Positions 1 to 64,000 of a stretch of 64,000 bases of DNA are shown here, piece after piece. The stretch comes from Streptomyces sp. SCL15-4 (lineage in GTDB: Bacteria > Actinomycetota > Actinomycetes > Streptomycetales > Streptomycetaceae). Positions within the stretch are counted from its first letter, which is position 1. Each line of letters opens with the position of its first letter. The notes below the pieces were generated by a model. That model made no database searches and was not told where the DNA came from. It worked only from the letters and a program-made list of their open reading frames with translations. The DNA is taken from NCBI RefSeq assembly GCF_033366695.1, contig NZ_JAOBTQ010000001.1:4960001-5024000 (forward strand). Direction: 5' to 3'. A program made the translations under genes and the position numbers.

Positions 1-749
1 ACCTGGCCGCCGGCCACCGGGTGATCGCCTACGACCAGCGGGGTCACGGGCGCAGTCCCGCGAGCCCCGTGTGCACCACCGAGGCGCTGGCGGACGACCT
101 CGAAGCGGTGCTCGCGGCGACGCTGGCGCCCGGCGAGAAGGCGGTGATCGCCGGCCACTCCATGGGCGGCATGACGGTGATGGCCGCCGCCGGACGCGCC
201 GGCTTCCAAGAGCACGCCGCCGCCGTCCTGCTGTGCAGCACGGGCAGTTCGCGGCTGGTCGCCGAGTCGCGCGTGGTGCCGTGGCGCGCCGGCCGCGCCC
301 GCACCTGGCTCACCGGCCGGGTGCTCGGCTCGCGCGCTCCGCTCGGGCCGGTCACGCCGGTGGCGATGAGCATCCTCAAGTACGCCACCATGGGCGCCGG
401 TTGCGCGCCGGACCGGGTCCGGGCATGCGCGCGGATCGTGCACGCCTGTCCGCGCGCGGTGCGCCACGCCTGGTCCGAGGTGCTGGCCACGCTCGATCTC
501 GAGGACGGCGTACGGCGGCTGGCCGTGCCCACCGCGGTGCTGTGCGGCACCTCCGACCGGCTCACGCCTCCGGTGCACGCCCGCGCGCTGGCGGCCGCGC
601 TGCCGCACTGCCTGGGCCTGACCGAGCTGACCGGCGTCGGCCACATGACCCCGATCGAGGCGCCGGAGACGGTGACCGGCCGCATCCGAGACCTTGTCGG
701 CACGTATGTCACGGGGGCCGGCCCCGTGCGGATCAAGGAGGGCGCATGA
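1..749 (+). CDS. alpha/beta hydrolase, 5' end outside window
   Basis: Partial gene; the reading frame is already open at base 1, so the GTG at 21 is probably not the true start. The visible 240-odd residues carry an alpha/beta-hydrolase core: an AYDQRGHGRS strand-turn, the nucleophile elbow GHSMGG, the acid in GTSDRLTPP, and the catalytic histidine in GVGHMTPIE. The substrate cannot be read from sequence; a small ester or lipid-like molecule is usual for the family. Its TGA overlaps the ATG of the following SDR gene (ATGA), so the two are translationally coupled and probably act on related compounds. Confidence 0.85.
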   Translation, partial: LAAGHRVIAYDQRGHGRSPASPVCTTEALADDLEAVLAATLAPGEKAVIAGHSMGGMTVMAAAGRAGFQEHAAAVLLCSTGSSRLVAESRVVPWRAGRARTWLTGRVLGSRAPLGPVTPVAMSILKYATMGAGCAPDRVRACARIVHACPRAVRHAWSEVLATLDLEDGVRRLAVPTAVLCGTSDRLTPPVHARALAAALPHCLGLTELTGVGHMTPIEAPETVTGRIRDLVGTYVTGAGPVRIKEGA

Positions 750-1630
750 GCAGGGTGAGCCTCGAAGGACAGGTCGCGGTCGTCACGGGAGCGGCGCGCG
801 GCGTCGGCGAGCAGTTGGCGCGCAAGCTGTCCGCGCGCGGGGCGGCGGTGGCGCTGGTCGGGCTGGAGGAGGAGGCGCTCAAGGAGGTCTCCGGCCGGCT
901 GCACCACGACAGCGCCCACTGGTACGCCGACGTCACCGACCACGAGGCCATGAGCCGGGTCGCGCGGGAGGTGAAGGAGCGCTTCGGGAAGGTCGACATC
1001 GTGGTGGCCAACGCCGGTGTGGCGACCGGCGGTCCGTTCGCCGACTCCGATCCGGTGGCCTGGCGGCGGGTGATCGAGGTGAACCTGATCGGTTCGGCGG
1101 TGACCGCGCGCGCCTTCCTGCCGGTGCTGGCGGAGAGCCGGGGCTATCTGCTGCAGATCGCTTCGCTGGCCGCGCTCACGCCCGCGCCGATGATGACGGC
1201 GTACTGCGCGTCCAAGGCGGGCGTGGAGGCGTACGCGCACAGTCTGCGCGCCGAGGTCGGTTACCAGGGCGTGCGCGTCGGTGTGGCCTATCTGTCCTGG
1301 ACCGACACCGACATGGTGCGCGGCGCCGACAGCGACGACGTGATGCGCGAGCTGCGGCAGCGGCTGCCGTGGCCGTCGAACAAGACCTATCCGCTGGGTC
1401 CGGCGGTGGACCGGATCGTCGCCGGGATAGAGCGGCGCTCGGCGCATGTGTACGGGCAGTGGTGGCTGCGCGGCATGCAGGGCGTGCGCGGGTACCTGCC
1501 GGCGCTCATCGGGACGGTCGGGCAGCGGGAGATGAAGCGGTTCGCGCCGCGGCTGCGCGGGATGTCCTCCGGGCTCGTGGGCGCGGGCGGGGCGGCCGAC
1601 GAGGCGGCGCGCGCCACGCAGCGTAACTGA
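746..1630 (+). CDS. SDR family oxidoreductase
   Basis: Classical short-chain dehydrogenase/reductase of 294 residues. The N-terminal Rossmann motif TGAARGVG (residues 14-21), the NAG motif and the YCASK catalytic Tyr-x-x-x-Lys are all present, preceded by an active-site Ser in LLQIASLAA. It should be an NAD(P)H-dependent cytosolic oxidoreductase; the substrate is unknown. The ATG at 746 follows AAGGAG and overlaps the stop of the upstream hydrolase by 4 nt. The last 60 residues are longer than the minimal SDR fold and end in an Ala/Arg-rich tail. A 6-bp hairpin at 1671-1687 lies downstream and may end the transcript. Confidence 0.9.
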   Translation: MSRVSLEGQVAVVTGAARGVGEQLARKLSARGAAVALVGLEEEALKEVSGRLHHDSAHWYADVTDHEAMSRVAREVKERFGKVDIVVANAGVATGGPFADSDPVAWRRVIEVNLIGSAVTARAFLPVLAESRGYLLQIASLAALTPAPMMTAYCASKAGVEAYAHSLRAEVGYQGVRVGVAYLSWTDTDMVRGADSDDVMRELRQRLPWPSNKTYPLGPAVDRIVAGIERRSAHVYGQWWLRGMQGVRGYLPALIGTVGQREMKRFAPRLRGMSSGLVGAGGAADEAARATQRN

Positions 1631-1718
1631 TCGACATGCGCAGCGTGTTGGCCCGTGTGAATCTGGTCGAGGCCCCACCGAGGGGCCAGACCCCCACCCA
1701 CTACGGGAGTGAACCCAC

Positions 1719-1937
1719 ATGGGTATGAAGGACCAGATGCAGGACAAGTCCCGCCAGGCCAAGGACCAGGCCAAGGAGAAGACGGGACAGGCCCGCCAGA
1801 AGGCCGGCGAGCGGAGCCAGCAGGGCCGTCAGGGCCGGCAGGACCAGCAGCCGCAGCGCGGCACCCAGAACCACCGTGACATCGAGGACACGGAGCAGCA
1901 GGTGCGGGACCGGTTCGACCAGGACTACGACGCCTAG
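1719..1937 (+). CDS. small highly charged hydrophilic protein
   Basis: A 72-residue protein made almost entirely of K, Q, R, D and G, with repeated QA-K/R-Q patterns in the first half, no Cys and almost no hydrophobic residues. It resembles the CsbD/hydrophilin kind of stress-associated disordered protein in composition, but I cannot assign a family from sequence alone. A good RBS (GGGAG) lies before the ATG. It stands alone between the SDR and a strong bidirectional terminator, which supports it being a real monocistronic gene. Confidence 0.7.
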   Translation: MGMKDQMQDKSRQAKDQAKEKTGQARQKAGERSQQGRQGRQDQQPQRGTQNHRDIEDTEQQVRDRFDQDYDA

Positions 1938-1950
1938 TCCGGACCGATGA

Positions 1951-1983
1951 GCGGGGTGCCCTTCCCGGCGGAGGGCACCCCGC
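1951..1983. terminator. bidirectional terminator hairpin
   Basis: Perfect 12-bp stem (1951-1962 with 1972-1983) around a 9-nt loop, GC-rich, placed between the convergent small-protein gene and tricorn protease gene. No long U-tract, as is usual in Streptomyces. Confidence 0.85.
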
Positions 1984-1991
1984 GCCCCTGT

Positions 1992-4900
1992 CTATCCGGC
2001 CGTCCGCGGAGGCAGCTTCGGGCGGGACCGGTCGGGCACGCCGGTGTAGTCCGGCGGGACCGCCGCCGGGTGGGTCTCCAGCAGCTCCAGCGCGAGCCGG
2101 ACCGCCTCGCCCAGCACCGGGTAGCGGCCCTCGGCCCAGTCCACGGGGGTGCGCAGGACCTCCACGTCGGGGGCGACGCCGTGGTTCTCCACGGACCAGC
2201 CGTAGGCGTCGAACCAGGCCGCGTTCATCGGGACGGTGATGACCGTGCCGTCGCCGAGGCGGTGCCGTCCGGTCATGCCGACGACTCCGCCCCAGGTGCG
2301 CTGGCCGACGACCGGCCCGAGGTCCAGCAGCTTGAAGGCGGCGGTGATCATGTCGCCGTCGGAGGAGGTCGCCTCGTCGGCGAGGGCCACCACCGGACCG
2401 CGCGGGGCGTTGGAGGCGTACGACACCGGTTGTGCGTCCCGGGTCAGGTCCCAGCCGAGGATCGTACGGGTCAGCTTCTCCACGACGAGTTCGCTGATGT
2501 GGCCGCCCGCGTTGCCGCGCACGTCCACGATCAGCGCGGGCCGGGACATCTCCATGCGCAGGTCGCGGTTGAACTGGGCCCAGCCGGAGCCGCCCATGTC
2601 GGGGATGTGCAGATAGCCGCACCGTCCCTCGCTCAGCTCGCGGACGACCTGGCGGCGTTTGGCCACCCAGTCCTGGTAGCGCAGCGGCCGTTCGTCGACG
2701 AGCGGGACGACGGCGACCCGCCGGGGTCCGCCGGGCGCGCCGTCCGGCGGGGTGAACGTCAGCTCCACGGTCGTGCCGCCCGAGCCGGCGAGCAGCGGAT
2801 AGGGGCCGGCCACCGGGTCGACCGGGCGGCCGTCGACATGGGTGAGGACGGCGCCCTCGCGGATGCCGGTGCCGGCCAGCGGGGAGCGGGCCCGGGAGTC
2901 GGAGGAGTCGCCGGGCAGGATGCGCCGCACCAGCCAGCGGCCGTCGCGGCAGACGAAGTTGGCGCCGAGGAGGCCCTGCCGGCGCTGGTAGTGGGGCGGC
3001 CCCTCGTTGCGGCGGGCGGCGGTGACATAGGCGTGCGAGGTGCCGAGTTCGCCGAGGACCTCGCGCAGCAGATCGGCGAACTCGTCGGGTGAGGCGACCC
3101 GTTCGACCAGCGGACGGTACTGGTCGAGGACGGCGTCCCAGTCGATGCCGCACATGCCCGGGTCCCAGAAGTAGGCCCGGATCAGCCGGCCCGCCTCGGC
3201 GTACGCCTGGCGCCATTCGGCGGGCGGGTCGACCTCGTGCAGGATCCGGCGCACGTCGATCCACACGGTCGTGTCGCTGTCGCCCGTCTCCGTCGACGGC
3301 ACCGCCCGCAGATCGCCCTCGTCCACCACGACCAGCCGGGTGCCGTCGCCGCTCACCGTGAACCAGTCCAGGTGGTCGACCAGTTCGGACTTCTTGGCCT
3401 TGGTGAGGGAGAAGTGCTCCAGGGTCGGGCGGCCGCTGATGTCGGCCGGATTGACGAAGGTCTCGCCGAGCGCGCCGGAGATCGGCCAGCGCAGCCAGAC
3501 CAGTCCGCCGCCGGCGACCGGGGACAGCCCGGAGTACTTGGAGGCGATCACCGGGAACGGCGTGACGCGGTTCGCCAGCCCCTCCACCTCGACCGTGACC
3601 GTGCCGGCCTCGCCGGTCTCCTCGTCCTCCAGCGGGTCCAGCCCGCCGGCGGCCGGCCGGCCCTCCGGGTTGAGGGCGAAGGGGGAGGGGGTCGCGGACG
3701 ACAGCGGGACGAGGTAGGGGCGGCAGCCGAGCGGGAAGGACAGGTCGCCGGTGTGCACGTCGTAGACCGGGTCGAAGCCGCGCCAGGAGAGGAAGGCGAG
3801 ATAGCGGCCGTCGCGGGTGAAGACCGGGTTCTCGTCCTCGAAGCGGCCGTTGGTCACGTCCACGATCAGCCGGTCCTTGATGCGGGCCAGCTTGATCTGC
3901 CTGAGGGTGCGGCCGATCCCGGGGTGCGACCAGGTGAGCCAGGCGCCGTCCGGGGAGAAGGCGAGGTCGCGGACGGGGCCGTTGACGGAGCGGGTCAGCT
4001 CGGTGACCGGGTCCGTGCCGTCCGCGGCCGCCTCCTCGGTGGCCTGCGGTGCGTCGCCTGCCGGTACGCCGTCTTCCGGTACGCCGTCTTCGGGTACGTC
4101 GATGAGCAGCAGCCGTCCGTCGTGCGAGGCGACCGCCAGCCGTTCGCCGAGCGGGTCGGAGACCAGCTCCAGCACGCGGCCGAGGACGCCGGAGGCGAGC
4201 CGGCGGGGCGCGCGGTCGCCGGTGGCGCGGGGGAGCCGGGCGGTCTCGACGGCGTCCGCGCCTCCGGCGTCGGTGACGTAGGCGATCGTCCCGGTGGAAC
4301 CGAGCATCTCCGGCAGCCGGACGCGTACGCCGGGGGTCTCGGTGATCGTGCGGGCCGGGCCGTCGCGGTGGGTGAGCCAGTACAGGCTGCCGCGGACGAC
4401 GACCGCGCTGGCCCGGCCCGTCTCGTCCACGGAGATGCCGTCGACGTGCTGCGCGGCCGGCACCTGGTAGCGGCGGCGGCCGGTGCGCGGGCCGGCGAGC
4501 CGGACGTCGAGCCGGCGCGGTGCGGCGCCGGGCGAGAGGTCGTCCACCAGCCACAGGTCGCCCGCGCACTGGTACACCACCCGGCTGCCGTCACTGGCGG
4601 CGTGCCGGGCGTAGAACGCGTCGTGGTCGGTGTGGCGGCGCAGGCCGGTGCCGTCGGGAGCGCAGGAGTAGAGGTTGCCGACGCCCTCGTGGTCGGAGAG
4701 GAAGGCGATCCGGCCGGCGACGAACACGGGGCAGGCCAGATGGCCGTCGAGGTCCGGCAGCAGCCGCTGCCCGTGCAGCCACAGCCGGCCCGTGGCGCCG
4801 CCGCGGTAGCGCTTCCAGGAGGCCGGTTCGTGCGGCGGGGTGCCGGTGAGCAGCAGGGTCCGGCGTTCGCCGCCGAGGCCGGTGACCTGGATGTCGGAGA

Positions 4901-5309
4901 CCGGTCCCCAGGGCAGCCGGGCGCCCGGGCCGCCGTCGGGCGGCACCTTGTAGGCCCAGGTGAAGTGGGAGAAGGGCTGGCCGTGGGAGGCGACGGCCAG
5001 GATGTCGCCGTCCGGACTCCAGCCGCACACCTGGGTGTCGACGCCGCCCCAGTACGTCAGCCGGCGCGCGGGCCCGCCGCCGTCGACGTCGACGAGATGG
5101 ATCTCGGGGACGAGGCTGCGCCAGGAGGTGTACGCGATGTGGCGGCCGTCGGGGGAGAAGCGCGGATGGCCGGCCTTGGTGCGGTCCGCGGTGAGCCGCC
5201 AGGCGCGGTCCGGGGCGCCGAGGCGGGCCAGCCAGAGGTCGTCCTCGGCCACGAAGCACAGCAGGTCGCCGCTGAGGTGGGGAAAGCGCAGATAGCTCAC
5301 CCTCCCCAT
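1992..5309 (-). CDS. tricorn protease homologue
   Basis: Large (1105-residue) peptidase of the tricorn family (S41), which cuts oligopeptides left by the proteasome or Clp. The N-terminal two thirds hold beta-propeller repeats of WD/TolB type (RFSPDGRHIAYTS, WSPDGDILAVAS, FSPDGAWLTW). A PDZ-like region and the C-terminal S41 core follow. Candidate catalytic residues are the Ser-His pair in LGTSHAYV (about residue 758), the nucleophile region ATSSDGDM (about 982) and Glu in ENHGVAPDVE (about 1041). I chose the ATG at 5309 because MGRVSYLRFPHL begins the conserved propeller and GGAAAAG precedes it. An in-frame start 27 nt upstream has no clear RBS. A 15-bp tandem repeat near 4065-4100 encodes PEDGVPEDGVP in a linker. 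Confidence 0.9.
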   Translation of the reverse strand: MGRVSYLRFPHLSGDLLCFVAEDDLWLARLGAPDRAWRLTADRTKAGHPRFSPDGRHIAYTSWRSLVPEIHLVDVDGGGPARRLTYWGGVDTQVCGWSPDGDILAVASHGQPFSHFTWAYKVPPDGGPGARLPWGPVSDIQVTGLGGERRTLLLTGTPPHEPASWKRYRGGATGRLWLHGQRLLPDLDGHLACPVFVAGRIAFLSDHEGVGNLYSCAPDGTGLRRHTDHDAFYARHAASDGSRVVYQCAGDLWLVDDLSPGAAPRRLDVRLAGPRTGRRRYQVPAAQHVDGISVDETGRASAVVVRGSLYWLTHRDGPARTITETPGVRVRLPEMLGSTGTIAYVTDAGGADAVETARLPRATGDRAPRRLASGVLGRVLELVSDPLGERLAVASHDGRLLLIDVPEDGVPEDGVPAGDAPQATEEAAADGTDPVTELTRSVNGPVRDLAFSPDGAWLTWSHPGIGRTLRQIKLARIKDRLIVDVTNGRFEDENPVFTRDGRYLAFLSWRGFDPVYDVHTGDLSFPLGCRPYLVPLSSATPSPFALNPEGRPAAGGLDPLEDEETGEAGTVTVEVEGLANRVTPFPVIASKYSGLSPVAGGGLVWLRWPISGALGETFVNPADISGRPTLEHFSLTKAKKSELVDHLDWFTVSGDGTRLVVVDEGDLRAVPSTETGDSDTTVWIDVRRILHEVDPPAEWRQAYAEAGRLIRAYFWDPGMCGIDWDAVLDQYRPLVERVASPDEFADLLREVLGELGTSHAYVTAARRNEGPPHYQRRQGLLGANFVCRDGRWLVRRILPGDSSDSRARSPLAGTGIREGAVLTHVDGRPVDPVAGPYPLLAGSGGTTVELTFTPPDGAPGGPRRVAVVPLVDERPLRYQDWVAKRRQVVRELSEGRCGYLHIPDMGGSGWAQFNRDLRMEMSRPALIVDVRGNAGGHISELVVEKLTRTILGWDLTRDAQPVSYASNAPRGPVVALADEATSSDGDMITAAFKLLDLGPVVGQRTWGGVVGMTGRHRLGDGTVITVPMNAAWFDAYGWSVENHGVAPDVEVLRTPVDWAEGRYPVLGEAVRLALELLETHPAAVPPDYTGVPDRSRPKLPPRTAG

Positions 5310-5415
5310 GCTTTTCCGGGCACCGGGCACCGGCAACTCGTGGCCTGGTGTGCGGGACCTTATGGGCTCTTCACCTTTCCCTTATGGCACCTTCACCTTC
5401 GTGACCCAGCACACG

Positions 5416-5437
5416 TACGAAACGGTTTCGTTTCGTA
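5416..5437. promoter_or_regulatory. TetR-type operator palindrome
   Basis: Perfect 9-bp inverted repeat (5416-5424 and 5429-5437, arm TACGAAACG) with a 4-nt spacer. A shorter palindrome, CGAAAC-G-GTTTCG, is nested in its left part. It lies 59-80 bp upstream of the TetR start, in the region shared with the divergent tricorn gene, and just before a possible -10 (TATCTT at 5450). The geometry fits autorepression by the TetR protein. Binding is inferred. Confidence 0.7.
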
Positions 5438-5495
5438 TGGCGGCCGGGGTATCTTCGGTGGTACGAACGGAAGAACCGGAGGGGAGGTGAGCGGC

Positions 5496-6089
5496 ATGAC
5501 CGAAGGCGTCGCGACGACGCGCCGCAGCCGGATCACGCCCGAGCGCGAGGCCGAGTTGTACGAGGCCGTGCTCGACCTGCTCCGGGAGGTCGGTTACGAC
5601 GCCCTCACCATGGACGCCGTCGCCGCCCGCACCCGCTCCAGCAAGGCCACGCTCTACCGCCAGTGGGGCGGCAAGGCCGAACTGGTGGCGAAAGCCGTCC
5701 GGCACGGCAAGCCGGGCCGGGCCGCGGACGTCGACACCGGGTCGCTCAAGGGCGACCTGCACGCCCTCATCCTGCGCGGCGACGACTGCGAGATGGAGCA
5801 GAACTCCGCGCTGATGCGGGGCCTGGCCATGGCGGTGCACGGCAACCCGGACCTGCTGAAGGCGTTCCGGGAACACCTCATCGAACCGGAGATGGCCGAA
5901 CTGCGCCGGGTGCTCCGGCGGGCGGTCGAGCGGGGCGAGGTCCGTGCGGACAACCCCGCGGCCGGCTTCGTGCTCCACATGATGATCGGCGCGTTCGCCG
6001 CCCGCACCATGATCGACGAACAGCCGCCGACGCAGGACTTCCTCCTTTCGTACATCGACGCCGTGGTCCTCCCCGCCCTCGGCGTCTGA
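5496..6089 (+). CDS. TetR/AcrR family transcriptional regulator
   Basis: A 197-residue regulator. The N-terminal HTH is clear (LREVGYDALTMDAVAARTRSS then KATLYRQWGGKAELV), followed by a C-terminal ligand-binding domain of the TetR_C type common beside exporters. The start is ATG 5496 with GGGGAGG at 5481-5487; GTG 5487 in the same frame would leave no spacing. It sits 116 bp upstream of an MMPL exporter in the same orientation and downstream of a strong palindrome, so it is most likely the local repressor of itself and the exporter. Confidence 0.9.
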   Translation: MTEGVATTRRSRITPEREAELYEAVLDLLREVGYDALTMDAVAARTRSSKATLYRQWGGKAELVAKAVRHGKPGRAADVDTGSLKGDLHALILRGDDCEMEQNSALMRGLAMAVHGNPDLLKAFREHLIEPEMAELRRVLRRAVERGEVRADNPAAGFVLHMMIGAFAARTMIDEQPPTQDFLLSYIDAVVLPALGV

Positions 6090-6205
6090 AACCGACGGAC
6101 ACCCCACTTCCCCAGCAAGCCCACCACTGACGTCACCGCTCACGTCGTCGGGCTGATCACCCCTGCCCAGACTGAACCCACGACCTGACCGGGAGTACGC
6201 CCCAA

Positions 6206-8410
6206 GTGGCCACGTTTCTCTACAGAATCGGCCGGTTCGCCTTCCGGCGACGGCACTTCGTCGCGCTGATATGGGTCGCGCTGCTCACCCTCGCCGGGGT
6301 GGGCGCCGCCTCCGCGCCGACCCCTGGCAACACCTCTTTCTCCATCCCGGGCACCGAGGCACAGAAGGCCTTCGACCTGCTGGAACAGCGCTTCCCCGGG
6401 ATGAGCGCCGACGGCGCCACCGCCCGGGTCGTCTTCAAGGCCCCGAGCGGCGAGAAGATGACGGACGCCGGTAACAAGGCGGCCGTCGAGAAGACCGTCG
6501 AGGAACTGGGCGGCGGCCCCGAGGTCGCCTCCGTCGCCGACCCCTACACCGGGCACGCCGTCAGCAAGAACGGCGCCGTCGCGTACGCGTCGGTGAAGTA
6601 CAAGGTCTCCGGCATGGAGCTGGAGGACTCCACCCGCGACGACCTCGAAAAGGCCGCGCAGCACGCCCGGGACGCCGGGCTGAGCGTCGAGATCGGCGGT
6701 GACGCGCTGAACGCGACGCCGGAGACCGGCTCCAGCGAGATCATCGGCATCGCGATCGCCGCCGTCGTCCTCGTCATCACCTTCGGCTCGCTGCTCGCCG
6801 CCGGGCTGCCGCTGCTGACCGCGATCATCGGCGTCGGCATCGGCGTCGCCTCGATCACCGCGCTGGCCTCCGCCCTGGACCTGGGCTCCACCACGTCCAC
6901 CCTGGCCACGATGATCGGCCTCGCCGTCGGCATCGACTACGCCCTGTTCATCGTCTCCCGCTACCGCGCGGAACTCGCCGAGGGCCGCGAGCGCGAGGAG
7001 GCCGCCGGACGCGCCGTCGGCACGGCGGGCTCCGCGGTGGTCTTCGCCGGCCTGACCGTCGTGATCGCCCTGGTCGGCCTGTCCGTCGTCAACATCCCGA
7101 TGCTGACGAAGATGGGCGTCGCGGCGGCGGGCACGGTCGCCATCGCCGTCCTCATCGCCCTGACCATGATCCCGGCGCTGCTCGGCTACGCCGGCCGCAA
7201 GATCAAGCCGACCGGCGAGAAGAGCAGGCTGCTCGGCGGCGGCCGTACGCCCAAGCGGCCCGGCCGGCCCAACATGGGCACCCGCTGGGCCCGGTTCGTC
7301 GTCCGCCGTCCGGTCGCCGTGCTGGTGCTCGGCGTGCTCGGCCTCGGCGCCGCGGCGCTCCCGGCCGCGTCCCTGGAACTGGGCCTGCCCGACGACGGCT
7401 CCCAGCCCGTCTCCACCACCCAGCGCCGCGCCTACGACCTGCTCTCCGAGGGCTTCGGCCCCGGCTTCAACGGCCCGCTGATGGTCGTCGTCGACGCCAA
7501 GGACAGCGCCGCGCCCAAGGACGCCTTCGCCAAGGTCGGCGAGGAGATCAAGGGCCTGAAGAACGTCGTCACGGTCACCCCGGCCGCGCCCAACAAGGCC
7601 GGCGACACCGCGACGATCACCGTGGTGCCGAACTCCAAGCCGTCCTCGGTCACCACCGAGGACCTGGTGCACGCCATCCGTGACAAGGGCGCGGAGATCA
7701 CCCGGGACACCGACGCCAAGGTGCTGGTCACCGGCTCCACGGCGATGAACATCGATGTCTCGCAGAAGCTGAACGACGCGCTGCTGCCGTACCTGGCGCT
7801 GGTGGTCGGCCTCGCGTTCCTGCTGCTGATCGTGGTGTTCCGCTCGGTCCTGGTCCCGCTGAAGGCGGCCCTCGGCTTCCTGCTGTCGGTGCTCGCCGCG
7901 CTCGGCGCCGTCGTCGCGGTCTTCCAGTGGGGCTGGCTCGCCGGCCTGATGAACGTCGAGCAGACCGGACCGGTCATGTCGATGATGCCGATCTTCATGG
8001 TGGGCGTCGTCTTCGGCCTCGCGATGGACTACGAGGTGTTCCTCGTGACCCGGATGCGGGAGGCGTACGTCCACGGCGAGACGCCCGGCCAGGCCGTCGT
8101 GACCGGCTTCAAGCACGGCGCCCGGGTCGTGACCGCCGCCGCCGTCATCATGATCGCCGTCTTCTCCGGCTTCATCGGCTCCAGCGAGTCGATGGTCAAG
8201 ATGATCGGCTTCGGCCTCGCGATCGCCGTCTTCTTCGACGCGTTCGTCGTCCGCATGGCCATCGTCCCGGCGGTCCTCGCCCTGCTCGGCAAGCGCGCCT
8301 GGTGGCTGCCGAAGTGGCTGGACCGTGCGCTGCCCAACGTGGACGTCGAGGGCGAGGGCCTGCGCGCCCACGCCGACCCGGAGGAGGAGAAGGAACTGGT
8401 ACGCGCCTGA
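6206..8410 (+). CDS. MMPL/RND family transporter
   Basis: A 734-residue export protein of the MMPL family (MmpL/ActII-3 type). It has two halves, each with one TM helix, a large extracytoplasmic loop and five further helices. Family motifs are IDYALFIVSRYR in the first half and AMDYEVFLVTRMRE in the second, where the intramembrane Asp-Tyr pair couples transport to the proton gradient. The GTG start at 6206 is followed by MMPL-typical FLYRIGRFAFRRR. Such proteins export lipids, antibiotics or siderophore-like molecules; the substrate is not evident. Likely controlled by the upstream TetR protein. Confidence 0.92.
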   Translation: MATFLYRIGRFAFRRRHFVALIWVALLTLAGVGAASAPTPGNTSFSIPGTEAQKAFDLLEQRFPGMSADGATARVVFKAPSGEKMTDAGNKAAVEKTVEELGGGPEVASVADPYTGHAVSKNGAVAYASVKYKVSGMELEDSTRDDLEKAAQHARDAGLSVEIGGDALNATPETGSSEIIGIAIAAVVLVITFGSLLAAGLPLLTAIIGVGIGVASITALASALDLGSTTSTLATMIGLAVGIDYALFIVSRYRAELAEGREREEAAGRAVGTAGSAVVFAGLTVVIALVGLSVVNIPMLTKMGVAAAGTVAIAVLIALTMIPALLGYAGRKIKPTGEKSRLLGGGRTPKRPGRPNMGTRWARFVVRRPVAVLVLGVLGLGAAALPAASLELGLPDDGSQPVSTTQRRAYDLLSEGFGPGFNGPLMVVVDAKDSAAPKDAFAKVGEEIKGLKNVVTVTPAAPNKAGDTATITVVPNSKPSSVTTEDLVHAIRDKGAEITRDTDAKVLVTGSTAMNIDVSQKLNDALLPYLALVVGLAFLLLIVVFRSVLVPLKAALGFLLSVLAALGAVVAVFQWGWLAGLMNVEQTGPVMSMMPIFMVGVVFGLAMDYEVFLVTRMREAYVHGETPGQAVVTGFKHGARVVTAAAVIMIAVFSGFIGSSESMVKMIGFGLAIAVFFDAFVVRMAIVPAVLALLGKRAWWLPKWLDRALPNVDVEGEGLRAHADPEEEKELVRA

Positions 8411-8433
8411 CGTACCGGTTCCCCGGCCGAGCG

Positions 8434-8481
8434 GCCGGTGAGGGTGCCCGTGGGGACGGGGACGCACCCTCACCGGCTTTT
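8434..8481 (+). terminator. Rho-independent terminator after MMPL gene
   Basis: Perfect 14-bp stem (8434-8447 with 8464-8477), 16-nt loop, followed by TTTT. It ends the exporter transcript and faces the degraded lipoprotein gene on the other strand. Confidence 0.9.
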
Positions 8482-8494
8482 CGCCGTCCGGGCG

Positions 8495-8747
8495 TCAGGC
8501 CGGCCGCAGGCGGAACGCCGGGCAGACGTGCCGGATGCCTTGAGCGTGATCTTCACGCCCTTGGCGTCGGCCTCGCCCACGTAGGTGCCTTCCAGTTCCC
8601 CCGTGGTCGCGGAGGCGGCCTGCTTGCTTATGAGGCCTCGACGGCCGTGGACGCGGAGGAACAGGAGGTCAGGGGGGACAGCAGAGCCAGCACGGCGGCG
8701 GCCGTCAGCAGGCGCGCACGCCTTGCCGGGATGTGGACTCGTGACAC
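8495..8747 (-). pseudogene. frameshifted small lipoprotein remnant
   Basis: On the minus strand a GTG at 8747, preceded by GGAAGGAAAG, opens a clear lipoprotein signal: basic start (PARRARLL), hydrophobic TAAAVLALLSPL, then lipobox LTSC-SS. That frame stops (TAA) right after STAVEAS. The adjacent frame continues with a lipoprotein-like stretch, QAASATTGELEGTYVGEAD followed by KGVKITLKASG. The third frame ends in a plausible C-terminus (VCPAFRLRPA, stop at 8495-8497). No single frame encodes a whole protein, so at least two frameshifts or indels have occurred. Alternatively the assembly has errors here. The intact protein may have been a small secreted lipoprotein of unknown role. Confidence 0.6.
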
Positions 8748-8770
8748 TGGCCTACTTTCCTTCCGCCGGA

Positions 8771-8935
8771 ATGCGTTCCGTCCGGACGATCTCCTGCTTG
8801 CACAACAACACGAGCAACGAGTCGTTCCTGCACTACGTCGGCTACTACGACTGGCTCGAGAAGTTCAACCGCGATGAAGGCGCCTTCTCGTCCGTGGGGG
8901 GGCACCTCCGGTTCCGCGGGCCGAAATCCCCGTGA
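8771..8935 (+). CDS. short orphan ORF, possible gene fragment
   Basis: A 54-codon ORF. From 8771 to about 8890 it shows strong coding periodicity: G or C at nearly every third position while positions one and two are rich in A and T (Asn, Tyr, Phe, Lys, Glu). The peptide (for example SNESFLHYVGYYDWLEKF) looks like a folded-protein segment, but no family is recognised. There is no good RBS, and the last 15 codons lose the pattern. It may be the remnant of a larger gene, in keeping with the broken lipoprotein gene beside it. Confidence 0.3.
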   Translation: MRSVRTISCLHNNTSNESFLHYVGYYDWLEKFNRDEGAFSSVGGHLRFRGPKSP

Positions 8936-8954
8936 GCGGCGGCCGGGTGTGCCG

Positions 8955-8960
8955 TAGCGT
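8955..8960 (+). promoter_or_regulatory. -10 element of leaderless YbaK-like gene
   Basis: TAGCGT ends 7 nt before the ATG at 8968, placing the expected transcription start at or next to the start codon. There is no RBS, so the mRNA is probably leaderless. Confidence 0.45.
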
Positions 8961-8967
8961 GCCCCGC

Positions 8968-9480
8968 ATGACGACGACGGACACCGCCGCCCACGACCCC
9001 GGAGCCCACCCCCGGTTCGCCGAAGCGCTGCGGGCGCTCGGGCTGGACGGCCTCCTCGCCCGCACCCGCCGCTTCCCGGAGGCCACCCGGACCGCGGCCG
9101 AGGCCGCCGCCGCGATCGGGTGCGAGCCGGACCGGATCTGCAAGTCCCTGGTCTTCGCCGCCGACGGGGTGCCGGTGCTGGTGCTGATGGACGGGGCCTC
9201 GCGGGTGGACGTGGAGCGGGTGCGGGAGGAACTGGGCGCCGGGGAGGTCGGCCGGGCCGACGCGCGGGTCGTGCGGGAGACCACCGGGTACGCCATCGGC
9301 GGGGTGCCGCCCTTCGGGCACCGTACGCGCACCCGGGTCCTCGCCGACCGCGCTCTGCTGGAGCACGACCTGGTGTGGGCGGCGGCCGGGACGCCGTACA
9401 CCGTCTTCCCCGTGGCGCCGCGGGACCTCCTGCTGTACGCGGGCGCCACCGTCGCCGACGTGCGCGAGCGCACCGCCTGA
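8968..9480 (+). CDS. YbaK/EbsC family aminoacyl-tRNA deacylase-like protein
   Basis: A 170-residue protein of the YbaK/ProX fold, which hydrolyses mischarged aminoacyl-tRNA in trans. Family features include AAAAIGCEPDRICKSLVF, where the Lys is the conserved functional residue, and the later GYAIGGVPPFGH and FPVAPRDLL segments. I chose ATG 8968 over the upstream GTG at 8932 because the TAGCGT -10 box indicates a leaderless start there. The amino-acid specificity (Cys-tRNA-Pro or another) cannot be told by eye. Confidence 0.88.
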   Translation: MTTTDTAAHDPGAHPRFAEALRALGLDGLLARTRRFPEATRTAAEAAAAIGCEPDRICKSLVFAADGVPVLVLMDGASRVDVERVREELGAGEVGRADARVVRETTGYAIGGVPPFGHRTRTRVLADRALLEHDLVWAAAGTPYTVFPVAPRDLLLYAGATVADVRERTA

Positions 9481-9549
9481 CGCCGCCGACATGACGGGCC
9501 GGGGTGGCAGGGCGCACCCTGGAAGCAGCGATTCTCGGAGGTGGTGGTG

Positions 9550-9828
9550 ATGATGCACACCGCTGTCGGATGGCACGTCGAGCTGGAGTTCAAGGAGGAG
9601 GACGACCTGCACACGCGCGCGGCGGCCCTGGTGCGTCTGCCCGACGGCACCGAGGTACGGGCGCACGGCCGGGCCAGCAGGCACCAGGTCGACGCGAACC
9701 AGCCCCGGGTCGGCGAGGAGATCGCCGGCGCCCGCGCCCTGAACGAGCTGGCCATGCGGCTGCTGACCAAGGCCCACGAGGAGATCGACTCGGCGTCCGG
9801 ACGGACCTCGCACCCGATCCACGTCTGA
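9550..9828 (+). CDS. DUF1876 domain-containing protein
   Basis: A small acidic protein of about 92 residues matching the DUF1876 family of actinobacteria (WHVELEFKEEDDLHTRAAA, LPDGTEVRAHGRA, ARALNELAMRLL). The family is thought to adopt a dsRBD-like fold; its function is unknown. The run of GTG GTG GTG ATG ATG at 9541-9555 makes the start ambiguous. GGAGG at 9537-9541 gives best spacing to ATG 9550. Confidence 0.85.
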   Translation: MMHTAVGWHVELEFKEEDDLHTRAAALVRLPDGTEVRAHGRASRHQVDANQPRVGEEIAGARALNELAMRLLTKAHEEIDSASGRTSHPIHV

Positions 9829-9862
9829 CCCGCGCCCGGCGTGCGCCGGGCGCGTGCGCGGA

Positions 9863-11032
9863 TCAGGCGAGCGCCGTGCGGACGGCCCGCACCAGCGCCT
9901 GCGCCCTCGGGTCCGCCGTCACGCCGGCGCGGAAGCCGTTGGTGACGTAGCCGAAGGCGATGCCGGACTCCGGGTCGGCGAAGGCGAGGGCGCCGCCGCG
10001 GCCGGGGTGGCCGAAGGAGCCGGGGGAGAGCAGCGGGGACGCGGCGCCGTGCAGCATGTAGCCGAGGCCGAAGCGGGTGCCGGCCACCAGCACCCGGTCC
10101 GGCCCGGCGGACCGCTCGGCGCGGGCCAGCTCCATGGTGTCCTGGGTGAACAGGCGCCTGCCGCCGTCCACCTCGCCGATCAGCGCGGCGTAGAAGCGGG
10201 CCAGGCCGTCGGCCGTGGCGATGCCGTTGGAGGCGGGCAGGGCGGCGGCCCGGTAGCCGGGGTCGTTCTCGTCCGGCAGCGGGGTGATCGCGGCGAAGGC
10301 GCGGCGGGTGAGGGAGTCGGGGTCGGCGTAGGCCTCGGCCATCGCGCGCTTGGGCCGGATCCTCGGTCCGCCCGCCGTCTCGGGCGCCTCGGCCGGCCCG
10401 ACCCGGCCCGCCCGCGCCCGCTCCGCCTCCGGCAGCCCGAGCCACAGCTCCGCGCCGACGGGCCCGGCGATCTCCTCGGCGATCCACGCGCCCACCGGGC
10501 GGCCGGTGACCCGGCGGAGCAGTTCGCCGGTGAGCCAGCTGTAGGTCTGGGCGTGGTAGCCGTGGTCCGTGCCCGGCTCCCACACCGGCGCCTGGGCGGC
10601 GACGGCCGCGGCGCCGAGGTCGGGGTCGGCGGCCTCGGCCGGGGTCAGCGGACGGTCCAGCACGGGCACGCCCGCCCGGTGCGCCAGCAGGTGCCACACC
10701 CGTGTGCGGTCCTTGCCGGCCGCCTTGAACTCGGGCCAGTACGTGCCGACGGGCGCGTCCAGGTCCAGTTCGCCGCGCTGGTGCAGGAGCAGCAGGGCGG
10801 CGGCGGCCACGCCCTTGGTGGCCGAGCGCACGACCTGCGCGGTGCCGGGCTCCCAGGGCGCCGCGCCGGCCCCGCCGTCGATGTCCCGGCTGCCGGCCCA
10901 CAGGTGCACCACCCGGTGACCGTCGCGGTAGACCGTGACGGCCGCGCCGCGCTCGCCGAGCCGCGCGAAGTTCGCGGCGAACGCCTCCCCGACCGGCTCG
11001 AAGCCCCCGGCCACTGTGCCGTTCACGTCCAC
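9863..11032 (-). CDS. serine hydrolase (class C beta-lactamase / esterase EstB type)
   Basis: About 389 residues of the beta-lactamase-related serine hydrolase family. It has the nucleophile SATK (SxxK), the second motif in YHAQTYSWL (Tyr-x-x), and a third glycine-rich motif near the C-terminus (GSFGHPGRGG). These proteins act as esterases or D-Ala-directed hydrolases; no signal peptide is visible, so it is probably cytoplasmic. The GTG at 11032 is preceded by GGAAGGGA at good spacing and is preferred to a start at 11086, which would add a Cys/Arg-rich leader unlike the family. Confidence 0.85.
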   Translation of the reverse strand: MDVNGTVAGGFEPVGEAFAANFARLGERGAAVTVYRDGHRVVHLWAGSRDIDGGAGAAPWEPGTAQVVRSATKGVAAAALLLLHQRGELDLDAPVGTYWPEFKAAGKDRTRVWHLLAHRAGVPVLDRPLTPAEAADPDLGAAAVAAQAPVWEPGTDHGYHAQTYSWLTGELLRRVTGRPVGAWIAEEIAGPVGAELWLGLPEAERARAGRVGPAEAPETAGGPRIRPKRAMAEAYADPDSLTRRAFAAITPLPDENDPGYRAAALPASNGIATADGLARFYAALIGEVDGGRRLFTQDTMELARAERSAGPDRVLVAGTRFGLGYMLHGAASPLLSPGSFGHPGRGGALAFADPESGIAFGYVTNGFRAGVTADPRAQALVRAVRTALA

Positions 11033-11161
11033 GTCCGCCGTCCCTTCCGATCGCCTGCGACAGTGGGTGCAACCGGGGGTGCGCACCTGCGATTCCTCGG
11101 CGGGATCAGCCCGGCGGAATCGTTACATCGGCGTTGCCCGGGATGGTGGTGGAACGGTGCG

Positions 11162-11907
<746 letters not shown>

Positions 11908-11920
<13 letters not shown>

Positions 11921-12669
11921 CCCAGCAGACAGACGACGAGGGCGGCGCAGGGGAGTGCGAGGGCGTGCCGCCACTGGGCGCCGGAGGCGGTCACCTCGTC
12001 GATGACCGGCATCGATCCGGCGTACCCGCGGCTGACCATGGCCAGGTGCACCCGCTCCCCGCGTTCGTAGGAGCGGATGAACAGCGCGCCGGCGGACTTG
12101 GCGAGCACGCCCCAGTGCCGCACGCCCTTCGCCTCGAAGCCGCGCGACTCCCGGGCGATCCGCATCCGGCGCATCTCGTCGGTGATGACGTCGCCGTAGC
12201 GGATCATGAAGGAGGCGATCTGCACGAGCAGCGGCGGCAGCTTCAGCCGTTGCAGGCCCAGCAGCAGTTCGCGCAGCTCGGTGGTGGCGGCCAGCAGCAC
12301 GGAGGCGGCGACGCCGAGGGTGCCCTTGGCGAGCACGTTCCAGGCGCCCCACAGCCCGTTCACGCTGAGCGAGAGCCCGAGGACGTGCACCCGCTCGCCC
12401 TCCGCCACGAACGGCATGAGCACCGCGAACGTCACGAACGGCACCTCGATCAGCAGCCGCCTGAGCAGGAATCCTACGGGCACGCGCGCGTGGTACGCGA
12501 CGGAGGCGAGCAGGACGGCGTAGACCGCGAACGCCCACATCGCCTCGCGCGGGGTCGACACCACGACCACCACGAACAGGAACGCGGCGGCGAGCTTGGT
12601 GTGCGGCGGCAGCCCGTGCACGGGCGAGTGCCCGTGCCGGTACAGCCGGTGCGCGTGGCCGGCACCCAC
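11908..12669 (-). CDS. cbiQ: ECF-type metal importer transmembrane protein (CbiQ/NikQ)
   Basis: A 253-residue membrane protein with about five TM helices and the CbiQ/EcfT signatures: PPHTKL near the N-terminus, and two coupling motifs with Ala-Arg-Gly pattern (ARESRGFEAKG and SRGYAGSM). These contact the ATPase. The GTG at 12669 lies 1 nt after the cbiM stop codon, and its stop overlaps the ATPase start, so the three genes form a tight operon. Confidence 0.9.
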
Positions 12670-12670
12670 G

Positions 12671-13726
12671 TCAGACGCTCGTGTTCACGGGCGAGGCGTC
12701 GTCGGTGCGCCGCCGGCGCAGCGCCCAGAACACCGCGCTGCCCGCGACGACGGTGACGCCGACGCCGATGACGCCCGCGAGACCGCCGGACAGCCGGGCG
12801 TCGGCGATGTCCTTCACGCCGTAGTCGGCCAGCGGCGAGTCGGCCGCGGCGTGCTGCTCCTCCTTCTTGTCGATCCCCTTGTCGTGCGCGACCTTCTCCA
12901 GGCCGTCGGGGTTGGCGGAGGCGTAGAAGCTGACGAAGCCGGCCAGCACCAGGGAGGTGACGAGGCCGGTCACCCACAGCGTGCGCCGCGAGGTGCGCGC
13001 CGCCGCGGGCGCCGGGACGGCGGGCTCGGCCGCGGGGGCGTCCACCAGGGCACCGTTCACCCGCAGCCGGAGCCGCTGGCGCAGGCCGCGCGCGCCGTGC
13101 ACCAGGTCGGGCCGGACGGCGACGACGGCGCCGACCGTGAGCGCGGTGATGACCGCCTCGCCGATGCCGATGAGCACGTGCACGCCGATCATCGCGGTGG
13201 CGACCTTGCCGATGGAGACGTCCGTGGTGCCGCCGACGGCGTAGATCAGGGTGAAGGCGACCGCGGCGGCGGGCACGGACACCAGCGCGGCGACGAAGGA
13301 GGCCACCGTCACCGAGCGCCGCTTGCGGGGCAGCACGGCGAGCAGGCCGCGGAAGACGGCGTAGGACACGACGGTGGTGACGAGCGCCATGTCGGTGATG
13401 TTCACGCCGAGCGCGGTGAGGCCGCCGTCGGCGAACAGCACGCCCTGCATCAACAGCACCACGGACACGCACAGCACGGCCGTGTACGGCCCGACGAGGA
13501 TCGCGGCCAGGGCTCCGCCCAGCAGATGTCCGCTGGTCCCGGCCGCGACCGGGAAGTTCAGCATCTGCACGGCGAAGATGAACGCCGCGACCAGACCCGC
13601 CAGCGGCGCGGTGCGCTCGTCCAGCTCGCGGCGGGCACCGCGCAGGCTCACCGCGAGGGCGCCGGCGGCGACCACCGCGGTGACCGCGGAGGTCGGGGCG
13701 TCTATGAATCCGTCAGGTACATGCAC
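12671..13726 (-). CDS. cbiM: metal-specific component CbiM fused to CbiN-like PDGLE domain
   Basis: A 351-residue membrane protein. It begins MHVPDGFID, the N-terminal Met-His metal-binding motif of CbiM/NikM proteins that ligates cobalt or nickel. Residues 1-210 are the multi-helix CbiM core (HLLGGALAAILVGPYTAVL, IGIGEAVITALT). After a linker the C-terminal 110 residues form a CbiN/NikN-like module with SANPDGLEKV and a last TM helix (GGLAGVIGVGVTVV). The fused M-N form is common for nickel systems. A Nur-like box 21-37 nt upstream supports nickel as substrate. Start GTG 13726. Confidence 0.9.
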   Translation of the reverse strand: MHVPDGFIDAPTSAVTAVVAAGALAVSLRGARRELDERTAPLAGLVAAFIFAVQMLNFPVAAGTSGHLLGGALAAILVGPYTAVLCVSVVLLMQGVLFADGGLTALGVNITDMALVTTVVSYAVFRGLLAVLPRKRRSVTVASFVAALVSVPAAAVAFTLIYAVGGTTDVSIGKVATAMIGVHVLIGIGEAVITALTVGAVVAVRPDLVHGARGLRQRLRLRVNGALVDAPAAEPAVPAPAAARTSRRTLWVTGLVTSLVLAGFVSFYASANPDGLEKVAHDKGIDKKEEQHAAADSPLADYGVKDIADARLSGGLAGVIGVGVTVVAGSAVFWALRRRRTDDASPVNTSV

Positions 13727-13746
13727 CCGACGATTTTAGGCCCTTG

Positions 13747-13763
13747 TTGCGAACCTCTTGCAA
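13747..13763. promoter_or_regulatory. Nur (nickel-responsive Fur) box-like site
   Basis: TTGCGA-ACCTC-TTGCAA matches the published Streptomyces Nur consensus TTGCAA-N5-TTGCAA at all but one of the 12 defined positions. It lies 21-37 bp upstream of the cbiM start, where binding would block transcription. No cobalamin riboswitch sequence is seen in the same leader. Binding is inferred. Confidence 0.6.
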
Positions 13764-13874
13764 GAGAGACAGAGTCTCGTCTCCCGCAGGGGTGGGCGCC
13801 GGAAAATGTGGGACTCTGGATGGAACCGGATGAACGGCTTTCACATAGGTCACGGTGCGTGAGAGGGCGGTCCG

Positions 13875-14213
13875 ATGTCTGTAGTCGAGCAGTACGCGCG
13901 CGCTCATATCGTCACGGACGAGGAGGACCCGGGGGCCGTGCCCGTCGTGCTGCGGTACGACCCCGACCGCGATCCCCGCGCGGTCCGCATCGGACTGCCC
14001 GGGCCGCACGAGTGGACCTTCGCCCGCGCGCTGCTCGAACGCGGACTGCGGGTGCCGGCCGAGAGCGGCGCCGTCCGGGTGTGGCCCTGCGGCCGGGTCC
14101 AGGCCGTCGTGGAATTCCACACCGACGACGGCGTGGAAGTGGTCCAGTTCGAGTCCAAGACCCTGCTGCGGTTCCTGCGCCGGACCTACACCGCCGAGCC
14201 GGTACGCGGCTGA
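13875..14213 (+). CDS. ssgE: SsgA-family sporulation/cell-division regulator (SsgE-like)
   Basis: A 112-residue SsgA-like protein (SALP), a family restricted to morphologically complex actinomycetes that steers septum and peptidoglycan remodelling in sporulation. Family landmarks are VLRYDPDRDPRAVR, EWTFARALLERGL, GAVRVWPC and the C-terminal LLRFLRRTY. Position beside two penicillin-binding protein genes corresponds, as I recall, to SCO3158 (ssgE), whose product affects autolytic spore separation. The SsgE assignment rests on context rather than alignment. Its stop forms a TGATCA palindrome with the stop of the convergent PBP gene. Confidence 0.85.
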   Translation: MSVVEQYARAHIVTDEEDPGAVPVVLRYDPDRDPRAVRIGLPGPHEWTFARALLERGLRVPAESGAVRVWPCGRVQAVVEFHTDDGVEVVQFESKTLLRFLRRTYTAEPVRG

Positions 14214-15878
14214 TCAGCCGCCGAGCTTCAGCAGCGACGCCACTATGGGCCCGGCCGTGTCGCCGCCGTGCCCGCCCGCCTGGACCACGCCCGCGGCGGC
14301 GAGATCGCCCCGGTAGGCGGTGAACCAGCCGTTCGGCTTCTTCTGGCCGTCGACCTCCGCCGAGCCGGTCTTCGCGCCGTAGTCCGGGCCGAGCCCCGCC
14401 ATCGCCTCCGCCGCCGTGCCGGAAGCGGCCGTGTACCGCATCAGCTCGCGCAGCTGGGAGAGGGTTTTGGCGGACAGGGTGCGCGAGGCCGTGGCCAGCG
14501 TCCGGTGGTCGACGGACGGCGCCACCAGGTACGGCTGGTGGAAGGAGCCCGCCTTCACGGTCGCCGCGACCGAGGCCATGTTCAGCGGGTTCATCCGCAC
14601 CCCGCCCTGCCCGATCAGCTCGGCCGCCATCTGCGCCGCCGACTGCACCGGCACCGAGCCGTCCACGCTGGGCACGCCGATCGCCCAGTTGTTCATCGAC
14701 AGCCCGAAGACCTGCTGGGCCTGCTTGGTCAGGTCGTCGTTGTCCAGCTTCTTCGCCTGGCTGATGAAGGCGGTGTTGCAGGAGCGGGCGAAGCTTGCCT
14801 TGAACGTGCCGCCCTTGATCTCGAAGTCGTCGTCGTTGTGGAACTTCCAGCCGCCGTAGGTCACCGTCTTCGGGCAGGGGTGCGGCTTGTCCGCCGAGGC
14901 CAGGCCCTTGTCGATGAGCAGCGACGACGTGATGACCTTCATGGTGGAGCCGGGCGCGAGGGCGCCCTGGAAGGCGGTGTTGAAGCCGTGGCCGCTGTTG
15001 GCGACCGCGAGGATCTCACCGGTGGAGGGCCGCAGCACGACCACCGAGGCCTTCGTCCGCTTCTCCACCTGCCGCTCGGCCGCCGCCTGGAGCGACGGGC
15101 TGAGCGTCGTCCGCACCGTGCCCGGGGTGCCCTCGCTCAGCTCCGCCAGGGTCTTGTCGGACAGCTTGGCGGCCCTGGACTCCTTGCCGCGCACCACGCG
15201 CAGCTCGATGCCCGCCGTGCCGCCGGCGGTCTTGCCGTACTTCTCCCGCAGCCCGTCCAGCACCGTGCCCAGCGACGGGTACCGGGCGGCCGTGATCTCG
15301 CCGCCGTCGCGGTCCAGCGCCTTGACCGGCGGAGTGCCGGACGCGCCGGTCACCAGCCGGTCGCCGTCCCTCAGGTCCGGATGGACGACGGCCGCGTGCC
15401 AGTCGACCCGCGGCTCGCCGTCGCCCGGACGCCGGACGACGGTGAGCGAACTGCCGTACGCCAGCGGCTTGCTCACGCCCCGGTAGGCCAGGGTGGCGCG
15501 CACGTCGAACGGCACGGTGGCGCCCTTGGCGGCCTTGGGGGTGAGGGTGACGTCCCTCAGGTGGGCGTCCTTGGCGTAGCCGGTGAGCAGCGGGGCCGCC
15601 GCCGCGGGGTCGTCGGTGGCGGCGGCGGCCTCGGCGGTCCTGCCGTGCTGCCAGGCGGTGAGGAAGCGGGTGCCGGCCGTGCGGACCTCGGCGGCGGTGA
15701 GCGGGCCGGTCCGCACCTTTCTGTGCGCGGCCGTGGCGGTGCCCTCGTCGGCCGCGGCCCCGCCGTCGTACAGCGCGTAGAGGCCGGCCCCGGCGCCGCC
15801 GACGACCACGGCGAGCATCCCGCCGAGCACGGCGGGCCGGGTCCTGCGCCGCTCGGTGACGCGCCTTCTCTTGCCCAC
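14214..15878 (-). CDS. penicillin-binding protein (class B-type transpeptidase)
   Basis: A 554-residue membrane-anchored transpeptidase. It has a basic N-terminus, one TM helix (about residues 18-38), an NTF2-like MecA_N domain (AEVRTAGTRFLTAWQ), a dimerisation region, and a C-terminal transpeptidase domain with SxxK (GSTMK), SxN (RSCN) and KTGS motifs. It crosslinks peptidoglycan outside the membrane. GTG 15878 has GGAGG upstream. It is a close paralogue of the next gene and sits beside an SsgA-like gene, which suggests a role in cell-wall synthesis during sporulation. Confidence 0.92.
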   Translation of the reverse strand: MGKRRRVTERRRTRPAVLGGMLAVVVGGAGAGLYALYDGGAAADEGTATAAHRKVRTGPLTAAEVRTAGTRFLTAWQHGRTAEAAAATDDPAAAAPLLTGYAKDAHLRDVTLTPKAAKGATVPFDVRATLAYRGVSKPLAYGSSLTVVRRPGDGEPRVDWHAAVVHPDLRDGDRLVTGASGTPPVKALDRDGGEITAARYPSLGTVLDGLREKYGKTAGGTAGIELRVVRGKESRAAKLSDKTLAELSEGTPGTVRTTLSPSLQAAAERQVEKRTKASVVVLRPSTGEILAVANSGHGFNTAFQGALAPGSTMKVITSSLLIDKGLASADKPHPCPKTVTYGGWKFHNDDDFEIKGGTFKASFARSCNTAFISQAKKLDNDDLTKQAQQVFGLSMNNWAIGVPSVDGSVPVQSAAQMAAELIGQGGVRMNPLNMASVAATVKAGSFHQPYLVAPSVDHRTLATASRTLSAKTLSQLRELMRYTAASGTAAEAMAGLGPDYGAKTGSAEVDGQKKPNGWFTAYRGDLAAAGVVQAGGHGGDTAGPIVASLLKLGG

Positions 15879-15972
15879 AGCCTCAGTTCCTCCGTGCCTT
15901 TTCCAGGCTCTCCTAAGCCCTCACTCTCCAACGACGGCTTTCACCTTAAGGTCCCTGTCTTCACGGGTGATC

Positions 15973-17610
15973 TCAACCGGCGTTCCGTAGCACGCTTGCG
16001 ACAATCGGACCGGCGGCGTCCACACCGTGCCCGCCGTCCTGGACCATGGCCGCCGCCGCGACATCGCCCCGGTAACCGGTGAACCAGCTGTCCGACCTGG
16101 CCGCGCCGTCGGTCTCGGCGGAGCCGGTCTTCGCGCCGACGTCCCCGCCCAGCCCGGCCATCACGGCGGCGGCGGTGCCGGAGCGCGCGGTGCGGTTCAT
16201 CATGGCGCGCAGCTGCCGGACGGTGCCCGGTGCCAGGCCGCGCGCGCGGGCCGGTTCCCGGCCGTCCAGTTCCAGCGGAACGATCACCGGCTGGCGGAAG
16301 GCGCCGGTCATCGCGGTCGCCGTCACGGAGGCCATGTTCAGCGGGCTCATCTGCACCCGGCCCTGGCCGATCAGGCCGGCCGCGGTGTCCGGGCCGCCGG
16401 AGACGGGGACGCGGCCGTCGAAGGTGGGCACACCGGCCTGCCAGTCGTTCCGGCCGAGCCCGAAGCGGTCCTGGGCCTCCTTGGTGAGCGAGTCGGGGTC
16501 CACCTCGTCGGCGAACTTCACGAAGGCGGTGTTGCAGGAGCGGGCGAAGCTGTCGGCGAGGGTGGCGTGCTCGTCGGGCGCCAGTCCCTTGAGGTTCTGG
16601 AAGGTCTGGCTCTGCCAGACGGCCGAGGGCGGGCAGGGCGCCGGGCCGTTCGCCGTGGTCAGGCCCTTGTCGATGAGAGTCGCCGCGCTGACGATCTTCA
16701 TGGTGGAGCCGGGGGCGCGTTCGCCGAGGAGGGCCGCGTCGAAGCCGTCCCGGCGGTTGTTGGCGACGGCGAGGATCTCGCCGGTGCTCGGCTTGACGGC
16801 CGCCACGGAGGACTCGGGGTACTTGAGCACGGCCGCCTCGGCCGCCGCCTGGGCGCTCGCGCTGAGCGTGGTCGGCAGCCGGCCCGGTCTGCCCTCGGCC
16901 AGGGTGACCAGCGGGGTGTCCGCGGCCTGGCCGCCGTCCGCGTCGGCCTGGTGCCGGATCACCAGCTCCACGCCGGGCCTGCCGCCGGCCTTGTCGCCGT
17001 AGCGGCTCCTCAGCTCGTCCAGCAGAGGACCGAGCGAGGGGTACTTCTCCCGGGTCAGCACCTTCCCGTCGCGGTCCACGGGCTCGATCCGCGGGGCGGA
17101 CGACTCCCCGGTGGCCAGCGTGTCGCCCTGGCGCAGCCGCGGGTGGACGACGGAGGGCCGCCAGTCGACCAGCGCCCGGTGCGAGGTCTCGCCGCGGACC
17201 ACGGTGAGCGTGCCGCGGTAGGACAGCGGCTTGGACGTGCCGCCGTAGGACACCGTCGCCGTCACCGAGAAGGGCACCGTGTCGCCGACGGCCGTGTCCG
17301 GGGTGATGCGCACCTTGCCTATGCGCGCGTCCTGGCCGTAGGCCGTCAGCAGCGCCCGGGCGGCCTCCGGATAGTTCGTGTACGAGGCCGCGGTCGCCGC
17401 GTCCCCCTTCTCCCAGGCGCCGAAGAACGCCTTGGTGGTCTCCTTCACCTCCGAGCCGCTGGGCGGCCCGGTGCGCGGGGGCGCCACGCCGGCCGCCGTG
17501 CCGCTGTCACCGCTCATGGCGGACGCGAAGGTGTAGAGCCCGTAGCCGGCGCCGCTCAGCAGCGTGACGCAGACCCCGCCCACCACGGCCGCCTTGACTC
17601 CGTTGCGCAT
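15973..17610 (-). CDS. penicillin-binding protein, tandem paralogue
   Basis: A 545-residue paralogue of the preceding gene with the same architecture: TM anchor (VVGGVCVTLLSGAGYGLYTF), MecA_N-type domain, and transpeptidase motifs GSTMK, RSCN and KTGS. ATG 17610 (MRNGVKAAVVGG) has GGGAGAGGG upstream and is preferred to an in-frame start 60 nt earlier that would overlap a palindrome at 17639-17652. The pair arose by duplication; regulatory regions differ. Confidence 0.92.
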   Translation of the reverse strand: MRNGVKAAVVGGVCVTLLSGAGYGLYTFASAMSGDSGTAAGVAPPRTGPPSGSEVKETTKAFFGAWEKGDAATAASYTNYPEAARALLTAYGQDARIGKVRITPDTAVGDTVPFSVTATVSYGGTSKPLSYRGTLTVVRGETSHRALVDWRPSVVHPRLRQGDTLATGESSAPRIEPVDRDGKVLTREKYPSLGPLLDELRSRYGDKAGGRPGVELVIRHQADADGGQAADTPLVTLAEGRPGRLPTTLSASAQAAAEAAVLKYPESSVAAVKPSTGEILAVANNRRDGFDAALLGERAPGSTMKIVSAATLIDKGLTTANGPAPCPPSAVWQSQTFQNLKGLAPDEHATLADSFARSCNTAFVKFADEVDPDSLTKEAQDRFGLGRNDWQAGVPTFDGRVPVSGGPDTAAGLIGQGRVQMSPLNMASVTATAMTGAFRQPVIVPLELDGREPARARGLAPGTVRQLRAMMNRTARSGTAAAVMAGLGGDVGAKTGSAETDGAARSDSWFTGYRGDVAAAAMVQDGGHGVDAAGPIVASVLRNAG

Positions 17611-17638
17611 GGCGCGGATCCCTCTCCCGTTCGGCCTG

Positions 17639-17652
17639 TTGAACATGTTCAA
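17639..17652. promoter_or_regulatory. LexA-like palindrome GAAC-N4-GTTC
   Basis: A perfect 14-bp palindrome (TTGAACATGTTCAA) 29-42 bp upstream of the second PBP start. Its core matches the Gram-positive LexA/DinR pattern GAAC-N4-GTTC, which in actinomycetes is usually flanked by TC/GA. An AT-rich perfect palindrome is unexpected by chance in this GC-rich setting. Confidence 0.45.
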
Positions 17653-17721
17653 TTCAGCGTGCGGGAGCACTGTAAGCGGTTGCGGTGCGCTGGGGGCGGG
17701 AGTTGTCGAACCGTGACTCGG

Positions 17722-18105
17722 TCAGCGCCCGCCCGGACGCGGCGGCCGGAACGGGTCGTCGGGGCCACGAGGGCCCCGGGGCTCGTCCGGAGGCCTCGGC
17801 AGGAACGGCAGCGGGAGCATGTCGTCGGAGTGCGACCAGGTGCGGTACCGCGCCGCCGTGCCCTGCAAAGCCTCCGCGTGCCAGTCCTCCTCCGCGGGCC
17901 GGAAGTCCCCGAGTTCCACCCCGGCGACATCGAGCAGGTCCAGCAGCATCCGGGCGATCAGTTCCTGGTCGAGCTGGTCCTCGACGTCCTCCGCGCCCCA
18001 GCGGATCAGCGTCTCGGCGGCCCGTGTCAGGCCTTCGGCGCTGGCCGTGGGGAAGGCCAGGGCCAGCGAGGCCCGCATGATCTCCACCGCGTCGTCGGAA
18101 CGCAC
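17722..18105 (-). CDS. uncharacterised protein with Pro-rich tail
   Basis: A 127-residue protein of unknown family. The N-terminal 75 residues look alpha-helical and amphipathic (RASLALAFPTASAEGLTRAA, DQLDQELIARMLLDLLDV). The last 30 residues are Pro/Arg/Asp-rich and probably disordered. GTG 18105 lies 3 nt after the stop of the upstream membrane-protein gene, so the two are co-transcribed. Confidence 0.7.
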   Translation of the reverse strand: MRSDDAVEIMRASLALAFPTASAEGLTRAAETLIRWGAEDVEDQLDQELIARMLLDLLDVAGVELGDFRPAEEDWHAEALQGTAARYRTWSHSDDMLPLPFLPRPPDEPRGPRGPDDPFRPPRPGGR

Positions 18106-18108
18106 GGC

Positions 18109-18786
18109 TCACCGCCTCCTTTCGCACACGATGCAGAGCCCGCTGCTCCGGGCCGTGACACGCAGCGCCATCTTCGCCGCGCTCTGCACCTGGCGCAGGC
18201 ACTCGTGACGGTCCAGGTGAGCGTACTGCTGGGTCGACATGGTGTCCCGCACGAAGACCTCCCAGTGGTCCTGGGCCCGGGCCCAGTCGTTGCGGTGCGC
18301 CACCCGCACCCAGGCGTCGACGAAGTCCTGCTGGGGGACGGTCCCGTGGAAGTAGGCGGCCAGGTTGTCGATGAGCCCGGGCGGACGCAGCCGCTGGCGC
18401 AGCCTGCGCCGGCGGAAGAGGGTGTGCGTCGAGATCGACTTCGCCCGGCTGATGCGCTCGGCGATCACATGACCGGCGAAGCCGCCGATGATGGCCGGGA
18501 CGAGGAGCCAGCCGACGAGCGACGCCAGCCACAGCAGCACGTGCCGCGGCGCGTCGATCATGGCGAAGACCCGGTACACCCCGCTCGGGCTCTCCGCCCG
18601 CGCGGCGAAGAAGTACAGCGCGCCCAGACAGACGAGGAGCGGCAGTCCCCAGTCCAGGATCCACTGCGTGACGCCCTTGAGCGCCTTGCGCGACCGCCAG
18701 GCCCGGCGCAGACGCCCGAGGAGACGCTGCCGTCCCGGAGGCAGCTTCAGATGACCCGGAACCGGGATGGGCCCGCCGTGCAGCAA
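18109..18786 (-). CDS. uncharacterised membrane protein (DUF6313-like)
   Basis: A 225-residue protein with two hydrophobic segments: about residues 44-62 (GLPLLVCLGALYFFA) and 80-106 (VLLWLASLVGWLLVPAIIGGFAG). An Arg-rich cytoplasmic C-terminal half contains aromatic/His clusters. The layout recalls proteins I remember annotated as DUF6313 in Streptomyces; that match is uncertain. The start is an unusual TTG at 18786, supported by a GGGGGAG RBS immediately upstream. Confidence 0.65.
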   Translation of the reverse strand: MLHGGPIPVPGHLKLPPGRQRLLGRLRRAWRSRKALKGVTQWILDWGLPLLVCLGALYFFAARAESPSGVYRVFAMIDAPRHVLLWLASLVGWLLVPAIIGGFAGHVIAERISRAKSISTHTLFRRRRLRQRLRPPGLIDNLAAYFHGTVPQQDFVDAWVRVAHRNDWARAQDHWEVFVRDTMSTQQYAHLDRHECLRQVQSAAKMALRVTARSSGLCIVCERRR

Positions 18787-18889
18787 CTACTCCCCCAGGC
18801 TGTCGTCACCACGGCGCGCCGGACCCCCGGCCCCCCGCGCCGAACACGCCCGATTCTGCCCCAGCCCGAGCCCGCCCGGCACCGCCCGG

Positions 18890-20647
18890 CTAAACCCACG
18901 TATCGAGCCACATCCGCGACCGCCACGAGTCGATCGGGATCGCGGTGCCCGTGTAGAGGGGCCAGAAGTAGATGAAGTTCCAGGCGATCAGGAGGACGAG
19001 GACGCCCGCCGCCGTCGCGCCGATCACGCGGCGGGTGTCCGTGGAGCGCGGCGGGCCGATGACCGCGCCGGTCGTCATCGCCACCGCCAGACACAGGAAC
19101 GGCACGAAGACGACCGCGTAGAAGAGGAAGATGGTCCGCTCCTGGTACAGGAACCACGGCAGATAGCCGGCCGCGATGGCGCAGGCGATGGCGCCGGCCC
19201 GCCAGTCGCGGCGCAGCGCCCAGCGCCACAGCACGTAGCCGATCGCGAAGCAGGCCGCCCACCACAGCAGCGGCGTGCCGAGCGCCAGCACCTCCCGGGC
19301 GCACTTCTGCCCCGCGTCCGCCGGGCAGCCGTCGGTGCCGGGTCCGGGCGACTCGTAGAAGTACGACACCGGGCGGCCCAGCACGATCCAGCTCCACGGG
19401 TTCGACTGGTACGTGTGCGGCTGGTCGAGACCGACGTGGAACTTGTACACCTCGTGCTCGTAGTGCCACAGGCTGCGCAGCCAGTCCGGCAGGAAGGTCC
19501 AGGCGCCGCCCTTGCCGTCGGTGGCCGCCCAGTTGCGGTAGTAGCCGCCCGTGCCGTCGGCGGGGGACAGGATCCAGCCCGTCCAGGAGGCCACGTAGAC
19601 CACCAGCGCCACCGGGATCGTCGCCACGAAGGCGGCACCGGTGTCGTACTTGAGGACCGCGAGGTACGGGTGACGGGCACCGGCGACCTTGCGGGTGCCG
19701 ACGTCCCACAGGACCGTCAGCACGCAGAGCGCCGCCAGGACGTACAGGCCGTTCCACTTCGTGCCCACCGCGAGGCCCAGCATCACCCCGGCCGTCCAGC
19801 GCCAGGGGCGCCAACCGAACCGGAAGGCGTCGGCGACCGCCGCGTCCGGCCGCACCCGGCCGTCCGGCCCGGCCGGCAGCGCGGCGGACAGTGCCTCCCG
19901 CGCCCGGTCCCGGTCGACCACCAGGCAGCCGAACGCGGCCAGCACGAAGAACATCAGCACGCCGTCCAGCAGCGACGTCCGGCTCATCACGAAGTGCAGC
20001 CCGTCCACCGCCATCAGCGCGCCCGCCAGACAGCCGAGGAACGTCGAGCGGAACATCCGGCGCCCGATCCGGCACAGCAGCAGCACGCTCAGCGTCCCGA
20101 GCAGCGCCGTCATGAACCGCCAGCCGAACGGGTCGAACCCGAACAGAAGCTCGCCGAGCCCGATCACGTACTTGCCGACCGGCGGGTGCACCACGTACGC
20201 CGGGTCCGTCGGCACCGCCAGGCCGCCGTGCTGCTGGAGCACCATGTCGTTGGCGTTCTTGCCGTACTGGTCCCAGCTGACCTCGAAACCGCGGTGGACG
20301 AGCGCCCAGGCGTCCTTGGCGTAGTACGTCTCGTCGAATATCACCGCCCGCGGACTGCCCAGGTGCCAGAACCGCATCAGGCCCGCCACCAGCGTCACCA
20401 GCAGCGGCCCGCCCCAGCCCGACCAGCGCGTGATCCGCTCCGCCAGGACCGGCGGGACGCCGAGCACCCGCCACAGCCGGGGGCTCGGCTGCGCGTACGG
20501 CGGCACCAGCCGGTCGCGCACGTCGCCCGCCGGCGCGTCCTTGCCCGGCGCGTACCCGAATCGGCGCAGCCGCTGCTGCCACGACGGCCGCCGGTCGTGC
20601 GGTGCCTGGCCCTGCCGGAGGTCCATGGAGGACGCGGTACTGGTCAC
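18890..20647 (-). CDS. pmt: protein O-mannosyltransferase (Pmt family, GT39)
   Basis: A 585-residue polytopic membrane enzyme that transfers mannose from polyprenyl-phosphate mannose to Ser/Thr of secreted proteins. The first extracytoplasmic loop has the catalytic acidic pair in VIFDETYYAKDA. Later landmarks are HPPVGKY, MSRTSLLDG and many TM helices. In Streptomyces Pmt modifies cell-envelope proteins and is needed for phage phiC31 infection. GTG 20647 lies 7 nt after a TACGAT -10 box (20654-20659 on the minus strand), so the mRNA is probably leaderless. Confidence 0.92.
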   Translation of the reverse strand: MTSTASSMDLRQGQAPHDRRPSWQQRLRRFGYAPGKDAPAGDVRDRLVPPYAQPSPRLWRVLGVPPVLAERITRWSGWGGPLLVTLVAGLMRFWHLGSPRAVIFDETYYAKDAWALVHRGFEVSWDQYGKNANDMVLQQHGGLAVPTDPAYVVHPPVGKYVIGLGELLFGFDPFGWRFMTALLGTLSVLLLCRIGRRMFRSTFLGCLAGALMAVDGLHFVMSRTSLLDGVLMFFVLAAFGCLVVDRDRAREALSAALPAGPDGRVRPDAAVADAFRFGWRPWRWTAGVMLGLAVGTKWNGLYVLAALCVLTVLWDVGTRKVAGARHPYLAVLKYDTGAAFVATIPVALVVYVASWTGWILSPADGTGGYYRNWAATDGKGGAWTFLPDWLRSLWHYEHEVYKFHVGLDQPHTYQSNPWSWIVLGRPVSYFYESPGPGTDGCPADAGQKCAREVLALGTPLLWWAACFAIGYVLWRWALRRDWRAGAIACAIAAGYLPWFLYQERTIFLFYAVVFVPFLCLAVAMTTGAVIGPPRSTDTRRVIGATAAGVLVLLIAWNFIYFWPLYTGTAIPIDSWRSRMWLDTWV

Positions 20648-20653
20648 CGCGCC

Positions 20654-20659
20654 ATCGTA
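20654..20659 (-). promoter_or_regulatory. -10 element of leaderless pmt transcript
   Basis: TACGAT on the minus strand, ending 6 nt before the GTG start of pmt. No RBS lies between. Confidence 0.5.
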
Positions 20660-20763
20660 GGGAACCGGCCTGTGGGAGTCCCGCGCATGCGCGGTACCGA
20701 ATCGGGGCGCGGCCGTTTTCCTCCGCGTTCCCGCGCGCCCCGGAGCCCTGGGAGGATGGACGG

Positions 20764-21612
20764 GTGACTGGAACCCTTGTCCTGGCAGGTACCCCCATCG
20801 GCGAGATCGCGGACGCGCCGCCCCGGCTGGCCGAGGAGCTGGCCGCGGCCGACGTGGTCGCAGCCGAGGACACCCGGCGGCTGCGCCGGCTCACCCAGGC
20901 GCTGGGCGTCACCCCCAAGGGCCGCGTGGTCTCCTACTTCGAGGGCAACGAGTCCGCCCGCACCCCGGAGCTGGTCGCCGAGCTGGCCGGCGGCGCGCGG
21001 GTGCTGCTGGTGACCGACGCCGGCATGCCGTCCGTCTCCGACCCCGGCTACCGGCTGGTCGCCGCCGCCGTGGAGCAGGACATCCGGGTCACCGCCGTTC
21101 CCGGCCCGTCCGCCGTGCTCACCGCGCTCGCGCTGTCCGGGCTGCCCGTGGACCGGTTCTGCTTCGAGGGCTTCCTGCCGCGCAAGGCCGGCGAGCGGCT
21201 GTCCCGGCTGCGCGAGGTGGCCGCCGAGCGGCGCACCCTCGTCTACTTCGAGGCCCCGCACCGGCTCGACGACACCCTCGCCGCGATGGCCGAGGTCTTC
21301 GGCGCCGAGCGGCGGGCCGCCGTCTGCCGCGAGCTGACCAAGACCTACGAGGAGGTCCGGCGCGGCCCGCTGGCCGAGCTGGCGCGGTGGGCGGCACAAG
21401 GCGTGCGCGGGGAGATCACCGTGGTGGTCGAGGGCGCGCCGGAGACCGGGCCGGAGGAACTGGACGCGGAGGAGCTGGTGCGCCGGGTCCGGGTGCGGGA
21501 GGAGGCCGGCGAGCGGCGCAAGGAGGCGATCGCGGCGGTGGCGGTGGAGGCGGGGGTGCCGAAGCGGGTGGTGTTCGACGCGGTGGTCGCCGCCAAGCGG
21601 GCCGGTGGGTGA
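20764..21612 (+). CDS. rsmI: 16S rRNA (cytidine(1402)-2'-O)-methyltransferase RsmI
   Basis: A 282-residue SAM-dependent methyltransferase of the tetrapyrrole-methylase fold that 2'-O-methylates C1402 in the 16S rRNA decoding centre. Characteristic segments are LVLAGTPIGE near the start, AEDTRRLRRL, TDAGMPSVSDPG, VPGPSAVLTAL and ELTKTYEEV. GTG 20764 follows GGGAGGA at good spacing. It is divergent from pmt; a GCCGGC hairpin at 21661-21677 lies downstream. Confidence 0.95.
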   Translation: MTGTLVLAGTPIGEIADAPPRLAEELAAADVVAAEDTRRLRRLTQALGVTPKGRVVSYFEGNESARTPELVAELAGGARVLLVTDAGMPSVSDPGYRLVAAAVEQDIRVTAVPGPSAVLTALALSGLPVDRFCFEGFLPRKAGERLSRLREVAAERRTLVYFEAPHRLDDTLAAMAEVFGAERRAAVCRELTKTYEEVRRGPLAELARWAAQGVRGEITVVVEGAPETGPEELDAEELVRRVRVREEAGERRKEAIAAVAVEAGVPKRVVFDAVVAAKRAGG

Positions 21613-21660
21613 CGATCGTTTCGCCGGGTGGCGCCGTGGGGGCCGCGGCGTCCCCCATAC

Positions 21661-21677
21661 GCCGGCAAAAGGCCGGC
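21661..21677 (+). terminator. weak hairpin downstream of rsmI
   Basis: Stem GCCGGC/GCCGGC with AAAAG loop, followed by CTTGTT. Short; may be a terminator. Confidence 0.4.
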
Positions 21678-21824
21678 CTTGTTGGCAAAGCCCAGTCGTC
21701 CCAGTGGGCTCGCTCGGGCAAGCAGGGGCCAAATCGGGGCCAACAGTCGGCAGGAGGGATGCATTCGCGCCACGGGAGGCGTCCACTGGGCGAGAGGACG
21801 CACCCGTCCGAAAGGGAGCCCGGC

Positions 21825-22184
21825 ATGAGTGACATAGCGTCGTACGCCTTCGCCTGCATGCACTGCGGACACGGCTGGGAGCAGTCGTACGCGATCGAGC
21901 ACCACACGAACGCCGAGGGGGAGCGGTGCGTGCGGTACGTGGCCGACGGCCGGATCGTGCCGTCGCCGCTGAGCCGGCCGGTCTGCCAGAACTGCGACGG
22001 TCACGTCGTGCGGATCATGCGCGCGGGCCAGGTGTCCGCCGTGCGCGCCGCGGCCGGCGGGCCGCACCACCGGGTGCCGGCGGCGGGCCCCGTCGAGGTG
22101 CCCCGGGTGCCGGGCCAGGCCAAGGAGCCGCACCACTGGCACCTGGCCGACCTGCTGCACCCGTTCCACCGCAAGGCCGGCTGA
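21825..22184 (+). CDS. uncharacterised protein with two CxxC zinc-ribbon-like motifs
   Basis: A 119-residue protein. Motifs MHCGHGWEQSY (Cys-11 and nearby His) and a later CQNCDGHVVRI could form a zinc ribbon. The C-terminal third is Pro/His-rich (KEPHHWHLADLLHPFH). The family is common in Streptomyces but I know no function. ATG 21825 has AAGGGAG upstream. The 212-nt gap before it holds the rsmI hairpin and no other clear feature. Confidence 0.75.
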   Translation: MSDIASYAFACMHCGHGWEQSYAIEHHTNAEGERCVRYVADGRIVPSPLSRPVCQNCDGHVVRIMRAGQVSAVRAAAGGPHHRVPAAGPVEVPRVPGQAKEPHHWHLADLLHPFHRKAG

Positions 22185-22219
22185 GCGGGGCACCGGCCGG
22201 CCGCGGCGCGCTCCTTTCG

Positions 22220-22225
22220 TAGGAT
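22220..22225 (+). promoter_or_regulatory. -10 element of leaderless tatD-like gene
   Basis: TAGGAT ends 7 nt before ATG 22232 with no RBS between; the predicted transcription start coincides with the start codon. Confidence 0.5.
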
Positions 22226-22231
22226 CGGGGC

Positions 22232-23140
22232 ATGCCTTCGAACGCCGGCCACAGCACCAAGGGTGACGACGGGAACGACAAGAACGCCGCCCCGCCGCTG
22301 CCGGCACCCCTGCGGGTGCCCGTCGCCGACTCCCACACCCATCTCGACATGCAGTCCGGCACGGTCGAGGAGGGCCTGGCGAAGGCCGCCTCGGTGGGCG
22401 TGACGACGGTCGTGCAGGTCGGCTGCGACGTCAAGGGCTCGCGGTGGGCCGCCGAGACAGCCGCCGCGCACGAGAACGTCCACGCCGCCGTCGCCCTCCA
22501 CCCCAACGAGGCCCCGCGCATCGTCCACGGCGATCCCGACGGATGGTCCCGGCAGGGGGCGCGGGCGGCGGGCGGCGACGCGGCGCTGGACGCCGCCCTC
22601 GCCGAGATCGACCGGCTGGCCGCGCTGCCGCACGTCAAGGGCGTCGGCGAGACGGGCCTCGACCATTTCCGCACCGGCCCCGAGGGCAAGGCCGCGCAGG
22701 AACGCTCCTTCCGGGCCCACATCGAGATCGCCAAGCGGCACGGCAAGGCGCTCGTCATCCACGACCGCGACGCCCACGCCGACGTGCTGCGGATCCTGAA
22801 GGAGGAGGGCGCTCCCGAGCGCACCGTCTTCCACTGCTACTCCGGTGACGCCGAGATGGCCGGGATCTGCGCCCGCGAGGGCTACTTCATGTCCTTCGCC
22901 GGGAACGTCACCTTCAAGAACGCCCAGAACCTCCGCGACGCCCTCGCCGTCGCCCCGCTGGACCTGGTCCTCGTGGAGACCGACGCGCCGTTCCTCACTC
23001 CGGCGCCGTACCGCGGACGGCCCAACGCGCCGTATCTGGTTCCGGTCACGGTCCGCGCGATGGCCGCCGTGCGCGGCACGGACGAGGACGCGCTGGCGAC
23101 GGCCCTGGCCGCGAACACCGCCCGCGCCTTCGACTACTGA
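22232..23140 (+). CDS. TatD family metal-dependent hydrolase
   Basis: A 302-residue TIM-barrel metallohydrolase of the TatD/YcfH DNase family. The metal ligands are visible: DSHTHLD near residue 36, Glu in GVGETGLDHF, His in HGKALVIHDRDAH, His in VFHCYSG, and Asp in LVETDAPFLTP. It likely acts as a 3'-5' DNase or on related substrates in the cytosol. A hydrophilic 25-residue N-terminal extension precedes the barrel. The position just upstream of rpfB-ksgA-ispE is conserved in many actinobacteria. Confidence 0.92.
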   Translation: MPSNAGHSTKGDDGNDKNAAPPLPAPLRVPVADSHTHLDMQSGTVEEGLAKAASVGVTTVVQVGCDVKGSRWAAETAAAHENVHAAVALHPNEAPRIVHGDPDGWSRQGARAAGGDAALDAALAEIDRLAALPHVKGVGETGLDHFRTGPEGKAAQERSFRAHIEIAKRHGKALVIHDRDAHADVLRILKEEGAPERTVFHCYSGDAEMAGICAREGYFMSFAGNVTFKNAQNLRDALAVAPLDLVLVETDAPFLTPAPYRGRPNAPYLVPVTVRAMAAVRGTDEDALATALAANTARAFDY

Positions 23141-23197
23141 CCGTCACGAGACGCCGTCGAACGGCGCCGCACAGCCACTGTACGTAGTCGCGCCGCT

Positions 23198-23226
23198 TTG
23201 GAGAGCGACCGGTGCTCCGCTAGGTT
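23198..23226 (+). promoter_or_regulatory. sigma-70-type promoter of rpfB
   Basis: -35 TTGGAG (23198-23203), 17-bp spacer, -10 TAGGTT (23221-23226). A transcript would have a leader of about 40 nt with a GGAG RBS before GTG 23273. Confidence 0.6.
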
Positions 23227-23272
23227 CTGGGGGCCCGATCCGGACCCCTCTGGCTCTCTGGAGCGTGTCGGC

Positions 23273-24622
23273 GTGAGCAAGTCCCAGTACGAGACGTACG
23301 AGACGTACGAGGCGTACGGCCCCCGCGCCGCGCGCGGCCCGGCGGTGCGGGAGCTGCCGGGCCGCGCGCGCGTGGGCGAGGCGGCGGCCCTGCCGCGGCA
23401 GGGCGCAGGCGCGCCGCCGGAGGACCGGGCGCGCGAGCACGGCTCGCCGGACCTGCGGACGCGGGACGAGGACGGCGGACCGGGCGGACGGGGCGCGCGC
23501 CGGCGCCGGGCACGCGGTGCCGAGCGCCCGGAGTCCGCCGTGCGCCGCCTCCTGCCGCAGGCACTCGTCGTGGCCTTCCTCGCCGGCGGCACCAGCGCCT
23601 TCGTCGCCGAGGACAAGGCGATCGAGCTGAGCGTCGACGGCCGGCCGCGCACCCTGCACACCTTCGCCGACGACGTGGGCGAGCTGCTCGCCGAGGAGGG
23701 CGTGCGGGTAGGGGCGCACGACATGATCGCGCCCGCTCCCGACACCGAGCTGACCAGCGGAGACGAGGTCGCGGTGCGCTACGGCCGCCCCGTACGGCTC
23801 ACTCTGGACGGCCAGAGCCGGCAGGTGTGGACGACGGCGCACACCGTGGAAGGCGCCCTGGCCCAGCTCGGCGTCCGCGCCGAGGGCGCCTACCTGTCCG
23901 TCTCGCGCTCCCAGCGCATCGGGCGCGCCGGGCTCGCGCTCGACGTGCGCACCGAGCGCGCGGTCACCGTCATGGCGGACGGCCGGACCCGCCTCGTCCG
24001 CACCAACGCGGCCACCGTCCGGGAGGCCGTCGAGGAGGCCGGGATCACCCTGCGCGGCCAGGACGTCCTGTCCGTCCCCGGGGACAGCTTCCCGCGCGAC
24101 GGGCAGACGGTGACCGTGCTGCGGGTGACCGGCCGGCGGGAGGTGCGCGAGGAGCAGATCCCGTTCCCGGCCGTACGCGTCGCCGACGCCACCCTCTTCG
24201 AGGGCACCGAGGTCGTCACCGAGCCCGGCCGTCCCGGACTGCGCCGCACCTTCTACTACGTGCGCACCGTCAACGGCGTCCGGCAGCGGCCGCGCCCGGA
24301 GCGGAGCGAGCTGGTGCGCGCGCCCCGCACCCAGGTGGTGAAGGTCGGCACCCGGCCGCGGCCCGACTCCGTCCACGACGCCGACCACCTGGACTGGCAC
24401 GCGCTCGCCGTCTGCGAGTCCGGCGGCCGCCCGGACGCGGTCGACCCCTCGGGCACGTACGGCGGCCTCTACCAGTTCGACACCCGCACCTGGCACGGCC
24501 TCGGCGGCACGGGCCGTCCCCAGGACGCCTCCGCGCAGGAGCAGACGTTCCGCGCGAAGAAGCTGTACGTACGGCAAGGGGCGAGCCCGTGGCCGCACTG
24601 CGGCGCGAGGCTGCGCGGATAG
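23273..24622 (+). CDS. rpfB: resuscitation-promoting factor RpfB
   Basis: A 449-residue secreted/anchored muralytic enzyme. After a long Arg/Gly-rich cytoplasmic N-terminus comes one TM segment (LLPQALVVAFLAGGTSAFV). Three DUF348 repeats follow, each with a (V/D)DG-R start and an L-E-G-V/I-x-L end, then a G5 domain (REVREEQIPFP). The C-terminal Rpf transglycosylase domain has the catalytic Glu in AVCESGGRPD, a YGGLYQF segment and paired Cys (CES, WPHCG). It cleaves peptidoglycan glycan strands and promotes spore germination or exit from dormancy. GTG 23273 was chosen from the GGAG RBS and the promoter upstream. Confidence 0.92.
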   Translation: MSKSQYETYETYEAYGPRAARGPAVRELPGRARVGEAAALPRQGAGAPPEDRAREHGSPDLRTRDEDGGPGGRGARRRRARGAERPESAVRRLLPQALVVAFLAGGTSAFVAEDKAIELSVDGRPRTLHTFADDVGELLAEEGVRVGAHDMIAPAPDTELTSGDEVAVRYGRPVRLTLDGQSRQVWTTAHTVEGALAQLGVRAEGAYLSVSRSQRIGRAGLALDVRTERAVTVMADGRTRLVRTNAATVREAVEEAGITLRGQDVLSVPGDSFPRDGQTVTVLRVTGRREVREEQIPFPAVRVADATLFEGTEVVTEPGRPGLRRTFYYVRTVNGVRQRPRPERSELVRAPRTQVVKVGTRPRPDSVHDADHLDWHALAVCESGGRPDAVDPSGTYGGLYQFDTRTWHGLGGTGRPQDASAQEQTFRAKKLYVRQGASPWPHCGARLRG

Positions 24623-24682
24623 TGCCGCGGCCGGCCCGTGCCGCGGGACGGGCACCTGGCGTCCCGGCCTCCCGCACCCCCG

Positions 24683-24688
24683 TACCCT
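24683..24688 (+). promoter_or_regulatory. -10 element of leaderless ksgA
   Basis: TACCCT ends 7 nt before GTG 24695; no RBS lies between. Confidence 0.5.
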
Positions 24689-24694
24689 TGTCCC

Positions 24695-25564
24695 GTGACC
24701 AGCCCCACCCCCGACGCCCTCCTCGGCCCCGCCGACATCCGTGAGCTCGCGGCGGCGCTCGGCGTCCGCCCCACCAAGCAGCGCGGCCAGAACTTCGTGA
24801 TCGACGCCAACACGGTCCGCCGGATCGTGCGTACCGCCGGGGTCCGCCCCGACGACGTGGTCGTGGAGGTCGGCCCCGGCCTCGGCTCGCTCACCCTCGC
24901 CCTGCTGGAGGCCGCCGACCGGGTCACCGCCGTCGAGATCGACGACGTGCTGGCCGCGGCCCTCCCGGCGACCATCGCCGCGCGCATGCCCGAGCGCGCC
25001 GACCGGTTCGCGCTGGTCCACTCCGACGCGATGCACGTCGCCGAGCTGCCCGGCCCCGCGCCGACGGCCCTGGTGGCGAACCTGCCGTACAACGTCGCCG
25101 TGCCCGTGCTGCTGCACATGCTCGACACCTTCCCGAGCATCGAGCGGACGCTGGTGATGGTGCAGTCCGAGGTCGCCGACCGGCTCGCCGCCGCACCCGG
25201 CAACAAGGTGTACGGCGTGCCGTCGGTGAAGGCCAACTGGTACGCCGAGGTGAAGCGGGCCGGAGCCATCGGCCGGAACGTGTTCTGGCCGGCGCCGAAC
25301 GTCGACAGCGGACTGGTGTCGCTGGTCCGGCGGACCGAGCCGATCCGGACGACCGCCTCGAAGAAGCAGGTCTTCGCGGTGGTCGACGCGGCGTTCGCGC
25401 AGCGCCGCAAGACCCTGCGGGCCGCGCTCGCCGGCTGGGCCGGTTCCGCGGCGGCGGCCGAGGCGGCCCTGGTCGCGGCCGGCGTCTCGCCGCAGGCGCG
25501 CGGCGAGGCCCTGACGGTCGAGGAGTTCGCGCGGATCGCCGAACACAAGGAGAGCGGCAAGTGA
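24695..25564 (+). CDS. rsmA: 16S rRNA dimethyladenosine transferase RsmA/KsgA
   Basis: A 289-residue SAM-dependent methyltransferase that dimethylates A1518 and A1519 of 16S rRNA during 30S maturation; loss gives kasugamycin resistance. Motifs: [13 protein letters not shown]-binding [10 protein letters not shown], acidic VEIDD, and the catalytic NLPYNV. The C-terminal helical domain includes [15 protein letters not shown] 24695 is favoured by the leaderless -10 box; an upstream start at 24638 would add a non-conserved leader. The stop overlaps ispE as GTGA. Confidence 0.95.
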
Positions 25565-26454
25565 GCGTCACGGTACGCGTCCCGGCCAAGGTCAACGTCC
25601 AGCTCGCGGTGGGCGCGGCCCGCCCCGACGGATTCCACGACCTGGCCAACGTCTTCCTCGCCGTCGGCCTGTACGACGAGGTGACGGTCACCCCGGCCGA
25701 GGAACTCCGGATCACCTGCGAGGGCCCGGACGCCGGCCAGGTCCCGCTGGACCGCACCAACCTCGCCGCGCGCGCCGCGATCGCCCTCGCCGGACGCCGG
25801 GGCATCGAGCCGGACGTGCACATCCACATCGCCAAGGACATCCCGGTCGCCGGCGGCATGGCGGGCGGCAGCGCGGACGGCGCGGGCGCGCTGCTCGCGT
25901 GCGACGCGCTGTGGGGCACGGGTGCCTCGCGCGAGGAACTCCTCGCGATCTGCGCCGAGCTGGGCAGCGACGTGCCGTTCAGCCTGGCCGGCGGGGCGGC
26001 GCTCGGGGTCGGCCGGGGCGAGCGGCTGACGGAGCTGGAGGTCGGCGGCACCTTCCACTGGGTGTTCGCGATGGCCGAGCGGGGCCTTTCCACCCCGGCG
26101 GTGTTCCGCGAGTTCGACCGGCTCGCCGGGGGCCGGGAGATCCCGGAGCCGGTGGCCTCGCCGGACCTGCTGGCGGCGCTGGCGAAGGGCGACGCGGACG
26201 CGCTGGCCGCCGCCGTCTCCAACGACCTCCAGCCGGCGGCCCTGTCCCTGTTCCCGGAGCTGGCGGACACGCTGGCGGCGGGGCGCGGCGCGGGCGCGCT
26301 GGCCGCGCTGGTCTCCGGGTCCGGTCCCACGACGGCGTTCCTCGTGCGGGACGCCGGGTCGGCGGAGCGGGTGGCCGGGGTCCTGCGGGCGTCGGGGACG
26401 TGCAGGTCGGTGCGGACCGCGGTGGGGGCGGTGGCGGGGGCGACGGTTCTCTAG
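25561..26454 (+). CDS. ispE: 4-diphosphocytidyl-2-C-methyl-D-erythritol kinase
   Basis: A 297-residue GHMP kinase of the non-mevalonate (MEP) isoprenoid pathway; it phosphorylates CDP-methylerythritol. It starts with [11 protein letters not shown], carries the ATP-binding glycine-rich loop [13 protein letters not shown], and a third GHMP motif [11 protein letters not shown] near the C-terminus. The GTG start overlaps the ksgA stop by 4 nt, so translation is coupled. It converges with the Uma2 gene with only 4 nt between stops. Confidence 0.95.
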
Positions 26455-26458
26455 GGGT

Positions 26459-27052
26459 TCAGAACTCGTCGATGGCAGTCAGGTCAACGTCGATGTCGAA
26501 AGGCACGGACAACTTGACACGGTCGTGATAGATGCCGGTCAACGCGTACGTGCCGGTCGCCTCACCACGTTCGTACACCTGGACGACAGGATGCTTGTCC
26601 CGGCCTGCCGTGTCGACCAGCCAGTAATGGGGGATGCCGGCCGCAGCGTACTTGTGTGGCTTGTAGTTGCGGTCGCGCGCTTCGCTGTCCGGCGACACGA
26701 CTTCGACGGCGAGCAGGACATCGGCGACCTTGTAGTAGGTCTGATCCGGGTCCTTGACGGCTTCCGCACGGACGATCGAGATATCCGGCTCCGGCCCGTT
26801 GCGGCGGTCGATGACAACGGTCATTTCCCGGCGGACCCTGAGTTCGCGTGGCACGGTACGACGCAATTCGCTCGCCAGCAGGTCGATGACGACGCTGTGG
26901 AAGTCCCGTTGGGCACTCACGAAGACCAAACTCCCGTCGATCAGCTCGGTGTGCGGCGGGAGATCCGGCAGCGTGAACAGGTCGTCCACGGTGTAGCCGT
27001 CCTGCGGCGGCACCGGCCAGTGGACGCGGTGGTCTACGGACTCGGCGGTCAT
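26459..27052 (-). CDS. Uma2 family (DUF820) PD-(D/E)XK nuclease-like protein
   Basis: A 197-residue protein of the Uma2 family, a restriction-endonuclease-like fold expanded in cyanobacteria and Streptomyces with no settled role. Active-site candidates: Glu in HTELIDGSLVF, Asp in EPDISIV, and the ExK-like LLAVEVVSPDSEARDRNYK. The C-terminal GIPHYWLVD strand is typical. ATG 27052 has GGGAGGAACC upstream. Its base composition is visibly less GC-rich than the flanking genes, compatible with later acquisition. It interrupts the core order between ispE and the ABC-F gene. Confidence 0.85.
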   Translation of the reverse strand: MTAESVDHRVHWPVPPQDGYTVDDLFTLPDLPPHTELIDGSLVFVSAQRDFHSVVIDLLASELRRTVPRELRVRREMTVVIDRRNGPEPDISIVRAEAVKDPDQTYYKVADVLLAVEVVSPDSEARDRNYKPHKYAAAGIPHYWLVDTAGRDKHPVVQVYERGEATGTYALTGIYHDRVKLSVPFDIDVDLTAIDEF

Positions 27053-27234
27053 GGTTCCTCCCATGGACGGGATCCTGCTGCCTGTCCTCCACGGTAGCGG
27101 CCGCGTCCCGATCACGTCACCACAAAGAGTGACCGCCCCATCACCCCCCGCGCCCACTCCCCGAAGCCCTACGCTAGAAGGCTGACCCACACGGTGGAGC
27201 CGCATGTCGATACCGCCCCGCGCACAGGAGTGAA

Positions 27235-29043
27235 ATGGCCGTCAACCTGGTCAATGTCGAGAACGTCAGCAAGGTCTACGGCACCCGTGCCCTGCTGGAC
27301 GGCGTCTCGCTCGGCGTGTCGGAAGGGGACCGGATCGGGGTCGTCGGACGCAACGGCGACGGCAAGACCACCCTCATCCGGATGCTCGCCAAGCTGGAGG
27401 ACGCCGACACCGGGAGGGTCACGCACTCCGGCGGCCTGCGGACCGGCGTGCTCACCCAGCACGACTCCCTCGACCCCGCCGCCACCGTCCGCCACGAGGT
27501 GATCGGCGACATGGCCGACCACGAGTGGGCCGGCAACGCCAAGGTCCGCGACGTGCTGACCGGGCTGTTCGGCGGGCTGGACCTGCCGGGCTTCCCCAAG
27601 GGGCTGGACACCGTCATCGGACCGCTCTCCGGCGGCGAGCGGCGCCGCATCGCGCTGGCCAAGCTGCTCATCGAGGAACAGGACCTGATCGTCCTGGACG
27701 AGCCCACCAACCACCTCGACGTCGAGGGCATCGCCTGGCTCGCCGAGCACCTGCGCAGCCGGCGCTCGGCGCTCGTCTGCGTCACCCACGACCGGTGGTT
27801 CCTGGACCAGGTCTGCACCCGCATGTGGGACGTGCAGCGCGGTGCCGTGTACGAGTACGAGGGCGGCTACTCGGACTACGTCTTCGCGCGCGCCGAGCGC
27901 GAGCGGATCGCCGCCACCGAGGAGGCCAAGCGGCAGAACCTGATCCGCAAGGAGCTGGCCTGGCTGCGGCGCGGCGCGCCCGCGCGGACCTCCAAGCCGC
28001 GCTTCCGGGTGGAGGCCGCCAACGAGCTGATCGCGGACGTGCCGCCGCCCCGGGACAGCGGCGAGCTGATGAAGTTCGCCTCCTCGCGGCTCGGCAGGAC
28101 GGTCTTCGACCTGGAGGACGTCACCCTCCAGGCCGGGCCGAAGGTGCTGCTGGAGCACGTCACCTGGCAGCTCGGCCCGGGCGACCGGATCGGCCTGGTC
28201 GGCGTCAACGGCGCCGGGAAGACCTCGCTGCTGCGCGCCATGGCCGCCGCCGCCCGCACCGAGGGCGAGGAGCAGCCCGCCGGGGGCCGGATCGCCGTCG
28301 GCAGGACCGTCAAGCTGGCCTACCTCTCGCAGGAGGTCGCCGAACTCGACCCGGCCTGGCGGGTGCTGGAGGCCGTGCAGCAGGTCCGCGAGCGCGTCGA
28401 CCTCGGCAAGGGCCGCGAGATGACGGCCGGGCAGCTGTGCGAGACGTTCGGCTTCGGCAAGGAGAAGCAGTGGACGCCGGTCGGCGACCTCTCCGGCGGC
28501 GAGCGGCGGCGGCTCCAGCTGCTGCGGCTGCTCATGGACGAGCCCAACGTCCTCTTCCTGGACGAGCCCACCAACGACCTCGACATCGAGACCCTGACCC
28601 AGCTGGAGGACGTCCTCGACGGCTGGCCCGGCTCGATGGTCGTCATCTCCCACGACCGGTTCTTCGTGGAGCGGACGACGGACCGGGTGTTCGCGCTGCT
28701 CGGCGACGGCACCCTGCGGATGCTGCCGCGCGGCATCGACGAGTACCTGGAGCGGCGCCGGGCCATGGAGGAGTCGGCCGCCGAGCGGCCCACCGCCGCG
28801 GCGCCGAAGCCGGCCACGGCGGAGAAGAGCGCGGCCGACCAGCGTGCCGCGAAGAAGGAACTCCAGAAGATCGAGCGCCAGTTGGACAAGATCTCCGAGA
28901 AGGAGAGCCGGCTGCACGCCCAGATCGCCGACGACGCCACCGACTTCGCGAAGGTGGCCGGACTGGACGCCCAGCTGCGGGATCTCGCCGGGGAGCGCGA
29001 GGAACTGGAGCTGCGCTGGCTGGAACTGGCGGAGGACGCCTGA
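27235..29043 (+). CDS. ABC-F family ATPase (Uup-like)
   Basis: A 602-residue soluble protein with two ABC cassettes and no TM segments. Walker A motifs are GRNGDGKTT (about residue 39) and GVNGAGKTS (about 325). Two LSGGERRR signatures (about 130 and 419) and two DEPTNHLD/DEPTNDLD Walker B motifs are present. A linker and a C-terminal coiled coil (about 535-602, KKELQKIERQLDKISEKE) resemble Uup. ABC-F proteins act on the ribosome or on DNA-linked processes rather than transport. ATG 27235 follows AGGAG. No resistance-gene context is visible, so a housekeeping translation role is more likely. Confidence 0.9.
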   Translation: MAVNLVNVENVSKVYGTRALLDGVSLGVSEGDRIGVVGRNGDGKTTLIRMLAKLEDADTGRVTHSGGLRTGVLTQHDSLDPAATVRHEVIGDMADHEWAGNAKVRDVLTGLFGGLDLPGFPKGLDTVIGPLSGGERRRIALAKLLIEEQDLIVLDEPTNHLDVEGIAWLAEHLRSRRSALVCVTHDRWFLDQVCTRMWDVQRGAVYEYEGGYSDYVFARAERERIAATEEAKRQNLIRKELAWLRRGAPARTSKPRFRVEAANELIADVPPPRDSGELMKFASSRLGRTVFDLEDVTLQAGPKVLLEHVTWQLGPGDRIGLVGVNGAGKTSLLRAMAAAARTEGEEQPAGGRIAVGRTVKLAYLSQEVAELDPAWRVLEAVQQVRERVDLGKGREMTAGQLCETFGFGKEKQWTPVGDLSGGERRRLQLLRLLMDEPNVLFLDEPTNDLDIETLTQLEDVLDGWPGSMVVISHDRFFVERTTDRVFALLGDGTLRMLPRGIDEYLERRRAMEESAAERPTAAAPKPATAEKSAADQRAAKKELQKIERQLDKISEKESRLHAQIADDATDFAKVAGLDAQLRDLAGEREELELRWLELAEDA

Positions 29044-29051
29044 CCTCCCGG

Positions 29052-29080
29052 CCCGGCGCGCGGAGGGGCCGTGCGCCGGG
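29052..29080 (+). terminator. hairpin after ABC-F gene
   Basis: 8-bp stem CCCGGCGC/GCGCCGGG with 13-nt loop just past the stop; likely terminator without U-tract. The rest of the 237-nt gap up to 29280 contains short GCCGTC repeats and nothing else I can name. Confidence 0.45.
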
Positions 29081-29280
29081 TGAAGGGGGCGTGAAGGCGC
29101 GTAACGACGGCATCACGGGCCGGTCCTCCCTTGGGAACAGGGGCGGGCGCGGCCCGGTGTGCCGTCGGTGCCGGGTGATAGAAAGAGCCGTCTGAAAACC
29201 GTCTGAGAAACGGCCCAGAGCCGTCCGTCGCGTGCTTCGGGGCGTGGCTAAAAATCAGTGAACGAGGGGGAAGAGCGCTG

Positions 29281-31101
29281 ATGACTCAGCCGCCCGACCA
29301 GCCGCCGCACGGCGGTTTCGGAGCACCACAGGACCAGCCGCCGGGCCCGGGCGGCTTCGGCACTCCGCAACCTCCGCCCGTCCCGGGCGCCTTCGGCGCG
29401 CCTCAGGCCCCGCAGGCGCCGCCGGCCCAGGCCGGTTTCGGCGCGCCCCAGCCGCCCGCCGCGCCCCCGCAGCCCCAGCCGGGCTACGGCTACCCGCAGC
29501 AGCCCGGCCCGTACGGGGCCGCTCCGGGCCCCTACGGCCAGCCGCAGCCGGGCCCCTACGGGTATCCGCAGCAGGCACCGCAGCAGCCGGGCCCCTACGG
29601 CGCTCCGCAGGCCGGCTACGGTCAGCCGCCGCAGCCGCCGTACCCGGGCATGCCCGGCATACCCGGGGCCGCGCCCGGCGGGCCGGCCTCCAGGAAGAAG
29701 ACGGCGCTGATCATCGGGTCCGCGGTCGCCGCGCTGCTCGTCATCGGCGGCACGGTCTTCGCGGTCACCGGCGGCGGCGACGAGGGCGGCGGCGGCAAGA
29801 AGCCCGTCGCCCGGCACAGCGACGGCCCGAAGCACTCCGCCACCTCCTCGCCGACGACCTCCGGCGGCGCGGACCCGGACCACCTCAACGACGGACGCGG
29901 ACCCGGAGAGGCCAAGGTGCTCTGGTACGCGCCGGCCCCCGACGCCCCCGCGTCCGGCGCCGACGCGCCCGGCATGTGGATCACCGGCGACACCGCGGTG
30001 AAGGCGGCGTACAAGCAGGTCTTCGCCTTCGGCACCGGAGACGGCCACACCGCCTGGGGGCCGCTCTCCCTGCCGCAGAAGATCTGCGCGGTCACCCCGC
30101 GGCAGTCGGCCGAGGACAAGGTCGTCGTGGCGTACATGAGCGGCGCCGGCGAGCACGCGAAGTGCAACCAGCTCCAGCAGCTCGACCTGCGCACCGGCGA
30201 GAAGGGCTGGAGCGGCGAGGTCGCCGACGGCGGCCTGTTCGACAGCGCGCTGACCATCGAGCTGACGGTCAGCGGCAAGACGCTGATGGTGGGCCGGTCG
30301 CAGTCGGGCACCGCGTACGACATCGACAGCGGCAAGAAGCTGTACGACAAGAAGCGCTACGGCGCGGCCTGCTTCCCGGCGGCCTACGCGGGCGGCACCG
30401 ACCGGCTGATCCAGGTGTCCTCCTGCGGCGTCGGCACCTCCGGCGAGCACGAGGAACTCCAGGAGCTGGACCCGGCGAACGGCGCGGTGCGCTGGACGCA
30501 GAAGCTCAAGAAGGGCTGGGAGGTCAGCCGTGCCTACTCGGTCGACCCGCTCGTGGTCTATCTGACCAACCGCGACAAGAAGACCTGGAACATCTCCTCC
30601 TTCACCAAGGACGGCAAGTTCCGCTCCGAGGTCACGGTGGACGAGAAGTTCGCTCCCCGCTGCGGCTGGGCGATCCTCGAACGCGAGCTGCAGGGCTGCC
30701 AGGGCGTCGCGGTCGACGCGGACACGCTCTACCTGCCCACCGACGCCACCGTCAGCGCCAACGAGATCGTGGCCGTCGGCCTCGCCGACGGCAAGGAGAA
30801 GTGGCGGGTGAAGTCCCCGTCCGACCGGCCGATGTACCCGCTGAAGGCCGAGGGCGGCAAGCTCGTCGCGTATGTGCAGCCGTCGTACGACACCGGCGGC
30901 CAGGTGGTGTCGGTGCCGACCGCCGGCTCCGCCCACCGGACGACCGCGCTGCTGCGGAACCCGCAGGGCGCCGCCGACGTCGAGGGCACCTTCTACGACG
31001 GTGTCCTGGACTGGACCGGCGGGCGGCTGTTCATCTCCTCGGGCCGCCTGTCCGGCGACGACGACTCCAAGGAGAAGCTGATCATGGCCTTCGGCAACTG
31101 A
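29281..31101 (+). CDS. membrane-anchored PQQ-like beta-propeller protein, copy 1
   Basis: A 606-residue protein. Residues 1-135 are a Pro/Gly/Gln-rich cytoplasmic tail of PGPYGxPQ-like repeats. A TM helix follows (KTALIIGSAVAALLVIGG), then a Gly/Ser-rich linker and an extracytoplasmic domain with PQQ/quinoprotein-propeller strands. The repeated logic is Leu-Asp-x-x-x-Gly-x-x-x-Trp (LDLRTGEKGWSG, LADGKEKWRV). Paired cysteines are frequent (ICAVTP, KCNQL, CQGV) and may form disulfides. The function is unknown; it may be an envelope scaffold or sensor. RBS GAGGGGGAAG precedes ATG 29281. The next gene is a paralogue in the same operon. Confidence 0.82.
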   Translation: MTQPPDQPPHGGFGAPQDQPPGPGGFGTPQPPPVPGAFGAPQAPQAPPAQAGFGAPQPPAAPPQPQPGYGYPQQPGPYGAAPGPYGQPQPGPYGYPQQAPQQPGPYGAPQAGYGQPPQPPYPGMPGIPGAAPGGPASRKKTALIIGSAVAALLVIGGTVFAVTGGGDEGGGGKKPVARHSDGPKHSATSSPTTSGGADPDHLNDGRGPGEAKVLWYAPAPDAPASGADAPGMWITGDTAVKAAYKQVFAFGTGDGHTAWGPLSLPQKICAVTPRQSAEDKVVVAYMSGAGEHAKCNQLQQLDLRTGEKGWSGEVADGGLFDSALTIELTVSGKTLMVGRSQSGTAYDIDSGKKLYDKKRYGAACFPAAYAGGTDRLIQVSSCGVGTSGEHEELQELDPANGAVRWTQKLKKGWEVSRAYSVDPLVVYLTNRDKKTWNISSFTKDGKFRSEVTVDEKFAPRCGWAILERELQGCQGVAVDADTLYLPTDATVSANEIVAVGLADGKEKWRVKSPSDRPMYPLKAEGGKLVAYVQPSYDTGGQVVSVPTAGSAHRTTALLRNPQGAADVEGTFYDGVLDWTGGRLFISSGRLSGDDDSKEKLIMAFGN

Positions 31102-31177
31102 GCCGGGCCTCAGGTCCCGCCTTCCCCGTCCCCTCCGCCCTCCGCTCGCGAAGCGTTTCACCGAGGTACCCGTCGCC

Positions 31178-32947
31178 ATGACCCAGCCGCCCCCGCCGCC
31201 ACCCCATCAGCCGCCCCAGCCGGGCTCCGGCCACCCGCCGCAGCCGCCCCAGCCGGGCTACGGCTACCCGCCGCAGCCGCCGGGACCCGGATACGGCCCG
31301 CCCGGCGCGCAGCCCCACCCCTACGCCCAGCAGCCGCCCCTCCAGCCGCCGTCCTACGCCCCCCAGCCGGGCAACCCCTACGCCCAGCCCACGCAGCCCA
31401 TGCAGGGAATGCAGCCGGGATACGGATATCCGGGCCCGGGGCAGCCGCCGACCGTGCCGATGGCGCCGCGGCCCGCGGCGGCCGGCGGCCGGCGCAACAC
31501 CACCCTGTTCATCGTGGTGGCGGCGGTCGTCGCCATCGCGCTGATCGTCGGCGGCGGCATCTGGTACGCCACGTCCGGCGGCGACGGCGGCCACACGCAC
31601 GACCCCGTCTCCTCCGCCGGCCGGACCGGCGGCACGAGCGGCGGCTCCGGCGGCACCGGTGGCACCGGTGGCACCGGCGGCGGTGGCGGCAAGGAGAAGG
31701 CGCCGGACGACCCGGCCGCCAAGGTGCTCTTCGAGGTGCCGCTGCCCAAGGCCGACGACACGGTCGTCACCTCCGGCTCCTGGCTGACCGACACCGTGTA
31801 CGCCAAGAGCGGCATCGCGGAGATCGTCGGCTACGACCCGGCCGGCGGCTCCGAGCTGTGGACGATCAAGCTGCCCGGCCCGGTCTGCGCGGCCAGCGAC
31901 CACGTCAACGAGGACGGCCGGACGGCGGTCACCTTCCAGCCGAAGATGCCCGCGAAGGGCTCCTCCGCGGGATGCAGCCAGGTCGCCGCGATCGACCTCG
32001 CCGCGGGCAAGCGGCTGTGGACGAAGTCGGTCGACTCCGGCGACTACCCGGTCACCTTCCAGAACGTGACCGTCGCCCAGCACACGGTCGCGGTCGGCAG
32101 CTCCGACGGCGGCGCAGCGTTCGACATCGACTCCGGCAAGGCGCTGTGGCGGCCGAAGCCGGGCGACACCTGCGCCGACGCCGGGTACGGCGGCGGCACC
32201 CGGCTGGTCGCGGTCCGCAAGTGCGGCTCGTACGACGACCGGAAGCTGCACATCCAGACCATCGACCCGAAGACCGGCAAGGTGCTCTCCGAGTACCGGA
32301 TGCCCGACGGCGTCGACTACGCCTCCGTCGTCTCCACCGACCCGCTGGTGGTGGCCGCCGACGTCGGCGACGCCGCCGGCGACGGCAGCGGTGTCTCGGA
32401 CTACTTCTCCATCGACGGCAAGACCGGCCGGCTGCTCGCCCGCATCGCCGCGCCCGGCGACACCTACGGGGGCCGCTGCGACGGCATCACCCGTATCGAG
32501 GGCTGCAACCAGGTCGTCGCCGGCAACGGCAGGCTCTACCTGATGACCGAGCCGCACGACGGCAAGGCCGAGTACAGCAGGACGAACGAGATCGTCGCCT
32601 TCGACCTCGGGACCGGCAAGCCGACCGGGCAGCGCGCCGAGGCCGGCGACGGCTACACGCTCTCCCCGCTGCGCATGGACGGCGGCAACCTGCTGGCCTA
32701 CAACGCGCCGCCGTACAACAAGGGCGGCCAGGTCCTCAGCATCGACGGCGGCACCTTCAAGGCGGCCAAGCTGCTGGAGAACCCGGCCGAGCGCACCGTG
32801 CACGAGGCGGAGACCAGCCTGCTGCCCGAGTACGCCGAGCTGCTCTTCGGCAAGGGCCGGCTGTACATGTCGGCCCAGTTCGCCCACAAGCCCAACCGGA
32901 CGTACGACAAGGAGTACCTGGTGATGGCGTTCGGTACGGGCGGCTGA
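31178..32947 (+). CDS. membrane-anchored PQQ-like beta-propeller protein, copy 2
   Basis: A 589-residue paralogue of the preceding gene with the same layout: Pro-rich cytoplasmic tail (1-105), TM helix (TTLFIVVAAVVAIALIVGG), Gly/Thr-rich linker, then PQQ-like propeller blades (GYDPAGGSELWTIKLPG, DLAAGKRLWTKSV, DIDSGKALWRPKP). Cys residues again occur in pairs at blade edges. The 76-nt spacing suggests co-transcription with copy 1. A strong terminator follows at 33000-33028. Confidence 0.82.
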   Translation: MTQPPPPPPHQPPQPGSGHPPQPPQPGYGYPPQPPGPGYGPPGAQPHPYAQQPPLQPPSYAPQPGNPYAQPTQPMQGMQPGYGYPGPGQPPTVPMAPRPAAAGGRRNTTLFIVVAAVVAIALIVGGGIWYATSGGDGGHTHDPVSSAGRTGGTSGGSGGTGGTGGTGGGGGKEKAPDDPAAKVLFEVPLPKADDTVVTSGSWLTDTVYAKSGIAEIVGYDPAGGSELWTIKLPGPVCAASDHVNEDGRTAVTFQPKMPAKGSSAGCSQVAAIDLAAGKRLWTKSVDSGDYPVTFQNVTVAQHTVAVGSSDGGAAFDIDSGKALWRPKPGDTCADAGYGGGTRLVAVRKCGSYDDRKLHIQTIDPKTGKVLSEYRMPDGVDYASVVSTDPLVVAADVGDAAGDGSGVSDYFSIDGKTGRLLARIAAPGDTYGGRCDGITRIEGCNQVVAGNGRLYLMTEPHDGKAEYSRTNEIVAFDLGTGKPTGQRAEAGDGYTLSPLRMDGGNLLAYNAPPYNKGGQVLSIDGGTFKAAKLLENPAERTVHEAETSLLPEYAELLFGKGRLYMSAQFAHKPNRTYDKEYLVMAFGTGG

Positions 32948-32999
32948 CCGGCCGCGGGCGGCGTCGCCGGACTCGCCCGAAGGAGTGAACTGCCTTGCG

Positions 33000-33028
33000 G
33001 TGCCCCGGATTTCATCGATCCGGGGCAC
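33000..33028 (+). terminator. terminator after propeller operon
   Basis: Perfect 11-bp stem (33000-33010 with 33018-33028), 7-nt loop, followed by TTCTC. Confidence 0.85.
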
Positions 33029-33122
33029 TTCTCATCTGGAGGGGCAGCGCGACGTCGAACAAGCGTGTAGCTTCCGGGGGCATGAAGCGCGGGGGTGCCG
33101 GTGGGGACTGGGGGGTTGCTCT

Positions 33123-33809
33123 ATGGGAGTGCGGCTCATGGTCGTCGACGACCATCGCCTGCTCGCGGAGGCGCTGGCGTCGGCGCTGAAGCTGCGCGGG
33201 CACCGGGTGCTCGCCGCGGCGGCGCCGGCCGCGGGCGCGGCGGACCTGGTGATCACGCGGGCACCCGAGGTGTGCCTGCTGGGCACGGCGGCCCCGGCCG
33301 AACCGGGCGTCTTCGACCCGATCGTCAAGATCAAGCGGGAGCGTCCGCAGGTGGCGGTGGTGGTGCTGGGCCCGGTGCCGTCGCCGCGCGGTATCGCGGC
33401 GGCCTTCGCGTCCGGCGCGTCGGGGTACGTACGGCACGACGAGCGGATCGAGGGCGTCGAGCGGGCCATCATGAAGGCCCGCGCCGGGGAGGCGGCGGTG
33501 GCACCGCAGCTGCTCCAGGGCGCGTTCGGCGAGCTGCTGAACCCGGCGGCGCAGCCCGATGACGAGGCCCAGCGGCTGCTGGAGATGCTGACCCCGCGCG
33601 AGGTGGAGGTCCTGGTCCGGGTCGCCGACGGCGAGGACACCCGGCTGATCGCGGCGGGCATGGGCATCGCCCCCAGCACCGCCCGCACCCACGTCCAGCG
33701 GGTCCTGATGAAACTGGGTGTGGGTTCGAGACTGGAGGCGGCGGCCCTGGCCGCCCGCACCGGCCTACTGGAACGGGCGGGCCCGCGACGCGGCACGGAC
33801 CTGGCCTAG
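33123..33809 (+). CDS. LuxR/NarL-type regulator with degenerate receiver
   Basis: A 228-residue protein shaped like a NarL response regulator. The receiver starts correctly (LMVVDDHRLLAEAL), but the phosphoacceptor strand reads EVCLLGTAAPAEPG, with Gly where the conserved Asp should be. The conserved Lys near the end is Arg (GYVRHD). It is thus a pseudo-receiver unlikely to be phosphorylated. The C-terminal GerE HTH is intact (LTPREVEVLVRVADGEDTRL, STARTHVQRVLMKLGV). No kinase gene is adjacent. ATG 33123 lies behind a GGGG-containing leader. It may bind DNA constitutively or sense a ligand. Confidence 0.85.
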   Translation: MGVRLMVVDDHRLLAEALASALKLRGHRVLAAAAPAAGAADLVITRAPEVCLLGTAAPAEPGVFDPIVKIKRERPQVAVVVLGPVPSPRGIAAAFASGASGYVRHDERIEGVERAIMKARAGEAAVAPQLLQGAFGELLNPAAQPDDEAQRLLEMLTPREVEVLVRVADGEDTRLIAAGMGIAPSTARTHVQRVLMKLGVGSRLEAAALAARTGLLERAGPRRGTDLA

Positions 33810-33918
33810 GACGCGCGCCGCCAAGGGGCGCGGGGCCGGGCCGGCACGCGGCTCTGCCGCGAGGGCGCGACCGCTGCCCACGCCCCCGCGGCCGGCGTAC
33901 GGCCTCTGGCTCCCGGCG

Positions 33919-34245
33919 CTACTCCGCCCCTTCCTCGGCCGGAGGCACCGGCGCAGGAGTGGGCCGCAGCTTCAGCCACGCCAGGAAGAAGATCCCCAGC
34001 AGCAGCATGCCGATCCCGGTCCACAGGTTGATGTTGACGCCCTCGGCCTTGTCGATCGCGGCCTGGGAGTCGGTGATCCCCGTGATCGTGACGATGACGC
34101 CGTAGACCACGAACAGCCCGCCGATGATGCGGCGCAGGTCGAAGATGCGCGCCGCCGTCGCGGACTTGGTCTCCAGCTCGGAGACCTCCCGCTGGACGTC
34201 GTGCTCGGTGTAGTGCGGCGGACGGTGCTCGGGACGCTCGGTCAT
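33919..34245 (-). CDS. small membrane protein of symporter operon
   Basis: A 108-residue protein with a charged N-terminus (34 residues), two TM helices (IIGGLFVVYGVIVTITGI and WTGIGMLLLGIFFLAWL) and a Pro/Glu-rich tail. It lies 21 nt downstream of the sodium/solute symporter and is probably co-expressed with it, perhaps as an accessory subunit. The family is unassigned. Confidence 0.7.
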   Translation of the reverse strand: MTERPEHRPPHYTEHDVQREVSELETKSATAARIFDLRRIIGGLFVVYGVIVTITGITDSQAAIDKAEGVNINLWTGIGMLLLGIFFLAWLKLRPTPAPVPPAEEGAE

Positions 34246-34266
34246 GGTTTCCTCGATCCTCCCGCG

Positions 34267-35958
34267 TCAGAACGAGAACGGGATGTAGCAGGCGGCGGCC
34301 AGGACGACCGCTCCCCAGCCCAGCAGGGCCGGCTTGCGGTACCAGGCGTCGTCGCCCTCGGCGGGCGGTTCGGACATGCCGGGGGAGCGGGTGCCGTAGA
34401 CCAGGCCCTGCAGCTCCTGTGCCGGCTTCGGCTTGGTGAACAGGGACACCGCGATCATCACGACCGCGCCGGCGACGAAGCCCGCGATCGCGGAGACGAA
34501 GTTGGCGCCCTGGTCGGAGGGGATGGAGATGATGCCCTTCTTGTAGAAGACGAAGTAGTTGATCATCGCCGCGGTGGTGCCGGCGAGCAGGCCCCAGAAG
34601 CCGGACTTGGCGGACGCGCGCTTCCAGAACATGCCGACGATGAAGACGACGAACATCGGCACGTTGAAGAAGGAGAACAGCGTCTGCAGATAGCTCATGA
34701 TGTTCGAGAACGAGGACGCCAGGAACGCCGTGCCGACGGAGGCGCAGACGCCGATCACGGTGATCAGCCGGCCGAACCGCACGTAGTAGCCGTCCTCGCG
34801 GTCGCGCACCACGTACTTGGCCCAGATGTCGGTGGTGAACACGGTGTTGAACGACGACACGTTCGCCGCCATGCCCGCCATGAAGGCCGCCAGCAGACCG
34901 GTGACGGCGATGCCGAGCACGCCGTTGGGCAGCAGCTCCTGCATCAGGTAGGGGATGGCGTCGTTGTACTGGAGCCCGGACTTCGCGGTGCCGATCTTCG
35001 GCACGAGCGCGGCGGCGACCAGGCCCGGGATCATCACCAGGAAGACGATGAAGATCTTCGGGAAGGCGGCGATGAGCGGGGTGCGCTGCCCGGCGGAGAG
35101 GTTCTTCGCGGACAGGGCGCGCTGCACCTCGGCGAAGTTGGTGGTCCAGTAGCCGAAGGAGAGCACGAAGCCGAGGCCGAGGACGATGGTGAGCCAGTTG
35201 GCGCCGAGCGGGTTGGCCTGGCCGATGCCGGTGCCGCCCCAGGCCGTGGTGAAGTCGGCGCCGTGCTGCGCGGTGAGCTTGTCGGTCAGGCCGTCCCAGC
35301 CGCCGACCTTCTTCAGGCCGAGGACGGTGATGGGGATGAGCGCGGCGAGGATGACGAAGAACTGGAGCACCTCGTTGTAGATCGCCGAGGACAGGCCGCC
35401 CAGGGTGATGTACGCGAGCACGAAGGCGCCGGCGACGACGATGGCGACCCACTGCGGCCAGCCGAGCAGGGCCTCGACGACGATCGCGAGGGCGTAGAGG
35501 TTGACGCCCGCGATGAGGATCGCGGCGAACGCGAAGAGGACCGAGCTGAGCAGGTGGGCGGCCTTGTCGAAACGCAGCAGCAGGAACTCGGGGACCGAGC
35601 GGACCTTGCTGCCGTAGTAGAAGGGCATCATCACCAGGCCGAGGAAGACCATGGCGGGGATGGCGCCGATCCAGTACCAGTGGACGGTGTAGGCGCCGTA
35701 CTGGGCGCTGTTGGCCGCCATGCCGAGGATCTCGGTGGCCGCCAGGTTCGCCGAGATGAAGGCGAGGCCGGTGATCCAGGCGGGCAGCGAGCGTCCGGAG
35801 AGGAAGAAGTCGAGGCTGGTCTTGACCGAGCGGCGGGCGGCGAGGCCGATGCCGAGGACGACGACGAAGTAGATCGCCAGGATCGTGTAGTCCAGCCAGT
35901 TGGTGGGGAGCCGTAGCTCCGCCGCCAGATAGGTGGGGGCGTATGTGGGGGTTTGCAT
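34267..35958 (-). CDS. sodium/solute symporter (SSS), probable galactose/sugar uptake
   Basis: A 563-residue member of the SSS (SglT/PutP) family with about 14 TM helices. Family segments: SLDFFLSGRSLPAW, the sodium/sugar region SANLAATEILGMAANSAQYG, MPFYYGSKVRSVPEFL, ITLGGLSSAIYNEVLQFF and VSSFNTVFTTDIW. ATG 35958 (MQTPTYAPTY) is preferred to an upstream start. It is divergent from galTEK and shares a 179-bp regulatory region with it, so galactose or a related sugar is the likely substrate. That is inference from context. Confidence 0.88.
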   Translation of the reverse strand: MQTPTYAPTYLAAELRLPTNWLDYTILAIYFVVVLGIGLAARRSVKTSLDFFLSGRSLPAWITGLAFISANLAATEILGMAANSAQYGAYTVHWYWIGAIPAMVFLGLVMMPFYYGSKVRSVPEFLLLRFDKAAHLLSSVLFAFAAILIAGVNLYALAIVVEALLGWPQWVAIVVAGAFVLAYITLGGLSSAIYNEVLQFFVILAALIPITVLGLKKVGGWDGLTDKLTAQHGADFTTAWGGTGIGQANPLGANWLTIVLGLGFVLSFGYWTTNFAEVQRALSAKNLSAGQRTPLIAAFPKIFIVFLVMIPGLVAAALVPKIGTAKSGLQYNDAIPYLMQELLPNGVLGIAVTGLLAAFMAGMAANVSSFNTVFTTDIWAKYVVRDREDGYYVRFGRLITVIGVCASVGTAFLASSFSNIMSYLQTLFSFFNVPMFVVFIVGMFWKRASAKSGFWGLLAGTTAAMINYFVFYKKGIISIPSDQGANFVSAIAGFVAGAVVMIAVSLFTKPKPAQELQGLVYGTRSPGMSEPPAEGDDAWYRKPALLGWGAVVLAAACYIPFSF

Positions 35959-36008
35959 GCGAACTCGCTTCGTTGCGCGAACTGATCCAGAGCGGAACCT
36001 ACGCCGCC

Positions 36009-36027
36009 GTGTTCGGTATTTGAACAC
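36009..36027. promoter_or_regulatory. inverted repeat upstream of symporter gene
   Basis: GTGTTC-N7-GAACAC, 6-bp arms, 51-69 bp upstream of the symporter start and in the shared symporter/gal intergenic region. Candidate operator for a sugar-responsive regulator. Confidence 0.45.
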
Positions 36028-36043
36028 TTCGGCTGGTGTTCTT

Positions 36044-36102
36044 TGTTTGATTGTGATCGAGCGCGGGTGTTGTCGAGTTGTGGTCTGTTATGTTTGATTG
36101 TG
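36044..36102. promoter_or_regulatory. direct 12-mer repeats in gal promoter region
   Basis: TGTTTGATTGTG occurs at 36044-36055 and again identically at 36091-36102, 47 bp apart. The T-rich sequence is unlike the GC-rich surroundings. Direct repeats of this sort are typical of DeoR-family or cooperative operators. The second copy lies 36 bp upstream of the galT start. Confidence 0.55.
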
Positions 36103-36137
36103 TTGAGTGATGGCGTGGGGACGTGGAGGAGACCGGC

Positions 36138-37223
36138 GTGAAGAAGACCTCGACCCGGCTGGCCGACGGTCGTGAGCTGATCTACTACGACCTTCGGGAC
36201 GACACCGTGCGCGACGCGGTGGACCGGCGCCCGCTGGACCGTACGGTCACCACGTCCGAGATCCGCCGCGACCCGCTGCTCGGCGACAGCGTCGCCATCG
36301 CCTCGCACCGCCAGGGCCGCACCTACCACCCGCCGGCCGACGAGTGCCCGTTGTGCCCGACGCGCGGCGACCGGCTCAGCGAGATCCCGGACTCCTCGTA
36401 CGACGTCGCCGTCTTCGAGAACCGCTTCCCCTCCCTCGCCGGTGACTCCGGCCGCTGCGAGGTCGTCTGCTTCACCTCCGACCACGACGCCTCCTTCGCC
36501 GACCTCACCCCGGAGCAGGCCCGGCTGGTGCTGGACGCGTGGACGGACCGCACCTCGGAGCTGTCCCACCTGCCCTCCGTCGAGCAGGTGTTCTGCTTCG
36601 AGAACCGCGGCGCCGAGATCGGCGTGACCCTGGGCCACCCGCACGGGCAGATCTACGCCTACCCCTTCACCACCCCGCGCACCGCGCTGATGCTCCGCTC
36701 GCTCGCCGCCCACCGGGAGGCGACCGGCGGAGAGAACCTGTTCGACGCGGTCCTGGAGAGGGAACTCGCCGGCGAGCGGGTCGTCCTTGAGGGTGAACAC
36801 TGGGCGGCCTTCGTGCCGTACGCGGCCCACTGGCCGTACGAAGTCCACCTGTACCCCAAGCGCCGCGTGCCCGATCTGCTCGCGCTGGACGAGGCGGCAC
36901 GCACAGAGTTCCCCCAGGTCTATCTGGAACTCTTGAAGCGGTTCGACCGGATCTTCGACGGGCGGGAGGGCGGGGAAGGCTCCGCGGGCGAGCCTCCGAC
37001 GCCGTACATCGCGGCCTGGCACCAGGCCCCGTTCGGCACGCTGGAGGAGTTCGACGGCGTGACGCGCGACGACTTCGCGCTCCACCTCGAGCTTTTCACC
37101 ATCCGCCGTACTTCCGGCAAGCTGAAGTTCCTCGCGGGTTCCGAGTCCGGCATGAACGTGTTCATCAACGACGTGCCGCCGGAGCGCGCGGCCGAGCGAC
37201 TGCGAGAGGTAGCGAGTTCATGA
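36138..37223 (+). CDS. galT: galactose-1-phosphate uridylyltransferase
   Basis: A 361-residue GalT of the Leloir pathway; exchanges UMP between UDP-glucose and galactose-1-phosphate. The active-site [11 protein letters not shown] (His-Pro-His) is present, as are zinc-binding CPLCP (about residue 75) and the C-terminal WHQAPFG. GTG 36138 has GGAGGAG 6 nt upstream; an earlier in-frame GTG at 36123 overlaps that RBS and is not used. It is first in galT-galE-galK, overlapping galE by 4 nt. Confidence 0.95.
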
Positions 37224-38182
37224 AGTACCTGGTGACGGGTGGCGCGGGATACGTCGGCAGTGTCGTGGCCCAGCACCTGCTGGAGGCCGGGCACGAGGTC
37301 ACCGTCCTGGACAACCTCTCCACCGGCTTCCGCGCGGGCGTGCCCGCCGGTGCCGCCTTCATCGAGGGCGACATCCGCGACGCCGCCAAGTGGCTCGACG
37401 CCTCCTTCGACGGCGTGCTGCACTTCGCGGCGTTCTCGCAGGTCGGCGAGTCGGTGCAGAAGCCGGAGAAGTACTGGGACAACAACGTCGGCGGCAGCAT
37501 GGCGCTGCTCGCCGCGATGCGCGAGGCCGGCGTGCGCAGGCTGGTGTTCTCCTCCACCGCCGCCACCTACGGCGAGCCCGAGCGGACCCCCATCCGGGAG
37601 ACCGCCCCGACGCGCCCCACCAGCCCCTACGGCGCCTCCAAGCTCGCCGTCGACCACATGATCACCAGCGAGGCGCACGCCCACGGCCTGGCCGCGGTCT
37701 CCCTGCGCTACTTCAACGTGGCCGGGGCGTACGGCGCGTACGGCGAGCGGCACGACCCCGAGTCGCACCTCATCCCGCTGGTCCTCCAGGTCGCCCAGGG
37801 CCGCCGCGACGCCATCTCGGTCTACGGCGACGACTACCCGACCCCCGACGGCACCTGCGTCCGCGACTACATCCACGTGGCGGACCTGGCCGACGCCCAT
37901 CTGCTGGCCCTGGGCGCCGCCGCCCCGGGCGAGCACCTGATCTGCAACCTCGGCAACGGCAACGGCTTCTCCGTCCGCGAGGTCATCGAGACCGTCCGCG
38001 AGGTCACCGGGCACCCGATCCCCGAGGTGACCGCCGGCCGCCGGGGCGGCGACCCGGCGGTCCTGGTCGCCGCCGCGGACACCGCCCGCGAGAAACTGGG
38101 CTGGAACCCGACCCGCGCGGATCTCGCGGGCATCGTCGCGGACGCGTGGGAGTTCGCGCAGAGCATCACGAGGGAGCAGTAG
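37220..38182 (+). CDS. galE: UDP-glucose 4-epimerase
   Basis: A 320-residue extended SDR that interconverts UDP-galactose and UDP-glucose. NAD-binding GGAGYVGS sits at residues 7-14; catalytic Ser/Thr and Tyr-x-x-x-Lys occur in FSSTAATYG and SPYGASKLA. The substrate-binding C-terminal half contains YFNVAGA and [18 protein letters not shown], which are diagnostic for GalE. It overlaps galT (ATGA) and galK (TAGTG), so the three are translationally coupled. Confidence 0.95.
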
Positions 38183-39336
38183 TGGGGGCACAGCAGGTCG
38201 CGGACCGCTTCGCCGAGCTGTACGGCGCCGCACCGGAGGGCGTCTGGGCGGCGCCGGGCCGGGTCAACCTGATCGGCGAGCACACCGACTACAACGACGG
38301 CTTCGTCATGCCGTTCGCGCTGCCGCACCAGGCGCTCGCCGCGGTCTCCCGACGCACCGACGGCGTCCTGCGCCTGCACTCGGCGGACATCGAGGGCGGG
38401 GTCGTCCAGCTGCGCCTGGACGCCCTCGCACCCGGGACCGACCAGGAATGGACGGCGTACCCGGCGGGCGTCGTCTGGGCGCTGCGCGAGGCGGGCCACG
38501 AGATCACCGGCGCCGACGTCCACCTGGCGTCCACGGTCCCCACGGGCGCGGGCCTGTCCTCCTCCGCGGCCCTGGAGGTCGTGATCGCGCTCGCGCTCGA
38601 CGACCTGTACGGCCTGGACCTCGAACGCTGGCGGCTGGCCCGGCTCTGCCAGCGCGCCGAGAACGTCTACGTGGGCGCGCCGACCGGCATCATGGACCAG
38701 ACGGCGTCGGCCTGCTGCGAGCAGGGCCACGCGCTGTTCCTGGACACCCGCGACCTGTCCCAGCGCCAGATCCCCTTCGACCTCGCGGCCGAGGGCCTGC
38801 GGCTGCTGGTGGTGGACACCCAGGTCAAGCACGCGCACAGCGGCGGCGAGTACGGCAAGCGCCGGACCGGCTGCGAGAAGGGCGCGGCCCTGCTCGGCGT
38901 CGACGCCCTGCGCGACATCCCGTACGACGGCCTGGACGAGGCCCTCGCCCGCCTCGGCGACGAGGAGGAGGTCGTCCGCCTGGTCCGGCACGTGGTCACG
39001 GAGGACGAGCGGGTGGAGCGCACGGTCGCCCTGCTGCGCGCCGGCGACCCCCGCGCCATCGGCCCCGTCCTCACCGAGGGCCACGCCTCGCTGCGCGACG
39101 ACTTCCGCGTCTCCTGCCCGGAACTGGACCTGGTCGTCGACACCGCCCTGGCCCACGGCGCCCTCGGCGCCCGCATGACCGGCGGCGGCTTCGGCGGCTC
39201 GGCGATCGTCCTCGCGGAGGCCGCGGACGTCGACACCCTGACGAAGGCGGTCGAGGAAGCCTTCGCCGCGGCCGGCCACACGGCCCCCCGCACCTTCGAG
39301 GCGGTCCCGGCGCCGGGCGCGCGGCGGCTCGTCTGA
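38182..39336 (+). CDS. galK: galactokinase
   Basis: A 384-residue GHMP kinase that phosphorylates galactose at C1. The galactokinase signature GRVNLIGEHTDYNDGFVMP is near residues 21-39. The ATP loop PTGAGLSSSAALE and the third GHMP motif MTGGGFGGSAI are intact. GTG 38182 overlaps the last base of the galE stop. It completes the Leloir operon and converges with the GNAT gene, with 7 nt between stops. Confidence 0.95.
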   Translation: MGAQQVADRFAELYGAAPEGVWAAPGRVNLIGEHTDYNDGFVMPFALPHQALAAVSRRTDGVLRLHSADIEGGVVQLRLDALAPGTDQEWTAYPAGVVWALREAGHEITGADVHLASTVPTGAGLSSSAALEVVIALALDDLYGLDLERWRLARLCQRAENVYVGAPTGIMDQTASACCEQGHALFLDTRDLSQRQIPFDLAAEGLRLLVVDTQVKHAHSGGEYGKRRTGCEKGAALLGVDALRDIPYDGLDEALARLGDEEEVVRLVRHVVTEDERVERTVALLRAGDPRAIGPVLTEGHASLRDDFRVSCPELDLVVDTALAHGALGARMTGGGFGGSAIVLAEAADVDTLTKAVEEAFAAAGHTAPRTFEAVPAPGARRLV

Positions 39337-39343
39337 GGCCTCG

Positions 39344-39784
39344 TCAGCCCAGGCGTTTGGTCAGCGTGTACTCCGTGATGCCCGGCGGGTAGTCGGGGAT
39401 CACGCAGACCACCTCGTAGCCCTGTTTGCGGTAGAAGCCGGGGGCCTGGAAGTCCCAGGTCTCCAGGCGGGCGGAGGCGCAGCCGCGGGCCACGGCCAGG
39501 CGTTCCGCCTCGGCGAGGAGGCGGGAGCCGAGGCCCGTGCCGCGGTGGCGGGTGTCGACCCACAGGTAGGTGATGTGCAGCCAGGTCGTCCAGGTGTGGC
39601 CGACCAGGCCGCCCGCCAGGTCGCCGGCCTCGTCCAGTGCCCAGACATGGAGGGGCGCCTCGCGTTCGCCGGCGGTGCCGCGCAGCGCGGCGAGCACCGG
39701 GGACGCGGCCGTGTTGGTCTCCCGCAGCCGCGAGCGGAGCAGATCACGTCGGGCCTTGTCGACTTCCGCCTCAATACGAAACAT
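39344..39784 (-). CDS. GNAT family N-acetyltransferase
   Basis: A 146-residue acetyltransferase. The acetyl-CoA binding motif A is clear: LWVDTRHRGTGLGSRLLAEAE (R/Q-x-x-G-x-G/A), followed by motif B CASARLETWDFQAPGFYRKQGYE. The substrate is unknown. ATG 39784 and ATG 39796 are both possible; neither has a strong RBS. Confidence 0.85.
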   Translation of the reverse strand: MFRIEAEVDKARRDLLRSRLRETNTAASPVLAALRGTAGEREAPLHVWALDEAGDLAGGLVGHTWTTWLHITYLWVDTRHRGTGLGSRLLAEAERLAVARGCASARLETWDFQAPGFYRKQGYEVVCVIPDYPPGITEYTLTKRLG

Positions 39785-40105
39785 GCGGCACACCATAAAC
39801 GCGCCGGACGGCCAGTTCTGCAAATCTCCTTCCGCTGCGTGCTGCCATCCGTACTCTGTGGAACAGCACCGGTGGGGGCCGGTGCCGCTCAGGGGGCGAG
39901 ACAGGCGGGTGCGGCGCCCGCGGTGGGGCAGCGGTCTTCGTGGCGGCGGCGGCCGTCCGGCGTGTGACCCCGCCCGCGGGTGCCGCGTCCGTGCAGGTCG
40001 TCCCTCTCCGCATGTTCTCCCGGTATTGCCGGACCGGCCTGTTTCCGGAGCCTTCCGGACCTTGGACATCCCCTGCTCCACGCGGAGCCCGGGGAAGGGG
40101 GTTAC
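39785..40105. other. intergenic region between GNAT and NarL-type regulator
   Basis: 321 nt without a convincing gene. It contains a 7-bp hairpin (39866-39885, GCACCGG/CCGGTGC) just after a possible -10 (TACTCT at 39852), and a GGGGAAGGGGG RBS at its right end. The ORFs through it are GC-rich artefacts. Confidence 0.4.
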
Positions 40106-40873
40106 GTGGTTCGTATCCGAGTCCTCGTCGTCGACGACCACCGCATCTTCGCCGAGTCGCTGGCCGCCGCGCTGGCCGCCGAGCCGGACGTCGACGTCTT
40201 CGCCGCCGGCAGCGGCCCGGCCGCACTGCGCTGCCTGGACCGGGCGGCCGGCGAGGGCCGTCGCTACGACGTCCTGCTGGTCGACGCCGACCTCGGCGGC
40301 CCCCCGCCCGGCGCCCGCCCGGCCGTACCGGTGCGCGACGGCAACGAGGAGGGCCTGGTCGACGGCATCTCCCTGGTCGCCGGGGTGCGCACCGCCCAGC
40401 CCGGCGTGCGCAGCGTCGTCCTCGCCGAGAAGGACGACCCGCGCCGCGCGGCCCTCGCCCTCCAGGCCGGCGCCTCCGGCTGGGTCGCCAAGGACTGTTC
40501 GCTGTCCCGGCTGCTGACGGTGATACGGGGCGTGCTGCGCGACGAGACGCATCTGCCGCCGGCGCTGCTCACCGGGGTGCTGAAGGAGCTGACGGCGGCC
40601 CGTCGGCACCGCACCGAGAGCGAGCGGCTGGTGGAGTCCCTCACGCCCAGGGAGCGGGAGGTGCTGCGCTGCATGGTCGCCGGGCTCGGCCGCAAGGCCG
40701 TCGCCGAACGACTGTTCCTCTCCCCGCACACCGTCCGCACCCATATGCAGAACGTCCTCGGCAAACTGGGCGTCCACTCCACGCTGGCCGCCGTGGCGCT
40801 CGCGCGGCGGGCCGGAGTGGGTCCGGCGGACCTAGCCGGGAATGTTGTCGAACGGGGCGGTCAGCTGGCGTAG
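40106..40873 (+). CDS. NarL/LuxR family response regulator
   Basis: A 255-residue response regulator. The receiver has VDDHRIFAESL and the phosphoacceptor Asp in VLLVDADLGG, with Lys in GWVAKD. The domain carries a 20-residue insertion (PPPGARPAVPVRDGNEE) after the phospho-site. The GerE-type HTH is SLTPREREVLRCMVAGL then SPHTVRTHMQNVLGKLGV. No sensor kinase is adjacent, so it is an orphan. GTG 40106 has a strong RBS. The last 42 nt overlap the MarR gene on the opposite strand. Confidence 0.9.
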   Translation: MVRIRVLVVDDHRIFAESLAAALAAEPDVDVFAAGSGPAALRCLDRAAGEGRRYDVLLVDADLGGPPPGARPAVPVRDGNEEGLVDGISLVAGVRTAQPGVRSVVLAEKDDPRRAALALQAGASGWVAKDCSLSRLLTVIRGVLRDETHLPPALLTGVLKELTAARRHRTESERLVESLTPREREVLRCMVAGLGRKAVAERLFLSPHTVRTHMQNVLGKLGVHSTLAAVALARRAGVGPADLAGNVVERGGQLA

Positions 40874-41329
40874 CAGCCCGGCCAGTTCCGCGCGCTGGGC
40901 GCGGGACAGCTCGGCGAGGATCGCCCGCTCCTGCTCCAGCAGCCCCGCCAGCGCCTGGTCCGCGCGGTCCCGGCCCTCGTCGGTCAGCCGGACCAGCACC
41001 CCCCGCCGGTCGCTGGGGTCGGGCAGCCGCTCCACCAGGCCCTTCTTCGCCAGCCGGTCGATACGGTTGGTCATCGTGCCGGAGGTGACCAGGGTCTGCG
41101 TCAGCAGCTGGCCGGGAGAGAGCTGGTACGGCGTGCCCGCGCGCCGCAGCGCGGTCAGCACATCGAACTCCCAGGGCTCGAGCTGGTGCTCGGCGAAGGC
41201 GAGCCGGCGCGCGCGGTCCAGGTGCCGGGCGAGCCGGCTCACCCGGCTCAGTACCTCCAGCGGCTCCACGTCGAGGTCAGGGCGCTCCCGGCGCCACGCT
41301 GCGACCAGCCGATCGACCTCGTCCTCCAT
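40832..41329 (-). CDS. MarR family transcriptional regulator
   Basis: A 165-residue winged-helix regulator. The core runs QLSPGQLLTQTLVTSGTMTNRIDRLAKKGLVER then the wing PSDRRGVLVRLTDEGR. It is divergent from a trans-aconitate methyltransferase gene with three phased operator-like sites between, so it most likely represses that gene and itself. The ligand is unknown; trans-aconitate or related acids are candidates by context, as for TamR-like MarR proteins of Streptomyces. The 3' end overlaps the convergent response regulator by 42 nt. Confidence 0.92.
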   Translation of the reverse strand: MEDEVDRLVAAWRRERPDLDVEPLEVLSRVSRLARHLDRARRLAFAEHQLEPWEFDVLTALRRAGTPYQLSPGQLLTQTLVTSGTMTNRIDRLAKKGLVERLPDPSDRRGVLVRLTDEGRDRADQALAGLLEQERAILAELSRAQRAELAGLLRQLTAPFDNIPG

Positions 41330-41349
41330 GGAGATCAGTGTAGTGGTTG

Positions 41350-41393
41350 TGTCGACGTGAAGTCTCTTGATGTCGACTCTCTTGACGTCGAGA
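41350..41393. promoter_or_regulatory. three 15-bp-phased MarR operator-like sites
   Basis: Imperfect 14-mers start at 41350, 41365 and 41380. The last (TCTTGACGTCGAGA) is nearly palindromic with one mismatch; the others match it less well. The region is flanked by the divergent MarR and methyltransferase starts. TCTTGA-like half-sites are typical of Streptomyces MarR/TamR operators. Confidence 0.6.
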
Positions 41394-41418
41394 AACTTGT
41401 CCGGGGAAGGTGGAGAGC

Positions 41419-42228
41419 ATGACCACGCCGCGCTGGGACCCCGCCCAGTACCTCCGCCACGCCGGTCACCGCGCCCGCGCCTTCACCGACCTCCTCGCCC
41501 GCGTCCCCGATCCGCCCCGCGACCGGCCCCGCGTCGCCGACCTCGGCTGCGGCCCCGGCAACGTCACCGCGACGCTCGCCGAGCGCCTGCCCGCCGCCCG
41601 CGTCACCGGCTACGACAACTCGCCCGAGATGCTCGCCCGGGCCCGCGCCGATCACGAGGGGCCGACGGCGGGCGGCGGCCGGCTCGACTTCGCCCACGCC
41701 GACGTGCGGACCTGGACGCCCGAGGAGCCGTACGACCTGATCGTCTCCAACGCCACCCTGCAATGGGTGCCGGGCCACGCCGACCGCTTCGCCGGCTGGA
41801 TCGCCGCCCTGCGACCCGGCGGCGCCCTCGCCTTCCAGGTCCCCGACAACCTCGACGCCCCGCTGCACGCCCTGCTGCGCGACCTGGCCGCCGCCCCCCG
41901 CTGGCGCTCCCGCCTCGCCGGAGTCCCGCGCGGCACGGACTCCGTGCACCCGCCCGGCTTCTACCTGGACCGCCTCGCCCGCCTGGGCTGCGCGGCCGAC
42001 GTGTGGCAGTCCACCTATCAGCACGTCCTGGAGGGCGAGGATCCGGTGCTCGACTGGGTGAAGGGCACCGGACTGCGGCCCGTCCTGACCGCGCTCGCCG
42101 ACGACCCCGGAGCCCGCGAGGCGTTCCTCGCCGAGTACCGCGACCTGCTGCGCGCCGCCTACCCGAGCGCTCCCTACGGCACGGTCCTGCCGTTCCGCCG
42201 GCTGTTCGCGGTCGCGGTGAAGCCGTGA
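41419..42228 (+). CDS. tam: trans-aconitate 2-methyltransferase
   Basis: A 269-residue class I SAM methyltransferase. N-terminal PRWDPAQYLRHAGHRARAFTDLLARV is the Tam hallmark; SAM motif VADLGCGPGNVTATL, then SNATLQWVPGHA (post-motif typical for Tam) and FQVPDN. It methylates trans-aconitate, relieving aconitase inhibition in the TCA cycle. ATG 41419 has GGAG upstream. Regulated by the divergent MarR protein (inferred). Confidence 0.92.
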   Translation: MTTPRWDPAQYLRHAGHRARAFTDLLARVPDPPRDRPRVADLGCGPGNVTATLAERLPAARVTGYDNSPEMLARARADHEGPTAGGGRLDFAHADVRTWTPEEPYDLIVSNATLQWVPGHADRFAGWIAALRPGGALAFQVPDNLDAPLHALLRDLAAAPRWRSRLAGVPRGTDSVHPPGFYLDRLARLGCAADVWQSTYQHVLEGEDPVLDWVKGTGLRPVLTALADDPGAREAFLAEYRDLLRAAYPSAPYGTVLPFRRLFAVAVKP

Positions 42229-42269
42229 ACCCCCGGCCCGGGACCGGCGCTGTGAACCCGGCTCACGCG

Positions 42270-42947
42270 CTACGCCTTGCGGTGGCCTATCAACCGCGGC
42301 TTCGGCTCCAGCCCGTCCAGGCCGTGCCACGCCAGGTTCACCAGATGCGCCGCCACCTCCGCCTTCTTCGGCCGGCGCACGTCCAGCCACCACTGACCGG
42401 TCAGCGCCACCATGCCGACCAGCGCCTGGGCGTAGAGCGGGGCGAGCTTCGGGTCGAAGCCGCGCGACTTGAACTCGCGGCCCAGGATGTCCTCCACCTG
42501 GGTGGCGATGTCGGAGATCAGGGACGCGAAGGACCCCGTGGACTGCGGGATGGGGGAGTCGCGGACCAGGATGCGGAACCCGTCCGTGTACTCCTCGATG
42601 TAGTCCAGCAGCGCGAACGCCGCCTGCTCGCACAGCTCACGCGGATGGCCGGCCGTCAGCGAGCCGGTGACCATGTCCAGCAGCCGGCGCATCTCCCGGT
42701 CCACCACCACCGCGTAGAGCCCCTCCTTCCCGCCGAAGTGCTCGTACACCACCGGCTTGGACACCCCGGCCTTCGCCGCGATCTCCTCCACCGACGTGCC
42801 CTCGAAGCCCTTCGCCGCGAAAAGGGTGCGACCGATCTCCAGCAGCTGCTGGCGGCGCTCGGCACCGGTCATACGGGTCCGGCGGGTCCGCCGCTGCTTG
42901 TCGTTGCCTGGATTGCTGCTGGAGTCGGTCGCCACGGCGTCAATCAT
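42270..42947 (-). CDS. TetR/AcrR family regulator, probable fatty-acid desaturase repressor
   Basis: A 225-residue TetR regulator. After a 25-residue basic leader, the HTH is LLEIGRTLFAAKGFEGTSVEEIA then AGVSKPVVYEHFGGKEGL. The C-terminal ligand domain ends in QWWLDVRRPKKAEVAAHLVNLAWHGL, common to lipid-responsive TetR proteins. Its ATG overlaps the stop of the desaturase gene (ATGA), so the pair is one operon, similar in principle to DesT-type control of desaturases. Confidence 0.92.
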   Translation of the reverse strand: MIDAVATDSSSNPGNDKQRRTRRTRMTGAERRQQLLEIGRTLFAAKGFEGTSVEEIAAKAGVSKPVVYEHFGGKEGLYAVVVDREMRRLLDMVTGSLTAGHPRELCEQAAFALLDYIEEYTDGFRILVRDSPIPQSTGSFASLISDIATQVEDILGREFKSRGFDPKLAPLYAQALVGMVALTGQWWLDVRRPKKAEVAAHLVNLAWHGLDGLEPKPRLIGHRKA

Positions 42948-43951
42948 GCCGCCTCGGCGGTCTCCCTCCGGCGCCGGGAACCGCCTTCCCCGGCGTCACG
43001 CCGCGAATCGATACGCGAGCGTGACGGCCAGCGCACGTCATACGCCCAGCCCAGCTGCTCGAACCAGCGGATGAACCGCGCCGAGGAGTCCAGCTGGCCG
43101 CGCATCACGCCGTGCCGCGCCGAGGTCGGGTCGGCGTGGTGCAGGTTGTGCCAGGACTCGCCGCAGGACAGGATCGCCAGCCACCACACATTGCCCGAGC
43201 GGTCCCGGGACTTGAACGGCCGCTTGCCCACCGCGTGACAGATCGAGTTGATCGACCACGTCACATGGTGCAACAGGGCCACTCGCACGAGTGAACCCCA
43301 GAAGAACGCGGTGAACGCGCCCCACCACGACATCGTCACCAGCCCGCCGATCAGCGGCGGCAGCAGCAGCGAGACCAGCGTCCACATGGCGAACTGCCGG
43401 GAGATCGCCCGCATCGCCGGGTCCTTGATCAGATCCGGTGCGTACTTCTCCTGCGGGGTCTGCTCCTCGTCGAACATCCAGCCGATGTGCGCCCACCACA
43501 GGCCCTTCATCAGCGCCGGAACCGTCTCCCCGTACCGCCACGGAGAGTGCGGATCGCCGTCGGCGTCGGAGTACCGGTGATGCTTGCGGTGATCGGCCAC
43601 CCACCGCACCAGCGGGCCTTCCACCGCCAGCGAGCCCATGATCGCCAGCGCGATCCGCAGGGGCCGCTTGGCCTTGAACGAGCCATGGGTGAAGTACCGG
43701 TGGAAACCGATAGTGATGCCGTGGCACCCGAGGAAGTAGAAGAACACCAGCAGGCTCAGATCGAGCCAGCTCACCCCCCATCCCCAGGCCAGCGGCACCG
43801 CCGCCACCAGCGCCAGGAACGGCACGGTGATGAAGAGCAGCAACGTGATCTGCTCGATCGAGCGCTTCCGCTCACCGCCCAGCGTGGCGGAAGGAACAGG
43901 TGTGTCGGTGGCCTCGCGGGCCTCGTCGATCACATCGGAGCTTGAGGTCAT
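42944..43951 (-). CDS. acyl-CoA (delta-9) desaturase
   Basis: A 335-residue membrane di-iron desaturase. The three histidine boxes are present: HRYFTH (about residue 84), HRKHH (about 121) and HNLHH (about 270), with hydrophobic hairpins between. It introduces a double bond into acyl chains and so tunes membrane fluidity. ATG 43951 has AGGGGA upstream; an earlier start would add a Pro/Arg-rich leader. The last 30 residues are Arg-rich and probably flexible. Confidence 0.93.
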
Positions 43952-44259
43952 ACGCGTCCCCTGTGGGGTCGAGGGTCTCATCGGATGCCGGGGGCCGCCG
44001 GGACCGTACGGGACTCGGCGGCACTTCCCTACGGTTCCGTAACCTACGGCGTCGTAAGTATGGCAGCGCGTCACGCCGCGGCAAGAGCCCCAGACCCTGC
44101 GCGTCCACATCGCCACCTATCCTTGGAACCGGTCGGACAGCGCGGTCCGCTGAAGTTTCCTTCCCGGACGTCACGGCCCGTATGCGGCGCCCCCGCCGCG
44201 CGGTCGGCCGGCCGGGTTCCCCGCCAGCCGAGCTTCAACACTGCAAGGAGCCGCAACCT
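43952..44259. other. regulatory region between desaturase and ppc
   Basis: 308 nt without a gene. It holds paired dyads at 44030-44056 (described separately), a ppc RBS GCAAGGAG at 44243-44250, and no recognisable riboswitch. Confidence 0.5.
44030..44056. promoter_or_regulatory. paired 12-bp dyads, probable TetR operator of desaturase operon
   Basis: TACGGTTCCGTA (44030-44041) and TACGGCGTCGTA (44045-44056) lie 15 bp apart, each a palindrome (5-bp and 4-bp arms). They sit 79-105 bp upstream of the desaturase start. The arrangement fits two TetR dimers and suggests autoregulation by the downstream TetR protein. Confidence 0.6.
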
Positions 44260-46992
<2,733 letters not shown>

Positions 46993-47001
46993 CCCCTTGC
47001 G

Positions 47002-47050
47002 AAAAAGGGTGCCCCCGAGGTCGTACGACCCCGGGGGCACCCCCCTTTTT
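47002..47050. terminator. bidirectional terminator after ppc
   Basis: GC-rich stem GGGTGCCCCCG/CGGGGGCACCC (47007-47017 with 47032-47042), flanked by AAAAA on the left and TTTTT on the right, so it can act for both ppc and the convergent membrane-protein gene. Confidence 0.92.
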
Positions 47051-47070
47051 CCCAGCTCACCGCGCCGCGC

Positions 47071-47577
47071 TCACCGCGACGCCACGAACGCCGCCGTCAG
47101 CAGTCCCGCGCCGGCCAGTCCCAGCACCCACGCCGGACGCGCCAGCCGCATCCCGCCCGCGACCACCACCGACGCCAGCAGCAGCGCCCCGCCCAGCGGC
47201 AGCCAGGCCAGCAGGACGCCCGCCGGACCGGACCGCACCGCCTCCCCGGAGCCGGGCTTCAGCACCACGTCGTACGTCGTCCCCGTACGCACCGCCACGG
47301 ACTCCTCCAGCTCCACGCGCGCGCGTGCCCGTCCACCGGCCGACGACGGCGTGAACGGACCCGTGCAGGTGTCCCCGGCGCACCGCGTCACCTTCACCGT
47401 GCCGGACTCACGCCCCTTCGCCAGCATCACGTGCTGTGCGGTCCCCCAGGAACCCCACACCCCGGCGAACACGATCAGCGCGGCGAGCGCTCCCATCACG
47501 GCGACCCGGCCGAACCGCAGCGCGGTCCCGGACGCCTGACGAGCGGTACTGGCGGTGGCAGGCATGGCCGGGATCAT
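47071..47577 (-). CDS. uncharacterised membrane protein
   Basis: A 168-residue protein with three TM helices: about residues 26-46 (VAVMGALAALIVFAGVWGSW), then 118-138 and 144-164 after an extracytoplasmic region that contains a Cys pair (RCAGDTCTGPF). The ATG at 47577 has GGGGGA upstream. It is downstream of pth in the same direction. The function is unknown. Confidence 0.7.
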   Translation of the reverse strand: MIPAMPATASTARQASGTALRFGRVAVMGALAALIVFAGVWGSWGTAQHVMLAKGRESGTVKVTRCAGDTCTGPFTPSSAGGRARARVELEESVAVRTGTTYDVVLKPGSGEAVRSGPAGVLLAWLPLGGALLLASVVVAGGMRLARPAWVLGLAGAGLLTAAFVASR

Positions 47578-47629
47578 TGGCCATCCCCCTACGGCCGGTC
47601 AACTCCGGTGGCCGGCCTGACCGGACAAG

Positions 47630-48232
47630 TCAGGAGTTGTACGCGCTCTGCGCCCGCTCCAGCCCCTCCGCCACCAGACACTCCACCGCGTCCGCCGCAC
47701 GGTCCACGAAGTAGTCCAGCTCCTTGCGCTCCGCCGACGCGAAGTCCTTCAGCACGAAATCGGCCACCTGCATCCGCCCCGGCGGCCGGCCGATCCCGAA
47801 CCGCACCCGGTGGTAATCCGGCCCCATCGCCTTCGTCATCGACTTCAGACCGTTGTGCCCGTTGTCCCCGCCGCCCAGCTTCAGCCGCAGCGTGCCGTAG
47901 TCGATGTCCAGCTCGTCGTGGACCGCCACGATGTTGGCCACCGGAACCTTGTAGAAGTCCCGCAGCGCGTTCACCGGACCACCGGAGAGGTTCATGTACG
48001 ACATCGGCTTCGCCAGGATCACCCGGCGGCTCGCCGGTCCCGCGGGACCGATCCGCCCCTCCAGCACCTGCGCCTGCGCCTTGCCCGCCCGCTTGAACTT
48101 CCCCCCGATCCGCTCCGCGAGCAGGTCCGCCACCATGAAGCCGACGTTGTGCCGGTTCATCGCGTACTCCGGCCCCGGATTGCCGAGCCCGACGATCAGC
48201 CAAGGGGCACTGGCGGGAGTGGTCACGTCCAT
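47630..48232 (-). CDS. pth: peptidyl-tRNA hydrolase
   Basis: A 200-residue Pth that recycles peptidyl-tRNA dropped from ribosomes. The active-site region [21 protein letters not shown] contains the catalytic His. Further conserved segments are [26 protein letters not shown] and [20 protein letters not shown] is close to ATG 48232. It follows the L25 gene by 69 nt, and the two are probably co-transcribed, linking translation-quality functions. Confidence 0.96.
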
Positions 48233-48301
48233 CTCTCCTTGATACGCGCCAGCCGCTGCCCCCCGGGGGAACAGCGGCTGACGAAACGACGACTACGAGG
48301 A

Positions 48302-48892
48302 TCAGGCCTCGGCGGACTCACCCTCGGCGGACTCGCCCTGGGACTCCTCGGCCTGGGCGGCCAGGACCTGCAGGACGACCGTGTCCTCCTCGACGGCCAG
48401 CGTGGTGCCGGCGGGCAGCGGGATGTCCTTGGCGAGGATGGAGGCACCGGCCTCCAGGCCCTCGATGGAGACGGTGACCGACTCCGGGATGTGCGTGGCC
48501 TCGGTCTCGACGGGCAGCGCGTTCAGCACGTGCTCCAGCAGGTTGCCGCCGGGCGCCAGCTCACCCTCGGTGTGCACGAAGATGTCGACGTTGACCTTCT
48601 CGCCACGCTTGACCAGCAGCAGGTCGACGTGCTCCAGGAAGCCCTTCAGCGGGTCACGCTGCACGGCCTTCGGAATCGCCAGCTCGTTGGACTTGCCGTC
48701 GATGTCCAGGGAGATCAGGACGTTCGGCGTACGCAGCGCCAGCAGCAGCTCGTGACCCGGCAAGGTCAGGTGCACCGGCTCGGTGCCGTGGCCGTACAGA
48801 ACGACCGGCACCTTGCTCTCACGGCGGATACGACGGGCCGCACCCTTGCCGAACTCGGTACGGGTCTCGGCGGCGAGCTTCACCTCGGACAT
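48302..48892 (-). CDS. rplY: 50S ribosomal protein L25/general stress protein Ctc
   Basis: A 196-residue long-form L25 (CTC). The N-terminal 5S-rRNA-binding beta-barrel (EVKLAAETRTEFGKGAARRIR, VPVVLYGHG) is followed by a C-terminal TL5 domain (EGELAPGGNLLEHVLN, VTVSIEGLEAG) and a Ser/Glu-rich acidic tail of about 16 residues. ATG 48892 has GAGGAG at 8-nt spacing; a GTG 9 nt upstream is less likely. Confidence 0.95.
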   Translation of the reverse strand: MSEVKLAAETRTEFGKGAARRIRRESKVPVVLYGHGTEPVHLTLPGHELLLALRTPNVLISLDIDGKSNELAIPKAVQRDPLKGFLEHVDLLLVKRGEKVNVDIFVHTEGELAPGGNLLEHVLNALPVETEATHIPESVTVSIEGLEAGASILAKDIPLPAGTTLAVEEDTVVLQVLAAQAEESQGESAEGESAEA

Positions 48893-49000
48893 ATGGATCA
48901 CTCCTCGTAGAAACTAGGAACGGACGTGGTCACCCGGCCACGAACGGCCTGCTACGAAGAGCGCGTCGATAACGGACCGCCGTATTCGCAGACGCGAGTA

Positions 49001-49050
49001 CGGCCTCCCTCGCCGAGCAACTCACGCAGTCTACTCGGAGGGGGAGGCCG
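49001..49050 (-). terminator. terminator downstream of prs
   Basis: Outer stem CGGCCTCCC/GGGAGGCCG (49001-49009 with 49042-49050) and an inner CCGAG/CTCGG stem form one long hairpin between the prs stop and the rplY start. Confidence 0.65.
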
Positions 49051-49098
49051 CACTCAAAAGGATCACCCGCCGGCCCGTACGACGGACCGGCAGAAACC

Positions 49099-50079
49099 TC
49101 ACTGCTCGTCGAACAGGCTCGTCACCGAACCATCCTCGAACACCTCACGCACCGCACTCGCGATCGTCGGAGCGATCGACAGCACCGTGATCTTGTCCAG
49201 GTCCCGGCCCAGCTCCGCCGGCGTCGGCAGCGTGTTCGTGAACACGAACTCGCTCACCCGCGAGTTCTTCAGCCGGTCCGCCGCCGGACCCGACAGCACA
49301 CCGTGCGTCGCCGTCACGATGACGTCCTCCGCACCGTGCGCGAACAGCGCGTCCGCGGCGGCGCAGATCGTGCCACCCGTGTCGATCATGTCGTCCACGA
49401 GCACGCACACGCGACCCTCGACCTCGCCCACCACCTCGTGGACCGTCACCTGGTTCGCCACGTCCTTGTCGCGCCGCTTGTGCACGATCGCCAGCGGCGC
49501 ACCGAGCCGGTCGCACCACCGGTCCGCCACCCGCACCCGGCCCGCGTCCGGCGACACCACCGTCAGCTTCGCCCGGTCCACCTTCCGCCCCACGTAGTCC
49601 GCGAGCAGCGGCAGCGCGAACAGGTGATCCACCGGACCGTCGAAGAAGCCCTGGATCTGATCCGTGTGCAGGTCCACCGTCAGAATCCGGTCGGCGCCCG
49701 CCGTCTTCATCATGTCCGCGATCAGACGCGCCGAAATCGGTTCACGGCCCCGGTGCTTCTTGTCCTGCCGCGCGTAACCGTAGAACGGCACGATGACGGT
49801 GATCGACCGCGCCGAAGCACGCTTCAGCGCGTCGATCATGATCAGCTGCTCCATGATCCACTTGTTGATCGGAGCCGTGTGGCTCTGGATCAGGAAGCAG
49901 TCCGCACCACGCGCCGACTCCTGGTAGCGGACGTAGATCTCACCATTCGCGAAGTCGAAGGCCTTCGTCGGGACGACCCCGACACCCAGCTGCTGGGCGA
50001 CCTCCTCGGCAAGCTCGGGGTGGGCGCGGCCGGAGAAGAACATCAACTTCTTCTCGCCGGTCGTCTTGATCCCGGTCAC
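49099..50079 (-). CDS. prs: ribose-phosphate pyrophosphokinase
   Basis: A 326-residue PRPP synthetase, converting ribose-5-phosphate and ATP into PRPP for nucleotide, His and Trp synthesis. Signature segments: SGRAHPELAEEVA, FANGEIYVR, ITVIVPFYGYARQDKKHRGREPIS, the metal-binding TVDLHTDQIQGFF, and the PRPP loop VLVDDMIDTGGTI. GTG 50079 has GAGGAG upstream. It is downstream of glmU, as in many actinobacteria; both supply sugar-phosphate and UDP-sugar precursors. Confidence 0.96.
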   Translation of the reverse strand: MTGIKTTGEKKLMFFSGRAHPELAEEVAQQLGVGVVPTKAFDFANGEIYVRYQESARGADCFLIQSHTAPINKWIMEQLIMIDALKRASARSITVIVPFYGYARQDKKHRGREPISARLIADMMKTAGADRILTVDLHTDQIQGFFDGPVDHLFALPLLADYVGRKVDRAKLTVVSPDAGRVRVADRWCDRLGAPLAIVHKRRDKDVANQVTVHEVVGEVEGRVCVLVDDMIDTGGTICAAADALFAHGAEDVIVTATHGVLSGPAADRLKNSRVSEFVFTNTLPTPAELGRDLDKITVLSIAPTIASAVREVFEDGSVTSLFDEQ

Positions 50080-50173
50080 AGCACAGTCTCCTCAGAGGTT
50101 GTCTCAGCCAGCCGGCTGCTCTGCGACCTCTCGGCTGGGCATGAGAGGCCGAATCAGCTGGTAAGGATGCGGG

Positions 50174-50195
50174 GTGCACACGTGCGGATGTGCAC
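50174..50195. other. inverted repeat in glmU-prs gap
   Basis: GTGCACA-N8-TGTGCAC (50174-50180, 50189-50195), 7-bp arms, between glmU and prs. It could be a hairpin in the glmU-prs transcript or a protein-binding site for a prs promoter. Confidence 0.45.
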
Positions 50196-50233
50196 TTATC
50201 ACGGTACGCCGTGTTTGGCGCACACGTTTCCGG

Positions 50234-51682
50234 TCAGTCCTCGCTCTCGCCCCGCCGGGACACCGCCTCGGCCGCCTTCGCCGCCGCGCTCCCCGGCCGC
50301 TTCCGGGCCACCCAGCCCTCGATATTCCGCTGCTGGCCACGGGCCACGGCCAGCGAACCCGGCGGCACGTCCTTGGTGATCACCGAACCGGCGGCGGTGT
50401 AGGCACCGTCCCCGACCGTGACAGGAGCCACAAACATGTTGTCCGAACCGGTCCGGCAGTGCGACCCGATCGTCGTGTGATGCTTGTCCTGTCCGTCGTA
50501 GTTCACGAACACGCTCGCCGCGCCGATGTTCGTGTACTCACCGATCGTCGCGTCCCCGACATACGACAGGTGAGGCACCTTCGTGCCCTCCCCGATCGAC
50601 GCGTTCTTCGTCTCGACGTACGTCCCGATCTTGCCCTTGGCACCCAGCCGGGTACCGGGCCGCAGATACGCGTACGGCCCCACGCTCGCCCGCTCGCCGA
50701 TCCGGGCCCCGTCGGACACCGTGTTGTCCACCCGCGCCCCCGCACCCACGTGCGTGTCCTTCAGCCGGCTGTTCGGCCCGACCTCGGCGCCCTCGCCCAG
50801 ATGCGTGGACCCGGTCAGCTGCGTCCCCGGGTGCACCACGGCGTCCCGCTCGAACGTCACGGTCACATCCACCCAGGTGGTGGCCGGGTCGACCACCGTC
50901 ACCCCGTCCAGCATCGCCCGCGTCAGCAGCCGGTCGTTCAGGATGCGGCGGGCCTCGGCGAGCTGCACGCGGTTGTTGATGCCCGCGATCTCCCGGTGGT
51001 CGGCCGCGACCGACGCGCCCACCCGGTGCCCGGCGTCCCGCAGGATCCCGAGCACGTCCGTCAGGTACTCCTCGCCCTGGCTGTTGTCCGTCCGCACCTT
51101 CTTCAGCGCGTCCGCCAGCAGCTGCCCGTCGAACGCGAACACACCGCTGTTGATCTCCCGGATCGCCCGCTGGGCGTCGGTGGCGTCCTTGTGCTCCACG
51201 ATCGCGGTGACGGCGCCGGTCGCCTCGTCCCGCACGATCCGGCCGTAGCCGGTGGCGTCCGGCACCTCGGCGGTGAGCACCGTGACGGCGTTGCCGTCCG
51301 CGTGGTGCGTCTCGGTGAGCCGCTGGAGCGTCTCGGCGGTCAGCAGCGGAGTGTCCCCGCACACGACGACGACGGTGCCGTCCACGACGCCGCCCAGCTC
51401 CTCCAGGCCCATCCGCACCGCGTGCCCGGTGCCGTTCTGCTCCGCCTGCACGGCGGTCCTGGTCTCCGGGTCGATCGCGGCGAGGTGGGCGCCGACCTGC
51501 TCGCGGGCGTGGCCGACCACCACGACCAGGTTCCGCGGGGTCAGCGCGCGGGCGGCGGCCAGGACGTGGCCGACGAGGGAGCGGCCGCAGATCTCGTGCA
51601 GGACCTTCGGTGTGGCCGACTTCATACGGGTGCCCTCACCCGCTGCGAGAACGACGACGGCTGCCGGGCGGATGGCACTCAC
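50234..51682 (-). CDS. glmU: bifunctional GlcNAc-1-phosphate uridylyltransferase / glucosamine-1-phosphate acetyltransferase
   Basis: A 482-residue bifunctional enzyme making UDP-GlcNAc for peptidoglycan. The N-terminal pyrophosphorylase domain begins with [13 protein letters not shown] and has the uridine-binding CGDTPLL. The C-terminal left-handed beta-helix has hexapeptide repeats (for example [19 protein letters not shown]) and the acetyltransferase region [19 protein letters not shown]. Length is slightly above the E. coli enzyme owing to a basic C-terminal tail. GTG 51682 has AAGGG upstream. Confidence 0.96.
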
Positions 51683-51763
51683 GGGGTTGCCCTTCGGCTG
51701 GGGGTGGGTGGGGGTGACAGCCGCAGGATACCGGGGGGTGGGGTGGGGGAGGGGATATGGGTA

Positions 51764-51791
51764 CGGGCCCCGACACGGAGGTCAGGGCCCG
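51764..51791 (-). terminator. hairpin downstream of tRNA-Gln
   Basis: CGGGCCC/GGGCCCG stem (51764-51770 with 51785-51791), 14-nt loop, just past the 3' end of the tRNA on the minus strand. Confidence 0.5.
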
Positions 51792-51802
51792 GGTGCAGGC
51801 GG

Positions 51803-51875
51803 CTCCCCCATCAGGATTTGAACCTGAACTTAAGGGACCAAAACCCTCAGTGCTGCCTAGTTACACCATGGGGGA
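51803..51875 (-). tRNA. tRNA-Gln (anticodon UUG)
   Basis: Cloverleaf read by eye on the minus strand. Acceptor stem TCCCCCA/TGGGGGA, D-arm GTGT...GCAC, anticodon stem GAGGG/CCCTT with loop TTTTGGT giving anticodon TTG, T-arm CAGG-TTCAAAT-CCTG, discriminator G. CCA is not encoded. It reads the rare CAA codon in this GC-rich genome. Confidence 0.93.
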
Positions 51876-51902
51876 TGAAACTCGACTAAACCGGACATTT
51901 GG

Positions 51903-52760
51903 TCAGGTCGCCGAGTCGGCACCCAACACTATGCCGTACCAACTGCCTTCGATGCGACGGTACAAGTCGGCGCCCTTCAGGACTCTGATCGCCAGGCAGC
52001 CGCGATAGGTGTCCCCGGTGTTCTTGCGGACCGTCTTGGGGTTGTGCTTCTTGAGTGTGGTCTTGTGGAAGGCGGAGGGGTCGGCGCCGACCAGGTCGGC
52101 CCAGTAGCGTTCGGCTCCCTGAACGTCGGCGTTCTCGTGGATCATCACGTTGAATCGCAGGCGCCCGCGTTCCACTCGGAGCAGGTCGAGCCACGCCAGG
52201 AAGACTCTGATCATCCCGGGGTCGCTGTTCACGAAGATGACGTTCTCCCGACGGTCGTACGGTTTGTCCTTGGCGCCCTCCGCCCAGTACAGGCCGACGC
52301 CGACCAGGAAGAGTTCGCGGTCGGACAGTCGGCCGACGGCGGCCGCCGCGCGCTGCTTGGTCTCCTCGCGGTCGCGGTCCCGCGCGGCCCGCAGGTGTGC
52401 CAGACCCTCGTTCATCAGGGCACGTTGTTCCTCGGGCGTGTAGCGCGGCTCGGGCTTCGGCAGGTCCCGCACCCAGAGGGAGATCGAACTCTTCGAACAC
52501 CCCAGTTCCAGCTGGATTCGGTCGTACGTCCAGCCCTGGAGCCGCAGCTCGCGTGCCCTCTCCCGCAGGTCGTCCTTGGCGTTGGGGCGCTTCGTCCACT
52601 CGGGCGGTGGCTCGCCCTCCAGGAGGCGGTTGAGGAGGTCGTTGTTGTCGACGTGCAGCCGGTCGCGGATCTGCCGACGGCTCAGCCCTTCCCGCCGTAA
52701 CGCCACCGCCCGGTCCCGAAGTCCCTCGAAGTCGGCATATTTGCCGTACGTCTGTGCCAT
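51903..52760 (-). CDS. HTH protein with homing-endonuclease-like C-terminal region
   Basis: A protein of about 285 residues with two helix-turn-helix-like repeats (REGLSRRQIRDRLHVDNNDLL and LQGWTYDRIQLELGCSKSSI). A C-terminal domain contains ELFLVGVGLYWAEGAKD, VIFVNSDPGMIRVFLAWLD and RLRFNVMIHENADV. The YWAEG and NSDPGMI segments recall the LAGLIDADG-fold signatures of homing endonucleases and WhiA-like proteins. I cannot confirm this by eye. ATG 52760 (GGACGG at 7 nt) is preferred to ATG 52766. It lies 27 nt upstream of tRNA-Gln in the same direction. A perfect dyad at 52776-52794 precedes it. Confidence 0.65.
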   Translation of the reverse strand: MAQTYGKYADFEGLRDRAVALRREGLSRRQIRDRLHVDNNDLLNRLLEGEPPPEWTKRPNAKDDLRERARELRLQGWTYDRIQLELGCSKSSISLWVRDLPKPEPRYTPEEQRALMNEGLAHLRAARDRDREETKQRAAAAVGRLSDRELFLVGVGLYWAEGAKDKPYDRRENVIFVNSDPGMIRVFLAWLDLLRVERGRLRFNVMIHENADVQGAERYWADLVGADPSAFHKTTLKKHNPKTVRKNTGDTYRGCLAIRVLKGADLYRRIEGSWYGIVLGADSAT

Positions 52761-52775
52761 GGGCATACCGTCCGG

Positions 52776-52794
52776 CCGGAATGACGTATTCCGG
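52776..52794. promoter_or_regulatory. perfect dyad before HTH gene
   Basis: CCGGAAT-GACGT-ATTCCGG, 7-bp arms and 5-nt spacer, 10-34 bp upstream of the HTH gene start. Possible operator for its own product. Confidence 0.5.
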
Positions 52795-52914
52795 GGTCGA
52801 ACGGGTGAGGTTCGCCAGTTCGAGGGACAAGGAGAGGTTTCGAAGGCGTTCGGTTACGGAGTGTGGTGTGTGGAGGTAGGTGAAAGTCACCGGAAAAGCC
52901 GCACTCCCCGCCCG

Positions 52915-52920
52915 TAGGCT
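52915..52920 (+). promoter_or_regulatory. -10 element of histidine kinase gene
   Basis: TAGGCT ends 7 nt before ATG 52928; the intervening GGGAGG is too close to serve as RBS, so the transcript is probably leaderless or nearly so. Confidence 0.4.
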
Positions 52921-52927
52921 GGGAGGC

Positions 52928-54256
52928 ATGACCACGACGGGGGAAGACCATGCCAGGGCCCTGACCGGCCCCTGGTGGTGGGCGAGGTGGCGCAGCGCGG
53001 CGCTCGACGGCGGTCTCGCGCTGCTGTCCGCCGCGGAGTGTGCGGCGGAGGGGGTGCCGTTCGCCCGGGAGGCGGGGATCCCGGCGTCCGTGGGCGTCGT
53101 GTTCGGGCTGATCGCCGGTTCGGTGCTGCTGGTGCGCCGGAAGTGGCCGATCGCCGTGGTGCTGGTGGCGATCGCGGTGACGCCGGCCGAGATGGGCTTC
53201 CTGATGGGTGTCGTCGGCCTGTACACGCTGGCGTCGTGCGAGCTGCCGCGCCGGGTGATCGGGGCGTTGTCGGGGATGTCGCTGCTGGGTACGGCGGTGG
53301 TGACGTTCGTGCGGGTGCGGCAGGACATGGCGCGCGGTGATCTCACGCTGGGTGACTGGTTCCTGCCGTTCGCGGCGGTGACGACGTCGTTGGGCCTGAC
53401 GGCTCCGCCGGTGCTGCTGGGGCTGTACGTGGGGGCGCGGCGGCGGCTGATGGAGAGCCTGCGGGAGCGGGCGGATTCGTTGGAGCGGGAGCTTCAGCTG
53501 CTCGCGGAGCGGGCGGAGGAGCGGGCCGAGTGGGCGCGTAACGAGGAGCGGACGCGGATCGCGCGGGAGATGCACGACGTGGTGGCGCACCGGGTGAGTC
53601 TGATGGTGGTGCACGCGGCGGCGTTGCAGGCGGTGGCGCGCAAGGACCCGGAGAAGGCGGTGCGCAACGCGGCGCTGGTGGGGGACATGGGGCGGCAGGC
53701 GCTGACGGAGTTGCGGGAGATGCTCGGGGTGCTGCGGGCGGGTGAGGGCGCGGTGCGGCGTCCGTCGGTGGTGCCGTTGGTCGCGGTGGGGGAGGCGGCC
53801 GAGGCCGCGGCGTCGCGGGCGGCGCAGTCGCGTGCGGCGGCGGAGGCGGGGGCGGCGGAGGGGCCGTGTCTGTCGGAGCTGGAGGAGCTGGTCGGGCAGT
53901 CGGCCGCCGCGGGGATGGCGGTGGATCTGTCGGTGGAGGGGGAGGCGCGGTCGTATCCGGCGGAGATCGAGCAGACGGCGTACCGGGTGGTGCAGGAGGC
54001 GCTGACGAACGTGCACAAGCACGCGGCGGGCGCGAAGACGTATGTGCGGTTGGCGCACCGGGTGTCGGAGATCGCGATGCAGGTGGAGAACGAGCCGCCG
54101 CCGGAGCCCGCGTCGGCGTCGGCGGCGGGGCTGCCGTCGGGTGGGAACGGTCTGGTGGGGATGCGGGAGCGGGTCCTGGCGCTGGGTGGTGTGTTCGTGT
54201 CGGGTCCGACGGACGCCGGGGGGTTCCGGGTGTCGGCGGTGATTCCGGCGGTGTGA
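52928..54256 (+). CDS. orphan sensor histidine kinase (HisKA_3, NarX/DesK type)
   Basis: A 442-residue membrane kinase. Four to five TM helices occupy residues 20-165 with very short extracytoplasmic loops, so it probably senses within or near the membrane. A coiled coil (ELQLLAERAEERAEWA) leads to the H-box REMHDVVAHRVSLMVVHA. The HATPase_c domain has QEALTNVHKHA (N-box) and GNGLVGMRERV. No response-regulator gene is adjacent; NarL-type orphans at 33123 or 40106 are possible but unproven partners. Confidence 0.9.
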   Translation: MTTTGEDHARALTGPWWWARWRSAALDGGLALLSAAECAAEGVPFAREAGIPASVGVVFGLIAGSVLLVRRKWPIAVVLVAIAVTPAEMGFLMGVVGLYTLASCELPRRVIGALSGMSLLGTAVVTFVRVRQDMARGDLTLGDWFLPFAAVTTSLGLTAPPVLLGLYVGARRRLMESLRERADSLERELQLLAERAEERAEWARNEERTRIAREMHDVVAHRVSLMVVHAAALQAVARKDPEKAVRNAALVGDMGRQALTELREMLGVLRAGEGAVRRPSVVPLVAVGEAAEAAASRAAQSRAAAEAGAAEGPCLSELEELVGQSAAAGMAVDLSVEGEARSYPAEIEQTAYRVVQEALTNVHKHAAGAKTYVRLAHRVSEIAMQVENEPPPEPASASAAGLPSGGNGLVGMRERVLALGGVFVSGPTDAGGFRVSAVIPAV

Positions 54257-54281
54257 GCCTCTTGGGTGTGCGGCGCGGGGG

Positions 54282-54776
54282 TCAGCCGGCGGTGAGGCGT
54301 ACGGGCTGGATGCCGGTGACGAGGGTGGTCAGGGCGTGGTCGATGTCGGGGCCCGCGTACCAGTCGCCGGTGTGGTCGATGGTGTAGACGCGGCCTTCGG
54401 CGTCGATGGCGAGGAGGGCGGCGGTGTCGGTCTCCTCGCCGAGGGGGCACAGTTCGGTGCCGAGGGCGCGGCCGAGGTCGCCGAGGGTGCGGGCGAGGTG
54501 GAGGCCGTGCAGGGGGTCGAGGTGGAGGGCGGCGGGGGCGATCTGGCGGCCGGGGCCGGTGGGGGTGATGGTGAGGCCGCCGAATTCGGCCCAGGCCTCG
54601 ACGGCGGCGGGGAAGACGGTGTGCCGGTGTCCGGCGGGTGAGGTGTGGGCGCGCAGGGCGTCGGCCCAGATCTCGGCCTGCTTGATGTCCCAGCGTCCGG
54701 GTTGCCAGCCGGCGGCGCGCAGCGCGGCGTCGACGGGTACGGGGAAGCGCGTGGTGGACGTGCGGTCGGGGTGCAT
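54282..54776 (-). CDS. SUKH-3 domain immunity-like protein
   Basis: A 164-residue protein of the SUKH-3 family. Typical segments: ALRAAGWQPGR (start), AEIWADALR, AVEAWAEFGGLTI, LAIDAEGRVYTIDHTGDWYAG (the core beta-hairpin) and a closing helix. SUKH proteins often neutralise nucleic-acid-targeting toxins. It lies 74 nt downstream of a deaminase gene in the same direction, the arrangement expected for a toxin-immunity pair. Confidence 0.85.
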   Translation of the reverse strand: MHPDRTSTTRFPVPVDAALRAAGWQPGRWDIKQAEIWADALRAHTSPAGHRHTVFPAAVEAWAEFGGLTITPTGPGRQIAPAALHLDPLHGLHLARTLGDLGRALGTELCPLGEETDTAALLAIDAEGRVYTIDHTGDWYAGPDIDHALTTLVTGIQPVRLTAG

Positions 54777-54850
54777 CTGCCCTTCGTTCGTCGAGCTTGC
54801 CGGGTGGTCGGGGGCGGGGCGTGCCGGTGGGGGCTGGCGGGCGCGGGGGG

Positions 54851-55366
54851 TCAGCGGTCGGTCGCGGTGGGGTCGACGATGCGGACGCCGAAGTGGGCGC
54901 TGAGAGCGGTGCAGGCGCGGCAGGGGGCGGCGAAGCGGCCGTGCAGGGGGTCGCCGTCCTCGCGGATGCGGCGGGCGGTGAGTTTGGCGTGTTTGAGGGC
55001 TTTGCGGGCCTCGCCGTTGCTCATGGGCCTGCGGGCGGCGCGTTTGCTGCGGGCGGCGTCGGCGGTGGTGAGGTGCCGGGAGATGAGGATGGTTTCGGCG
55101 CAGCGGCCGGTGAAGCGGTCGCGCTGGGCGCTGGTGAGGGTGTCGAGGAAGTCCTGGACGAGGGGGTGCAGGGCGGGCGGCTGGTCGCCGCGGGCGGCGG
55201 TACAGGTGAGGGTGGTGCCGCGGACGGAGAGGGCGGCGGCGACGGTGGGCAGGATGCCGTCGCGGCGGTGCCGGAGGGTGGGAGTGGGAGGTGTCTCGGT
55301 GCCGCTCCAGTCGATGCGAGGGTCGCCGGCCCGCACGTCGGCACCTCCGGTCTGCACGGTGGTCAT
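54851..55366 (-). CDS. YwqJ-related deaminase-fold protein
   Basis: A 171-residue protein with zinc-deaminase motifs: GRCAETILISRHL (C-A-E in place of H-A-E) and PCRACTALSAHFGV (PCxxC), as in YwqJ-like members of the nucleic-acid deaminase superfamily. It should bind zinc and deaminate a base or nucleotide; the target is unknown. No signal peptide is visible, so it acts inside the cell unless exported otherwise. ATG 55366 follows GGGAGGG and is preferred to longer Pro-rich forms. It is transcribed with SUKH-3. Confidence 0.8.
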   Translation of the reverse strand: MTTVQTGGADVRAGDPRIDWSGTETPPTPTLRHRRDGILPTVAAALSVRGTTLTCTAARGDQPPALHPLVQDFLDTLTSAQRDRFTGRCAETILISRHLTTADAARSKRAARRPMSNGEARKALKHAKLTARRIREDGDPLHGRFAAPCRACTALSAHFGVRIVDPTATDR

Positions 55367-55666
55367 GATCGTTTCCCTCCCCTGGGGCATCCCCCCGAAG
55401 GACTTAGGGTGCCAAATGCCGTGGCTGGTGGGGAAGCTGGGGCGGTGCGACACGCCCGTTCCGGGGCGTGGCGTGACGGTGGGGTGACGGCTGGTCACGG
55501 TGGCGGGCGGTGGAGTGGGCGGTGGAGCGGGTGCGGTGGCGCGGGCAGAGGGCGCGCGGGGTCGTGGTGGGCCGGTGACCGGGGTTCGGGTACGGCATAG
55601 GCTGTCGCCATCCGCGATCGACACCGCCGCTTAAGGCCAGAGAGAACGCCGCAGGGGGCATCCGCC
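55367..55666. other. divergent promoter region of SUKH/deaminase cluster
   Basis: 300 nt between two divergent operons. It has one readable promoter (55575-55603, described separately) and GGTGG-rich sequence; no gene is seen. Confidence 0.5.
55575..55603 (+). promoter_or_regulatory. promoter of WHH-SUKH operon
   Basis: -35 GTGACC (55575-55580), 17-bp spacer, -10 TAGGCT (55598-55603); expected leader of about 57 nt before ATG 55667. Confidence 0.5.
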
Positions 55667-56692
55667 ATGACGACAGGTCGGCTCGGGCAGCGAGCCGCGC
55701 CGCCGAACGCGGCCTATGCCGGGCAGGTCGTGCACTTTCCGGATCCGGTCCGGGCGGCACGTCACCCGAGAGGGGTACGGGTCGATGAGCGCGGTTACCC
55801 CGATTTCTCGCCGTACGCGCGCGTGGCGGTGGAGATCGCCGAGCCGCCGGAGGGTTTCGGGGTCGACGAGTTGCGGCTGACGGACTACGTGTCGGCGAAC
55901 GCGGCGCTGGCGGCGACGGGGCACGAACTGTGGGACACGGTGCCGAATGTGGCGACGCCCCATGGCTGGACGTGGCATCACGTGGCGGGGACCCGGCGGC
56001 TGGAGTTGATCCCGGTCGAGGTGAAGGCGCTGCTGAGGCATCACGGTGGGGTCGCGACGGCGCCGGTGGACCACGCCAAGCGCGGGACGAGGCCGTTGCA
56101 GGAGTCGCGGCCGGCGCACTTCGGGCTGCCGAAGTCGGGCGTGGCGGTGACGGAGGCGCAGGTGCAGGGGATCGAGGAGGATCTGGGCTGTCGGCTGCCC
56201 GGCGCCTACCGCTCGTTCCTGAAGGCGGCGGGCGGCTGCGCGCCGGTCGGCACGGCGCTGGACGCGGGGCTGGGGTTGCTGGTGGACCAGCCGTTCTTCA
56301 CGGTGCGGGACGAGGCCGCGGTCAACGACCTGGTGTATGTGAACAAGTGTCTGCGCGACCATCTGACGAAGGATTATCTCGGGGTGGGCTTCGTGCAGGG
56401 CGGGCTGCTCGCGGTGAAGGCGAAGGGCGAGCGGGCCGGTTCGGTGTGGTTCTGCGCGTACGACGACGTGCGGGACGTGGACCCGTCGTGGTCGCCGGCG
56501 GAGCGGGTGGAGCGTCTGCTGCTGCCGTGCGGCGACGACTTCGACGCGTTCCTGTCCCGGCTGGCCGGCAGTCCGCCGGAGCTGGAGACGGTGGCCGGTC
56601 TGATGGTGGACGGCGGTTTCGTCCGGGTCGTCCCGGTGTCTGCCGGTCCGGTGTCTGCCGGTCCTGTGTCTTCCGGTCCGGTGGGGGAGTGA
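55667..56692 (+). CDS. WHH nuclease-like domain fused to SMI1/KNR4 (SUKH) domain
   Basis: A 341-residue two-domain protein. The N-terminal 140 residues resemble the WHH subgroup of HNH/Endo VII nucleases: GYPDFSPYA, TGHELWDTV, then the core HGWTWHHVAG-RRLELIPVEV and closing RHHGGVATA. Residues about 165-315 form a SUKH/SMI1 domain (VTEAQVQGIEEDLGCRLPGAYRSFL, GVGFVQGGLL, FCAYDDV). The tail repeats VSAGP three times from a 15-bp DNA repeat at about 56635-56680. Joining a toxin-type nuclease to an immunity-type fold in one chain is unusual. The next gene starts 10 nt downstream. Confidence 0.8.
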   Translation: MTTGRLGQRAAPPNAAYAGQVVHFPDPVRAARHPRGVRVDERGYPDFSPYARVAVEIAEPPEGFGVDELRLTDYVSANAALAATGHELWDTVPNVATPHGWTWHHVAGTRRLELIPVEVKALLRHHGGVATAPVDHAKRGTRPLQESRPAHFGLPKSGVAVTEAQVQGIEEDLGCRLPGAYRSFLKAAGGCAPVGTALDAGLGLLVDQPFFTVRDEAAVNDLVYVNKCLRDHLTKDYLGVGFVQGGLLAVKAKGERAGSVWFCAYDDVRDVDPSWSPAERVERLLLPCGDDFDAFLSRLAGSPPELETVAGLMVDGGFVRVVPVSAGPVSAGPVSSGPVGE

Positions 56693-56702
56693 GCTGCACG
56701 CG

Positions 56703-59411
56703 ATGGTGACGTACGCGCAGGCGCAGGAGCGCGCCGAGGAGTGGATCAACGGCGACGTGCCCGTGTACCAGCACCGTGAGGTGCGGGTGCGGGAGTTCGA
56801 GCTGGGGTTCGTGGTGTGGGGCGAGGACCGGGCGGAGGGCCCGCGTTCGGACGCGGGCGGCCAGCGGCTCGTGATCGCCCGGGACAGCGGGGAGGCCACG
56901 TTGTGGCCCGCGCTGCCGGTGGGCGAGGTGATCCGCCGGTACGAGGAGGAGTACGGCCGCGCCGGCGAGCCGCGAGACGCGGTCGCGGCGCCGGCGCGGC
57001 TGGACCTCAACCAGACGTCGTTCCTGCTGACTCCTCCGGAGTGGTTGCAGGAGGCGGCGGACAAACTGGGGCTCCCAGAGCGGCGGACGGGGGATTCGGC
57101 GGCCGGGAGCGGTCCGGCGGGTTCGGGGGCGCCGGAGCCGGCTTCGGCGGAGACGGGCGGTGGTGCGGGGGCTTCCTCCGGCGGAGGAGGACCGGCCGAG
57201 ACGCAGGCCGGGGTGCCGGCGGGTGCGTCCGGCGTGCCGGGGGCGTCCGCTTTCGCGGAGGCGCCCGTGGGGGCCACGCCGTGGGCCGGGACCGACACGA
57301 ACGGCGGGTCCGGTGAGGACGACCGGTCCGTGCCGCTGCCCGCGACGGTGTTCGCGCCGCCGCTGAGCGACCCGGACGACGCGCCGCGTTCCCCGGCGGT
57401 GCCGGCGGACGCGCCGACGGCGTTGATGGCGGGCGGCAGCCAGTTGCCGCCGACGGCGGTCGCACCGGCGCTGGACGCCTCGGCCACCCCGGGCGCACCC
57501 GCCGCCGGTCCGGGCGACACGCCGCCGCCGGCAGCGGGCGCGTCGGCGTACGGCCATCCGCACCCGCAGCCTCCTGCGGCCCCGGACATGCCCGGGCCGG
57601 GCGTCCCGCCGCACCCTTCGGCGCACGGCACTCCGCCACCGGCACCGGCTCCGCCACCGCCACCGGCTCCGTCGTACGGCTATCCGCAGGGGCCGGGCGG
57701 CGCTCCGGGTGTGCCGCAGCCTCCGGTGGGCTCGGGTTCGGGTACGGCCGGACGGGCTCTTCCGCCGCACGCGGGGGACATCGCGGACGCCGCGACGAGC
57801 AAGGCGGCGCCGCCGCCGAAGAAGGGGCGCGGAGGAGCGGGCGCGCCGCCTCCGCCTCCGCCGCCGGGCGCTCCTGGCGTGCCGGGCGCGCGCCCGGGTG
57901 GTGCGACGCCGCCGCCCGCGCCGGGTGGCCCCGCGGGCGGGTACGTGCCGACCCAGCTGGTGTCGGCGCTCGGGCCGGAGGGTCCCGAGGGGCCGTCCGG
58001 TCCGGGAAGCGCGCAGGGAGCGCGGCCGCCGGGCGCGCCGAACCCGCCCGCCACGCCCCCGGGCAGTGTGCACCAGGCGGCCACGATGCTGGCCGACCCG
58101 AGCGGACCGGCCGCAGGCGCACCACAGCCTCCGGCGGCCCCGGGCGCGCCGCAGCCTCCCGGGACACCCCAGGCACCCCAGGCACCTCACGTCCCGAACG
58201 CTCCCGGTGCTCCCGGCGCCATGCACCACGCCGAGACCATGTTCGCCGCACCCCCGGCGGCCGGCCCGAACGCCGCGCCGCCGCCTCCGCCCGCCCCCGG
58301 TGCTCCCGGTGTGCCGCCGGGCGTGCCGGGCGTGCCGCCGCCGATGCCGCCCGGTGCGATGCCGCCGCCGGGCGCGCCCGTGCCGGGACACGGACCGGGG
58401 CTTGGGCAGGGACAGGCGTACGGGTATCCGCAGGGGCAGCCGACGGTGGGTCCCGGCTATCAGGCCGTCCTGCGCTACCGAGCGCAGGACGGGTCCGAGC
58501 AGCAGCTGATCCGGCGTTCGGCGCCGGGTGTGCCGCACCCGGAGTGGCAGATCTTCCACGAGCTGCGGGCCATGAACGTGCCGCCGGACCAGGTGCTGGA
58601 GCTGCACACCGAGCTGGAGTCGTGCGAGCTGCCGGGTGCCTACTGCGCGCGGATGATCCGCGAGCAGTGGCCGCAGGCGCGGATCACGAGCATCGCGCCG
58701 TACGGCACGGACCACGCGGGCCGGCGGCAGGGCATGCACCAGTTGCTGGCGCATCAGGGCGAGTTGCACCAGGTGGCGGACGGTCCCGCGCGGCCGGCGC
58801 CGGTGCGGGCGCCGCTCCCGCCGGTGCAGGCCGCGCCGCCGGTGCCGCCGGAGGCGGTCGCGCAGGAGCTGGCGGCGGCGTTCGGGCCGGGGATCTTCCG
58901 GTTCGAGCAGCAGGCGGTGTCCCGGCAGGGCGTGCCGCCGATCGTGGCCCACACCCTGGTCGTGGCCGGGCTCCCGCTGGACATGGGTCCGTTCTTCTGG
59001 GCGCAGGCGCAGCCGGGCCGTCCGGTGCCGACGCTGGCGGAGCTGGCGGCCGAGCGCGGGGTGGCGGCGGCGCCGGACGCGGGCTCGTACCTGGTGATGG
59101 GCACCGACTTCGGCAAGGCGCTCTGCGTGCAGTACGGGACGGCGAACATCGTGGCCGTGCCGGTGGAGGCGGGTCCGGGCGGTGCGCCGGTGCCGCCGCA
59201 GTTCGTGAACACCGGACTGCCGGAGTTCGCGCGCTGCCTGGCGCTGCTGGGCCGGATGTGGCGTCTGCGGTACGGGCTGAACCAGGAGCAGGCGGGTCGC
59301 TGGACCGTCGACTTCCAGGCGCAGCTGGCCGCGCTGGACCCGGCGGCGCTCGGTTCGCCGGAGAGCTGGTGGTCGGTGCTGCTGGAGCAGATGTGGGACG
59401 GGCTGTTGTAG
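56703..59411 (+). CDS. Imm35-like + Pro-rich linker + deaminase-like + SUKH-4-like protein
   Basis: A 902-residue multidomain protein. Residues 1-85 match an Imm35/YrhB-like domain (TYAQAQERAEEWINGD, LVIARDSGEATLWPALPVGEVI). About 110-580 is a long Pro/Gly/Ala disordered linker. About 585-690 looks like a nucleic-acid deaminase domain (HPEWQIFHELRAMNV, then ESCELPGAYCARMI as the zinc-site pair). The last 180 residues match SUKH-4 (FWAQAQPGRPVPTLAEL, YLVMGTDFGKALCVQYG, and the SWWSVLLEQMWDGLL end). No signal peptide or TM segment is visible. It is co-transcribed with the WHH-SUKH gene. Catalytic activity is unproven. Confidence 0.8.
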   Translation: MVTYAQAQERAEEWINGDVPVYQHREVRVREFELGFVVWGEDRAEGPRSDAGGQRLVIARDSGEATLWPALPVGEVIRRYEEEYGRAGEPRDAVAAPARLDLNQTSFLLTPPEWLQEAADKLGLPERRTGDSAAGSGPAGSGAPEPASAETGGGAGASSGGGGPAETQAGVPAGASGVPGASAFAEAPVGATPWAGTDTNGGSGEDDRSVPLPATVFAPPLSDPDDAPRSPAVPADAPTALMAGGSQLPPTAVAPALDASATPGAPAAGPGDTPPPAAGASAYGHPHPQPPAAPDMPGPGVPPHPSAHGTPPPAPAPPPPPAPSYGYPQGPGGAPGVPQPPVGSGSGTAGRALPPHAGDIADAATSKAAPPPKKGRGGAGAPPPPPPPGAPGVPGARPGGATPPPAPGGPAGGYVPTQLVSALGPEGPEGPSGPGSAQGARPPGAPNPPATPPGSVHQAATMLADPSGPAAGAPQPPAAPGAPQPPGTPQAPQAPHVPNAPGAPGAMHHAETMFAAPPAAGPNAAPPPPPAPGAPGVPPGVPGVPPPMPPGAMPPPGAPVPGHGPGLGQGQAYGYPQGQPTVGPGYQAVLRYRAQDGSEQQLIRRSAPGVPHPEWQIFHELRAMNVPPDQVLELHTELESCELPGAYCARMIREQWPQARITSIAPYGTDHAGRRQGMHQLLAHQGELHQVADGPARPAPVRAPLPPVQAAPPVPPEAVAQELAAAFGPGIFRFEQQAVSRQGVPPIVAHTLVVAGLPLDMGPFFWAQAQPGRPVPTLAELAAERGVAAAPDAGSYLVMGTDFGKALCVQYGTANIVAVPVEAGPGGAPVPPQFVNTGLPEFARCLALLGRMWRLRYGLNQEQAGRWTVDFQAQLAALDPAALGSPESWWSVLLEQMWDGLL

Positions 59412-59442
59412 CGCAGCCGCCGCCCGCCGGCCGGGTGCGGAC

Positions 59443-59480
59443 CCTCGGGCCCTTCACGCGCACGCGTGAAGGGCCCGAGG
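59443..59480. terminator. long terminator hairpin after SUKH cluster
   Basis: Perfect 18-bp stem (59443-59460 with 59463-59480) around a 2-nt centre; no U-tract. Confidence 0.85.
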
Positions 59481-59596
59481 CGTTGCGGGGCCCGTGACGG
59501 CCTGCGGAGTGTCGCGTTATGAACGATTACGCCCGATCCATCAAGATATGCACGAAATCATTCTGTCGTGTAGGTCCGGTGGAGAGGAGTCCCAGG

Positions 59597-60482
59597 GTGA
59601 GCAGCGCATCGATGCCACCGCACGGCTTCGCGACCGTCCGGGGGCGCGGCTACCGCCCCGACCAGGTCGACGCCTGCCTCCAGGCGCTGTCCGGGGACCG
59701 GGACGCGGCCTGGGAGCGGGCCGCCCGGCTGACCGTGCTCGCCAAGGACATGGAGGCCGAGGCGGTACGGCTGCGCGAGGTCGTCGCCCAGCTCGAACCG
59801 CAGACGTACGAGACGCTGGGGGAGGGTGCGCAGCGGCTGTTCCAGCGGGTGCAGAACGAGGCGGCGGACCTCACGGAGCGCGCCCGGCGCGCGGCCGGGC
59901 AGCAGGTCGCGCGGGCCGAGGCGGACGCCGAGGGTCCGCCGGGAGGCGCGGGAGGCGGCGGACGCCGTCCGCGCGGCGGCCGACGAGCACGCGCGGGGCC
60001 GCATCCTGGCCGCGCGCGCCGAGGCCAACGGCATCCGGGTCGGGGCCCGGCGGGAGGTGCGGGCGGCGCGCATGGAGGCGCTCGCCGTGGTGCGCGAGGC
60101 GCGGCAGCGCGCCGCCGGGACGCTCGCCGAGAACTCCCGGCGCAACGCCGGCCGCTGGGCGGCGGCCGAACGTGAGGAGGCCGAGCGGGCGGCGGCGCTG
60201 GACGCCCGGAACGCCGAGCGGGCGGACCGGGCCGAGGCGGCGCTGGCGGAGGCCGAGCGGGCGCTGCGGGAAGCCGGGAAGTACGCCCGGCGGTGCGAGG
60301 AGGAGGCACGCGCGCGTGCCGCCGAGATCGTCGCCGAGGCGCGCGTGCGCGAGGAGCGCATCGCCCAGGAGACCGAACGGGTGCTGCGCGAGCACGGTGA
60401 AACCTGGGACGACGTCCAGGCGCACGTGGACTGCGCGCGCGACCGCCTGATGGCGCTGACCGGCAAGGTGGCCGGCGAGTAG
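59597..60482 (+). pseudogene. frameshifted DivIVA-like coiled-coil (cellulose-binding protein type)
   Basis: The start (GTG 59597 behind GGAGAGGAG) reads MPPHGFATVRGRGYRPDQVDACLQ, the DivIVA-like membrane/curvature motif of Streptomyces proteins often labelled cellulose-binding protein. Long Ala/Glu/Arg coiled coil follows. At about 59933 the coding pattern jumps to the +1 frame (extra G after GAG, or loss of two bases), after which the coiled coil continues to a TAG at 60480-60482. The first frame alone ends at 60175 with a non-helical Gly/Arg tail. Either a real frameshift mutation, a sequencing error in a G-rich run, or programmed frameshifting explains it. Confidence 0.75.
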
Positions 60483-60506
60483 CCGGGCCCTGGCCGGCCC
60501 GCCGGG

Positions 60507-62003
60507 TCATTCGGGGAGCACCGGGAACCGCCGGGGCGCCACCAGCAGCAGCACCACGAACGCCAGGGCCGCCGCGCAGGCCGCGCCGAGGTAGACGGCG
60601 TGGACCGCGTCGGCGATGGCCCGCCGGGTCGCCTCCGGGGCCGTGCCGGCGTCCAGCGCGCGGGTGACGGAGTCCAGGTCGCCGGCCCCGCCCAGCCGCG
60701 CGGCCAGCACCCCGTTGGCGATGGCGCCGAACAGGGACGCGCCGAGGGTCTGGCCGGTCTGCCGGCAGAACAGCACCGAGGCGGTCGTGGTGCCCCGCTC
60801 CGACCAGCCCACGGTCGACTGCACCCCGACGATCAGCGGCAGCTGGAACAGGCCCAGCGCGCCGCCGAGCAGCAGCATCAGCAGCGTCGGCTGCCACCAG
60901 GACCCGGGGTAGGGCAGGAACGGGAAGACGCTGAGGACGAGCGTGCCGAGGCCGATGCCGAGCAGCGCGGTGTCCCGGAAGCCGATGCGCCGGTAGACGT
61001 GCTGGCTGAGCGCGGCGGACACCGGCCAGCTGAGCGTCCACACCGACAGCACGAACCCGGCGGCGACGGGGCCGAGTCCGAGCACCGACTGCGCGTACGT
61101 CGGCAGGAACACCGCGGGCGCGACCATCAGCAGGCCGAGCGCGCCGAGCGCCAGGTTGACGGCGGCGATCGTCCGGCGCCGCCACACCCATCCGGGGATG
61201 ATGGGCTCCGCGGCCCGCCGCTCCACCGCGACCACCACGGCGGCCAGGGCGAGGCCCGCGCCGAACAGGGTCAGCGACGGGGCCGACAGCCACGGCCAGG
61301 CGACCCCGCCCTGCACCAGCGCGGTCAGCAGCACCCCGCCGCACGCGAACACCGCGAGCGCGCCGGCCCAGTCCACGCGCGCCCGGCGGGCGGTCTCCCG
61401 CTCCGGCTCGTGCAGGTGACGCACGATCAGCCACAGGGCGGCGACGCCGATCGGCAGGTTGATCAGGAAGATCCAGCGCCAGTCGGCGTAGGCGGCGAGC
61501 ACTCCGCCGAGACCGGGACCGGCCACCGCGGAGACCGCCCAGACCGTGGACAGCCGGGACTGGATCTTCGGGCGCTCCGCCAGCGGGTACAGATCGGCGG
61601 CCAGGGTCTGCACGGTGCCCTGCAACGCACCGCCGCCCAGGCCCTGGACGATCCGGAACGCGATCAGCGCGGCCATGTTCCAGGCCGTCGCGCACAGCAG
61701 CGAGCCCGCCAGGAACACGGCCGCGCCCACCACCAGCACCGGTTTGCGGCCGAAGGTGTCGGAGAGCTTGCCGTAGACGGGGAGCGTGACGGTGACGGCG
61801 AGCAGATAGCCGGAGAACAGCCAGGAGAAGACGGAGAACCCGCCGAGGTCGCCGACGATCTGCGGTACGGCCGTGGAGACGACGGTGGAGTCGAGCGCGG
61901 CCAGGGCCATCGCCAGCATCAGCGCGGCCACGACCGCGCCTCGCCGCCGTTCTCCCTGGCCCCGGGCCGTGCCGCCGCGTATCGCGGGTGTCGTACTCCC
62001 CAC
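60507..62003 (-). CDS. MFS drug-resistance exporter (DHA2/EmrB-QacA type)
   Basis: A 498-residue 14-TM proton antiporter. Motif A GKLSDTFGRKPV, motif D1 LDSTVVSTAVPQI, motif C-like AGPGLGGVLA, and the DHA2-typical WRWIFLINLPIG. It exports drugs or small metabolites. GTG 62003 has GGGGAGGGG upstream and is preferred to a longer Pro/Gly-rich leader. It is divergent from a MacB-type ABC transporter across a repeat-rich region, with which it may share control. Confidence 0.92.
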   Translation of the reverse strand: MGSTTPAIRGGTARGQGERRRGAVVAALMLAMALAALDSTVVSTAVPQIVGDLGGFSVFSWLFSGYLLAVTVTLPVYGKLSDTFGRKPVLVVGAAVFLAGSLLCATAWNMAALIAFRIVQGLGGGALQGTVQTLAADLYPLAERPKIQSRLSTVWAVSAVAGPGLGGVLAAYADWRWIFLINLPIGVAALWLIVRHLHEPERETARRARVDWAGALAVFACGGVLLTALVQGGVAWPWLSAPSLTLFGAGLALAAVVVAVERRAAEPIIPGWVWRRRTIAAVNLALGALGLLMVAPAVFLPTYAQSVLGLGPVAAGFVLSVWTLSWPVSAALSQHVYRRIGFRDTALLGIGLGTLVLSVFPFLPYPGSWWQPTLLMLLLGGALGLFQLPLIVGVQSTVGWSERGTTTASVLFCRQTGQTLGASLFGAIANGVLAARLGGAGDLDSVTRALDAGTAPEATRRAIADAVHAVYLGAACAAALAFVVLLLVAPRRFPVLPE

Positions 62004-62449
62004 CGTGGATCCCCTCCCCTGCTTCCCGTCGGAAGCTACCCAGGTGCCCCCTGCACCTATGTGTGGGACGACAGCTTTCCACGGCGGGCCGGCCGGGGTC
62101 CGGCGCGGTGAAGGGTGGAGGCCGCGCGCGCCGAAGGGTGGAGGCTCCCCGGAGAATGCCTCCACCCGGCGGTGGAGTCCCCCTAGGGGTTCCTCCGTAC
62201 CGCGGCTCGGGGAGGGTTCGTCCCGGCGGAGGAGGAGCCCGGGCGGACGCGGTCCTTAACCTGGTCCTACGCCGCTGGGGGGCGGCGAACCGCACCGGCG
62301 GGGGTGGGGTTTTCCCCCCGGAAAGAGGGGGCTCCGCACCAGCGCGCGCCGGCCCCGCCGACCGCGAGACTCATCGGCGTAACCAAGACGACGACCCGGC
62401 ACCTCCACGTGCCGCGCATCGACCTGTCAACCAACATAGGAGACATACC
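62004..62449. other. 446-nt regulatory region between MFS and ABC exporters
   Basis: No gene. It contains the phased GGTGGAG array (62113-62177), C/G-rich hairpins near 62305-62330 (GGGG-TTTT-CCCC), and the ABC gene RBS AGGAGA at 62439-62444. Confidence 0.5.
62113..62177. repeat. phased GGTGGAG repeat array
   Basis: GGGTGGAGG at 62113-62121 and 62136-62144, its inverse CCTCCACCC at 62159-62167, and GGTGGAG at 62171-62177. The first three start 23 bp apart. 62160-62166 and 62171-62177 form an inverted repeat with 4-nt spacer. 62136-62145 can pair with 62158-62167 as a 10-bp stem. Confidence 0.65.
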
Positions 62450-63238
62450 GTGACATCGGCTGTGACCATTCCCAGGCACGGGGGTACTGGAGGGCGTACG
62501 GCCGTCGCGGCGCGGGCGCGGCAGGTCGTGAAGGCGTACGGGTCCGGGGAGACCCGCGTCGTCGCGCTGAACAGCGTCGACGTGGACATCGCCCGCGGGC
62601 GGTTCACCGCGATCATGGGTCCTTCCGGGTCCGGCAAGTCGACCCTGATGCACTGCCTCGCCGGACTGGACACCGTGACGAGCGGTCAGATCCACCTGGA
62701 CGAGACCGAGATCACCGGCCTGAAGGACAAGAAGCTCACCCAGCTGCGCCGGGACCGCATCGGCTTCATCTTCCAGGCGTTCAACCTGCTGCCCACGCTG
62801 AACGCCATCGAGAACATCACGCTGCCCATGGACATCGCCGGCCGCAAGCCCGACCGGGCCTGGCTGGAGCGGGTGGTGGAGACCGTCGGGCTCGCCGGCC
62901 GCCTCAAGCACCGGCCCACCCAGCTCTCCGGGGGCCAGCAGCAGCGCGTCGCCGTGGCCCGCGCCCTCGCCGCCCGCCCGGAGATCATCTTCGGGGACGA
63001 GCCGACCGGAAACCTGGACTCGCGCGCCGGCGCGGAGGTGCTGGGCTTCCTGCGCCGCTCGGTGGACGAACTCGGCCAGACCATCGTCATGGTCACCCAC
63101 GACCCGGTGGCCGCCTCCTACGCCGACCGCGTGCTCTACCTCGCCGACGGCCGCATAGTCGACGAGATGCACCAGCCGACGGCCGAACAGGTCCTGGACC
63201 GCATGAAGGACTTCGACGCCCGGGGGCGTACCTCGTGA
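62450..63238 (+). CDS. ABC transporter ATP-binding protein (MacB/LolD type)
   Basis: A 262-residue ABC ATPase. A 30-residue leader precedes the cassette; Walker A GPSGSGKST, Q-loop IFQAFNLLPTL, signature LSGGQQQRVAVARAL, Walker B IIFGDEPTGNLD and H-loop MVTHDPVAA are all present. The FGDEPTGNLD sequence and FtsX-like partner downstream mark the MacB/LolD type, which drives mechanotransmission rather than classical transport. GTG 62450 has AGGAGA upstream; the stop overlaps the permease start as GTGA. Confidence 0.94.
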   Translation: MTSAVTIPRHGGTGGRTAVAARARQVVKAYGSGETRVVALNSVDVDIARGRFTAIMGPSGSGKSTLMHCLAGLDTVTSGQIHLDETEITGLKDKKLTQLRRDRIGFIFQAFNLLPTLNAIENITLPMDIAGRKPDRAWLERVVETVGLAGRLKHRPTQLSGGQQQRVAVARALAARPEIIFGDEPTGNLDSRAGAEVLGFLRRSVDELGQTIVMVTHDPVAASYADRVLYLADGRIVDEMHQPTAEQVLDRMKDFDARGRTS

Positions 63239-64000
63239 CCGTCCTGAAGACCTCGATGCGCAACTTCCTCGCGCACAAGGGCCGCATGGCGCTGTCGGCG
63301 GTCGCCGTGCTGCTGTCGGTGGCGTTCGTGTGCGGCACGCTGGTGTTCACCGACACGATGAACACCACCTTCGACAAGCTGTTCCAGGCCACGGCCTCCG
63401 ACGTCCAGGTCGGCGCCAAGGGAGCCTCCGACACCGGGGAGACCACCTCCCGCACCGGCAAGCCGCCGGTCCTGCCGGCCTCCGTCGTCGGCGAGGTCCG
63501 CCGCGCCCGGGGCGTGAAGTCGGCCGAGGGCACGGTGTTCTCCACCTCGGTGACCGTCGTCGACGCCGGCAAGGACAAGCTGTCGCCCGGTAACGGCGGG
63601 CCCACCATCGTCGGCAGCTGGAACGGCAACGACGCCCGCACCATGGAGATCACCTCCGGTACGGCGCCCAAGGGCCCGGACCAGGTGATGGTCGACGCCG
63701 ACACCGCCGACCGGCACGGCCTGAAGCGCGGCGACGACATCGGCCTGATCACGGCCGTCGGCACGCACCACGCGCGCGTGTCCGGCATCGCCGCCTTCAA
63801 GGTCACCAATCCCGGCGCGGCGATCTTCTACCTGGACACCAGGACCGCCCAGCAGACCCTCGTCGGCCGCACCGGCGTCTACACCACCGTCAACGTCACC
63901 GCCGCCCGGGGCGTGAGCGACGAGCAGCTGAAGAAGAACGTCGTCGCCGTCCTCGGGCACGACTACAAGGTGCAGACGGCCAAGGAGGTCGCCGACGCCA
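63235..64000 (+). CDS. ABC transporter permease (FtsX/MacB type), 3' end outside window
   Basis: Open frame from GTG 63235 through the window end. It begins with a short cytoplasmic segment, a TM helix (LSAVAVLLSVAFVCGTLVFTD), and a MacB_PCD periplasmic-core-type extracytoplasmic domain (VVGEVRRARGVKSAEGTVF, DADTADRHGLKRGDDI). The remaining TM helices lie beyond 64000. It pairs with the overlapping ATPase gene and probably exports a peptide, lipid or drug or senses envelope stress. Confidence 0.92.
   Translation, partial: MTVLKTSMRNFLAHKGRMALSAVAVLLSVAFVCGTLVFTDTMNTTFDKLFQATASDVQVGAKGASDTGETTSRTGKPPVLPASVVGEVRRARGVKSAEGTVFSTSVTVVDAGKDKLSPGNGGPTIVGSWNGNDARTMEITSGTAPKGPDQVMVDADTADRHGLKRGDDIGLITAVGTHHARVSGIAAFKVTNPGAAIFYLDTRTAQQTLVGRTGVYTTVNVTAARGVSDEQLKKNVVAVLGHDYKVQTAKEVADA

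Follow-up and report, generated by a model that had tools for sequence, protein, structure and literature searches.

The described systems closest to the locus reported here are polymorphic toxin systems with SUKH immunity, which share its domain families, its pairings and its order of toxin followed by immunity domain. In the table of PMC3482391, SUKH immunity is listed for WHH, YwqJ and XOO2897 toxins, and occasional fusions of SUKH domains to toxins, Tox-GHH for example, are already included; this source also describes SUKH proteins as immunity against many toxins, and domain families like those discussed below as typical of exported toxins. Individual pairs occur in several settings. WHH nucleases with 25-35% identity to g3 of the present locus are followed by SUKH-1 genes among the T6SS VgrG and PAAR genes of Sagittula, and near a hemagglutinin gene in Paraburkholderia (both neighbourhoods Pfam-checked). 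A Streptomyces plasmid (L222) carries a WXG100-YwqJ toxin followed by SUKH-3 and a second YwqJ followed by SUKH-3, matching g2-g1 in families and order, and another (L223) carries a WXG100-XOO_2897 deaminase followed by SUKH-4, matching g4; Pfam was likewise used to check these plasmid pairs. A neighbouring gene on the latter plasmid (L223:3467-4321) has SUKH-4 before the deaminase in one chain, so the toxin-then-immunity order is no law. Type II toxin-antitoxin systems, in which an intracellular toxin is held by a partner protein, would be a further likeness.

The locus is a four-gene cluster within the window, by which we mean the whole 64,000-nucleotide stretch of Streptomyces sp. SCL15-4 DNA that was analysed. 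An earlier note, made from the letters alone, had read the cluster as SUKH, deaminase, WHH-nuclease and Imm35 domains. Pfam searches with the four window proteins recovered SUKH-3, a YwqJ deaminase, a WHH nuclease with SUKH-1 and an XOO_2897 deaminase with SUKH-4, all above curated cut-offs, and confirmed the cluster in all but Imm35, for which there was no profile match. The operons are divergent, with g2-g1 on the minus strand and g3-g4 on the plus strand (Table 1), and these matches predict three toxin-type enzymes, each with a different SUKH domain and in the order toxin then immunity. Two of the enzyme/SUKH pairs are fused (g3 and g4) and the third (g2 and g1) forms adjacent genes in Streptomyces sp. 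SCL15-4; the joining of immunity folds to toxin folds noticed earlier holds for g3 and g4, its Imm35 part falls away, and YwqJ-SUKH-3 is a single ORF in three divergent Streptomyces (L073, L074, L088). The flanking genes examined are of kinase, HTH, coiled-coil, MFS and ABC types. No account of the cluster was found in searches of the open-licence literature, including the accessible parts of PMC3482391, PMC4255298 and PMC7159879.

Table 1. Features of the cluster, in window coordinates.
Feature	Coordinates	Strand	Evidence
g1: SUKH-3 immunity-type protein, 164 aa	54282..54776	-	Pfam PF14433 E 6.3e-61; domain 54312-54746
g2: YwqJ-like deaminase, 171 aa	54851..55366	-	Pfam PF14431 E 3.5e-25; domain 54887-55276
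Divergent intergenic region, 300 bp, common to the g2-g1 and g3-g4 operons	55367..55666	.	Sequence and alignment
CATAGGCTGT, conserved, probable -10 element (TAGGCT) of g3-g4 promoter	55596..55605	+	72-region alignment
GCAGGGGGCATCCGCC, conserved leader/ribosome-binding stretch 5' of g3 ATG	55651..55666	+	72-region alignment
g3: WHH/HNH nuclease fused to SUKH-1, 341 aa	55667..56692	+	Pfam PF14414, PF12639, PF09346
g3 WHH motif	55946-56062	+	Pfam
g3 SUKH-1 domain	56147-56557	+	Pfam PF09346
g4: N-terminal alpha/beta domain, long Pro/Gly/Ala linker, XOO_2897 deaminase, SUKH-4; 902 aa	56703..59411	+	Pfam PF14440, PF14435
g4 N-terminal domain, without assigned family, not Imm35 by Pfam	56703..56966	+	Ortholog identity, AF2
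g4 XOO_2897-like deaminase domain	58449..58751	+	Pfam PF14440
g4 SUKH-4 domain	58860..59390	+	Pfam PF14435 E 9.5e-47

The single chain of g3 matches the WHH (E 9e-15), Colicin-DNase (E 1e-10) and SMI1_KNR4/SUKH-1 (E 1.5e-11) profiles. Residues W103, H104, H105, R111, L114, H125, H126 and G128 are present in all 80 aligned rows, and g3 has the signature residues given for Tox-WHH in the table of PMC3482391 (WHH, L, H and HxG), L114 being assumed to be the L of that table. An AlphaFold model of g3 (alignment A2, orthologues only) reached a pLDDT of 45, too low to judge whether SUKH lies over the active site, and a PDB sequence search gave a weak Rhs nuclease lead only (8bd1, E 0.011).

Both deaminases retain their putative metal ligands. 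In g4, where the XOO_2897 deaminase (E 9e-35) and SUKH-4 (E 9.5e-47) share one chain, the motif is H76-x-E78, C82 and C89 (numbering of the 343-aa piece 58380-59408); E78, C82 and C89 occur in 80 of 80 aligned rows and H76 in 78, with Tyr replacing this first ligand in two core loci (L103 and L111). The g2 motif, C89-x-E91 with C149-x-x-C152, has all four residues in 78/78 aligned rows. Metal-site residues are thus invariant or nearly so at the core locus, and the zinc site that the earlier note expected of each deaminase candidate is, judged by sequence, apparently present in both.

In 79 of 80 loci the N-terminal domain of g4 has at least 57% identity to the window version; the remaining locus ends before the domain. 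Its AF2 model has a pLDDT of 85 and a pTM of 0.75. Searches with 46 members gave no significant Pfam family. Imm35, the identity proposed earlier, is not borne out by profile searches: Pfam returned no such match in whole g4, in the N-terminal piece or in the 46 orthologous N-terminal domains at a limit of E 10, at which HMMER filters nevertheless discard most matches above ~0.1; a genome-wide run of this profile found four places, one over the cut-off and none at the cluster; and hhalign against the one over the cut-off gave a probability of 0.2%, a weak test with a single sequence. A PDB sequence search with g4 gave nothing useful. The linker has frame breaks in 9/78 loci, which are probably assembly errors in GC-rich repeats.

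The best start for g2, chosen by eye, is the ATG at 55366, which has GGGAGG just upstream; the common region between the operons is therefore 300 bp long, as first described. The last 110 bases of this region were aligned from 72 loci. All ten positions of CATAGGCTGT match the window in at least 80% of the aligned regions, and, for the leader/ribosome-binding stretch, CAGGGGGC matches in at least 95%. The TAGGCT within the former, the probable -10 element, seems to resemble a sigma-HrdB -10 box. The g3-g4 promoter is probably of vegetative type, and tight developmental control is accordingly not suggested.

A survey of conservation across Streptomyces, as the earlier note had advised, found the C-terminal part of g4 in 142 of 150 genomes and g1 in 144. 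More widely, g4 was matched in 197/200 Streptomycetaceae genomes and in 1/236 genera of a phylum sample. It is missing from one of the 17 sampled Streptomycetaceae genera and unrecognisable in another, and so is not essential to the family. In one two-contig genome (G010) the apparently lost g4 is a stretch reading N, so that loss cannot be claimed; the remaining gene absences among the 150 Streptomyces are, by eye, all in assemblies with at least 60 contigs.

Of 80 loci chosen for comparison, 76 share the same gene order and strands, an arrangement conserved across the family to a degree that argues for more than chance. The four exceptions have a part that is truncated, masked, displaced or beyond the fetched stretch; the g2-g1 pair has been relocated as a unit in one genome (G012). 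No exchange of toxin/immunity cassettes, the interchangeability that marks polymorphic toxins, was seen among the 80 loci. Comparison of the cluster with the flanking histidine kinase gave Spearman values of 0.91-0.95 (66-67 of 80 loci), indicating vertical-looking inheritance. All seven segments are under purifying selection (median dN/dS 0.17-0.46), the fastest evolving being g2 (0.46) and g1 (0.41), and the SUKH domains show roughly the same conservation as the enzyme domains and are not diversifying. The cluster is a core one at one fixed chromosomal locus, unlike polymorphic toxins, and with its metal sites intact the term "domesticated" seems apt.

The known systems differ from the cluster in several further respects. 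Polymorphic toxin systems have an export module and exchange their tips, whereas the cluster has no such module, shows no tip exchange in 76/80 loci, is core and vertical, and has immunity fused in cis in two pairs. The WHH-SMI1/KNR4 pairs of Sagittula and Paraburkholderia are separate genes near secretion-related genes; the L222 pairs are plasmid-borne and in tandem, with WXG100 on the first toxin and 38% identity over 74% of g2; and L223 has separate genes, with WXG100 on the toxin. Because other replicons and genomes have these pairings in the form of separate genes, in some cases with WXG100 or beside T6SS genes, they look like cognate toxin/immunity pairs, and the earlier "self-guarded" is upheld as a prediction, each toxin-type domain being joined here with the class of SUKH that is found beside its relatives. 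Type II toxin-antitoxin systems differ in that two of the three pairs here have inhibitor-type domain and enzyme in one chain and no DNA-binding domain was found by Pfam in the four proteins. Similar in build to g4 are six accessory Streptomyces fusions (L216-L221), with deaminase and SUKH-4 in one chain (32-38% identity) and, in five of the six, a g4-type N-terminal domain; they have a short linker and lie off the core locus, and five of the six have lost metal-site residues, with Asp for Glu and both Cys gone. The fold can therefore persist without its site, which the core locus keeps.

None of the four proteins has a strongly hydrophobic segment (maximum 19-residue Kyte-Doolittle mean 0.90-1.48) or, by Pfam, a WXG100 or other trafficking or export domain, and no protein-export gene lies among the flanking genes examined; neither an N-terminal trafficking domain nor adjacent export genes, by which exported polymorphic toxins are known, was found. 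This bears out the reported lack of secretion signals, and "intracellular" stands in a negative sense, from the want of a leader, membrane segment or export domain, whereas the plasmid relatives do carry WXG100. That these are antibacterial toxins for secretion, carried with their own immunity as T7SS or contractile injection cargo, would agree with those relatives and with families typical of exported toxins in PMC3482391, but a toxin that left the cell still joined to its inhibitor would be expected to be inactive, and we think this reading very improbable. The lack of a recognisable secretion module, with purifying selection and core status, would suit a housekeeping role, the enzymes modifying, repairing or salvaging RNA or DNA under regulation, with SUKH as ordinary regulatory or targeting modules and no killing; this is unlikely, as each enzyme keeps the SUKH class paired with its exported relatives, as expected if inhibition were still needed. 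The SUKH halves could instead be an immunity reserve guarding against incoming toxins of the same families, the fused enzyme domains merely stabilising them or acting as bait. SUKH immunity does extend across many toxins according to PMC3482391, two of the families are represented on Streptomyces plasmids by WXG100-borne toxins with SUKH partners, and accessory paralogues have degenerate deaminase sites; a decoy, however, needs no metal residues, which the core locus keeps in 78-80 of 80 rows (78/78 in g2), and with SUKH domains that are not diversifying we find an immunity reserve decidedly doubtful.

The earlier note proposed defence or nucleic-acid editing. Constitutive anti-phage abortive infection, in which phage would free the leashed nuclease and deaminases so that phage and host nucleic acids are destroyed or mutated, is suggested by toxin-type enzymes with inhibitor-type domains in divergent operons, and by PMC7159879, according to which most reports of conflict systems concern multicellular prokaryotes. 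No PADLOC-DB family matched the four proteins at E<=1. Defence islands are generally patchy in distribution, unlike this near-universal, syntenic and vertical locus, although a PglZ control found in 0/150 of the same genomes leaves the patchiness of defence genes uncalibrated. Plasmid relatives are few and distant (7 for g3, 4 for the C-terminal part of g4 and 1 for g2 among 72,556 records, all <60% identity), and g3 had no match in 50,697 phage records. We consider abortive infection rather unlikely and treat the earlier "defence" and "editing" as proposals.

Our own preference, tentative and a little short of an even chance, is that the cluster encodes intracellular nucleic-acid enzymes, both competent and self-inhibited, that were domesticated from three cognate toxin/immunity pairs early in the history of the Streptomycetaceae. 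An early member of the family would have captured three pairs of the polymorphic-toxin kind (WHH nuclease/SUKH-1, XOO_2897 deaminase/SUKH-4 and YwqJ deaminase/SUKH-3) without export modules, at one fixed chromosomal locus. The enzymes would stay cytoplasmic, each restrained either by the SUKH partner in the same chain or by an adjacent subunit, until some signal, which the g4 N-terminal domain with its long motif-bearing linker might detect or pass on, freed them by proteolysis, phosphorylation or partner exchange. Once free they may cleave and deaminate nucleic acids of the cell itself, the most likely outcome being the killing or silencing of hyphal compartments in development or severe stress, although no observation singles out development over stress or infection directly. 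It is possible, if on balance doubtful, that the locus is a Streptomycetaceae-wide execution module of three enzymes with SUKH safety catches, co-released from the single divergent locus to dismantle or hypermutate nucleic acids in hyphal death.

Strains ordinarily exchange toxin domains of such kinds. In this cluster three have become a fixed part of the core genome in most of a family, their active-site residues unimpaired, and the locus looks like a toxin kit from bacterial warfare retained for intracellular use. The single-chain toxin/inhibitor proteins could allow release to be studied directly, and the two uncharacterised deaminases are potential editing tools. If active, the enzymes would constitute either a programme of killing or editing that is built into multicellular bacteria or a defence found across the family; were the execution module real, bacteria would offer a parallel to the toxin-derived deaminases and nucleases recruited into eukaryotic cell death and immunity.

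The four genes of the cluster, encoding SUKH-3 (g1), a YwqJ deaminase (g2) and the WHH-SUKH-1 and XOO_2897-SUKH-4 proteins (g3 and g4), form two divergent operons, g2-g1 and g3-g4. A Pfam profile search matches all four, in agreement with the SUKH, deaminase and WHH families named in the earlier note, and the 300 bp described between the operons is recovered when counted from the likely g2 start at ATG 55366. The Imm35 label placed on g4 failed every sequence test made. The sole above-cut-off Imm35 match in this strain's genome (L128; G000:C1:1513841-1514107) lies far from the cluster. Neither NCBIfam nor PADLOC returned anything at E≤1 for the cluster proteins. As had been claimed, the proteins show no sign of a secretion signal: Kyte-Doolittle windows reveal no membrane-type or leader-type hydrophobic segment in g1-g4, and there are no recognisable export features.

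Coordinates of the cluster genes and neighbouring features in the window
Feature	Position	Strand	Assigned by
tRNA-Gln (TTG)	51801-51875		
g1, SUKH-3	54282-54776	-	Pfam
g2, YwqJ deaminase	54851-55366	-	Pfam
g3, WHH/colicin-type nuclease and SUKH-1, one chain	55667-56692	+	Pfam
g4, N-terminal domain, long low-complexity linker, XOO_2897 deaminase and SUKH-4, one chain	56703-59411	+	Pfam
g4 linker	56990-58440		
Coiled-coil gene	59519-60482		

The conservation survey proposed in the earlier note shows that the cluster is a core Streptomyces locus: among 150 genomes, SUKH-3 was matched in 144, the C-terminal 343 aa of g4 in 142 and g3 in 141, with three of the g4 matches weak or partial (paralogue-like at 36% in G001, pieces in G008 and G102). 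In 64 of the 66 genomes with ten or fewer contigs besides the window's own (tables read by eye), a single contig carries g1, g3 and g4 within ~7 kb, counting G082, where g3 is in two pieces; the exceptions are G012, where g1 has moved, and G010, where the g4 position is a run of N. With g4 as the only query, 197 of 200 Streptomycetaceae genomes (63 Streptomyces and 137 from 16 other genera) were matched, representing 16/17 genera. These matches are weak in one genus (four genomes; E about 1e-12 to 1e-15) and middling in two further genomes (E 2e-58 and 2e-78), and g4 has no match in one genus with three genomes sampled. Sampled across the phylum, 396 genomes representing 236 genera gave 12 matches, all Streptomyces; five candidates were scored per genome, so that distant relatives may escape, and the listing is silent on whether other Streptomycetaceae were sampled. 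Relatives in 72,556 plasmid records are few and distant (seven for g3, four for g4, one for g2), and g3 has no match among phage records.

Eighty loci were fetched, 60 from Streptomyces (picked by g3/g4 matches) and 20 from other genera of the family (by g4 matches). Order and strands (g1<g2<g3>g4>) are identical in 76; the others have the pair moved (L071), an N run (L094), a contig end (L102) or g1/g2 outside the fetched stretch (L108). g2 is present in 77/80, a count biased by this choice of loci. As expected for vertical inheritance, loci whose cluster is more similar to the window also have a more similar flanking histidine kinase (Spearman 0.91-0.95 over the 66-67 loci with the kinase aligned over >300 residues). 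One genome carries a second g4 deaminase-SUKH-4 copy (L213; G012:C1:3757000-3770000), 58-60% identical, with HxE and both cysteines kept.

The cluster holds three pairs, and no two enzymes precede the same SUKH class: WHH goes with SUKH-1 and XOO_2897 with SUKH-4, each in a single chain, and YwqJ with SUKH-3 in neighbouring genes. The suggestion that immunity folds are joined to toxin folds stands for g3 and g4, and falls for its Imm35 part. A single ORF encodes both YwqJ and SUKH-3 at L073, L074 and L088, three divergent Streptomyces loci, and in G012 the pair has been relocated as a unit to another chromosomal place. The pairings also occur elsewhere as separate genes, toxin then immunity (families checked with Pfam). 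WHH nuclease precedes SUKH-1 in Paraburkholderia, with a filamentous hemagglutinin gene ~1.5 kb away, and in Sagittula amid VgrG and PAAR genes; one Streptomyces plasmid (L222) carries WXG100-YwqJ then SUKH-3, followed by YwqJ then SUKH-3, and another (L223) WXG100-XOO_2897 then SUKH-4. The exported form on the plasmids has a WXG100 domain in front, whereas the core genes have none by Pfam. According to PMC3482391, toxin-then-immunity order is the rule for polymorphic toxin systems; its table gives SUKH alongside WHH, YwqJ and XOO2897 toxins and records that SUKH is occasionally fused to a toxin. This order is not absolute, since a plasmid protein (L223:3467-4321) has SUKH-4 ahead of the XOO_2897 deaminase, the reverse of the window. 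A 1.6-Mb Streptomyces replicon also encodes WHH and SUKH-1 in one chain (L214:5001-5927), which shares 37% identity with g3 and keeps the WHH residues. Because the same pairings, fusions and order recur elsewhere, the SUKH domains are most simply read as putative cognate inhibitors of their partner enzymes.

The cluster domains are under purifying selection. Median dN/dS (Nei-Gojobori, each pair against the window, dS<1 only, 68-79 pairs per domain) comes to 0.17 for the g3 nuclease and 0.22 for SUKH-1, 0.19, 0.23 and 0.28 for the g4 N-terminal domain, deaminase and SUKH-4, 0.41 for g1 and 0.46 for g2, ratios that are rough and probably too high given strong GC bias. Metal-site residues C89, E91, C149 and C152 of g2 are intact in 78/78 aligned rows and E78, C82 and C89 of g4 in 80/80, with H76 in 78/80 (Tyr in L103 and L111); W103, H104, H105, R111, H125 and H126 of g3 are kept in 80/80. 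Six accessory proteins from other Streptomyces loci (L216-L221), taken from at least eight matches below 45% identity to g4, provide a natural control; their identity in the deaminase-SUKH-4 part is 32-38%. Five (L216, L217, L218, L220, L221) have a g4-like N-terminal domain, and in these Asp replaces the metal-site Glu and both cysteines are gone; the sixth keeps Glu and both cysteines, with Tyr replacing His. Since the five still match the deaminase profile, conservation of the site at the core locus seems to serve more than folding.

The g4 linker spans 279-667 residues in the 58 proteins whose linker end could be placed (from 69 intact orthologues plus the window) and is 26% Pro, 18% Gly and 18% Ala. 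Within it are short islands of conservation and a recurring motif, (A/P)-x-T-(M/V)-(L/F)-A; counted in a somewhat looser form, the motif occurs 3.0 times per linker against 0.04 in shuffles, an optimistic contrast as the motif was devised after viewing the sequences; these could be phosphorylation or binding sites. The g4 frame is broken somewhere between its ends in 9/78 loci (L036, L043, L047, L059, L065, L072, L073, L075, L112), probably through assembly errors, with slippage in the repeats as the alternative. For the g4 N-terminal domain, a model of fair confidence (pLDDT 85, pTM 0.75) predicts the order alpha-beta-beta-beta-beta-alpha plus a short helix, and comparison with the PDB gave no clear relative. 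Upstream of g3, the element CATAGGCTGT and the leader CAGGGGGC are conserved across 72 aligned regions. Just downstream of the cluster, the window's copy of a conserved coiled-coil gene is split between two overlapping frames, while all 78 fetched loci having both parts have them in one; on this comparison the split is a frameshift or sequencing error. A tRNA-Gln gene lies upstream of the cluster's flanking genes.

Searches of an open-licence library brought up no account of this locus; the original 2011 SUKH and deaminase papers may mention such fusions. All cluster families bearing Pfam names are already described in PMC3482391. The cluster shows no sign of export or of exchange, both of which define polymorphic toxin systems, and we therefore class it as a domesticated derivative of them. 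Inside the cell, the SUKH halves would hold the enzymes off, a trigger would free them, and the targets would be nucleic acids of the cell itself or of an invader. The PglZ control, matched in 0/150 Streptomyces genomes, gives no gauge of how patchy defence genes are. The near-universal and vertical pattern of the cluster argues mildly for a physiological role, for example in hyphal cell death or stress, over ordinary patchy phage defence.
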